Made by a program: the position numbers and the translations under genes
Notes under the pieces: generated by a model
Told to the model about the DNA's origin: nothing
What the model saw: only the letters and a program-made list of their open reading frames with translations
The model's database searches: none
Shown: piece after piece, positions 1 to 33,411 of the stretch
Position numbering within the stretch: position 1 is the first letter of the stretch
Layout of the letters: each line of letters begins with the position of its first letter
Source: Acidobacteriota bacterium
GTDB taxonomy: Bacteria; Acidobacteriota; Blastocatellia; Pyrinomonadales; Pyrinomonadaceae
Length of the DNA: 33,411 nucleotides
Assembly (NCBI GenBank): GCA_029557535.1
Contig: JAKQII010000358.1
Span: forward strand, 1-33,411
Reading direction: 5' to 3'

Positions 1-1
1 C

Positions 2-568
2 GACCGAATAAACCGCATCGAGGCCGTGCTTTCGGGAACGCTGAACTTTGTGTTCAATAATTACGACGGGACGCGCTCGTTCGCATCGGTCGTCCGGCAG
101 GCGCAGGACGAAGGCTACACCGAACCCGATCCGCGGCTCGATCTGAGCGGCACGGACGTCGCGCGGAAGATCCTGATCCTCGCGCGCGAAGCCGGATTTC
201 CGCTCGCGATGGGCGACATCGAAAACGCCGGTTTCCTGCCGGAATCGTGTCTCGCCGGAACTGTTGACGATTTTTATGCCGAGATGGAAAAGCACGACAC
301 GTACTTCGAAGACCTGCTCGAGTCGGCGCGCAGCGAGGGATTGAAACTCAAGTACATCGCGACGTTCGACAACGGCAAGGCGTCGGTCGGGCTCGAAAGG
401 ATCGGCCACGACCACAACTTCGCGAACCTTTCAGGCAAGGACAACGCCGTGCTCTTCTACACGAACCGCTATTCGGACCTGCCGCTCGTCGTCAAAGGCG
501 CCGGCGCCGGCGCGGACGTCACCGCCGCCGGCGTTTTCGGAGATGTGATCAGGGCTGCGGGAAGATAG
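2..568 (+). CDS. thrA: Bifunctional aspartokinase/homoserine dehydrogenase, C-terminal part (5' truncated by window edge)
   Basis: The reading frame is open from base 2, so this is the 3' end of a longer gene. It encodes the catalytic and C-terminal part of homoserine dehydrogenase, which reduces aspartate semialdehyde to homoserine for threonine and methionine synthesis. The visible motifs are the VLSGTLNFVFNN strand-helix, GYTEPDPRLDLSGTDVARK (the family's substrate-binding and catalytic Asp/Lys region) and the C-terminal GAGAGADVTAAGVFGDVIR. The protein ends right after this block with no ACT domain. That is the ending of ThrA/MetL-type bifunctional enzymes, whereas monofunctional Hom proteins carry a C-terminal ACT domain. 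The aspartokinase half would lie upstream of the window, so the bifunctional call is an inference from the C-terminus. REP-like palindromes begin about 30 bases after the stop. Confidence 0.9.
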   Translation, partial: DRINRIEAVLSGTLNFVFNNYDGTRSFASVVRQAQDEGYTEPDPRLDLSGTDVARKILILAREAGFPLAMGDIENAGFLPESCLAGTVDDFYAEMEKHDTYFEDLLESARSEGLKLKYIATFDNGKASVGLERIGHDHNFANLSGKDNAVLFYTNRYSDLPLVVKGAGAGADVTAAGVFGDVIRAAGR

Positions 569-600
569 CGCGATTTTGGATTTTGGAGTTTGGATCTATT

Positions 601-767
601 GTTCTTGCCTCGACATCCACGGCCTGAAGGCCGTGGCAATTCATGCTGGTAAAGCGTGCAATTCGCAGTAGCAAACCGATTGTAGGGCAAAATTCCCACG
701 CATGAATTGCCACTAGCTTCAGCTAGTGGATGAGGGCATAAACAAGGAGATTGGGCTTCAGCCCAAT
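601..767. repeat. REP-like palindromic module, left copy
   Basis: The module holds three near-perfect palindromes: ccacggcctgaaggccgtgg at 617-636, ccactagcttcagctagtgg at 710-729, and attgggcttcagcccaat at 750-767. An outer inverted pair, caattcatgc (637-646) and gcatgaattg (700-709), frames the middle. The module recurs in the same orientation at 1334-1511 on the other side of the transposase gene. The last palindrome ends one base before the transposase stop codon. This is the arrangement seen with REP-associated Y1 transposases, whose substrates are such hairpins. Confidence 0.8.
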
Positions 768-1202
768 TTAATCGGAGAATCGTTCGAAGCCTGCGCGAAC
801 AAGGAAATCTTCAAACTCATCATCAAAGCTTCGATTCCGGTGATGTTCTTCCTGATTCTCGATGTAACGTCGTACACTTTCAACGTTCGATGCCGAAACG
901 CTTGCCGCGAAATACTCATCCTGCCAGGCGAATTTCCCGCGGCAGAGCTGATTTTTGTTGACCCAGTGTGATGATTCGCCCTTGATCAGCTGCATCAGGC
1001 TCTTGATCGTTTGATCTGTTCCGAGTGAAATCAGGCAATGCACGTGATCAACATAACCGTTGATGAAATCTATATGAATCCCTTTATCACGAGCGTTTTC
1101 GAGGATGTGTGAGAAAAGGCGCTTTCTGATTTCCTCGGACAATATTGGTTGACGGTCCTTCGTGGACCAAACGAAATGTATCCAAACTCTTACAAATGGC
1201 AT
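768..1202 (-). CDS. Y1 HUH transposase, IS200/IS605-like (REP-associated)
   Basis: A 144-residue single-domain Y1 transposase (Pfam Y1_Tnp type). Such enzymes nick and join single-stranded DNA at hairpins through a 5'-phosphotyrosine. The HUH metal site is GYVDHVH (His53, His55) and the probable nucleophile is Tyr113 in RRYIENQEEHH. The stretch MQLIKGESSHWVNK is also typical of the family. The length fits a complete IS200-type TnpA, with no frameshift. There is no companion tnpB. The gene lies between two direct copies of a palindrome-rich module, so it may be a REP-associated (RAYT-like) enzyme or a complete small IS200-like element. Start is the first ATG, with no strong Shine-Dalgarno in front. 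Confidence 0.88.
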   Translation of the reverse strand: MPFVRVWIHFVWSTKDRQPILSEEIRKRLFSHILENARDKGIHIDFINGYVDHVHCLISLGTDQTIKSLMQLIKGESSHWVNKNQLCRGKFAWQDEYFAASVSASNVESVRRYIENQEEHHRNRSFDDEFEDFLVRAGFERFSD

Positions 1203-1588
1203 AGTTTGATGAGGTTTCGCGCCGATGCGCGCAGATCATTGTTGGTTCCAAGGCTCGGCCGCGCCGAGTGAGTGTCTTGGGATGTTACATAGAAAAGCCG
1301 AAAAGGACAAGCAATTGGGCTAAAGCCCAAACTGTTCTTGCCTTAACATCCACGGCCTGAAGGCCGTGGCAATTCATGCCGCTCAATTTCAGACTGAAAG
1401 AGTGGATTTCACAGTAGCAAACCGATTGTAGGACAAAGTCCCCAAGCATGAATTGCCACTAGCTTGAGCTAGTGGATGAGGGCATAAACAAGGAGATTGG
1501 GCTTCAGCCCCAAAAAAACTTGGGCCAAAGTCCAAACTATTTCTGCATCGACAGGTGTCGCCGAGGATCAGGCGTAGCCGATTATCTT
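1203..1588. other. Gene-free stretch upstream of the transposase
   Basis: I see no protein gene here. It holds a ctcgg-ccgcg-ccgag palindrome near 1255-1269, a ttgggc-taaa-gcccaa hairpin at 1315-1330, the right REP module (1334-1511), and a degenerate ttgggccaaagtccaaa hairpin at about 1520-1536. The first two lie just upstream of the transposase start. Confidence 0.6.
1334..1511. repeat. REP-like palindromic module, right copy
   Basis: A second, direct-orientation copy of the 601-767 module. The outer palindromes are conserved: ccacggcc/ggccgtgg at 1350-1369, ccactagct/agctagtgg at 1456-1475, and the attgggcttcagcccc arm at 1496-1511. So is the internal cagtagcaaaccgattgtag. The region between the first palindrome and that internal block has diverged and is longer by about ten bases. 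Confidence 0.8.
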
Positions 1589-2017
1589 CTACGGTAAAAT
1601 CTCCCTTCGTCGGGCTCGAATCTCAAGCGCATTCCGTGGACTGAAGATTACGGCTTGGTCTTCTGATGAATCCGTTGGCAATAGAGTAAAGACGAATGGA
1701 ATTGCAGAAATTCTATTGCCTTCTTTGCAATTGACCTGTTTAAATACCCATCGACGCACAGCTCGCTCAGACAGTGCAACGAGTAACCGATGCTCTCCGG
1801 TCGAATCGACCTTTATCACCTCGCCTTTACAGTTTACTTCTACCTTCAGGGTAACAGTCCCAGAGATATTTGAGTCAGTTGCAACTTCCGGGTAAACCGG
1901 TGAAACGACCCTAATTGCGGTAGCTTCCTTAGCTTGAGCCATCGTGCTGAGATGCGTAACAGTGAGGAGACACAGCGCCATTGAACCAGTTAGCATCAAT
2001 TTCGTTAGAAAATCCAT
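1589..2017 (-). CDS. Secreted TonB C-terminal-domain protein
   Basis: 142 residues from the chosen ATG at 2017. An N-terminal signal sequence (MDFLTKLMLTGSMALCLLTV, then likely cleavage after MAQA) is followed by one TonB C-terminal-type domain: PVYPEVA, ISGTVTLKVEVNCKGEVIKV, and ALSERAVRRWVFKQ. In TonB-family proteins this fold binds partners at the outer membrane. Here there is no proline-rich spacer or long membrane anchor, so it is probably an exported stand-alone domain and not an energy transducer. An upstream in-frame ATG at 2065 would put 16 charged residues before the signal peptide and has no ribosome site, whereas aaaggcggg precedes 2017. The function is unknown. Confidence 0.75.
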   Translation of the reverse strand: MDFLTKLMLTGSMALCLLTVTHLSTMAQAKEATAIRVVSPVYPEVATDSNISGTVTLKVEVNCKGEVIKVDSTGEHRLLVALSERAVRRWVFKQVNCKEGNRISAIPFVFTLLPTDSSEDQAVIFSPRNALEIRARRREILP

Positions 2018-2183
2018 AGGTTCCCGCCTTTCAACTGTGGTATCTTTCTTTCGATTTAGTTTCATGAATCCGCTGATCTAAACGCTTGTAGTCATTCAGT
2101 TTATTGCGTATCGCCGTAGCCAAATCGACACACAAAACCTCAGGCCGCGGCAAGTCATTCGCAACGGATGGCATTAGCAGACC

Positions 2184-2759
2184 TCAAAGCTCGCTCAATT
2201 CCTTTTCGATCTCGGGAAAGAGGGTGTAGCGGAGACGATAGATCATGCGCTCGAGTTCGTTGGATTCGCTTTCCGAGAGCGAGACCGAGCGCTCGATGTC
2301 GCGGACCAGGGCGTCAAGCTCACGTCGCTGGGCTTCCAGCGACTGCCTCCGTTCCGCCCGAACCTGTTCCGGTTTGAATGACCCCGACACGCTTCGCTCG
2401 ATGTTCTCGTCACGCAGTTCGTCCTCGACCGCCGCAAGTTGTCTTTTTGCGGAAACACTTCGCTCCGCGAGCTGGGCCTTTAGCAACCGAATGTTCGAGA
2501 GACGCGCCTCGTATCTGTTCAGCAACTCGAAAGCGAACAGAATCTTTTGCTGCTTTTCAGAGAGCCGTAAGCCCTGATTGCTGTTGAAAGTCGAAGCGAA
2601 TGTCGCAAGGCGCTTGTTAAGTTCCTCGAGCGACCGATTTATCTTGCTGGTGTCGTTCGAGATCTGGACGAGGTTGCTGTTCGTGATGTCTGTAGTTTGG
2701 GCAAAGATCGCCGACGCGGTGATCGCGATCGCGAATACGGCAAGGACGAGAAGTCGCAT
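2184..2759 (-). CDS. Secreted coiled-coil protein of unknown function
   Basis: 191 residues. The start ATG has a very good Shine-Dalgarno (aggaggttctct). A signal peptide (MRLLVLAVFAIAITASAIFA, cleavage before QTTD) is followed by an almost wholly alpha-helical, charged sequence with heptad-like spacing (for example LEELNKRL and LERMIYRLRYTLFPEIEKEL). Coiled coils probably span residues 35-65 and 80-185. No enzymatic motif or cysteine is visible in the mature part. It should be a periplasmic or envelope helical protein. I do not recognise a named family. The gene lies downstream of argD on the same strand with a 99-base gap and may be co-transcribed. Confidence 0.72.
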   Translation of the reverse strand: MRLLVLAVFAIAITASAIFAQTTDITNSNLVQISNDTSKINRSLEELNKRLATFASTFNSNQGLRLSEKQQKILFAFELLNRYEARLSNIRLLKAQLAERSVSAKRQLAAVEDELRDENIERSVSGSFKPEQVRAERRQSLEAQRRELDALVRDIERSVSLSESESNELERMIYRLRYTLFPEIEKELSEL

Positions 2760-2858
2760 AGAGAACCTCCTGATGAATTGTGGACGGGCTTGGGACTCGC
2801 GCCCCGGTTTTTCTGTACTTCGATGCGTCTCGTTCGCTGTTGGTTTCCAGAGGGCCCG

Positions 2859-4031
2859 CTAATCTGCGATCAACGCATCGACAAACATGTCGGCATCTTC
2901 TTTACTGACGCACAGCGGTGGCAATAGTCTCAAAATGCGAGCGTCGCTCGACGTCCCCGTAATTATCTTCTTTTCCAACAGCTTGGCGTGGACCGGCTTG
3001 CAGCTTTCGGCGAATTCGATGCCGAGCAGGCCGCCGCGGCCGCGGACGGCGACGACTTCTTCAACTTCCTTCAAACGAGTTCTCAGATGCTGTTCAAACT
3101 CGGTGATGTTCTCGAGCATGCGGTCGTTCTCGATCGCCTCGAGCGTGCCGACGACGGCCGCCATCGCGAGCATTCCGCCACCGAAGGTCGTGCCGAGATC
3201 ATTGGTCTTGACGACGCCCGAAACGCGGTCGTTGACGAGACACGCGCCGACGGGAATTCCGCTGCCGAGCGATTTTGCCAGCGAAACGATGTCGGGAACG
3301 ACGCCGCCGGCGAGTTCGCTGCCCGCGAAGAACCAGCTTCCGGTCCGTCCGATCCCGGTTTGGACCTCGTCGAAGATAAGCATGATGCCGAGCTGTTCGC
3401 ACAGTTCGCGCAGTTCGACAAAGAACGAAGGCGGCGCCTCGTAAACTCCGGCCATCGACTGGATCGGCTCGAGCATGATCGCCGCCGTTTCCATGTCTGC
3501 AGCGGCACGGACCGATTCGATGCTGCCCCAAACCGCCGAAACATGTCCCGGAACGTTCGGTTTTCCAATGTCGCGGTATTTGCCAAGGAATGTCGCGGAG
3601 ATCGAGTCGGCGGTGCGTCCGTGGAATCCGCCGGTGAAGGTGATCACCTTTTCGCGTCCGGTCGCAAAGCGCGCCATCCGCATCGCGTTCTCGTTCGCTT
3701 CGGTTCCCGAGTTGCAAAAGAATGCTTTCGTCAGTTCGGGCGGCGCGATCGAGACGAGTTTTTCGGCAGCCTGCGCGCGGATGTCCGAATAGACAAGATT
3801 CGAGTAGAAGAGCACCTTTTCGGCCTGATTCTTGAGCGCCTCGACGACATGCGGGTGCGAATGGCCGGTCGCGCAGACGGCGTGGCCGCCGTAAAGATCG
3901 AGATATTCGACGCCTTCGGTCGTCCAGATCCGCGTTCCGCGGCCGCGCTCGACGGCGATGTCCATCTTCGCGTACGTTTCTACCTGAAACCGATCCTCGG
4001 TTTCCTTAACTGATTGAAAATCCATGTTCAT
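2859..4031 (-). CDS. argD: Acetylornithine/succinylornithine-type aminotransferase (class III, PLP)
   Basis: 390 residues, the usual length for ArgD. It is a class III PLP aminotransferase that makes N-acyl-ornithine from the N-acyl-glutamate semialdehyde. Motifs include YLDLYGGHAVCATGHSHP (44-60), NSGTEANENAMRMAR (107-121, phosphate site), TGGFHGRT (133-140), IFDEVQTGIGRTG (219-231, pyridine-nitrogen Asp) and SLAKSLGSGIPVGA (250-263), with Lys253 as the Schiff-base lysine. The usual EPIQGEGGV segment reads EPIQSMAGV here, so the acyl group (acetyl, succinyl or carrier-bound) cannot be fixed from sequence. argC lies upstream on the same strand with one unknown gene between. No clear Shine-Dalgarno is seen. 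ATG at 4025 is an alternative start. Confidence 0.88.
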   Translation of the reverse strand: MNMDFQSVKETEDRFQVETYAKMDIAVERGRGTRIWTTEGVEYLDLYGGHAVCATGHSHPHVVEALKNQAEKVLFYSNLVYSDIRAQAAEKLVSIAPPELTKAFFCNSGTEANENAMRMARFATGREKVITFTGGFHGRTADSISATFLGKYRDIGKPNVPGHVSAVWGSIESVRAAADMETAAIMLEPIQSMAGVYEAPPSFFVELRELCEQLGIMLIFDEVQTGIGRTGSWFFAGSELAGGVVPDIVSLAKSLGSGIPVGACLVNDRVSGVVKTNDLGTTFGGGMLAMAAVVGTLEAIENDRMLENITEFEQHLRTRLKEVEEVVAVRGRGGLLGIEFAESCKPVHAKLLEKKIITGTSSDARILRLLPPLCVSKEDADMFVDALIAD

Positions 4032-4160
4032 TACTTTGCCCGCGCATTACCGCGAATCAGCGCTAATTTTCGACGATATCTTTGCCCGGCTCACGTGAGA
4101 GCGCTCATCGTAAGGAACAGGTTGATTCGCGTCGATCCGCGAATATTCGCGGGCAGAAAA

Positions 4161-4583
4161 CTAATCGCGTCCGTTGACGAACGTCAAAGCGTCGTTGTGA
4201 TTGATCACGGCGTCGCGGTTCGCGGCAAGCGCCGATTGGAATTTGTTGTTGAACTGCTCGTCGGCGTCTTCGAAGTTGAGCAGAAGACGTGCTTCGTTGA
4301 ATAGTCCCAACGCTTCGGATTCGGTCGCGGGGCGGCGGATCGAAACGGCCTCGTCGATCAGCGCGATCAGGGCCGAGATCTTGCGCAGCCATGAAAAATG
4401 TTCGTCGTCGATCACAAGTTGGAAATAATGATTGACGCTAATGATGCGCCCGTGCTGCGCTTCATAATCGATCTTCGCCGCGTCGAGCAGGGTTTTGTGG
4501 AGACGCAGCATCGACTTGCTCAGATCCTTGAGCATCATCCGCGTCGCGTCGGTCAGACCGTCATGTCCGTTCGGTTCGTCCAT
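4161..4583 (-). CDS. Conserved unknown, all-helical 140-residue protein between argC and argD
   Basis: 140 residues, predicted all alpha, no signal peptide, no cysteine. Notable segments are MMLKDLSKSMLRLHKTLLDAA, VNHYFQLVIDDEHFSWLRK and LIALIDEAVSIRRPATESEA. The LHKTLLDAAKIDYE and HFSWLR segments look conserved in character, giving the feel of a small helical bundle. I do not recognise a named family or function. The ATG directly follows a promoter-like TTAACA-17-TAAAAT arrangement and has no ribosome site, which suggests a leaderless message. It could be expressed apart from the arginine genes around it. Confidence 0.65.
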   Translation of the reverse strand: MDEPNGHDGLTDATRMMLKDLSKSMLRLHKTLLDAAKIDYEAQHGRIISVNHYFQLVIDDEHFSWLRKISALIALIDEAVSIRRPATESEALGLFNEARLLLNFEDADEQFNNKFQSALAANRDAVINHNDALTFVNGRD

Positions 4584-4591
4584 ATTGGATT

Positions 4592-4620
4592 ATTTTAGTT
4601 TTCGCGGGTCGGATTGTTAA
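4592..4620 (-). promoter_or_regulatory. Candidate sigma-70 promoter giving a leaderless transcript
   Basis: On the minus strand a TTAACA -35 box (4615-4620) and a TAAAAT -10 box (4592-4597) are spaced by exactly 17 bases. The expected start point falls about 0-3 bases before the ATG at 4583, and there is no Shine-Dalgarno. Confidence 0.55.
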
Positions 4621-4761
4621 ACCCGGAAAGGCATTAGCCGCGGATTAACACGGATGACACGGATAAAACAGATTCACTATTTAATTGTTGCGAAGATCCG
4701 CTTTATCCGCGGCTCGATCTTAGGGTCAAATCCGAAATCCCAGATCCGCAGTCCGAAATGG

Positions 4762-5790
4762 CTAGGGGTTGGTGCCGATCAGCCGCAGTCCGGTCGTTTC
4801 CTCAATTCCGAACATCAGGTTCATGTTCTGGACGGCCTGGCCGGCGGCGCCTTTGACGAGGTTGTCGATCGCTGAAAAGACAGCGATACGGCGTCCGCGT
4901 GCGTGCACGGCGATGTCGCAAAAATTCGTCGTCTTCACCCAGTTGATGTCGGGCGAGCCCTCGACAAGGCGCACGAACGGCGCGTTCGTGTAGAAATCTT
5001 CGTAAATGCGCCGGAGTTCCTCGCCGCTGATCTCGTCGATCGCTTCGGCGTAGCACGAGGCGAAGATCCCTCGGGATACCGGCAGTGAATGCGTCATGAA
5101 GACGAAATCGTCCGATAAGTTGCCGAGCGTCCGCAGGTGCTGTTCGATCTCCGGGACATGCTGGTGGATGAACGGCTTGTAAGCGTAGAACGAATTCGTT
5201 CGCTGCGGATGATGCGTGTTCGCCGCCGGTTTCGCGCCCGAACCCGACGATCCGGTTTTGGCGTCGACGACGAACCGGCCGTTCGTGATGCCGGACCCGA
5301 CAAGAGGCGCCAGCGCGAGGATCGTCGCCGTCGCGAAACAACCGGGATTCGCGATGTAGTTCGCCGCGCGGATCGCGTCACGGTTGGTCTCGGTCAACCC
5401 GTAAACAAACTCTGACTGCAGTTCGTCGGCGGTGTGCTCGAGTTTGTAAAATTTCTCGAAGACGGACTTGTCGTCGATGCGGAAATCGCCCGAAAGATCG
5501 ACGATCTTCGCGCCGCGCTTCATTTGCGGTGCGAGTTTCAACGCCTGGCCGTGCGGCAGCGCGAAGAACGCGACGTCGCATTCGAGCGACCCGAGATCGT
5601 CCGGCGCCGGCGAAAAATCAAGATCGCAGATCCCGGCGAGGTTCTTGTGAATTGCCGCGACCGGTTTCCCGGCATGTTCGTTGGCTGTCACCAGCATGAT
5701 CTCGGCGTTCGGGTGCGCGAGAAGAATCCGCAACAATTCGCTGCCGCCGTAACCTGATCCCCCGAAGATCGCAATTCGTAACCTGTTCAT
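4762..5790 (-). CDS. argC: N-acyl-gamma-glutamyl-phosphate reductase
   Basis: 342 residues, full length. ArgC reduces N-acyl-glutamyl phosphate to the semialdehyde with NADPH, one step before ArgD. The N-terminal dinucleotide motif is IFGGSGYGGSELLRILLAHP (8-27). The catalytic cysteine is Cys151 in YIANPGCFATA. The DAKTGSSGSG loop and the THHPQRTNSFYAYKPFIHQH block (substrate binding) are present. The long HHP..R..N..AYKP..HQH version of this block is common in the ArgC/LysY group outside enterobacteria. The start ATG has no strong ribosome site. Order argC, unknown, argD on one strand. argB and argJ/argA equivalents are not in the window. Confidence 0.93.
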   Translation of the reverse strand: MNRLRIAIFGGSGYGGSELLRILLAHPNAEIMLVTANEHAGKPVAAIHKNLAGICDLDFSPAPDDLGSLECDVAFFALPHGQALKLAPQMKRGAKIVDLSGDFRIDDKSVFEKFYKLEHTADELQSEFVYGLTETNRDAIRAANYIANPGCFATATILALAPLVGSGITNGRFVVDAKTGSSGSGAKPAANTHHPQRTNSFYAYKPFIHQHVPEIEQHLRTLGNLSDDFVFMTHSLPVSRGIFASCYAEAIDEISGEELRRIYEDFYTNAPFVRLVEGSPDINWVKTTNFCDIAVHARGRRIAVFSAIDNLVKGAAGQAVQNMNLMFGIEETTGLRLIGTNP

Positions 5791-5879
5791 ATTCTGGCCC
5801 GCTAAACACGCGAAATGCGCGAAAAGGATCTCAAGTGCGATGATCGCGCGTTTCGGGAAGAGTCGCTCAAAACGCGAAG

Positions 5880-6329
5880 TTACAATGTAAACGAAAGGTC
5901 CGCGAATGTTAAGGACAAGGCGAGGTCGGGCTCGACGAAACGGATTCGCGCACCTTCTGAGAACAATCGTTCACGACTGTAGAACGAAAGCGGGAAGTCT
6001 TTGGGAAACGTGTGTTCGAGCGCCGAGCAGGCTTCAAACAGGGAATTCGAACCGTTTTCACTGATGAATCCCGCAACTGCCTTCATCCAGAACACGGTGA
6101 GCGTCTCGTGATACGGCGATCCGTCGGCCGCCGGATCGACTCCGAATGAGACCAACAGCGAATGGATCCCGGAGCGCATCCGTTCGACCGCGTCGTCGAA
6201 CGGCATCGATCGGAGGTAGTGAAATGCAACGATCAGGTGATCGAAGTGATGCCAGTCGTCACGCGCGATCGATCCTGTTTCAAATTTATCGATCATCTCG
6301 ATGATCTCTGCTTCTGTTTTGTATTTCAT
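5880..6329 (-). CDS. Conserved unknown protein with His-rich motifs (149 aa)
   Basis: 149 residues from ATG 6329, which is preceded by ggag. The recognisable pattern is DWHHFDHLIVAFHYLRSMPFDDAVERMRSGI near the N-terminus and GSPYHETLTVFWMKAV in the middle. The histidines in DWHHFDH, FHYL and YHET look like a conserved metal- or substrate-binding set. I recall the same layout in uncharacterised bacterial proteins but know no function. An open frame continues upstream to 6470, but that part reads through a gcgccttagcgccctcgcgg stutter, so it is not believed to be coding. It lies downstream of two tandem terminators, so it probably has its own promoter. Confidence 0.7.
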   Translation of the reverse strand: MKYKTEAEIIEMIDKFETGSIARDDWHHFDHLIVAFHYLRSMPFDDAVERMRSGIHSLLVSFGVDPAADGSPYHETLTVFWMKAVAGFISENGSNSLFEACSALEHTFPKDFPLSFYSRERLFSEGARIRFVEPDLALSLTFADLSFTL

Positions 6330-6517
6330 AAGACTCCAGACAACTTGGCGCGCGTGCGCCTTTGCGGGATTCATCATGACCGAAGATCTGGGAATGTGTT
6401 TCCGCGAGGGCGCTAAGGCGCAAAGCAGATCAAAATACCTATTGAAGACGCCATGTACGGCCGTTGGCATTCCGCCAGGACACCAGGGCGCGTATTTGAA
6501 TTCGAATTACATCCTCC

Positions 6518-6552
6518 AAAAAAAAACAGGCGGTTCGGTTGCCCGACCCGCC
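6518..6552 (-). terminator. Intrinsic terminator (second of a tandem pair)
   Basis: Read on the minus strand, a GGCGG..TCGG / CCGA..CCGCC hairpin (6529-6552, one mismatch, 4-base loop) is followed by TG and then nine T residues. It lies 26 bases beyond the first terminator. Confidence 0.8.
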
Positions 6553-6569
6553 GCGCGATTGTTGTTCAA

Positions 6570-6603
6570 AAACAAAACCGGTCCGAAATTTCTTTCGGAC
6601 CGG
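6570..6603 (-). terminator. Intrinsic terminator of the methyltransferase gene (first of a tandem pair)
   Basis: On the minus strand a perfect 11-bp stem (ccggtccgaaa / tttcggaccgg, 6578-6603) with a 4-base loop is followed by TTTTGTTTTTG. It starts 43 bases after the methyltransferase stop. Confidence 0.88.
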
Positions 6604-6646
6604 ATGATTAGAGAGTAGCAGGCTTTGGCCTTGTCCGTCCAGCCGA

Positions 6647-7390
6647 TCAGGCAGGTGAAACGACGACGATCTGCTTCGGCGAACGGGAATCGAACGCCGA
6701 TTCGTCAAAATCGCCGAACTTTGAATCGATCCTGAATCCGTTCGCGCCGAGCAGCGCGTCGAATTCCTGCGGGAAAAACTGCCGCATCTTGAACGAGACC
6801 GTCTGTTCTTCCTTCATGTACTGGTTCTTGTAGTGCCAGTCGATATGGTTGATCTGCGTCGCCGCCTCGTAGAAGACGTTCTCGGTAACGACCACCCAGC
6901 CCTGGTCGGTCCGGTACTCGCCGATGAAATGACGCTTGTCCGAGGGCCGGCAGAGCAACGGGAGCGACGGATTGAAGATCTCGATGATCAGCCGACCAAA
7001 AGGGAAGAGATGCCGGCGGACCGAATCGAGGCATGAGCGGGCGTCGTCGAGCGTCAAAAGATGCTGGAACGAGTTGCCGGCGATAAAGATCAGCTTGAAT
7101 TTCTGATCGATCTCGAAGTTTCGCATGTCGCCGACGTGAAGATCTGTCGAGACGCCCTCGGCGTCGGCCTTCTTTTCGGCCGCTTCGAGCATTTCTTCGG
7201 ACAGATCGAGCCCGGCAATGTTATGCAGGTTCTGCGACAGCGCGACCAGATAGTTGCCTGAGCCGCAACCGAGTTCCAGAACCGGCTCGCCGAACCGCTC
7301 GATCTGCCGGCGGTAGAAATTGATCTGCGCCTCGCCGGCCTTATCATTATGGACGAGATCGAATAGCCAGTTGTTTTCGTAAAGATCCAC
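6647..7390 (-). CDS. Class I SAM-dependent methyltransferase
   Basis: 247 residues from a GTG at 7390. The Rossmann methyltransferase core is clear: PVLELGCGSGNYLVAL (motif I, SAM binding), IAGLDLSEEMLEAAEKKA (motif II acidic residue), HVGDMRNFEID (motif III) and KLIFIAGNSFQHLLT (motif IV region). The C-terminal half (EIFNPSLPLL, VTENVFYEAATQINHIDWHYKNQ, MRQFFPQEFDALLGANGF) resembles small-molecule methyltransferases. The substrate is unknown. The frame stays open to 7525, but those 45 codons are the translation of a low-complexity repeat (PKSxxxNPKSK), so the N-terminus starts at VDLYENNWLFDLVHND. No clear ribosome site. It lies downstream of the HNH gene and ends at a strong terminator. Confidence 0.85.
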   Translation of the reverse strand: MDLYENNWLFDLVHNDKAGEAQINFYRRQIERFGEPVLELGCGSGNYLVALSQNLHNIAGLDLSEEMLEAAEKKADAEGVSTDLHVGDMRNFEIDQKFKLIFIAGNSFQHLLTLDDARSCLDSVRRHLFPFGRLIIEIFNPSLPLLCRPSDKRHFIGEYRTDQGWVVVTENVFYEAATQINHIDWHYKNQYMKEEQTVSFKMRQFFPQEFDALLGANGFRIDSKFGDFDESAFDSRSPKQIVVVSPA

Positions 7391-7531
7391 TTTCGATTTT
7401 GGATTTTCGATTTTGGATTTCGGATTTGGGGTTGCGGATTTCGGAATTGTGAATCCGGATTTGGTTCGGTTTGGCTTGCGGCCGCGATCCCAAGTCAATC
7501 CCAAATCCGAATTCCGAGATCCCAAATGGGT
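7391..7531. repeat. Stutter repeat (GGATTTTGGATTT type) between HNH and methyltransferase genes
   Basis: Degenerate iteration of units such as ttttggattt, cggatttgg and aaatccgaattccgag, first in one strand sense (about 7391-7465) and then partly in the other (about 7495-7530). The two halves can therefore pair. No gene is needed to explain it. It pseudo-extends the reading frame of the methyltransferase. Confidence 0.65.
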
Positions 7532-8089
7532 TCATGCTGCCATCAGCCGCGATTCGGCCGAATCTTCATCCATGAACAGATATTTCTTCCATTCCGGACG
7601 CGATTCCGCGTAGTGGCAGAGCAGGACGTGGTCAAGCCCGAGACGAAGCAGCTTCTGCGATGTCAACAGCGGCATGCGGGCCTGCTCGGGAGTGCGGTTG
7701 CCCTTGCGCTGGTTGCATTTAACGCACGCCGAGACGAGGTTGTGGGGCGTACTCTCGCCGCCTTGCGCGCGCGGGAGGATATGGTCGAGAGTCAGATCTC
7801 TCGCCTGTTTGTGTTCGCCGCAATACTGGCAGCGGTAGCGGTCACGGATGTAGATCCGCGCACGTTTCATCGTCGTCTCCTGACGGCGGCGCTTGACGTG
7901 GACGTAGTTCCGGAGGCGCACCACGGACGGCACCGGAATCGTCGTCGACGGGGAATGAAGGACATTATCGCCGTCATGCTCTTCGACCGACAGTTTGCCC
8001 GAAAACCACATGCAGACCGCCCGCGCGACACCGATCGTGCCCAGCGGTTCGTAAGAAAAATTTAGGAGTAGAACTCTCCCGGTTATCAA
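7532..8089 (-). CDS. HNH endonuclease family protein
   Basis: 185 residues from a TTG at 8089. GGAGG lies 8 bases before this TTG, an ideal spacing, while the longer GTG at 8098 would overlap the ribosome site. The N-terminal region (VLLLNFSYEPLGTIGVARAV, then SPSTTIPVPSVVRLRNYV) and the C-terminal HNH domain (RDRYRCQYCGE, LTLDHILPRAQGG, NLVSACVKCNQRKGNRTPEQA) match the widespread stand-alone HNH proteins of Cyanobacteria, Actinobacteria and Acidobacteria. The CxxC pairs bind zinc and the DH of LDHILP is the catalytic histidine context. The biological role of this family is not established. No phage or toxin genes are nearby, so it looks like a housekeeping copy. Confidence 0.9.
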   Translation of the reverse strand: MITGRVLLLNFSYEPLGTIGVARAVCMWFSGKLSVEEHDGDNVLHSPSTTIPVPSVVRLRNYVHVKRRRQETTMKRARIYIRDRYRCQYCGEHKQARDLTLDHILPRAQGGESTPHNLVSACVKCNQRKGNRTPEQARMPLLTSQKLLRLGLDHVLLCHYAESRPEWKKYLFMDEDSAESRLMAA

Positions 8090-8457
8090 TGGAATCACCT
8101 CCCGTTAGATTCTTATTAATATTCTACTGGAAAAACGCAATATCTTGTGTGGCCTCGTTTCGTTGCCACTATATTACTCGATTTCCCAAAAATTGCACGT
8201 GAATTTTTTGTTTCACGCCCTCCCTTCATTACGTCCTTTGATGCAGTTTCGCGCCGGGCGAATCGCAGCAAATTCTCCTCGCGCGAACGGTCGGCGCTCG
8301 TCGAATGTCACCGTGAACCGCCGTATCAATTTGATTACCTCTCGCAAAGTGTGGAGAAAAAGCTAGTTACCAAAATTATCAAAAACGTTGCAAGAAATTT
8401 TCAATGCCTCCGTTCTTCGACTCAAGGCACACGCCTTAAACCAAATTGGAGGATAGA
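8090..8457. other. Gene-free divergent intergenic region
   Basis: It lies between the divergent HNH and DUF11-like genes, so promoters for both should be here. It is locally AT-rich at both ends. Short open frames cross it, but none shows a ribosome site or protein-like composition. GGAGG at 8448-8452 serves the gene starting at 8458. I see no convincing -35/-10 pair. Confidence 0.5.
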
Positions 8458-9270
8458 ATGAAAGTTAAAATACACTTGAACATCATGTTTGCGGTCGCGA
8501 TTGCAACCGCTGCCCTGGCGGTAACGGCGAATGCCGCGCCGCGCCCGAACCTGGCCGTTCAGCCGTGGGTCGCACCATCGGCCGTTCTGGTCAATTCAAC
8601 ATATCAATACACCGCACGCGTCAAGAACATCGGGAATCAAACGGCGCAGAACGTCGTCCTGACGATCACCTTTCCGCTGACCAACACGAGTCCGAACCGA
8701 TACATCATGGGCAAAGTAACCGCCTTCCCCGGCAACTGTTCAATTACTTCGAACAAGCTTGTGTGTTCGCTCGGAAACATCGGGACTTCGAACAACAGTA
8801 ACCTCAAACAGGTTTCGTTCAATTTCGAGTATCCCGTGACAACGCAGGCGCTGAGCCTGACGGCAACGGCAACGACATCGTCGCTGAACGAGCAAAACCC
8901 GAACAACAACTATCGATTGGTCGCGCCGACCGTCACCCACCAATCTCTTCCGCTGACCTCGGCCGATGTCGTCGTTTCGCACTGCACCGGCACGAATCTG
9001 ACGTCGTACTTCGAGTGCGAACAGTCTCCGGGTTCGATCTCGTCGTTTTCGATGCAGCTTGCGCAGGGCGGAACGATCGTCCCGCCGGCGCCGGGCTATT
9101 TCGGAACATGGAGCCAGCCGTCGAACGAAGAACTTCAGTTCAACATCAGCGACGGCTACAGCGGCGCGACTTTCAACGGATTCGTCGCCAACGGCAACTG
9201 CTTTGACGGTATCGCGACCTTCACTCCGGCAAGTTCGTACATGAGTGCTTACCGGGTTTGCGTCCAGTAA
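8458..9270 (+). CDS. Secreted CARDB/DUF11-like protein
   Basis: 270 residues with GGAGG five bases before the ATG. There is a signal peptide (MKVKIHLNIMFAVAIATAAL, cleavage near ANA-AP). An immunoglobulin-like beta domain follows: NLAVQPWVAPSAVLVNSTYQ, VKNIGNQTAQNVVLTITFPL, and NPNNNYRLVAP. This is the CARDB/DUF11 pattern of exported adhesion-like modules. The C-terminal half (residues about 170-270) is a second beta-rich domain with paired cysteines (SHCTGT, YFECEQ, NGNCFDG, YRVCVQ) and probably disulfides. It should be exported to the periplasm or surface, with no anchor or sorting signal visible. Function unknown. It is convergent with rtcB across an inverted stutter repeat. Confidence 0.75.
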   Translation: MKVKIHLNIMFAVAIATAALAVTANAAPRPNLAVQPWVAPSAVLVNSTYQYTARVKNIGNQTAQNVVLTITFPLTNTSPNRYIMGKVTAFPGNCSITSNKLVCSLGNIGTSNNSNLKQVSFNFEYPVTTQALSLTATATTSSLNEQNPNNNYRLVAPTVTHQSLPLTSADVVVSHCTGTNLTSYFECEQSPGSISSFSMQLAQGGTIVPPAPGYFGTWSQPSNEELQFNISDGYSGATFNGFVANGNCFDGIATFTPASSYMSAYRVCVQ

Positions 9271-9276
9271 CTTCGT

Positions 9277-9369
9277 AGTCGGGAGTCGGTAGTCAAGAGC
9301 GGAGAGTCGAGAGTCAAGACTTCTCGATACAGACTCCCGACTCCGACTTCCAACTCCCACCTCCTGACT
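9277..9369. repeat. Inverted stutter repeat (AGTCGGGAGTC type) between convergent genes
   Basis: Iterations of agtc/gagtc run on the plus strand to about 9320 and then of gact/gactc from 9330. The pair agtcgggagtc (9277-9287) and gactcccgact (9332-9342) is an exact inverted repeat. It could form a long imperfect hairpin between convergent genes, but there is no T-tract, so terminator function is unproven. Confidence 0.6.
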
Positions 9370-9370
9370 C

Positions 9371-10549
9371 TCAACCCTTCACGCAAATCACCTGTTTCAA
9401 CTCGGCGACGACTTCGACCAGATCCGACTGGTCACGCATGACCCTGTCGATGTCCTTGTAAGCGCTCGGGATCTCGTCGATCACGCCTGCGTCCTTGCGG
9501 CATTCGACACAGCGCGTCATGCGCTCGAGGTCGTCGCGCGTGAACCGCTTCTTCGCCGCCGTCCGCGACATCTTGCGGCCCGCACCGTGCGAGCAGGAGC
9601 TGTACGACTGCGGGTTGCCGAGTCCGCGGACGATGAATGATTTTGCGCCCATCGAGCCCGGTATGATGCCGTAACGGCCCGACTCGGCGTTGATCGCACC
9701 CTTGCGGGTCACGAAAACCTTCTCGCCGAAATGCTCCTCAAGCGCCACGTAGTTGTGATGGCAGTTGACCTCGGTCTCCGGTCGAAACTCCTTCTCCTTG
9801 TTGAACATCCGGTTGAACGATTTGAGCAGTCGCTTCATCATTACCCGGCGGTTCATCATCGCGTAGGCCTGGGCCCATTCGAGATCATGCCAGTAATCCT
9901 GGAACTCCTTCGTCCCGCGGATGAAGTACGCCAGATTCGGATCCGGAAGCTCGTTCAGCCGGTGCAGCGTCTTCGCGGTCGCGATATGCCGCTCGGCGAG
10001 CTCCTTTCCGATATTGCGCGAACCCGAGTGCAGCATCAGCCAGACACGGTTCTCGGTGTCGAGGCACACTTCGATGAAGTGATTGCCCCCGCCCAGCGTC
10101 CCCATCTGCAGCATCGCCTTTTTCTTGCGGTCCGCCACCAAAGGATGGAGATCGTCGAAATCCTCCCACCCGTCCCAGCGCGAGCCGTCCCCGTCCGATT
10201 CCTTGTGTTGATTGAATCCGACCGGGATCGTCCGCTCGATCTCATGGCGGAACGCGGCGAGCTTGCCATCGAGGATTCCGCTCTTGAACGGCGTTTTGAC
10301 GGCCATCATTCCGCATCCGATATCGACTCCTACGGTTGCGGGGATGACGGCGTCACGCGTCGCGACAACGGAGCCGACCATCGATCCGATGCCGAGATGC
10401 GCATCGGGCATCAGCGCGACGTGCTTGAAGAGACACGGCAGTCGCGAAACGTTGCGGAGCATGTTTTCCTCGTCGAGCGACAGCCCGTGGCTGACCCATG
10501 AGAGAATGTCAGCCTTCGCGCCCGAAACATTGAGTTTGTTGTAAGTCAT
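9371..10549 (-). CDS. rtcB: RNA-splicing ligase RtcB
   Basis: 392 residues from ATG 10549, preceded by ggag. RtcB joins RNA 2',3'-cyclic phosphate or 3'-phosphate ends to 5'-OH ends using GTP and Mn2+, repairing tRNA and other cleaved RNAs. Family motifs: MPDAHLGIGSMVGSVVAT, VGVDIGCGMMAV (metal-binding Cys), GTLGGGNHFIEV, LMLHSGSRNIG, VNCHHNY, and SSCSHGAGRKMSR with the histidine that is guanylylated. Length is close to E. coli RtcB. A longer frame to 10630 would run through the leader hairpin and is rejected. No archease or RtcR gene is adjacent. The leader carries attenuator-like hairpins, so control by premature termination is suggested. It lies downstream of thiL on the same strand. Confidence 0.94.
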   Translation of the reverse strand: MTYNKLNVSGAKADILSWVSHGLSLDEENMLRNVSRLPCLFKHVALMPDAHLGIGSMVGSVVATRDAVIPATVGVDIGCGMMAVKTPFKSGILDGKLAAFRHEIERTIPVGFNQHKESDGDGSRWDGWEDFDDLHPLVADRKKKAMLQMGTLGGGNHFIEVCLDTENRVWLMLHSGSRNIGKELAERHIATAKTLHRLNELPDPNLAYFIRGTKEFQDYWHDLEWAQAYAMMNRRVMMKRLLKSFNRMFNKEKEFRPETEVNCHHNYVALEEHFGEKVFVTRKGAINAESGRYGIIPGSMGAKSFIVRGLGNPQSYSSCSHGAGRKMSRTAAKKRFTRDDLERMTRCVECRKDAGVIDEIPSAYKDIDRVMRDQSDLVEVVAELKQVICVKG

Positions 10550-10590
10550 AATCAATTCTCCGACTGCGCGAACCCCATGTCCAAGAACAT

Positions 10591-10637
10591 AAAAAGAACG
10601 GCAGCCTGTTTCCCCTGCTGGAGAACTCAAGCTGCCG
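10591..10637 (-). terminator. Terminator hairpin in the rtcB leader (candidate attenuator arm 3:4)
   Basis: On the minus strand CGGCAGC (10637-10631) pairs with GCTGCCG (10605-10599) across a 25-base loop and is followed at once by TTCTTTTT (10598-10591). It ends 41 bases before the rtcB start codon. Its 5' arm overlaps by three bases a segment (10635-10643) that can instead pair with 10677-10685. Confidence 0.7.
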
Positions 10638-10704
10638 CTCCCGATCGCGTTTCGAAACGCTCGATCTTATGTTTCTCGGGAGCGGGTGACGTGAGCCGCT
10701 CCCG
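10635..10704 (-). promoter_or_regulatory. Mutually exclusive hairpins in the rtcB leader (arms 1, 2, 3)
   Basis: In transcript order there are CGGGAGCGG (10704-10696, arm 1), CCGCTCCCG (10685-10677, arm 2) and a second CGGGAGCGG (10643-10635, arm 3). Arms 1:2 make a perfect 9-bp hairpin with a 10-base loop. Arms 2:3 make an equally perfect 9-bp hairpin with a smaller self-paired hairpin (around gcgtttcgaaacgc) in its loop. Arm 3 overlaps the terminator 5' arm. This is the classical attenuator layout. Confidence 0.6.
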
Positions 10705-10709
10705 CAATT

Positions 10710-10901
10710 TCAATCCAATTTATCGAGTCCGCATTCTGCGGATTCCGTGCCCATGGACGCACGATCCGACAATCTGGCGCATTCCGGCGAAAAGCCGTAC
10801 AAGCTCTGATTGTCGTTGATGTGATCTTTGTTCTTCAGCATTTCCTTTACCTCGATCAGCTCGCCCTCGTCAGGCGAACGACGATTGAAACATGAGTGCA
10901 T
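10710..10901 (-). CDS. Possible small or leader ORF upstream of rtcB (63 aa)
   Basis: An open frame of 63 codons from ATG 10901 ends TGA five bases before leader arm 1. The product would be hydrophilic with three cysteines and segments such as GELIEVKEMLKNKDHIND. There is no Shine-Dalgarno in front and I recognise no family. Parts of it also form small hairpins (CGGC/GCCG and TCCGCA-GAA-TGCGGA), so the region may be structured RNA and not coding. Its position suggests a leader peptide or an RNA element controlling rtcB. Confidence that it is translated is low. Confidence 0.3.
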   Translation of the reverse strand: MHSCFNRRSPDEGELIEVKEMLKNKDHINDNQSLYGFSPECARLSDRASMGTESAECGLDKLD

Positions 10902-10913
10902 TTCGGCTGTCAA
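10885..10913 (-). promoter_or_regulatory. rtcB: Weak candidate promoter for the rtcB leader
   Basis: A perfect TTGACA (10908-10913, minus strand) lies 17 bases from a poor -10, TTTCAA (10885-10890). It sits 30 bases after the thiL stop and would give a leader of about 330 bases. Confidence 0.35.
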
Positions 10914-10942
10914 GGCATTTTTTTGGCCCGACAACGTGAGCG

Positions 10943-11872
10943 TCAGAAGTGTCGAAACGAATCAGGATTCAGAGGAATCGTCCTGTTCCCGTCTTTAAGT
11001 TCCATTATTTCTGCATTTGCAGTGATCTCCCCGATGACCGAAACGTCGTTTTCGAAATCGGCGACGGCGAATTCAGGAGAGACTGAAAAAAGAAGTTCGA
11101 AGTCCTCGCCGCCGTTCAGTGCGCAATCGAGACGATCGCTTCGCTCCGAAAATACCGAATGGACGATCGGATCGATCGGGATCGATGCCGCGTCGATGGA
11201 TGCGCCGACGCCGCTCATTTCGCAGATGTGCCAAAGGTCGCCCGAAAGACCGTCGCTGATATCGATCATCGCCGTTACCTGCCCGGTCGCGAACAGTCGT
11301 CGGCCAAGTTCGACCCGCGGCTCGGGTAGGAGCAAGCGAGCCGAGTCCGCCGTGGCTCCGCGTTCGAGCGCGGCAAGCCCGGCGGCCGCGCCGCCAAGTG
11401 AACCGCTGACGCACACAAGGTCGCCCGGTCGTGCCCCCGATCGGAGGATCGCCCTTCCGTGTTCGACCTCACCGCCGACGACCGAATCAACGATCAGCGT
11501 GTCAGGTGACTGCGAAATATCGCCGCCGGCGAACTCGACGCCGAATCGTTCCGCAAGCTTGCAATACCCATCGTAGAAACGGTCGGGAAAGTCTGTTTTC
11601 CACACTTCCGCCGGAAACGCGATCGACAGCAGCGTCCATTTCGGAATGCCGCCCATCGCGGCAATGTCGGAGAGCGACACCGCAAGCGCTTTGTGACCGA
11701 TCTGTTCGGGAGTCGCCCATCGAAGCCGGAAATCGACGTTCTCGACGAGCATGTCGAGCGTTATCACGAGATCATTGTCGGAGTCTTTCGGTAGTACCGC
11801 GCAATCGTCGCCGATCAGCGAAAAGTTGCGGTAGTTTCTTAAGTTTCGGATGAACCCGAATTCGGTCTGCAT
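10943..11872 (-). CDS. thiL: Thiamine-monophosphate kinase
   Basis: 309 residues, full length for ThiL, which phosphorylates thiamine monophosphate to the active cofactor TPP using ATP. Markers: FSLIGDDCAVL (N-terminal Mg/ATP-binding Asp pair), ITLDMLVENVDFRL, IGHKALAVSLSDIAAMGGIP (the AIR-synthase/ThiL superfamily core), VEFAGGDISQSPDTLIVDSVVGGE, and MIDISDGLSGDLWHICEMSG (second metal site). NGGEDFELLFSV near the C-terminus is typical. It lies divergent from the merR-type gene and co-directional with rtcB. No other thiamine genes are in the window. Confidence 0.93.
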   Translation of the reverse strand: MQTEFGFIRNLRNYRNFSLIGDDCAVLPKDSDNDLVITLDMLVENVDFRLRWATPEQIGHKALAVSLSDIAAMGGIPKWTLLSIAFPAEVWKTDFPDRFYDGYCKLAERFGVEFAGGDISQSPDTLIVDSVVGGEVEHGRAILRSGARPGDLVCVSGSLGGAAAGLAALERGATADSARLLLPEPRVELGRRLFATGQVTAMIDISDGLSGDLWHICEMSGVGASIDAASIPIDPIVHSVFSERSDRLDCALNGGEDFELLFSVSPEFAVADFENDVSVIGEITANAEIMELKDGNRTIPLNPDSFRHF

Positions 11873-11881
11873 TGAAAGTTA

Positions 11882-11910
11882 TTGACACAAAGTCTGTATA
11901 TTCATACAAT
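11882..11910 (+). promoter_or_regulatory. Sigma-70 promoter of the MerR-type gene
   Basis: TTGACA (11882-11887), a 17-base spacer and TACAAT (11905-11910). The expected start is near 11917, giving a 40-base leader to ATG 11957. The spacer is standard, not the 19-20 bases typical of MerR-activated promoters. Confidence 0.8.
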
Positions 11911-11956
11911 AACGGCGACGAATTTTAGTAAGAACTTTAACATAGTCGAGGTTCGA

Positions 11957-12496
11957 ATGGGACAGGCAGCCACCGCGATACCCGAGAAAATTTTTTTCAA
12001 AATTGGTGAAGTTTGCGAAATAGTCGATGTCCAGGCGCACGTTCTGCGTTATTGGGAAACCGAGTTTCCGCAGCTTTCGCCCCAGAAGAACCGTTCGGGC
12101 CAGAGAAGCTACCGCCGGCGCGACGTCGAGATCGCGCTCCGGATAAAGGAACTACTCTATATCGACGAATATACGATCGCCGGTGCGCGTAAGAAGCTGC
12201 AGCTGGAACTGCGCGAATCGAGCCGGCTCAAGATCGTTCCGAACGAACAGCCACGGGAACCGGAGTTTAATGCCGAAACCGACGGCCGCCGCGATCCGGA
12301 CGAACTCGCCGAGATTGGCGAATTCGATCCGGAACCGACAGTGATCCAGCCGAGTTTGCTCTCAACGGACGGTGTTCCGCTCTCTCAGGACAGGCGTCAG
12401 GCCCTTTCCGACCTGGCGTCGCAACTGCTTGAGCTTCGCGAACTTCTCAAGCGCAAGCACCCCGAGGAATCCAGTTCATTTCTTCGCAAATACTAA
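11957..12496 (+). CDS. MerR-family transcriptional regulator
   Basis: 179 residues from ATG 11957 (gagg five bases upstream). The N-terminal winged helix of the MerR family is clear: [40 protein letters not shown] and [20 protein letters not shown] (about residues 14-70), followed by [15 protein letters not shown]. The middle is acidic and variable. The C-terminus ([20 protein letters not shown]) is a probable dimerising helix with no cysteine sensor. This type of MerR protein is often found beside ihfA or tRNA-Pro in bacterial genomes, and here tRNA-Pro follows by 45 bases. The regulated genes are unknown. A frame to 11882 would start inside the -35 box and is rejected. Confidence 0.88.
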
Positions 12497-12498
12497 GT

Positions 12499-12527
12499 TT
12501 GACAAAGGCGATTCGGTTACTTAATCT
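12499..12527 (+). promoter_or_regulatory. Sigma-70 promoter of tRNA-Pro
   Basis: TTGACA (12499-12504), 17 bases, TAATCT (12522-12527). The tRNA 5' end is 15 bases after the -10 box. The -35 box starts two bases after the merR stop codon. Confidence 0.75.
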
Positions 12528-12541
12528 TGAAATTCGCTTGA

Positions 12542-12618
12542 CGGGATGTAGCGCAGCCTGGTAGCGCGTTCGCTTGGGGTGCGAAAGGTCGTGAGTTCGA
12601 ATCTCGCCATCCCGACCA
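12542..12618 (+). tRNA. tRNA-Pro (anticodon TGG)
   Basis: A 77-base cloverleaf with encoded CCA. The acceptor stem CGGGATG/CATCCCG is perfect. The D arm is GCGC..GCGC, the anticodon stem TTCGC/GCGAA encloses a TGG anticodon, and the T arm has the TTCGAAT loop between GTGAG and CTCGC. The C at position 1 is usual for bacterial tRNA-Pro. Confidence 0.97.
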
Positions 12619-12626
12619 TTATTCAG

Positions 12627-12659
12627 AAAGGGGCTTTCGATCGTTCGAGAGCCCTTTTC
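12627..12659. terminator. Bidirectional terminator between tRNA-Pro and the convergent propeller gene
   Basis: A gggctttcga / tcgagagccc stem (one wobble, short loop) is flanked by A-rich sequence on the left and TTTT on the right. It overlaps the end of the convergent gene by two bases. Confidence 0.75.
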
Positions 12660-13728
12660 ATTTGACTTCGAACTTTCTCACGACGATTTTCCTGACCCCG
12701 CCGTCCCGGTAACAGATCGCGATCCGGTCGCCTCGAATGACGGTTTCGATCGTATCCGGCGGCAACTCGATGCGCCGTATCCCGTTCGCGTCCACGGCAA
12801 ACAAATTCGATGCGAGCCTCGAAGTTGTCTGAAGCGGCTCGACGGCAAAGATCACCCGCGAGTCGGATTTCGCGACGATCGACATCGCCGGCGCGCCGGC
12901 AGTCTCAGTGACCGGCGCCTTCCAGATCTCTCGGGAGGACTCGCCGTCGTATCGGTAAAGTCTCGCGGCCGAATCGGCGGTGACGGCAAAATAGATATCA
13001 TTCCCGAACGGAAATCCGCCAAGAAGATGGGGAAAAGGCGGCGGTCCGGACGGAATTGTGAGGATGACTTCGAACCGTTTGTTCGTCAGATCCGCGATTT
13101 GGATGTCGTCCGGATATTTCGAATACTCGTGCTTGAAGACGATCTTGTCGGGCCCTGCCATGAATGCGCCGTTTCCGCGCTGAAGCGCCGATTCGATAAC
13201 TTCTTTGGGCAGCTTCGGATCGATCGCCGACATCCGCGCGATATGGCTGCGAAGTGCCGGATCGACCAGTGACTCGATATCGCCGAGTCCGGAGTATTGG
13301 CTCTTTACGATCCTTCCTGTTCTAACGTCGAACGTGACGCCGGTGGAGTCGACATCACCGTCGACTATCCAGGCTGTCAGCCGGCGGTTCGATATCCAAT
13401 CAAAAGAAACGACGAACGCCGCGTAGGCCGCGTATCTGCGGGACCGTTCGGCCGTCAGGAGAACCCGCGGTTTGCCGTTTGGAAGATTCCGGACGACAAC
13501 TTCGCAAAGTTCCATCTTGTTCCTGACGACGACCCGCGAGTAGGCGATCATCGTCCCGTCCGGCGAAAAGGCGGGATGAACGAGGTCGCCGTCGCTCAGT
13601 TCGACGATTACCTCGCCCGTAATTTTCGCGGCCGGGATCGCCTGCGCCCACGCCGACATGACTCCGATCGTCAACCCGACAACGATCGAAACGAAGCACA
13701 AAATTGGGTCATTCTTCATCCGGATCAT
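12658..13728 (-). CDS. Secreted beta-propeller (PD40/TolB-like) protein
   Basis: 356 residues. The ATG at 13728 has gagg six bases before it. A signal peptide (CFVSIVVGLTIGVMSAWA, cleavage near AQA) leads into a repeat-rich beta structure. The first blade, VHPAFSPDGTMIAYSRV, is a PD40/WD40-like motif as in TolB. Later blades are degenerate (VSFDWISNRRLTAWIVDGD, GPDKIVFKHEYSKYPDDIQIADL, NDIYFAVTADSAARLYRYDG, NLFAVDANGIRRIELP). It is most likely a periplasmic six- or seven-bladed propeller with no enzymatic motif. The start overlaps the end of the upstream membrane-protein gene by 20 bases, indicating translational coupling. Function unknown. Confidence 0.75.
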   Translation of the reverse strand: MIRMKNDPILCFVSIVVGLTIGVMSAWAQAIPAAKITGEVIVELSDGDLVHPAFSPDGTMIAYSRVVVRNKMELCEVVVRNLPNGKPRVLLTAERSRRYAAYAAFVVSFDWISNRRLTAWIVDGDVDSTGVTFDVRTGRIVKSQYSGLGDIESLVDPALRSHIARMSAIDPKLPKEVIESALQRGNGAFMAGPDKIVFKHEYSKYPDDIQIADLTNKRFEVILTIPSGPPPFPHLLGGFPFGNDIYFAVTADSAARLYRYDGESSREIWKAPVTETAGAPAMSIVAKSDSRVIFAVEPLQTTSRLASNLFAVDANGIRRIELPPDTIETVIRGDRIAICYRDGGVRKIVVRKFEVK

Positions 13729-14206
13729 TTTTTGCCTCGACCTCAGCGCCGGCTTCGTCCTTCTCGTCCCCGTAAATCCTTTTCAAAAGCCGGACGATAA
13801 GGAACTGATCGGAGAACACCACGATCGCGGCGCCGACAATCAGAAACACACCAAGGAACACGGAGAAATCATAGGTCGCCGCCGTTGGATCGAAGGACTT
13901 GTGGAACGCAAACCCCGCCGGTCCCGTCCAGAAATACCGGATCAGGGTGAACACGGCGAAAAATCCGAAGGTCGTCCACATCGCCCAAGCCGAGCGGCCC
14001 GTCAGCAAGATGATGTTCGCGATCAGGAGCAGCACGCCGGCAGCGATCCAAAGGACGATGCCGCCGAGCGAATGATGGTACTCGAAACCCTGAGAGGCGG
14101 TCTTCGGATCGCCGATGCTCGCGAGCCATGTTTGTCCGTAATATATGAAGAAAGCACAGACAGCCGCGCTCAATGCCAAAACGGCAAGGTAAATATATCT
14201 CAGCAT
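13709..14206 (-). CDS. Four-helix membrane protein of unknown function
   Basis: 165 residues from ATG 14206. A TTG at 14224 would add six residues, and neither start has a clear ribosome site. Four hydrophobic segments are visible: YIYLAVLALSAAVCAFFIYY, IVLWIAAGVLLLIANIILLT, WAMWTTFGFFAVFTLIRYFW and FLGVFLIVGAAIVVFSDQFL. A charged, acidic C-terminal tail follows (DEKDEAGAEVEAKNDPDEE). It is an inner-membrane protein with no motif I recognise. The 3' end overlaps the next gene by 20 bases, so the two are likely one unit. Confidence 0.75.
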   Translation of the reverse strand: MLRYIYLAVLALSAAVCAFFIYYGQTWLASIGDPKTASQGFEYHHSLGGIVLWIAAGVLLLIANIILLTGRSAWAMWTTFGFFAVFTLIRYFWTGPAGFAFHKSFDPTAATYDFSVFLGVFLIVGAAIVVFSDQFLIVRLLKRIYGDEKDEAGAEVEAKNDPDEE

Positions 14207-14237
14207 ATTGGCATTCTTGCACAAGTTGCGGTCCGCA

Positions 14238-14272
14238 CAAAGAAATGCCCCGGCCGGTGAACCGATCGGGGC
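14238..14272 (-). terminator. Terminator after htrA
   Basis: On the minus strand GCCCCG-ATC-GGTTCACC-GGC-CGGGGC (14247-14272) is followed by ATTTCTTTG. It lies 25 bases after the htrA stop and 32 bases before the next gene. Confidence 0.7.
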
Positions 14273-14296
14273 GCATTTGCGCGGTTGGTTCCGCCG

Positions 14297-15766
14297 TTAC
14301 TTCGGCTTCACAGTCAGATAACTCACCTGATTCCGCCGGGCAACCAGCAAGAGGATCGAGCGGTCGCCCGCCTTCTCGATCGCCTTCTGCATCTGGTCGA
14401 GCGTTTCGACCGGCTGCCGGTTTACTTCCATGATGACGTCGCCGCGCGTGATTCCCTCGTCGGCCGCGGCTCCGTTCGGGTCTACGGCAACAACGACAAG
14501 TCCCTTGACGTCGGAGGGAACGCCCAACTGCTGCGCGTCGTCCGGCGTGAGCGGTTTGAGATCGAGTCCAAGTTTGCCGCCCGATTTTGAATCGTCTCCG
14601 CCCTCCTTTTGCTGCTTGCCGTCCGTTTGACCGGGGATCTTGAACTCATCGAGAGTCGCGGTCACTTCCTGTTCCTTGCCCTCGCGGATGAGCGTTACCT
14701 TGACGTCGGTCCCCGGCGGCGTTCCGGCAACCTTGTTGCGCAGCGAATTGCCGTCCTCGAGCTTCTCGCCGTTTATCCCCGTGATGACGTCTCCGCGCTT
14801 GATCCCCGCCTTCTCGGCGGCCGAACCTGACGTCACGTTTGCCACGAGGACGCCCTTTGTACCCTTCAGATCAAGCCCTTCCGCAACGTCGTCGGTAAGA
14901 TCCTGGATGCTGATCCCCAGCATTCCGCGACGAACTTTGCCTTCCCTGAGAATCTGCTCAAGGACGTTCTTGGCCATGTTCGACGGGATGGCGAAGCCGA
15001 TTCCGATGTTCCCGCCCGACGCCCCGCCCGCGAGGATCTGCGAATTGATCCCGATCAGTTCGCCGTTCACGTTCACGAGCGCTCCGCCTGAGTTTCCGCG
15101 GTTGATCGGAGCGTCGGTCTGCAAAAAGTCCTGGAACGACGAACCGTCGCTCAGTCCCGTGCGGCGGCCCTTCGCCGAGATAATGCCGGCCGTGACGGTC
15201 TGGCCGATCCCGAGGGGATTTCCGATCGCGAGGACGATGTCGCCGACGCGTACCTTGTCCGAATCACCGAGGGTCAGGAACGGCAGGTTCTCGGCCTCGA
15301 TCTTCAGGACCGCAAGATCGCTCGGCGGATCCGATCCGACGACCTTCGCCTCGAATGTCTTGTTATCGACCATCTGGACGATGATCTTGTCGGCGCCGTC
15401 GATGACGTGATGATTCGTCAGGATCGTGCCGTCGGCGTTGATCACAACACCCGATCCGGCGCCGCGCTCCCTGCGCTGCTGCGGCTGCTGCTGGCGCGGG
15501 ATAAGATCATGGAACAGGTCGCCGTACGGCGTCCGTTCCGATACTTCCTCCTTGCGCTCGGTCGCGATTCGCACGACCGCGGGCGAGGTCTTATCGACGA
15601 TATCGGCATACGAGGTGCGAACGCCGTCGACCACAACCGGAGCAGGCAAGTTGTTGGTTTGCGGCGCAGACTGATCCGTCTGACCATTGAACAGTCCGGT
15701 TTTACATGACGCGGCGAAAACGAGCGCGCATGCGGATACGAATAGCAAAATACGGCTAGGCTTCAT
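14297..15766 (-). CDS. HtrA/DegP-family serine protease with two PDZ domains (probable lipoprotein)
   Basis: 489 residues. An N-terminal hydrophobic segment ends FAASC, a possible lipobox with Cys21. The trypsin-like domain holds His120 (ILTNHHVIDGADK), Asp150 (GSDPPSDLAVLKIE) and Ser226 (INRGNSGGAL), the full triad. Two PDZ domains follow, the first around MLGISIQDLTDDVAEGL to GDVITGINGEKLEDG and the second around GLDLKPLTPDDAQQLG to GDVIMEVNRQPVETL. This is the Do-protease layout, an envelope protease/chaperone that degrades misfolded exported proteins. A Q/R-rich LA-loop segment (RQQQPQQRRERG) precedes the core. The ribosome site gggag is 11 bases from the ATG. It lies downstream of speB with an 80-base gap. 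Confidence 0.92.
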   Translation of the reverse strand: MKPSRILLFVSACALVFAASCKTGLFNGQTDQSAPQTNNLPAPVVVDGVRTSYADIVDKTSPAVVRIATERKEEVSERTPYGDLFHDLIPRQQQPQQRRERGAGSGVVINADGTILTNHHVIDGADKIIVQMVDNKTFEAKVVGSDPPSDLAVLKIEAENLPFLTLGDSDKVRVGDIVLAIGNPLGIGQTVTAGIISAKGRRTGLSDGSSFQDFLQTDAPINRGNSGGALVNVNGELIGINSQILAGGASGGNIGIGFAIPSNMAKNVLEQILREGKVRRGMLGISIQDLTDDVAEGLDLKGTKGVLVANVTSGSAAEKAGIKRGDVITGINGEKLEDGNSLRNKVAGTPPGTDVKVTLIREGKEQEVTATLDEFKIPGQTDGKQQKEGGDDSKSGGKLGLDLKPLTPDDAQQLGVPSDVKGLVVVAVDPNGAAADEGITRGDVIMEVNRQPVETLDQMQKAIEKAGDRSILLLVARRNQVSYLTVKPK

Positions 15767-15845
15767 TGTCTTAATTCTCCCAGTCGGGGTTTGGCAATCT
15801 GAACAGCTATATTACGGACGCCGGGTCGAACGGGTTCGCAGTTTT

Positions 15846-16763
15846 TCAAGCTGCGCCCATAACTTTGGGCGTCTCGTTACGAAAAATATACGACAACGTC
15901 TTGTAAACCAGCTTCGCACAAAGAAAGGCCGGTGCATCCGAATTCTCGGTCTTCGAAAATTCGACAAGGTCCATGCCGACGATCCTTTTTCTTTCCGCGA
16001 CCTTTCTGATCAACTCGAGCGTTTCGTACCATCCCAGTCCCCCCGGCTCAGGCGTTCCGGTGGTCGGTACGAGACTCGGATCAAGACCGTCGATGTCGAT
16101 CGTTAAATACACGTTGTCCGTCAACCGCTCGACGGCGTCGTCGATCCAGTCGGTTTTGCCCGCGACGTCGCGCGCCCAAAAGATCTTCGTCGGGAGACCG
16201 GCAGCGATCGAGCGCGCCTCGTCGCCCGAGAGCGATCTGATCCCAACCTGGACCGACGGGATCCTCATGTCCTTGACCACCCGGGCCATGATGGAAGCAT
16301 GCGAATGCGGCGTGCCGTCATACGAATCGCGCAGGTCGGCGTGGGCATCGATCTGAAGGACGCTGAGATCGTGGAATCTCTCGGCGTGGGCGCGGATGAC
16401 CGGGCCGCTGACGGAATGTTCGCCGCCGAGCATGCACAGGAACTTTTTTGATTCGAGCAGGCGTCGGCTTTCCTGATAAAGCGCTTCCATCATCGCTTCC
16501 GGCGTCGGCCGAGGTGCGAACTCGGGAGCGGTATGGATCCCGATGCGATAGGTTTCGGCATCGGTCTCCTCTTCGTAAAGTTCCATGTTCCGCGAGGCGT
16601 CGACGATCGCCATCGCGCCCCCGCCGGTTCCGGTGCCGTAGGAAACGGTGCCCTCGTACGAAACGGGAAAAACGACTACCCGGGAATTCTCGAACCCGGA
16701 GTAGTCGTCTTCCGCAATTCCGCCGAAATTCATCGGTAGATTTGCTGATTCACTCATAACCAT
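15846..16763 (-). CDS. speB: Agmatinase
   Basis: 305 residues of the ureohydrolase family. It hydrolyses agmatine to putrescine and urea with two Mn ions. Metal-ligand motifs are all present: LGGEHSVSG (112-120), QIDAHADLRDSYDG (138-151) and LTIDIDGLDPSLVPTTGTPEPGG. The neighbourhood supports agmatinase over arginase, because the upstream genes encode arginine decarboxylase and a DHS-like enzyme on the same strand. ATG 16757 (two codons in) is an equally good start; neither has a ribosome site. The 114-base spacer before it is filled by a stutter repeat. Confidence 0.9.
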   Translation of the reverse strand: MVMSESANLPMNFGGIAEDDYSGFENSRVVVFPVSYEGTVSYGTGTGGGAMAIVDASRNMELYEEETDAETYRIGIHTAPEFAPRPTPEAMMEALYQESRRLLESKKFLCMLGGEHSVSGPVIRAHAERFHDLSVLQIDAHADLRDSYDGTPHSHASIMARVVKDMRIPSVQVGIRSLSGDEARSIAAGLPTKIFWARDVAGKTDWIDDAVERLTDNVYLTIDIDGLDPSLVPTTGTPEPGGLGWYETLELIRKVAERKRIVGMDLVEFSKTENSDAPAFLCAKLVYKTLSYIFRNETPKVMGAA

Positions 16764-16767
16764 TTCG

Positions 16768-16875
16768 GAATTTGGAATTCGGATCGCGGATCGCGGTCAT
16801 TCAGATCCCGAATCCGAATTGCGATCTCGGAATCTGAGTTCCAAATCCGAATTCCCGCATCCGCTTTCCCAAATG
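16768..16875. repeat. Stutter repeat inside the polyamine gene cluster
   Basis: Degenerate units (ggaatttggaattcgg, gatcgcggatcgcgg, ccgaatccgaattgcg, ttccaaatccgaattccc) fill the gap between the DHS-like gene and speB. The left and right halves are roughly reverse complements (ggaatttggaattcgg against ccaaatccgaattccc). Confidence 0.65.
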
Positions 16876-16877
16876 CG

Positions 16878-17939
16878 TTACGGAATATCGATCCCGAGGT
16901 CCTTTCCGCTGAACGAAAAACTTGGGCGCTTGCGTCCCTTCATGTACTTGGCCGCGGTTTGTGACAACGCCGTGATCAGCATCGGCAACGCGATCGAGGG
17001 ATCAGCCGGCACGAATGCGGTCGTTGCACCGCGCAAAAGGCGTCCGAAGACCTGCGTATGCGTGCCGCCGTAGCTCGGCGTGCGGATCTCTAGCGGAACC
17101 GAGTCGGTCGTGATGTTGACGGCGTACTTGTGTCCGCGCGGATTCGTCCGGGTGATGTACGACGAAACCTCGGTCACATCGACCATCTTCTGGCTGTGCG
17201 ACGAGCCGAGCGTGATCACGCCTGAATTCCGGGTGCGGTTCGCGATCTGCATCACTTCAAGCGTATCCTGCGCGGTGTCGAACGAGAATTGGATCTTCTT
17301 CTCGAATCGGGCACGGGCTATTCCGACCGCAAACTCACTCGAAAGTATGTCGGGGCAGAAAACGGGAACACGCGACTTAAAGGCCGCCGTCAGCAGTCCG
17401 TCCTCGTGAGCGATCTCGGCCAGTTCGCGACCAAGCAGATGCAGGAACTCGCGTACCGCATACGAACGCGTCAGTTCGAGCTGATTGATCACGCTGCCGA
17501 TCCACTCGTCCGCCTCGTGATATTCCTCGGCGTTGGCGAGCGTATCTCCGACGCGAAGTACATCGGAGGCTTCAAGCTCCTCATCCGACATCGATGCATG
17601 GCCTTGGAAATGATTCCGTCCGAGCGTCTCATGGATGTCGTGGAACAACACCGTTCCGGACATGATGAGGACGTCGACAAACCGGTTCTTGATGACGTAC
17701 GCAAGAAGTCGACGCATGCCAGCCGGGATCAGGTTCCCGGATCCGCACAAGTAGATCGTCGTGTTGTCATCCAGCATGTCGAGCCAGATCCGATGCGCTT
17801 CCGCAAGTTGTTTTGCACCAAAACCCGCGCCTTCCATCTTCTCGAGGAGGCCGGCAACCGACCGGTCGCGATCAACCGGAACCGGCCGGGTCGGCACCGT
17901 CAGGAATTTCGAAGATTTTGATTTTTTTTGAGCTACCAT
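16878..17939 (-). CDS. Deoxyhypusine synthase-like protein in a polyamine operon
   Basis: 353 residues, ATG with ggag five bases upstream. The overall layout follows the deoxyhypusine synthase (DHS) family: TTIYLCGSGNLIPAGMRRLLAY, DVLIMSGTVLFHDIHETLGRN (NAD-domain loop), EWIGSVINQLE, PVFCPDILSSEFAVGIARAR, ITLGSSHSQK and a C-terminal KYAVNITTDSVPLE. DHS moves the aminobutyl group of spermidine to a lysine of eIF5A. Bacteria lack eIF5A, so bacterial members are thought to make polyamines. The EAVSWGK segment that carries the catalytic lysine in DHS is here replaced by TPSYGGTHTQVFGRLL, with no lysine. It lies between speA and speB, so a polyamine substrate is likely, but the reaction cannot be named. 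Confidence 0.8.
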   Translation of the reverse strand: MVAQKKSKSSKFLTVPTRPVPVDRDRSVAGLLEKMEGAGFGAKQLAEAHRIWLDMLDDNTTIYLCGSGNLIPAGMRRLLAYVIKNRFVDVLIMSGTVLFHDIHETLGRNHFQGHASMSDEELEASDVLRVGDTLANAEEYHEADEWIGSVINQLELTRSYAVREFLHLLGRELAEIAHEDGLLTAAFKSRVPVFCPDILSSEFAVGIARARFEKKIQFSFDTAQDTLEVMQIANRTRNSGVITLGSSHSQKMVDVTEVSSYITRTNPRGHKYAVNITTDSVPLEIRTPSYGGTHTQVFGRLLRGATTAFVPADPSIALPMLITALSQTAAKYMKGRKRPSFSFSGKDLGIDIP

Positions 17940-17989
17940 AATTTCTCCAAATAAACTGTTGAAAAATCGTTTTGCAAATGGTCCGCGAT

Positions 17990-19912
17990 TTAATGGCCGT
18001 TGGGCGTCAAATACGTATACGCGTTGATCTCGGACTCGTAATATTCGATCAGCTCGTGTCCTTCCTTTTCGGACAGTTCGCCGTCTTTGATCCGCCGCTG
18101 GACGATCTTGCGGAATTGCTCGTGCATCTGGGTCCGGTCAAAGCGGACCCCGGCAAGAGTGTCTCCGAGCGTCGCGCCGTGGATCACCTTTTTGATAATG
18201 TAGCCGTCGTCGCCGACGTGGACGTGGGCCTCATGCGGGACGCCGAACAGGTTGTGATTGTTTCCCATCACTTCCTGGTAGGCACCGACGAGCAGCATTG
18301 CCAGGTAATAGGGCTCGTCGCTCTCCAGCTTATGGAGTTCGAGGACCGGTTTGACGTCATGCAGATCGACGAACTTCTCGACGATGCCGTCCGAATCGCA
18401 CGTGATGTCGCAAAGCGTCGCGAATTCGTTCGGCTTCTTGTTCAGCCGGTGGACCGGAATGATCGGGAACAGTTGTTCGAGCGCCCAGTTGTCGGGCATC
18501 GACCGGAACACCGAGAAGTTGGCGAGATACTTCGTCGACAGCAGTTTCCGGAGTTCGTCAAATTCCTCCGACACGTATTTCTTTTGCTGGGCGTAGCCGT
18601 CCGCTCGCTCGCAAACATCCCAGAACAGAACCTCGCCTTTGCCGCGATCTTCGAGCGAGATCAGTCCCAGATTGAACATCTGGAAGAGTTCCTCGCGGTG
18701 CTCGAGCGCATCGTGATAATACTCACGGTAATTCTTCCCGTTGATCGATTCCCGAAGATCGTAAAGTTCTTTGACGACCTGCGGATCGTCCTCATCGACC
18801 TTCATCGGTGTGATGTCTTCGACGACAGTTTCAATCTCATCCTGAACGTTCGTGATCAGGATCGCATGATAGGCGGAAAGATAACGGCCGGATTCCTGGA
18901 TGATGTCCGGGTGCGGCACGTTCTCGTCATCGCAGACGGTTTTGATGACGTAAATCACGTCATTTGCAAATTCGCGGGCATTGTAGTTTGCCGATGACTC
19001 GAAGGATGTCCGCGAACCATCGTAATCGACCGCCATTCCGCCGCCGACGTCCAAATACTGGATCGGGATGTTCATTTGCCGGATCTTCGCATAGGTTCTG
19101 GCCGCTTCCTTCATCGCGTTCTTGATCCGTTTGATATCAGTCAACTGCGATCCAATGTGGAAGTGCAGAAGTTTGAGCATTTCGGTCCGGCCGGCGACAG
19201 CGAGGCGTCTGATGACCTCAAGAATCTCGGTCGTGGTCAGTCCGAACTTCGCGGCCTCGCCGCCCGATTTTTCCCATCTTCCCGAGCCCTTCGAATAAAG
19301 TTTGACCCGGACGCCGATCATCGGAAGCTTCGCTTTCGGATTTTCCTTCAGGACCTCATCGGTGAAGTTGAGCGTATGATCGAGTTCGCTGAGTTTTTCG
19401 ACAACGATCACAACGTTCTTGCCGGCCCGCGCACCGGTAAAAGCGAGCCGAACGAAGTCGCGGTCCTTGAAGCCGTTGATTACGAGAAGGCTTTCGCCCG
19501 TTTGTTCCATCGAAAGCGCGGCGTAGAGCTCGGCTTTCGACCCCGCCTCGAGGCCAAAGTCGTACCGGGATGCTTCACGAAGATATTCCTCGACGACCGC
19601 CCGGTTCTGGTTGACCTTCATCGGGAAAACGCAAAGATGTCGGCCATCGTAATCAAACTCCTTGATCGATTTGCGAAACGCGGTCTGAAGCTTCCGGATC
19701 TGGCCGACAAGGAGTTGCGGGAAACGCAGCAGGATCGGCGGGTTGATGCCGCGTTTGCGCAGATCCTCTATGATTTCGCGAACGTCGGCCGAGAGGCTGT
19801 CGTTGTCGGTCGGCCTGACGACCAAATTGCCTTTTCTGTTGACACCGAAATAGCCCGCTCCCCAGTTTTCAATACCATAGGTTTCGACGGTCTGATCGAT
19901 AATTGCGCTCAA
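17990..19912 (-). CDS. speA: Biosynthetic arginine decarboxylase
   Basis: 640 residues, full length for the SpeA fold-III PLP decarboxylase that turns arginine into agmatine. The PLP lysine is Lys99 in HLCVFPMKVNQNRAVVEE. Other markers are YDFGLEAGSKAELYAAL, LLHFHIGSQLTDIKRIK, IQYLDVGGGMAVDYDGS, HPDIIQESGRYLSAYHAIL (near the second active-site region), CDSDGIVEKFVDL and YLAMLLVGAYQEVMGNNHNL. Start is TTG at 19912, supported by ggag eight bases upstream. ATG is absent in the region. A 6-bp hairpin (gcgacg-aat-cgtcgc, 19938-19952) lies in the leader. It is first in the run speA, DHS-like, speB. Confidence 0.95.
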   Translation of the reverse strand: MSAIIDQTVETYGIENWGAGYFGVNRKGNLVVRPTDNDSLSADVREIIEDLRKRGINPPILLRFPQLLVGQIRKLQTAFRKSIKEFDYDGRHLCVFPMKVNQNRAVVEEYLREASRYDFGLEAGSKAELYAALSMEQTGESLLVINGFKDRDFVRLAFTGARAGKNVVIVVEKLSELDHTLNFTDEVLKENPKAKLPMIGVRVKLYSKGSGRWEKSGGEAAKFGLTTTEILEVIRRLAVAGRTEMLKLLHFHIGSQLTDIKRIKNAMKEAARTYAKIRQMNIPIQYLDVGGGMAVDYDGSRTSFESSANYNAREFANDVIYVIKTVCDDENVPHPDIIQESGRYLSAYHAILITNVQDEIETVVEDITPMKVDEDDPQVVKELYDLRESINGKNYREYYHDALEHREELFQMFNLGLISLEDRGKGEVLFWDVCERADGYAQQKKYVSEEFDELRKLLSTKYLANFSVFRSMPDNWALEQLFPIIPVHRLNKKPNEFATLCDITCDSDGIVEKFVDLHDVKPVLELHKLESDEPYYLAMLLVGAYQEVMGNNHNLFGVPHEAHVHVGDDGYIIKKVIHGATLGDTLAGVRFDRTQMHEQFRKIVQRRIKDGELSEKEGHELIEYYESEINAYTYLTPNGH

Positions 19913-20060
19913 TTAATTGTCTCCAAACTGAAGCTGGGCGACGAATCGTCGCGAAAAAGCATAAAAACTAATAACTTATAAAAAATCTACCAAAAAACAA
20001 AATTCAGAACAACAACTATTTTCGGGCGCGAATGACCGCGCCGTCACCTGTTTCGACGTT

Positions 20061-20076
20061 TGGCACGGCGGTTGCC
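20061..20076 (+). promoter_or_regulatory. Sigma-54 (-24/-12) promoter upstream of the pilin gene
   Basis: TGGCACG-N4-TTGCC matches the RpoN consensus TGGCACG-N4-TTGCW in every fixed position except the last. Transcription should start near 20086, about 150 bases before the pilin ATG. Major pilin genes are often RpoN/PilR-controlled. Confidence 0.72.
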
Positions 20077-20176
20077 CGAATTGACCCGGAAAGTGCCTGT
20101 TCCGGTCCGAAATGTTGAAAACGCGGCACGTTGATCTCACGGTTTGAGTAAATTAGATGGGTTGTCCTGTCGAATC

Positions 20177-20195
20177 TTGTCATTCGCGATGACAA
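20177..20195. promoter_or_regulatory. Inverted repeat in the pilin leader
   Basis: TTGTCAT-TCGCG-ATGACAA is a perfect 7-bp inverted repeat downstream of the sigma-54 promoter and 40 bases before the pilin ATG. It could be an operator or an RNA hairpin. Confidence 0.4.
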
Positions 20196-20235
20196 AAATC
20201 GTCAACAACTCAGCTTTAGCAGAGGTTTGAGCAAT

Positions 20236-20661
20236 ATGACTAAATCATCCGAAAAGGGTTTTTCGATCATCGAAATGATGCTCGTCGTGACGATCATCGG
20301 GATCATCGCCGCGATCGGCGTCCCCAGCTTCCAAAAGGGCATACGCGCCGTCGACAACGGCGTGATGTTCGCGAACCTGCGTTCGATGAATTCGACCCAG
20401 GTAAATTTCTATTCGCAGCACGGACGGTTCGCCCGACTTGACGAGTTGAACTCGCTTCACGGGGGGGCGCTTGGTGTCAACGTCGGGAACGGCATCCGGA
20501 AAGGGAAGTTTTGGATCGAGATGAGCCCGACCACTCCGACCGACGCGGAATTGAAGAACGAGTACATCATTCTCGCAGCCGGGCCCAACGGCGCGCCCGG
20601 AGATCCACCCATTATTTACCGCCTGAACCAGAGCGGCGAGATTCTCCAGATCAGTCCGTGA
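20236..20661 (+). CDS. Type IV pilin-like protein
   Basis: 141 residues from ATG 20236 (gagg ten bases before). The class III prepilin signal is clear: the short charged leader MTKSSEKG is cut before FSIIEMMLVVTIIGIIAAIG, giving a mature N-terminal Phe and Glu5, followed by the hydrophobic assembly helix. The globular part is about 100 residues and lacks cysteines, so the C-terminal disulfide loop of classical PilA is absent. It could be a major pilin or a minor pseudopilin. The RpoN-type promoter favours a pilin regulated like PilA. No assembly genes (pilB, pilC, pilD) are in the window. A TTG at 20227 is too close to the ribosome site. Confidence 0.88.
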   Translation: MTKSSEKGFSIIEMMLVVTIIGIIAAIGVPSFQKGIRAVDNGVMFANLRSMNSTQVNFYSQHGRFARLDELNSLHGGALGVNVGNGIRKGKFWIEMSPTTPTDAELKNEYIILAAGPNGAPGDPPIIYRLNQSGEILQISP

Positions 20662-20769
20662 CCGATCGGAGACGGCTGAAAAAGTTCTTCCTTTCACATT
20701 CGAAAAACGGTACTATTTAGAAGGCCGTTTTCTCGCCTCCTCAACTCCATTCCGCTACTCCGAACGAAA

Positions 20770-22563
20770 ATGAATGTTTTTGAAGATCTAATCGAAGAAC
20801 TCAAGGGAGAGAATCTTCTTGAAGAAACCGTGATCGACACGACCGCTCGGGAAGCTGAAGCGGTCGATGTCGCGTCGGGTGTTGAAGACTTGGTTCCCGG
20901 GATGTCGGAAGCTTCCGAGTCGCCAATCAGTGAATCCGCGGATGCCGCTCTCGAGTCGTACTTGACTTCCGGTGCCGCCGAGTTGGAGACGGGCTCCGCC
21001 GCCCCCGGCCACGATAAAGCTGAAGGGGGTGTTCCCGAGCCACCGTTGCCCCTTGCTTCGATGATGCCAGCGGCGGACGTCCCTCCGCCCGCCGAGCGCT
21101 TTGTCCCGCCGGGTAAGCTGTCCGTAAAGGCGCCGGCGATGCCTGATCTTTCGGCGACCCCGGTCGGACGTGTATCGTTTGCGGCAAGTCCGCATGCAAG
21201 TTTCGGCGGATCGGACGGACGTCAGATCGTCGGTGGGCGCGAATTCTTCAAGAAACGTGCGATCGACGAGGTGGCGGGGCTTCAAATGGTCGATCACGTG
21301 CTTTCGGGCGTTGAACGCGAGCATATGAAGCTCGTGCCGAAACCTTTCGACGACATTCCGGTGAAAAAGGCCCTGCACGACTTCATGCAGGTTTCCGGTG
21401 ATACGAAGTCTGCCGAGCATGCCCGGGCGGAATTCCAATTGATGCAGGAGACCGAGAGTTGGTATTCGTCCCTGTCGCACCGCGACAAGCATATCTCCGT
21501 CGCGCATTTGCGGAGGTATTGCGAGACCACGAAACCGGCGCTCAGTCCGCAGGCGCTTATCGCGATGGCGCGGTTCTATCGAAATTCTCCGTTCTCCGAA
21601 CAGGTCCGAAACAAGTTTGATCTTATGCTGACGCGGCTGTTCAGCCATGAAGTCGAGGACGAGAAGCGTGAACTCGTGTTTCCGCGTGAGGAACTGATCG
21701 CACAAGTGAAGGACCTTTATGCCGATTGGGCGAGCATCCAGCTCTATTCGACCGCGGAGGATGATTCGGAACTCTTGATCAATGTTTTGAAGTTCCAGGA
21801 CTTCGTCACCGAAGCCGAATCGACGGCAACGTTCGACGAGCTGATCGGCAACGATTTCTTCAACCGGTTGAGGCTTTTCAAGGAAGGCTGTCATGAGAAC
21901 TTCTTCGCTCCGTTGATCACGGTCGCATCGATCGAGGCGAATATCCGGATCGGGAATCGTTATACCGACCTGATCAAGCATGAACGCGAAGGAAAGAACG
22001 CGGCCGCCCTTGAAGAGAAATACGGGTTTTTGCACGACCAGGCGATATCCGATTCGACGGGCAAATCATTCAGTCTGGTCGAAATGCTGAAGGAACGCAC
22101 TGATCAGGCGAATACGCATCTCAAAGAAATTCGCGTTGACGCTAATTTCGAACGGTCGCGACCCGTCGTGCGAAAGCCGCGGAGCCGTGTTTGGGCCGTT
22201 AACAAGCTATTGCTCGGATTTACGATCCTTGTCGGTCTCGCCTGCGTCGGACTCTTTTTTTGGGCTAACATGAAGAGCCACGAACTCGATTCGGCCCAGT
22301 CGCCAAGTGTCAAGAAGGTCAATCTCGACAATTCTTCGTTGAAGGAAGTGCTGATGAATCCGGCTAAGATCAGCGACGAGACGTTTTTCGGGATCACACT
22401 CGATTCGTGGGGTAATTTGAATCTCGAAAAGAAAGAAGAACTCCTTAAGAAGATCCTGTCGATCGGCTCCGAAAAAGGATTCAAAAAGGTCCATCTCATG
22501 AACGAGAAAGGGCAGGCCGTCGGGTTTGCCGCCGACGAAAAGGTCGAAGTTTACAACCCCTGA
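20770..22563 (+). CDS. Large single-pass membrane protein of unknown function
   Basis: 597 residues. Residues 1-150 are acidic, low-complexity and Pro/Ala/Ser-rich and probably disordered. Residues about 155-470 are mainly helical (for example FKKRAIDEVAGLQMVDHVLS, FDDIPVKKALHDFMQ, ALIAMARFYRNSPFSEQVRN, RELVFPREELIAQVKDLYAD). One transmembrane helix lies near residues 476-499 (LLLGFTILVGLACVGLFFWA). The last 95 residues (SLKEVLMNPAKISDETFFGI, WGNLNLEKKEELLKKILSIG, KVHLMNEKGQAVGFA) would be outside the membrane. No signal peptide. I recognise no named family. It follows the pilin gene on the same strand by 108 bases and could take part in the same surface system, but that is only positional. 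No ribosome site is visible before the ATG. Confidence 0.7.
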   Translation: MNVFEDLIEELKGENLLEETVIDTTAREAEAVDVASGVEDLVPGMSEASESPISESADAALESYLTSGAAELETGSAAPGHDKAEGGVPEPPLPLASMMPAADVPPPAERFVPPGKLSVKAPAMPDLSATPVGRVSFAASPHASFGGSDGRQIVGGREFFKKRAIDEVAGLQMVDHVLSGVEREHMKLVPKPFDDIPVKKALHDFMQVSGDTKSAEHARAEFQLMQETESWYSSLSHRDKHISVAHLRRYCETTKPALSPQALIAMARFYRNSPFSEQVRNKFDLMLTRLFSHEVEDEKRELVFPREELIAQVKDLYADWASIQLYSTAEDDSELLINVLKFQDFVTEAESTATFDELIGNDFFNRLRLFKEGCHENFFAPLITVASIEANIRIGNRYTDLIKHEREGKNAAALEEKYGFLHDQAISDSTGKSFSLVEMLKERTDQANTHLKEIRVDANFERSRPVVRKPRSRVWAVNKLLLGFTILVGLACVGLFFWANMKSHELDSAQSPSVKKVNLDNSSLKEVLMNPAKISDETFFGITLDSWGNLNLEKKEELLKKILSIGSEKGFKKVHLMNEKGQAVGFAADEKVEVYNP

Positions 22564-22572
22564 CGTCGTGCT

Positions 22573-22600
22573 TTGAAGTTTTGGTCCAATAAGGTAAAAT
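22573..22600 (+). promoter_or_regulatory. glnA: Candidate glnA promoter
   Basis: TTGAAG (22573-22578), 16 bases, TAAAAT (22595-22600). The expected start is near 22607, giving a leader of about 67 bases. No RpoN-type site is seen here. Confidence 0.55.
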
Positions 22601-22673
22601 CAACACAATTTTTGCGTGATAAGAAAAGACGATCTTCCCCGATTATCTTAATCATTTACTTTTAGGAGAATGA

Positions 22674-24095
22674 ATGAACGCAAAAAACGTTTTGAATTAC
22701 GCCGCGGAACAAGGGGCGCGATTCGTATCCGTGCGCTTCACGGACCTTCCCGGTTCGTGGCATCACCTGACTTATCCGATCAGCGAACTGACTGAGGACT
22801 GCTTTGAAGACGGTTTCGGCTTCGACGCTTCGAGTCTGCGCGGATGGGCGGCGATCAACGAATCGGACATGCTTCTGATTCCCGATCCTTCCCGATGCTG
22901 GGTGGATCCGTTCGCGGACGAAACCACTATCTGCCTGATCGCGAACGTCGTTGACCCGATCACCAAAGAAGGTTACGGGCTTGATCCGCGCTCTGTCGCC
23001 GTCCGCGCCGAAAGCTATCTGAAGTTCACCGGCATCGCCGATACGGTATTTTTCGGCCCTGAGGCCGAGTTCTTCGTTTTCGACGAAGCGACCTTCCACA
23101 ACAGCCAGTTCTCGTCCGGCTACTCCGTTAATTCGGAAGAAGGCCACTGGAATTCGGGCCGGGTTGGAACGGAGCTCTCGCCGAACCAGGGCTATCACAT
23201 CCGCCCGAAGGAAGGATATGTTCCGGTCGCGCCGATGGATTCCTTGATCGACTTGAGAAATACGATCTCGACGATCCTCGGCGAGGTCGGCATCAACGTC
23301 GAGTGTCATCACCACGAGGTCGCGACATCCGGACAGTGCGAGATCGATTTCCGATTCTCAAACCTGCTCCACACGGCCGACAACGTGATGCTCTTCAAAT
23401 ACGTCGTCAAGAACACGGCATATGTTCACGGCAAAACGGCGACGTTCATGCCGAAACCGATATACGGCGACAACGGTTCGGGAATGCACTGTCATCAGTC
23501 GCTGTGGAAGGACGGCGGTCCGCTGTTCGCCGGCGACCAGTACGCGGGTCTTTCGGAGATGGCGAAATATTACATCGGCGGACTACTGAGGCACGCACCG
23601 GCGATCGTTGCGTTTGCCGCCCCGACCACAAACAGCTTCAAACGGCTTGTGCCGGGATTTGAAGCCCCGGTTAATCTGGCGTATTCGGCCCGCAACCGAT
23701 CGGCCGCAGTCCGCATTCCGATGTTCTCGCAGTCGCCGAAGGCGAAGCGTCTCGAGTTCCGTCCGCCGGATCCGAGCTGCAACCCGTACATCACGTTCGC
23801 AGCGTTGCTCATGGCCGGTCTCGACGGCATACAGAACCGAATCGATCCGGGTGAACCGCTCGACAAGGACATTTACGATCTTCCGCCCGAAGAACTCGCA
23901 AACGTGCCGTCGCTGCCGGGAAGCCTCGACGATGCGCTCAAAGCGCTCGAGGACGATCACGAGTTCCTGCTCAAGGGCGACGTGTTCACGACGTCGATGA
24001 TCGAACGCTGGATCAAGTACAAACGTGAGAACGAGATCCAGCCGCTCCGTCTGCGGCCGCATCCGCTTGAGTTCTCGATGTACTACGACATATGA
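22674..24095 (+). CDS. glnA: Glutamine synthetase type I
   Basis: 473 residues, the type I (GSI) length. It makes glutamine from glutamate, ammonia and ATP and forms dodecamers in the cytoplasm. Markers: [15 protein letters not shown] (N-terminal beta-grasp), [21 protein letters not shown] (Asp latch), [12 protein letters not shown] (metal-binding Glu), [39 protein letters not shown] (ammonia/metal site), [32 protein letters not shown] (ATP-binding and NRSA) and [13 protein letters not shown]. Tyr401 in DIYDLPPEE matches the adenylylation tyrosine of GSI-beta enzymes, so control by GlnE is plausible. Ribosome site ggag five bases before the ATG. A strong terminator follows. Confidence 0.97.
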
Positions 24096-24463
24096 TCTGA
24101 ACTCTCAACTGTCACGAAAAAGCCGCGTCCGGTCCGGGCGCGGCTTTTTCATCCGGAATTTGGGGGAGACTCCGTAGATCGCTCGACTTGAAGATAAATC
24201 CGCGAAAGACGGCTCAGCGATGCTGTCCGCGAACGGCGCGCATGATTCGATGTCAAGAAATCGCGTCCGCTGAGGCAGTCGCCTCGGTTGATTAATTGAC
24301 GATGCCATTCATCATCAGATCGGAATCAGATCGGAAATCGCGCCAGTCACCGTGTTTAGAATGAGTCGCCCGGATCATTGAAATAGGAAACAGGCTCGGA
24401 ATTGCACCCATCTGCGAATTTGATTATCTTTGTGTAGAAGCGCTTTGCAACGAAACGAAAATC
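24096..24463. other. Gene-free stretch after glnA
   Basis: Apart from the terminator (24116-24150), it holds only a short stutter (atcagatcggaatcagatcgg, about 24318-24339) and an AT-richer segment before the lipoprotein gene at 24420-24460, where its promoter should lie. No convincing gene or RNA is seen. Confidence 0.5.
24116..24150. terminator. Intrinsic terminator after glnA
   Basis: gaaaaagccgcg / cgcggctttttc form a perfect 12-bp stem with an 11-base loop, with the A-tract and T-tract inside the stem ends, so it can work in both directions. It lies 20 bases after the glnA stop. Confidence 0.93.
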
Positions 24464-24997
24464 ATGAAACTTGAGAAAAGAATCTTGGCCGCAATTCTTC
24501 TTGCCGTTGCCGGAGCGGCGTGTTCGTCAGAGCCGGCCGATACCAACGTTTCGCGATCGAACGTTCCGCCGAAGAACCAAAACGTCGCGTCGAACGTTGC
24601 GAATCAGCAGACTGCCAATAAGAATTCGGTCACCCCGACGATCGTCGATACCAATGCCAACCGGCCGACGAATCAGCTTCGTGAATCGACGCTCATCGCA
24701 CAACCGGCGCCCGACAATTCGACCTTCACCTCGACAATGGACAAAGACGGCACATTCATGGAGGTCCGGGAGTTCAAGAGCGATCCGTTGATCGCCAAGG
24801 TCGTTCGCAAATTGTACGTCGACAAGTCGAAGTACTTTGTTCATCTCAAAAGCGGAAAGATCGTCGAGGCTCCGGCCGACAAGATGAACAACTTCAGAGT
24901 GCTCGCGCCTGCAAATTTTCTCGATGCGATCGGCGTGAAGCCTGCAACCGCTCCGGCAAACGTCACGCGGGACATGAATTCGAAAAAGGAGCAATGA
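24464..24997 (+). CDS. Putative lipoprotein of unknown function
   Basis: 177 residues. The N-terminus MKLEKRILAAILLAVAGAACSS has a lipoprotein-like signal with Cys20. A long Asn/Thr/Pro/Ser-rich linker (residues about 22-90) follows, then a compact domain (EVREFKSDPLIAKVVRKLYV, YFVHLKSGKIVEAPADKMNN, VLAPANFLDAIG). It is probably an envelope lipoprotein with a flexible spacer. No family is recognised. The next gene starts ten bases after the stop, so it heads an apparent operon with the two zinc-finger-like genes, pyrF and the DUF3108 gene. Confidence 0.75.
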   Translation: MKLEKRILAAILLAVAGAACSSEPADTNVSRSNVPPKNQNVASNVANQQTANKNSVTPTIVDTNANRPTNQLRESTLIAQPAPDNSTFTSTMDKDGTFMEVREFKSDPLIAKVVRKLYVDKSKYFVHLKSGKIVEAPADKMNNFRVLAPANFLDAIGVKPATAPANVTRDMNSKKEQ

Positions 24998-25007
24998 GGC
25001 CAGCGCT

Positions 25008-25295
25008 ATGGAAAAGTTCAACTTGATATGCCCGTGCTGCGAAGCGCAGTTGACGATCGACGCCCAAACCGGAGCGCTCATTGCGCACGAGGAAAAGAAG
25101 AAGGTCCTCGGCTCCTTTGAGGACCTCAAGAGCGACCTCAACAAACAGAAAGATCTTCGTGATCAGTTGTTTGCGCAGGAGATGTCGTCGCAGAAAGACC
25201 GCGAGAGGCTGCTCGAAGAGAAATTCAAAGAGGCGATGAAGAAGGCAGAGACCGACAAGGGCCTTCCATTCAAGAATCCGCTCGACCTTGATTGA
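25008..25295 (+). CDS. Small CPCC-motif coiled-coil protein
   Basis: 95 residues, gagg eight bases before the ATG. The N-terminus NLICPCCEAQLTIDAQTGAL is a CPCC knuckle followed by a beta hairpin as in half a zinc ribbon; there is no second CxxC, so zinc binding would need a dimer or partner. The rest is a charged helix (SFEDLKSDLNKQKDLRDQLF to KFKEAMKKAETDKG), likely a coiled coil. Cytoplasmic. I do not recognise a function. The following gene, also with an N-terminal zinc knuckle, begins three bases after its stop, which suggests joint action. Confidence 0.75.
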   Translation: MEKFNLICPCCEAQLTIDAQTGALIAHEEKKKVLGSFEDLKSDLNKQKDLRDQLFAQEMSSQKDRERLLEEKFKEAMKKAETDKGLPFKNPLDLD

Positions 25296-25298
25296 AAC

Positions 25299-26462
25299 TT
25301 GGACAACCGTATTGTCTATTGCCAGAACTGCCGCGCGGCAAATTTGCTGAGCGATTCGCACTGTTCCGAGTGTGGCACTCGTCTGCTTCTCGTGATCTTC
25401 CCAAGTTCACTTCAGTACGACACGAACCAAACTCCGACTTATTACGAGGATCACCTGCTCGAGCGGGTCTCGATCCTCGAACTGCGCCAGGCGCAACTTT
25501 CGGAGGCGTTGCGCGGGATGACAGAGATTCTGCGCGATCAGAACGCGGCGATCAGGGAAGAGCGGGATTTGATCCGGACCTTAATGGGATTGCTGAAGGA
25601 TCAGAACCGTGATGTTGATCCGTCGCCGGGGATCATTCCCGAGAAAGTCTCGACCATTAAAGAAGAAGGGGATTCGCTGATGCGCCTGGTCGCCGATTGC
25701 CGGAAACTGATCGGCGAAAACAACGAGCGCCGTGCGTTTCAGATGCTTGAGAGCGCGCGTGCGGTATCACCGGCGAATCTGTCTCTAATGGCCTTCTACG
25801 CCCGTGAACTTTGCCGTGCGGAGCGCTTCAAGAAAGCCGCGGAGGTAGCCGACGACGGACTGAAGGCGGCATCTGACGATACCGGACTGCTGCTTATTTC
25901 CGGCGCTGCCAATGCCGAGATCGCGAATCTCGAACAGTCCCGCCGCAGTCTCGGCATTCTCGCCCGCGACGGTCGCGAATCCGGAATCGTGAACCTGGTC
26001 TGGGGAATAATCTCGGCGTACGCCGGCAACTGGAGTGAATGCATTGCGGCGCTGAAGGAATGTTCCGGCAAGATCGCCCACCCCGAAATCGATTATCTCA
26101 GCGGATGCGCATACTATCAGCTCGGTCGTTACCAAATGTCGGGCCGTCATCTCTCCGCCGCCGCGAGGGCCGTGCCGGATTTTGCCGATGCGTGGTTCAT
26201 GCTGCACGTGGTCCAGTTGCTGAGAAACGATCCGCGGAAGGCCGAGGATTCGCTGCGCAAGGCCGAAGATTCGGGAGAGCGGGATGCGCAATGCGCCGCA
26301 TTTCTGACGTCGAGGCGCGAATACCGCTCCGAATTTGCACTCCCGTTCCGGCATTTTGCCGAACGCCGAAAGTTCGTTCTGTCGGGCGGTTCGACCAGAA
26401 TTCGTCGCGTCGTTCGCAACGAGCTGGAAAAGGCGCTCGACAGCGTTCGATCGTGGCTTTAA
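25299..26462 (+). CDS. Zinc-ribbon and TPR-repeat protein
   Basis: 387 residues from TTG 25299, the only start that keeps the first zinc knuckle. Cys8/Cys11 (VYCQNCRAA) and Cys22/Cys25 (SHCSECGTR) make a short zinc ribbon. A coiled segment (LLERVSILELRQAQLSEALR to EERDLIRTLMGLLKD) precedes a run of TPR-like helical pairs from about residue 135 (ERRAFQMLESARAVSPANLS, RFKKAAEVADDGLKAASDDT, WSECIAALKECSGKIAHPEI, QLGRYQMSGRHLSAAARAVP). It is probably a cytoplasmic scaffold. No clear ribosome site, so translation is likely coupled to the gene before. It ends two bases before the pyrF start. Function unknown. Confidence 0.78.
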   Translation: MDNRIVYCQNCRAANLLSDSHCSECGTRLLLVIFPSSLQYDTNQTPTYYEDHLLERVSILELRQAQLSEALRGMTEILRDQNAAIREERDLIRTLMGLLKDQNRDVDPSPGIIPEKVSTIKEEGDSLMRLVADCRKLIGENNERRAFQMLESARAVSPANLSLMAFYARELCRAERFKKAAEVADDGLKAASDDTGLLLISGAANAEIANLEQSRRSLGILARDGRESGIVNLVWGIISAYAGNWSECIAALKECSGKIAHPEIDYLSGCAYYQLGRYQMSGRHLSAAARAVPDFADAWFMLHVVQLLRNDPRKAEDSLRKAEDSGERDAQCAAFLTSRREYRSEFALPFRHFAERRKFVLSGGSTRIRRVVRNELEKALDSVRSWL

Positions 26463-26464
26463 CA

Positions 26465-27202
26465 ATGGAAGAAAAAAACAGGATCATTGCCGTCCTCGAC
26501 GTCGATTCAGCCGACATCGCCCGCGAGATCGTCGCGGAACTTAGGGATGACGTCGGCGCGTTCAAGATCGGTATGCAATTATTCACTGCGGCAGGCCCGA
26601 TATTTGTCCGGGAACTTGCGGACTCAGGAATCCGTGTTTTTCTCGATCTGAAATATCACGACATCCCGAACACGGTCGCCCGCGCTTCGGTCGAGGCGGC
26701 ACGGCTTGGAGTCTGGATGTTCAACATGCACGCGCTCGGTGGTCGGGAGATGATGTCGACGGCCGTAAAGGCGGTCGACGACGTATGCGAACGCGAAGGA
26801 GTGAGGCGTCCGCTGATGATCGGCGTGACGATTCTTACGAGTGCGGATCAGGGATCGTTGAACGAGGTCGGCATCAGCCATGATGTCGCGGACGAAGTTT
26901 TGAGATTGGCGCAACTTACGGCAGAATGTGGACTTGACGGGATCGTCGCATCGCCCCACGAGGTTAAGATGATCAGGGAAGTGCTCGGCCCGGATTTTGT
27001 CGTCGTAACACCTGGAATTCGACCGGAAACCGAGCCGGGGCGAGACTTTGCAACTTCCGACGATCAGAAGCGTGTAACGAGTCCGTCTTCGGCTGTCGCC
27101 GCCGGTTCGGACTTCCTGGTTATCGGGCGGCCGATCCTCTCAGCGCCCGATCGTCGCGACGCGGTCCGACGGATCGTCGAAGAGATCCAAGTTATTCAAT
27201 GA
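26465..27202 (+). CDS. pyrF: Orotidine 5'-phosphate decarboxylase
   Basis: 245 residues from ATG 26465. The last step of UMP synthesis. Type I PyrF motifs: IIAVLDVDS, FKIGMQLFTAAGP, VFLDLKYHDIPNTV with the catalytic Asp-x-Lys63-x-x-Asp array, MFNMHALGG, GVTILTSAD, DGIVASPHE, VVTPGIRPE and the C-terminal GSDFLVIGRPI phosphate-binding loop. The open frame extends far upstream to 26039, but that part overlaps the TPR gene and is not PyrF-like. It is two bases after the TPR gene and overlaps the DUF3108 gene by ATGA. No other pyrimidine gene is near. Confidence 0.95.
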   Translation: MEEKNRIIAVLDVDSADIAREIVAELRDDVGAFKIGMQLFTAAGPIFVRELADSGIRVFLDLKYHDIPNTVARASVEAARLGVWMFNMHALGGREMMSTAVKAVDDVCEREGVRRPLMIGVTILTSADQGSLNEVGISHDVADEVLRLAQLTAECGLDGIVASPHEVKMIREVLGPDFVVVTPGIRPETEPGRDFATSDDQKRVTSPSSAVAAGSDFLVIGRPILSAPDRRDAVRRIVEEIQVIQ

Positions 27203-28746
27203 CGACAAAATCGATCGAATCCTCAAAAAACCTTGCCGGACGCCGCAAATTCGGTCGTTTCCGGTTCGTCGCTGCGTGCCTGATCGCGCTGCCGTTCCTG
27301 TTGGCGGGCCTGATGAATTTTGGGTCACAGGTCTCGGCGCAGGACGGCGCGGAATTTCCGGTCGGCGAGAAGTTGACCTACAACATTAGCTACGACCGAT
27401 TCAAGATCGCGGGATTTGCTGAGATTCAGGTCGTTGCCGAGGGCAAGCTCGAGGGCAAAGACGCTGTCGAACTCAGTTCGCGGTTCGTCACGAACGAATT
27501 CGTTTCGGCGGCGTTTTTCTTGATCGACCAGTCGCGGAAGGTATTCGCGTCGCCTGCGAGCGGATTGCCTCTGTTCGTAAAGACGTCCAAAAATACGGGG
27601 GTTGCACCCGAAGAGACGGTCCGCAATTACCTTGGCCAGCCGTCCCGCGATCACGATCTCCTGACGCTGATCTACCAACTACGGCGTACGGGCGGTTCCG
27701 GAACGTTCACCCTTGCAGAAGGCGGGAGCTTATATACGGTCACCGCGCAGACGCTCGGAGCTGAAAAGGTTGCGACCGACGCCGGAGAGTTCGAAACGAC
27801 GTTTTCGGGAGTCCAGAGCGAGTATCTGAGCGAGCGCTCGATCACCGACATGACGATCAACTTTACGAACGACGCCGAACGGATTCCCGTGCAGGTGCGT
27901 TTCAAGGTCGGAAAGGGGAAGTTCAGAATTGCACTGGCCGGGATCGAGCGTGCACCCGTGAAGGCGTCGACGCCGACGCCTTCGCCGACGAAGGTCCCGG
28001 TTCAGACGCCCACTCCGCGGCCGACGCCGCCACCGTACGTCCCGAACCGGCCGCTTTCCGCGGAGATCCCGTTCACGCTCGGCGAAACGCTCGAGTACAA
28101 GGTTACGGATCGCGGAAACCCGGCCGGAACAATTGTTTTCGAGGCGAAGGAACGGAGTCTGTTGCAGACGCCGACGACGAATCGCGACAGTCTCCTGCTT
28201 CAGGCCAGCGTCACGAGATCCGAAAGTCCGTTGTTATTCCGGTCCGGCGACATTTGTTCGACGTGGGTGGATCCGGACAATCTTCAGCCGATCCTCGTCA
28301 GCGCGAAATTCAACGGGACGTTCGCGGCACTCAATCAGTCGGCGCGGTTCGACCAGGATCGAGGGATCGCGATGCCCGACGGAGCGCAATCGGTGCAGAT
28401 GCCGGTCAACACCCATACTTTCCAGTCGCTCCTTTACGCCGTGCGATCGTTCAACCTGAAGCCCAGCAAGGACGCGACGAATCCGGTGAACGACACGCGC
28501 GTTTCAGTGTTCTTCTCGGGGAGCTTTTCAGTATTCATGCTTCGGCCGTCGAACGCCCAGATGATCAACCTGCGGGGCGAAAAGGTGCCGGCACAACTTA
28601 TCACCGTGATCACCGGTGATCCACGGCTCGATGCGATGACGCCCAGGTTCTGGCTGAGCAACGAACCGTCACGTGTTCCTCTTCGGATCTCGTTTGGCAG
28701 CATTCAGCTCGATCTGGCCGGCGAATCGAATTCGATCAAAAAATAG
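27199..28746 (+). CDS. Exported protein with two DUF3108-like domains
   Basis: 515 residues, ATGA-overlapping pyrF. A long basic n-region and hydrophobic core (FVAACLIALPFLLAGLMNFG, cleavage near VSAQ) give an export signal. Domain 1 (about residues 50-255) begins FPVGEKLTYNISYDRFKIAG, the DUF3108 opening. A Thr/Pro-rich linker (about 257-285) leads to domain 2, which begins IPFTLGETLEYKVTDRGNPAG and contains SLLLQASVTRSESPLLFRSG and FQSLLYAVRSFNLKP. Each half is beta-rich and ends with a field like RVPLRISFGSIQLDL. DUF3108 proteins are periplasmic and uncharacterised. The tandem arrangement suggests internal duplication. Confidence 0.82.
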   Translation: MTTKSIESSKNLAGRRKFGRFRFVAACLIALPFLLAGLMNFGSQVSAQDGAEFPVGEKLTYNISYDRFKIAGFAEIQVVAEGKLEGKDAVELSSRFVTNEFVSAAFFLIDQSRKVFASPASGLPLFVKTSKNTGVAPEETVRNYLGQPSRDHDLLTLIYQLRRTGGSGTFTLAEGGSLYTVTAQTLGAEKVATDAGEFETTFSGVQSEYLSERSITDMTINFTNDAERIPVQVRFKVGKGKFRIALAGIERAPVKASTPTPSPTKVPVQTPTPRPTPPPYVPNRPLSAEIPFTLGETLEYKVTDRGNPAGTIVFEAKERSLLQTPTTNRDSLLLQASVTRSESPLLFRSGDICSTWVDPDNLQPILVSAKFNGTFAALNQSARFDQDRGIAMPDGAQSVQMPVNTHTFQSLLYAVRSFNLKPSKDATNPVNDTRVSVFFSGSFSVFMLRPSNAQMINLRGEKVPAQLITVITGDPRLDAMTPRFWLSNEPSRVPLRISFGSIQLDLAGESNSIKK

Positions 28747-28757
28747 CTGACTCCTAA

Positions 28758-28786
28758 TTGAAACTAATTTTCATTTAATCTAAAAT
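28758..28786 (+). promoter_or_regulatory. feoA: feo promoter with overlapping Fur-box-like palindrome
   Basis: TTGAAA (28758-28763), 17 bases, TAAAAT (28781-28786) is a strong sigma-70 promoter. TGAAACTAATTTTCA (28759-28773) overlaps its -35 box and spacer and matches 11 of 14 fixed positions of the 7-1-7 Fur consensus TGATAATNATTATCA. Iron-dependent repression of feoAB is inferred. Confidence 0.65.
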
Positions 28787-28894
28787 GCCCATAGGTGCTG
28801 GACCGGCGACTGCCGATCGCTTTTTCGAATAGTTCGATCGATCTCGCCGTTGCCCAAGGTGGGCTTTCCGGACAAACCCAGCTGTCAAACGGTG

Positions 28895-29116
28895 ATGTTA
28901 TTGTCGGAATTAGAGATCGGCTCTCAAGCCAAGGTGGTTCGCGTGACCGGAGACGACGCCGTTTCGAAACGGCTGATGGAAATGGGCGTTGTGCCGGGAG
29001 TTGTCGTGCGGGTCGTCAAGACGGCCCCTTTCGGAGACCCGATCCAGATCCGCTTGCGCGGATATAGCCTGGCGATCCGTCGGAACGAGGCCGATACCAT
29101 CGAAGTGATCGCATGA
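28895..29116 (+). CDS. feoA: Ferrous iron transport protein A
   Basis: 73 residues from ATG 28895. A small cytoplasmic SH3-like protein needed for FeoB transport of Fe(II). Pattern: LSELEIGSQAKVVRVTGDDA, SKRLMEMGVVPGVVVRVVKT, PFGDPIQIRLRGYSLAIRRN and EADTIEVIA, all as in the family. The frame is open to 28850, but the extra residues are not FeoA-like. GTG 28892 is another possible start. It is followed by feoB with an ATGA overlap. Confidence 0.92.
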   Translation: MLLSELEIGSQAKVVRVTGDDAVSKRLMEMGVVPGVVVRVVKTAPFGDPIQIRLRGYSLAIRRNEADTIEVIA

Positions 29117-31104
29117 AAAGCGCGAACGTTGCAACGAACAACGGCGAACTGACGATCGCCCTCGCCGGCAATCCCAACGCCGGAAAGACCACACTGTTCA
29201 ATGAGCTTACCGGGCTCCGTCAAAAAGTTGCGAATTACCCCGGCGTGACCGTCGAACGCAAGGAAGGGAATTGGACCGTGGGCGGCAAGCAGGCGCGTCT
29301 GATAGATCTGCCCGGCCTTTACAGCGTCGACGCGACGTCGATCGACGAACAGATCGCCCGCGACGTCCTAACGGGCCGGGTCGACGGACTCCCGAGACCG
29401 GACGCGATCGTCGCAGTCGTCGATGCGACGAATCTTGAGCGCAATCTTTATCTGGTGACGCAGTTGCTCGAACTGAGGATTCCAACCGTCGTCGCGCTGA
29501 CGATGATCGACGAGTTCGAACGGCAGAAACACGAGATCGATGCGAAACGGTTTTCGAAACTCTTATCGGCGCCGGCCGTGGCCGTCACGGCTTCGAAGGG
29601 ACGAGGGATCGAGGAATTGTCAGCGGAGGTCGCGAAAGCTGTCGGGGGCATGCCGGAGATTCCGCCGGCCCTGAGGTTCGAAGAGGACGCGACCAACAAC
29701 TCACGCATTTTCGGCCGCTACCACTTCATCTCCGATGTCGTTCAGGGATCGGTCCGTCACAAGGACCTCGAAGCGCACAACCTCTCGGAAAAGGTCGACA
29801 AGGTTCTGACGCATCGTATTTTCGGACTGCTGATTCTGGCATCAGTTCTGCTGGTCGTATTCCAGACGATTTTCTCTTGGGCGAACATCCCGATGGACCT
29901 TCTTGAGCAGGGATTCGGCGCGTTTGGAGATACCGTTCGCGGAGTAATGCCCGACGGAATTCTGGCGGATCTTGTCGTCGACGGGATGATCGCCGGGGTC
30001 GGCGGCGTTCTGGTCTTCTTGCCGCAGATCCTGCTTTTGTTTCTGTTCATCTCGCTCTTGGAGGATTCGGGGTACATGGCGCGCGCCGCGTTCCTGCTCG
30101 ACAAGCTGATGTCGCGCGTCGGACTTCACGGCAAAACGTTCCTGCCGCTTGTCAGCAGCTTCGCCTGCGCCATCCCGGGCATCATGGCGGCACGGACGAT
30201 CGAAAATCCGAAGGATCGCCTCGTAACGATCCTTATCGCGCCGTTCATGAGCTGTTCCGCGCGGCTTCCGGTTTATACGCTAATGATCGCCACTTTTTTT
30301 GCCGGACAGACGGTCCTTGGATTCGTTTCGCTCGGCGCGGTGCTGATGCTCGCGATGTATACTCTCGGTATCGCCGCCGCCATCATCGTCGGATTTGTCC
30401 TCAAGAAAACGGTGCTCAGGACCTCGTCCGCGCCGTTCGTCATGGAGCTTCCGCCGTACAGACTGCCTAACTTGCGAAACGTCTTCCAGAACATGTTTCT
30501 CCGCGCCTGGCTTTTCATCAAGCGCGCCGGAACCGTGATCCTTTCGATCTCGATCGTGCTTTGGGCGCTGACCGCTTTTCCGCGGACGGGCCCGACGTAC
30601 GTTCATCTCGGAAACGGAGCGGTCAATCCCGCGACCGCCGAAGTCGCCGCGGCGAACGAGGAATTCCGGAAAAGCGAGCAGATCAAGCACAGTTTCGCCG
30701 GGCAACTCGGACACGCGATCGAACCAATGATCAGACCGCTCGGGTTTGATTGGAAGATCGGCGTCGGACTGATCGCGAGTTTCGCAGCCCGCGAAGTGCT
30801 GGTATCGACGCTCAGCATCATTTATAACGTCGGAAAGGACGCCGACGAAGAATCGGACAATCTGCTGACCGCGATCCGGGAGGCGAAACGCGATGACGGG
30901 GGCAAAGTTTGGACGCCGCTGACGGCACTGACGCTGATGGTCTTTTTCGTTTTCGCGATGCAGTGCATGTCTACCGTGGCGGTTGTCAGGCGCGAGACGA
31001 ACTCCTGGATCTGGGCCGGATTTATGGTCGTGTACATGACGGTCGTCGCTTACGTTGCGGCGTTTGTCACCTATCAGGGCGGGCGCTTACTGGGGTTTGA
31101 ATGA
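29113..31104 (+). CDS. feoB: Ferrous iron transport protein B
   Basis: 663 residues. N-terminal G domain: G1 GNPNAGKT (19-26), G3 DLPG in LIDLPGLYSVDATSIDEQ, and a G4 position that reads TMID where NMxD is usual, a noteworthy change. A linker region (FSKLLSAPAVAVTASKGRGI) is followed by the membrane core with gate motifs: GVGGVLVFLPQILLLFLFIS, SGYMARAAFLLDKLMSRVGL, GKTFLPLVSSFACAIPGIMA, MSCSARLPVYTLMIATFFAG, and AAREVLVSTLSIIYNVG. Moves Fe(II) across the inner membrane. Ends ATGA-overlapped by a tiny Cys-rich gene. The G1 Ala23 replaces the frequent Cys or Ser. Confidence 0.96.
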   Translation: MKSANVATNNGELTIALAGNPNAGKTTLFNELTGLRQKVANYPGVTVERKEGNWTVGGKQARLIDLPGLYSVDATSIDEQIARDVLTGRVDGLPRPDAIVAVVDATNLERNLYLVTQLLELRIPTVVALTMIDEFERQKHEIDAKRFSKLLSAPAVAVTASKGRGIEELSAEVAKAVGGMPEIPPALRFEEDATNNSRIFGRYHFISDVVQGSVRHKDLEAHNLSEKVDKVLTHRIFGLLILASVLLVVFQTIFSWANIPMDLLEQGFGAFGDTVRGVMPDGILADLVVDGMIAGVGGVLVFLPQILLLFLFISLLEDSGYMARAAFLLDKLMSRVGLHGKTFLPLVSSFACAIPGIMAARTIENPKDRLVTILIAPFMSCSARLPVYTLMIATFFAGQTVLGFVSLGAVLMLAMYTLGIAAAIIVGFVLKKTVLRTSSAPFVMELPPYRLPNLRNVFQNMFLRAWLFIKRAGTVILSISIVLWALTAFPRTGPTYVHLGNGAVNPATAEVAAANEEFRKSEQIKHSFAGQLGHAIEPMIRPLGFDWKIGVGLIASFAAREVLVSTLSIIYNVGKDADEESDNLLTAIREAKRDDGGKVWTPLTALTLMVFFVFAMQCMSTVAVVRRETNSWIWAGFMVVYMTVVAYVAAFVTYQGGRLLGFE

Positions 31105-31244
31105 CGTTCGGAAGTCAATCGGTGATCGTTATTCTGATCGTCGTCGCGGCGCTTCTGTTCATTGTGCGCGGATCGTTGAAGACTGCCCGAAGAAGTTCCC
31201 GGAAATCCGATTGCGGCGATGATTGCAAATGCGGTTCTCGCTGA
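31101..31244 (+). CDS. FeoB-associated Cys-rich membrane protein
   Basis: 47 residues. ATG 31101 overlaps the feoB stop by ATGA. One N-terminal membrane helix (SVIVILIVVAALLFIV) is followed by a basic stretch (RGSLKTARRSSRK) and a C-terminal DCGDDCKCGSR cluster with three cysteines. This is the layout of the small FeoB-associated Cys-rich membrane proteins encoded right after feoB in many bacteria, thought to help iron handling. The transcript is shared with feoAB. It may be missed by gene callers because of its size. Confidence 0.88.
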   Translation: MTFGSQSVIVILIVVAALLFIVRGSLKTARRSSRKSDCGDDCKCGSR

Positions 31245-31745
31245 ATCAGGAGTCGCGGATCAAGATTCAAAATTCAAGATCCGAAATTCAAGATCCAAAA
31301 TTCACAATTCAAGGAGCCTGTCGGAATAATCCACAAGCACGGATCGTGGGCCCGATTCTGCGTGCGGAACACGCGTTGGGACGATAGCACCACGTGGCGC
31401 GAAGCGGAACGTGGTGTGTCGATTCGGAACCAAACAAAGCGTGTGAAACATGCGAACTTTTCGCACGTTTCATCAGACGGCGTGCTTCACACGCTCCGGG
31501 TTTACGAACCCACACCAGGCTCGGCCAAGCCTTCGCCTGGTGTTATCGAAACGGCGCGTGCTTCGCACGCTGAATCCGGTCTGAACTCAACCGCCCGCGT
31601 TATTCCGACAGGATCCAAGACTAAATATTCAAGAGATTGCGGAGATCACGGCATTCAGCTGAAAGACCGGCCTTCCGTCCGACCCGACCTTGAATGTCGA
31701 ACCTTGAATGTTGAATTTTCGGCCGATTATTCGGAAACTACTGAA
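31245..31745. other. Gene-free stretch between feo and cyanophycinase
   Basis: It holds a stutter repeat (attcaagatccaaaattca type, about 31258-31313), a TIR-bounded hairpin element (31317-31612), and a second short stutter (ccttgaatgtcgaaccttga, around 31688-31707). An open frame runs across it into the cyanophycinase gene, but its sequence is explained by hairpins, not protein. The cyanophycinase promoter must lie within or after this stretch. Confidence 0.6.
31317..31612. mobile_element. Candidate MITE-like element with 13-bp terminal inverted repeats and internal hairpins
   Basis: CCTGTCGGAATAA (31317-31329) and TTATTCCGACAGG (31600-31612) are perfect inverted ends, 296 bp overall. Inside are hairpins with perfect or near-perfect arms: caccacgt/acgtggtg (31388-31416), agcgtgtgaa/ttcacacgct (31438-31495) with tgaaac.tgcgaa/ttcgca.gtttca nested, gggtt/aaccc (31498-31511), acaccaggc/gcctggtgt (31512-31543) and gcgtgc-ttc-gcacgc (31556-31570). 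No protein gene lies inside. No target-site duplication is clear, so mobility is inferred only from the ends. Confidence 0.45.
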
Positions 31746-32600
31746 ATGACAAATCAAACCGACCGTGAGGTCTTCGGCGGACACCTGCTCGTAATCGGCG
31801 GCGCCGAGGACAAGTACAACGAGCGGCGCATCCTTCGCAAATTTCTTGAACTCGCCGGCGGCGAAAACGCGAACGTCCTGATCGTTCCCGTGGCTTCCGA
31901 CTATCCCGAGTTCGCTGCCGACGTTTACACGCAGGCCTTTCGTCATCTCGGCGTCGGCTCGCCGCGCGTGCTGCGCGTGACGTCACGGCAGGACGCGTTT
32001 CAGGCCGATCCGGAGGAACTGTTGGACGGCGTCACGGGCGTGTTCATTTCGGGCGGTGATCAAATGCGCCTGACGTCGATCCTCGGCGGGACAAAGTTCG
32101 CCCAGAAACTCCGACAACTGGTTCGCGAGACGAACATCGTTCTCGCGGGAACCAGCGCGGGCGCGGCCGGAATGTCAACGTCGATGATCGTCCGCGGCGA
32201 TTCGACGGCGCACGCGCAGAAGAACTCGGTGCGGCTGTCGCCAGGCCTCGGCTTCTTAAAGAACATCATCATTGACCAACATTTCTCTGAACGCGGACGA
32301 ATCAACCGGCTTCTTACTGCTGTCTCATACAATCCGTACAACCTGGGCGTCGGCATTGATGAAAACACCGCGATCATTCTCGATCAAAAAGGCACGCTCG
32401 AGGTTTACGGCGACGGCACCGTGACGATCGTCGACGGTTCCGAGATCAGTTTCAACGAAATTGCCGAAGTCGAAGATCACCGCCCGTTCGCCGTCTGCGG
32501 CGCCCAGATCCACATCCTCCGCGACGGCCTGAGATACGACTACTTTGGCCGCAAACTCCTCCCGGTCGAAAGCGAGTTTTTGTTGCCGGACATTCGGTGA
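31746..32600 (+). CDS. cphB: Cyanophycinase
   Basis: 284 residues. A serine exopeptidase (MEROPS S51) that cuts cyanophycin, multi-L-arginyl-poly-L-aspartate, into Asp-Arg dipeptides. Markers are GGHLLVIGGAEDKYNERRIL near the N-terminus, ANVLIVPVASDYPEF, GVFISGGDQMRLTSIL, the nucleophile Ser137 in LAGTSAGAAGMS, and DQHFSERGRINRLLTA with the conserved Gln/His/Arg. The family's usual SAGASA motif reads SAGAAG here. Length is typical of intracellular cyanophycinase. No signal peptide. No cyanophycin synthetase gene is in the window. The frame is open far upstream (to 31362) through the hairpin element. ATG 31746 is the sensible start. Confidence 0.92.
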   Translation: MTNQTDREVFGGHLLVIGGAEDKYNERRILRKFLELAGGENANVLIVPVASDYPEFAADVYTQAFRHLGVGSPRVLRVTSRQDAFQADPEELLDGVTGVFISGGDQMRLTSILGGTKFAQKLRQLVRETNIVLAGTSAGAAGMSTSMIVRGDSTAHAQKNSVRLSPGLGFLKNIIIDQHFSERGRINRLLTAVSYNPYNLGVGIDENTAIILDQKGTLEVYGDGTVTIVDGSEISFNEIAEVEDHRPFAVCGAQIHILRDGLRYDYFGRKLLPVESEFLLPDIR

Positions 32601-32607
32601 AGTGATA

Positions 32608-32700
32608 CCAAGGATTCCAAGATTCCAGCGGCGAACGCCGATTCCAAGATCCAGCGGCGAGCGCCGATTCGAAGATTCCGGTGAGGCGAAGGCCGATTCC
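32608..32700 (-). repeat. Stutter repeat, inverted relative to the array at 33235
   Basis: Read on the minus strand it repeats ggaatcggc-nttcg/ctcg-ccgctgg and atcttggaatc units. It thus carries the same GGAATCGGC..GCCGCTGGAA core as the 33235-33411 array, but in the opposite orientation and more degenerate. It begins seven bases after the cyanophycinase stop. Confidence 0.7.
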
Positions 32701-32842
32701 GTGATTGATGTGCAATGTTGGAGCGAATCCGGTCAATGCACCGAAACACTTGGAAGAATGGAGCGGTATGTCTTTCTGATATCACCGTCTTGATGCTAAT
32801 ATTTCGAGAAAATCACACCTACACTCACGGAGGAACTCACAC

Positions 32843-33235
32843 ATGTCGCAGATTCGGAGATTTGAAGATCTCGAAGTTTGGAAATTGGCAATTGATTGTG
32901 CCGAAAGAATTTATGAGGCAACGTCCGGTGGGCGCTTCGGTCAGGACTTTGCGCTGAGAAACCAGATTCGGTCGTCCGCTATTTCGATCTTTTCGAATAT
33001 CGCGGAAGGATTCGAAAGGGATGGGAACAGAGAATTCGCCAACTTTCTGTCGATCGCGAAAGGGTCCTGCGGAGAAGCACGTGCCCAGCTTATTTTCGCG
33101 AACCGGGTTTCTCATATTTCCGATCAGACGCTGACCGATATCCAGGCGCGATTGGAGGAAACCAGTCGTCAATTGTCACGTTTTCGGAATTATCTTTTGT
33201 CGTCTGACTACCGCGGGCGGAAGCGAATAGGATAG
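32843..33235 (+). CDS. Four-helix bundle protein (S23 / 23S intervening-sequence type)
   Basis: 130 residues, ggagg nine bases before the ATG. The S23-type four-helix bundle pattern is RRFEDLEVWKLAIDCAERIY, FALRNQIRSSAISIFSNIAEGFERD, NREFANFLSIAKGSCGEARAQ and TDIQARLEETSRQLSRFRNY. Such proteins were first found in intervening sequences of 23S rRNA genes but mostly occur alone, with unknown function; related bundles serve as accessory proteins in diversity-generating retroelements. No reverse transcriptase or rRNA is in this window. The gene is enclosed by inverted copies of one stutter repeat and is the last gene seen. Confidence 0.88.
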   Translation: MSQIRRFEDLEVWKLAIDCAERIYEATSGGRFGQDFALRNQIRSSAISIFSNIAEGFERDGNREFANFLSIAKGSCGEARAQLIFANRVSHISDQTLTDIQARLEETSRQLSRFRNYLLSSDYRGRKRIG

Positions 33236-33411
33236 GAATCTTGGAATTGGCCTCCGGCCGCTGGAATTTTGGAATCCGGAACCGTTGGAATCATGGAATC
33301 GGCCTCCGGCCGCTGGAAATTTGGAATCCGGAACGGTTGGAATCATGGAATCGGCCTCCGGCCGCTGGAAATTTGGAATCCGGAACGGTTGGAATCATGG
33401 AATAGGCCTCC
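33235..33411 (+). repeat. 52-bp tandem repeat array (3.4 copies, runs off window)
   Basis: Units begin at 33235, 33287, 33339 and 33391, each 52 bases. Units 2 and 3 are identical, unit 1 differs at a few bases, and unit 4 is cut by the window end. Each unit contains ggaatc-n2-ggaat, the palindromic ggcctccggccgctgg and ttggaatccggaac. There are no unique spacers, so this is not a CRISPR array. Confidence 0.95.

Follow-up and report, generated by a model that had tools for sequence, protein, structure and literature searches.

The window, that is, the whole 33,411-nucleotide stretch of Blastocatellia DNA (phylum Acidobacteriota, family Pyrinomonadaceae) to which all coordinates below refer, carries on its minus strand a thiL-like gene, a short leader open reading frame (ORF), an attenuator-like RNA element and the RNA ligase gene rtcB. 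From upstream to downstream, the parts of the locus are as follows.

10943 to 11872, minus strand: thiL-like gene with AIRS domains, a neighbour conserved within the genus on the upstream side of the element
10884 to 10913, minus strand: putative promoter read from the sequence, with TTGACA (10913-10908), an 18-nt spacer ending in TGT, and TTCAAT (10889-10884)
10850 to 10853, minus strand: Shine-Dalgarno-like GAGG of the leader ORF, also read from the sequence, 8 nt 5' of ATG 10841
10710 to 10841, minus strand: leader ORF of 43 codons, MLKNKDHINDNQSLYGFSPECARLSDRASMGTESAECGLDKLD, with ATG at 10841-10839 and stop codon TGA at 10712-10710
10570 to 10717, minus strand: whole conserved RNA element, matching covariance model R1 with 86.8 bits, the window copy being among the nine sequences used to build the model
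10696 to 10704, minus strand: arm 1, CGGGAGCGG, which pairs with arm 2 (anti-antiterminator)
10677 to 10685, minus strand: arm 2, CCGCTCCCG, which pairs with arm 1 or arm 3
10635 to 10643, minus strand: arm 3, CGGGAGCGG, which pairs with arm 2 (antiterminator) and whose 3' part is the base of the terminator stem
10591 to 10640, minus strand: intrinsic terminator, a hairpin (10640-10596) followed by the U-run TTTTT (10595-10591)
10578 to 10589, minus strand: TGTTCTTGGACA, a decayed form (alignment A1) of TGTTTGACAACTGAATA, which is boxA-like by resemblance only
9371 to 10549, minus strand: rtcB, 392 aa (PF01139, E 6.7e-125)

The rtcB start at 10549 is only 41 nt past the U-run of the terminator, and in homologues the boxA-like TGTTTGACAACTGAATA lies 3' of the terminator (alignment A1), with TTGACAA present in 55 of 84 copies. 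A promoter-like sequence, TGGACA-17-GAGAAT, is present at 10583-10555, between the terminator and rtcB. An earlier sequence-only reading had placed three competing arms at 10704-10696, 10685-10677 and 10643-10635, and they are indeed found there on the minus strand. It had also proposed a 63-codon ORF ending just before arm 1. The stop codon of that ORF, TGA, does stand five bases 5' of arm 1, but the frame as begun at ATG 10901 lacks a Shine-Dalgarno sequence and overlaps with the promoter. ATG 10841 makes a better start, having GAGG 8 nt upstream, and gives a predicted leader of 43 codons. The resulting peptide contains 18 of the 20 amino acids, valine and tryptophan being absent.

A scan of 392 kb (0.39 Mb) of the window genome returned 50 terminators, and that at 10640-10591, with -30.1 kcal/mol, ranks first in strength. 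No other member of this set has so long an antiterminator (10 bp, next best 7) or anti-antiterminator (9 bp, next best 6), and when the upstream region was dinucleotide-shuffled, 9 and 8 bp were reached in 0 of 20,000 cases. The mutually exclusive arms and terminator claimed upstream of rtcB are thereby confirmed far beyond chance. Of all these terminators, that of the window loses most probability when a stretch upstream of it is masked (arm 1 or the segment adjoining the terminator on its 5' side), with three weak terminators showing nearly the same effect. A terminator alone proves little, since genome G016 (L007) has a strong plain terminator 41 nt 5' of rtcB without any switch. A search for the regulator RtcR gave no match in the window genome, while the E. 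coli control was positive.

Homology of the element is visible only through the three-arm pattern combined with a covariance model. BLAST searches with the leader DNA found no relative upstream of rtcB in the genus, family- and class-wide searches with the 63-aa ORF of the window gave chance matches only, and the window leader had no match in Rfam, Pfam or NCBIfam. Among the family models of Rfam 15 (T-box, riboswitch, YrlA and others) none matches the leader; Y RNAs are found elsewhere in the window genome. When 622 terminators from 1.13 Mb of related loci were scanned for the three-arm pattern, the window came back along with three neighbourhoods of rtcB from other members of the Pyrinomonadaceae. 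A pattern scan then located the element immediately downstream of thiL in G082 and all three congeners, and found it in G105 as well. The covariance model R1, built from an alignment of nine copies including that of the window, then located the element in 84 of 162 Blastocatellia genomes, mostly as a single copy each, with weaker but clear scores in four families outside the window's own.

Compensatory change among Blastocatellia homologues, which had been suggested as a check on the pairing, was found in hairpin 1 and the terminator. In alignment A2, which was fitted to the model structure and whose related genomes are not independent, these two stems are paired in 98.9% of cells and 7 pairs have changed on both sides, compared with 0.6 in shuffles. 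The arm 2:arm 3 stem is paired in 98.1% of cells and has hardly any covariation of its own because arms 1 and 3 are nearly invariant. In L255, all four arms have changed together. The stem GGAGCGG/CCGCTCC is far more conserved than pairing alone demands. A mobile-element origin was considered and dropped, as the leader sequence occurs once in the window genome.

The placement of the leader ORF is as constant as the stems. All 84 copies have an open frame of at least 52 codons whose stop codon lies 5-7 nt 5' of arm 1, the spacing being 6 in 59 of them, and the same test at shifted positions succeeded 0-12 times. TAA, TGA and TAG terminate 30, 29 and 25 leaders, respectively; since all three stop codons are used, the site of the stop is maintained through changes in its sequence. 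In 72 of 83 copies, the 130 nt 5' of the leader ORF include an exact TTGACA, and the homologous leaders have GGAG or AGGAG Shine-Dalgarno sequences. Where codons of related leaders differ by a single base, the change is synonymous in 35% of cases, against 23% expected at random, which suggests that the leader peptide is under mild selective constraint.

The amino-acid content of the peptide was examined in 67 leaders with Shine-Dalgarno support and at most 100 codons. All 20 amino acids occur in 48 of these (mean 19.5), compared with 2-7 of 67 in the other five frames and with 4.6 for random codons of the same base composition (maximum 9 in 50 sets). When the set was reduced to 24 mutually dissimilar leaders, 15 still contained all 20, against 1.3 expected from protein windows. 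The peptide sequences diverge widely between families while this inventory persists. Exactly one tryptophan is present in 54 of the 67 leaders, one tyrosine in 52, one histidine in 44 and one cysteine in 43; no run of regulatory codons for a single amino acid was found, the rare amino acids being mostly single. Such an inventory is what would be expected of a leader kept to test the whole aminoacyl-tRNA supply.

In most copies the element precedes tRNA genes, often in long arrays on its own strand. Taken together, the copies are followed by 1072 tRNAs on their own strand and by none on the opposite one. They are present in 75 of the 81 copies with enough sequence, the remaining 6 having none in reach, and the only upstream tRNA of the entire set is the tRNA-Pro of the window, 1.8 kb off on the other strand. 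Arrays reach 34 tRNAs in relatives, and G044, G037 and G042, which belong to other families, have 19, 28 and 28 tRNAs after the element. The arrays are supernumerary, since 28 of the 70 tRNAs of G037 and 16 of the 61 of G025 are located in them. In 10 copies the first tRNA begins 20-52 nt past the terminator arm, which leaves little room for another promoter, so that the tRNAs of those 10 copies need either read-through or a promoter that overlaps the terminator. Element and rtcB share a contig in 27 genomes, where the element is always upstream on the same strand at a distance of 0.4 to 16 kb, with as many as 26 tRNAs between the two, every one on that strand, and often Y-like RNAs. Because rtcB is often found at the far end of the array, the element reaches it as well. 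Control specific to rtcB, as first envisaged from the window, thus gives way to an element that belongs to tRNA arrays across the class Blastocatellia.

Many bacterial Y RNAs lie inside the arrays just 5' of rtcB (L010 1016-1146, L004, L005, L013, L149, L157 and L158); they are YrlA-like, some without the tRNA-like part, and most fall below the Rfam threshold. A conserved protein of about 115 aa (MATKYRVRKRLFLNRAKDMPAYVIAIVEDTS...) is encoded at the array end, before Y RNA/Ro60 or rtcB, in L278 and L063 (start near 674). A structured RNA of 145-190 nt, closed by the stem GAAAAAGGCAGAGAG...CTCTCTGCCTTTTTC or GATGAAGGCAGGGAG...CTGCCTTCATC, occurs just past the element in L201, L202, L203, L160, L162 and L063, and had no Rfam match in L063, L160 and L162. 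The rtcB gene itself is interrupted in some genomes. Near codon 155, at the same site in L014 (G026) and L015 (G002), there is an intron that is group-I-like by resemblance only, with an endonuclease-like ORF, and in-frame insertions of the intein type are present near codon 80-100 in L013, L253, L256 and the matches of G066 and G068. An RtcB intein model exists in NCBIfam.

The window genome represents a reduced state of this arrangement. It has 38 tRNAs, almost all of them dispersed, and between the window element and rtcB there are no tRNA genes, nor is there the Y RNA that precedes rtcB in congeners. Its second copy of the element (L278, G000 contig C383:1-4500, minus strand) heads a tRNA-Pro, an unknown ORF, a Y RNA and Ro60, and its terminator arms have changed together to GGGGCGG/CCGCCCC. 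The array is gone from the window genome, and in the window rtcB is the only gene that remains of an array-type unit. With 18 of 20 amino acids in its leader and no tRNA array, the window copy may be decaying, and what looked like a one-off leader before rtcB would be the remnant of a class-wide system.

The effect of a ribosome at the leader stop codon was modelled by RNA folding. For nascent RNA with arm 3 as its 3' end, a stop-bound ribosome lowers the mean probability of arm 1:arm 2 pairing over 78 copies from 0.60 to 0.01 and raises that of arm 2:arm 3 pairing from 0.33 to 0.95. In full-length equilibrium folding, the ribosome lowers the terminator probability from 0.93 to 0.73 on average, the terminator mostly still being favoured, and from 0.99 to 0.60 in the window RNA. 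Antitermination would thus be kinetic, that is, dependent on kinetic trapping, because the terminator is favoured on average in the complete RNA.

In the mechanism that we propose, transcription would start at the TTGACA promoter 5' of the leader ORF, and complete translation of the leader would need all 20 aminoacyl-tRNAs in most copies. A ribosome resting on the stop codon, 5-7 nt 5' of arm 1, would mask arm 1; arm 2 would then pair with arm 3, the base of the terminator would be blocked, and the polymerase would continue into the tRNAs and rtcB. With any aminoacyl-tRNA in short supply, or with the leader untranslated, arm 1 would pair with arm 2, arm 3 would be left free and the terminator would form, giving a terminated transcript of about 290 nt in the window. 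The ON-when-completed direction fits the 20-amino-acid inventory, and a leader that usually carries all 20 amino acids and has its stop at the decision point may test the entire amino-acid supply. The architecture, the stop-to-arm spacing, the inventory and the tRNA context can be read directly from the DNA; that the switch operates, that it is ON in this sense and that the window copy still works, we infer. The translation-linked attenuation suggested by the sequence-only reading finds partial support: it withstands the refutation proposed along with it, as homologous leaders exist, show compensatory changes and keep the spacing in 84 of 84 copies. Nothing in the analysis supports the sensing of tRNA damage that had been raised with it, and the leader peptide points instead to general aminoacyl-tRNA supply. 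We consider it probable, with some reserve, that the element is a translation-linked transcription attenuator of Blastocatellia tRNA arrays that tests the whole aminoacyl-tRNA supply, and that it governs rtcB in the window.

The same parts could be read in the opposite sense, with a ribosome stalled or slow at the stop codon, through release or recycling trouble or antibiotics, turning the array on as a stress response. The spacing, at which arm 1 is within reach solely of a ribosome on or adjacent to the stop codon, suits this sense, and translation-targeting antibiotics induce the tRNA operon and rtcB of Anabaena (PMC10272220). It would leave the all-20 requirement of the leader unexplained, however, and the even use of the stop codons (30/29/25) indicates that no particular release factor is sensed; we hold it to be unlikely. 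Somewhat less likely still is the reading that the ORF with its double hairpin is a small gene in its own right, closed by an ordinary terminator, and that the array and rtcB have their own downstream promoters. The excess of synonymous changes implies some selection on the peptide itself, G016 has its plain terminator before rtcB with no switch, and the window offers the promoter-like TGGACA sequence. Yet a transcript from that promoter would begin at the rtcB ATG and lack the Shine-Dalgarno sequence, and the first tRNA lies close behind the terminator arm in the 10 copies described above. An independent small gene also gives no reason for the 5-7 nt spacing in every copy or for nearly invariant, mutually exclusive arms, and single rare residues amid unrelated peptide sequences are not how small proteins evolve. 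Conservation of GGAGCGG/CCGCTCC beyond the needs of pairing could instead mean that a protein or an antisense RNA binds the identical stems, the ORF being incidental. We regard this as very improbable, since arms with two pairing partners are expected to freeze anyway, the four arms of L255 changed in concert, and the open frame and spacing are kept in 84 of 84 copies.

An attenuator of the proposed kind shares with those of trp, his and leu in enteric bacteria a promoter, a short ORF, mutually exclusive 1:2, 2:3 and 3:4 pairing, and an intrinsic terminator before the regulated genes. It differs from them in its leader, which has all 20 amino acids, the rare ones usually single, in place of a run of one codon, and in its stop codon just 5' of segment 1, so that reaching the stop, not stalling internally, would mask segment 1. 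It also differs in preceding tRNA genes and an RNA ligase. Leader-peptide attenuators described so far are not known to test more than one or a few amino acids. A leader with nearly all 20, each kept once, would amount to a built-in check of the entire translation supply, set before tRNA and RNA-repair genes, by which the cell might gauge its whole amino-acid supply before making extra tRNAs and a repair enzyme. Whether the element amounts to a general aminoacyl-tRNA sensor made of RNA and ribosome only, licensing tRNA arrays together with rtcB, Ro60 and Y RNA across the class as a cis-acting equivalent of stringent control, is in our estimate an evenly balanced matter.

A parallel in gene content is the trn operon of Anabaena PCC 7120 (PMC10272220), which likewise has 20-30 supernumerary tRNAs on one strand, a link to rtcB and no RtcR. 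The Anabaena array is stress-induced through the DNA-binding repressor TrcR (PMC10272220), whereas in Blastocatellia rtcB is physically part of the array and control would lie in an RNA leader. In the tRNA array of a Nostoc plasmid (L319), a promoter was seen but no leader ORF or attenuator. The grouping of RtcB, Ro60 and Y RNAs recurs in the RtcR/sigma-54-controlled rtcBA operon of Salmonella with Rsr and Y RNAs (PMC7790460); the window genome has no RtcR, and the attenuator-like leader stands in its place. Leaders of the ermC type sense a global slowdown of translation (PMC2965389) and are similarly without amino-acid specificity, but ermC controls translation, while the Blastocatellia element joins a transcription terminator to a leader that carries the full amino-acid inventory. 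According to a survey of attenuators, hardly any of the candidates predicted in Acidobacteria came with an associated function (PMC2965389). Our literature search, of incomplete coverage, found no paper joining tRNA operons with leader-peptide attenuation and none joining bacterial rtcB with attenuation. The element provides a testable explanation for the control of inducible tRNA arrays outside cyanobacteria, and a possible route of rtcB control besides RtcR and TrcR.

Two minor features of these neighbourhoods may be added. A long hairpin 5' of the rtcB ribosome-binding site was considered as a further element and rejected, as it is common but not constant in relatives and looks like the general intergenic repeats. 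Long perfect hairpins of simple repeats are intergenic in this family, as at 9270-9370 of the window and upstream of rtcB in L004, L005 and L012. An HNH endonuclease gene lies downstream of rtcB in the window (7532-8098, minus strand), and an HNH gene is also located directly upstream of the Nostoc plasmid tRNA array (L319 3965-4501, minus strand).
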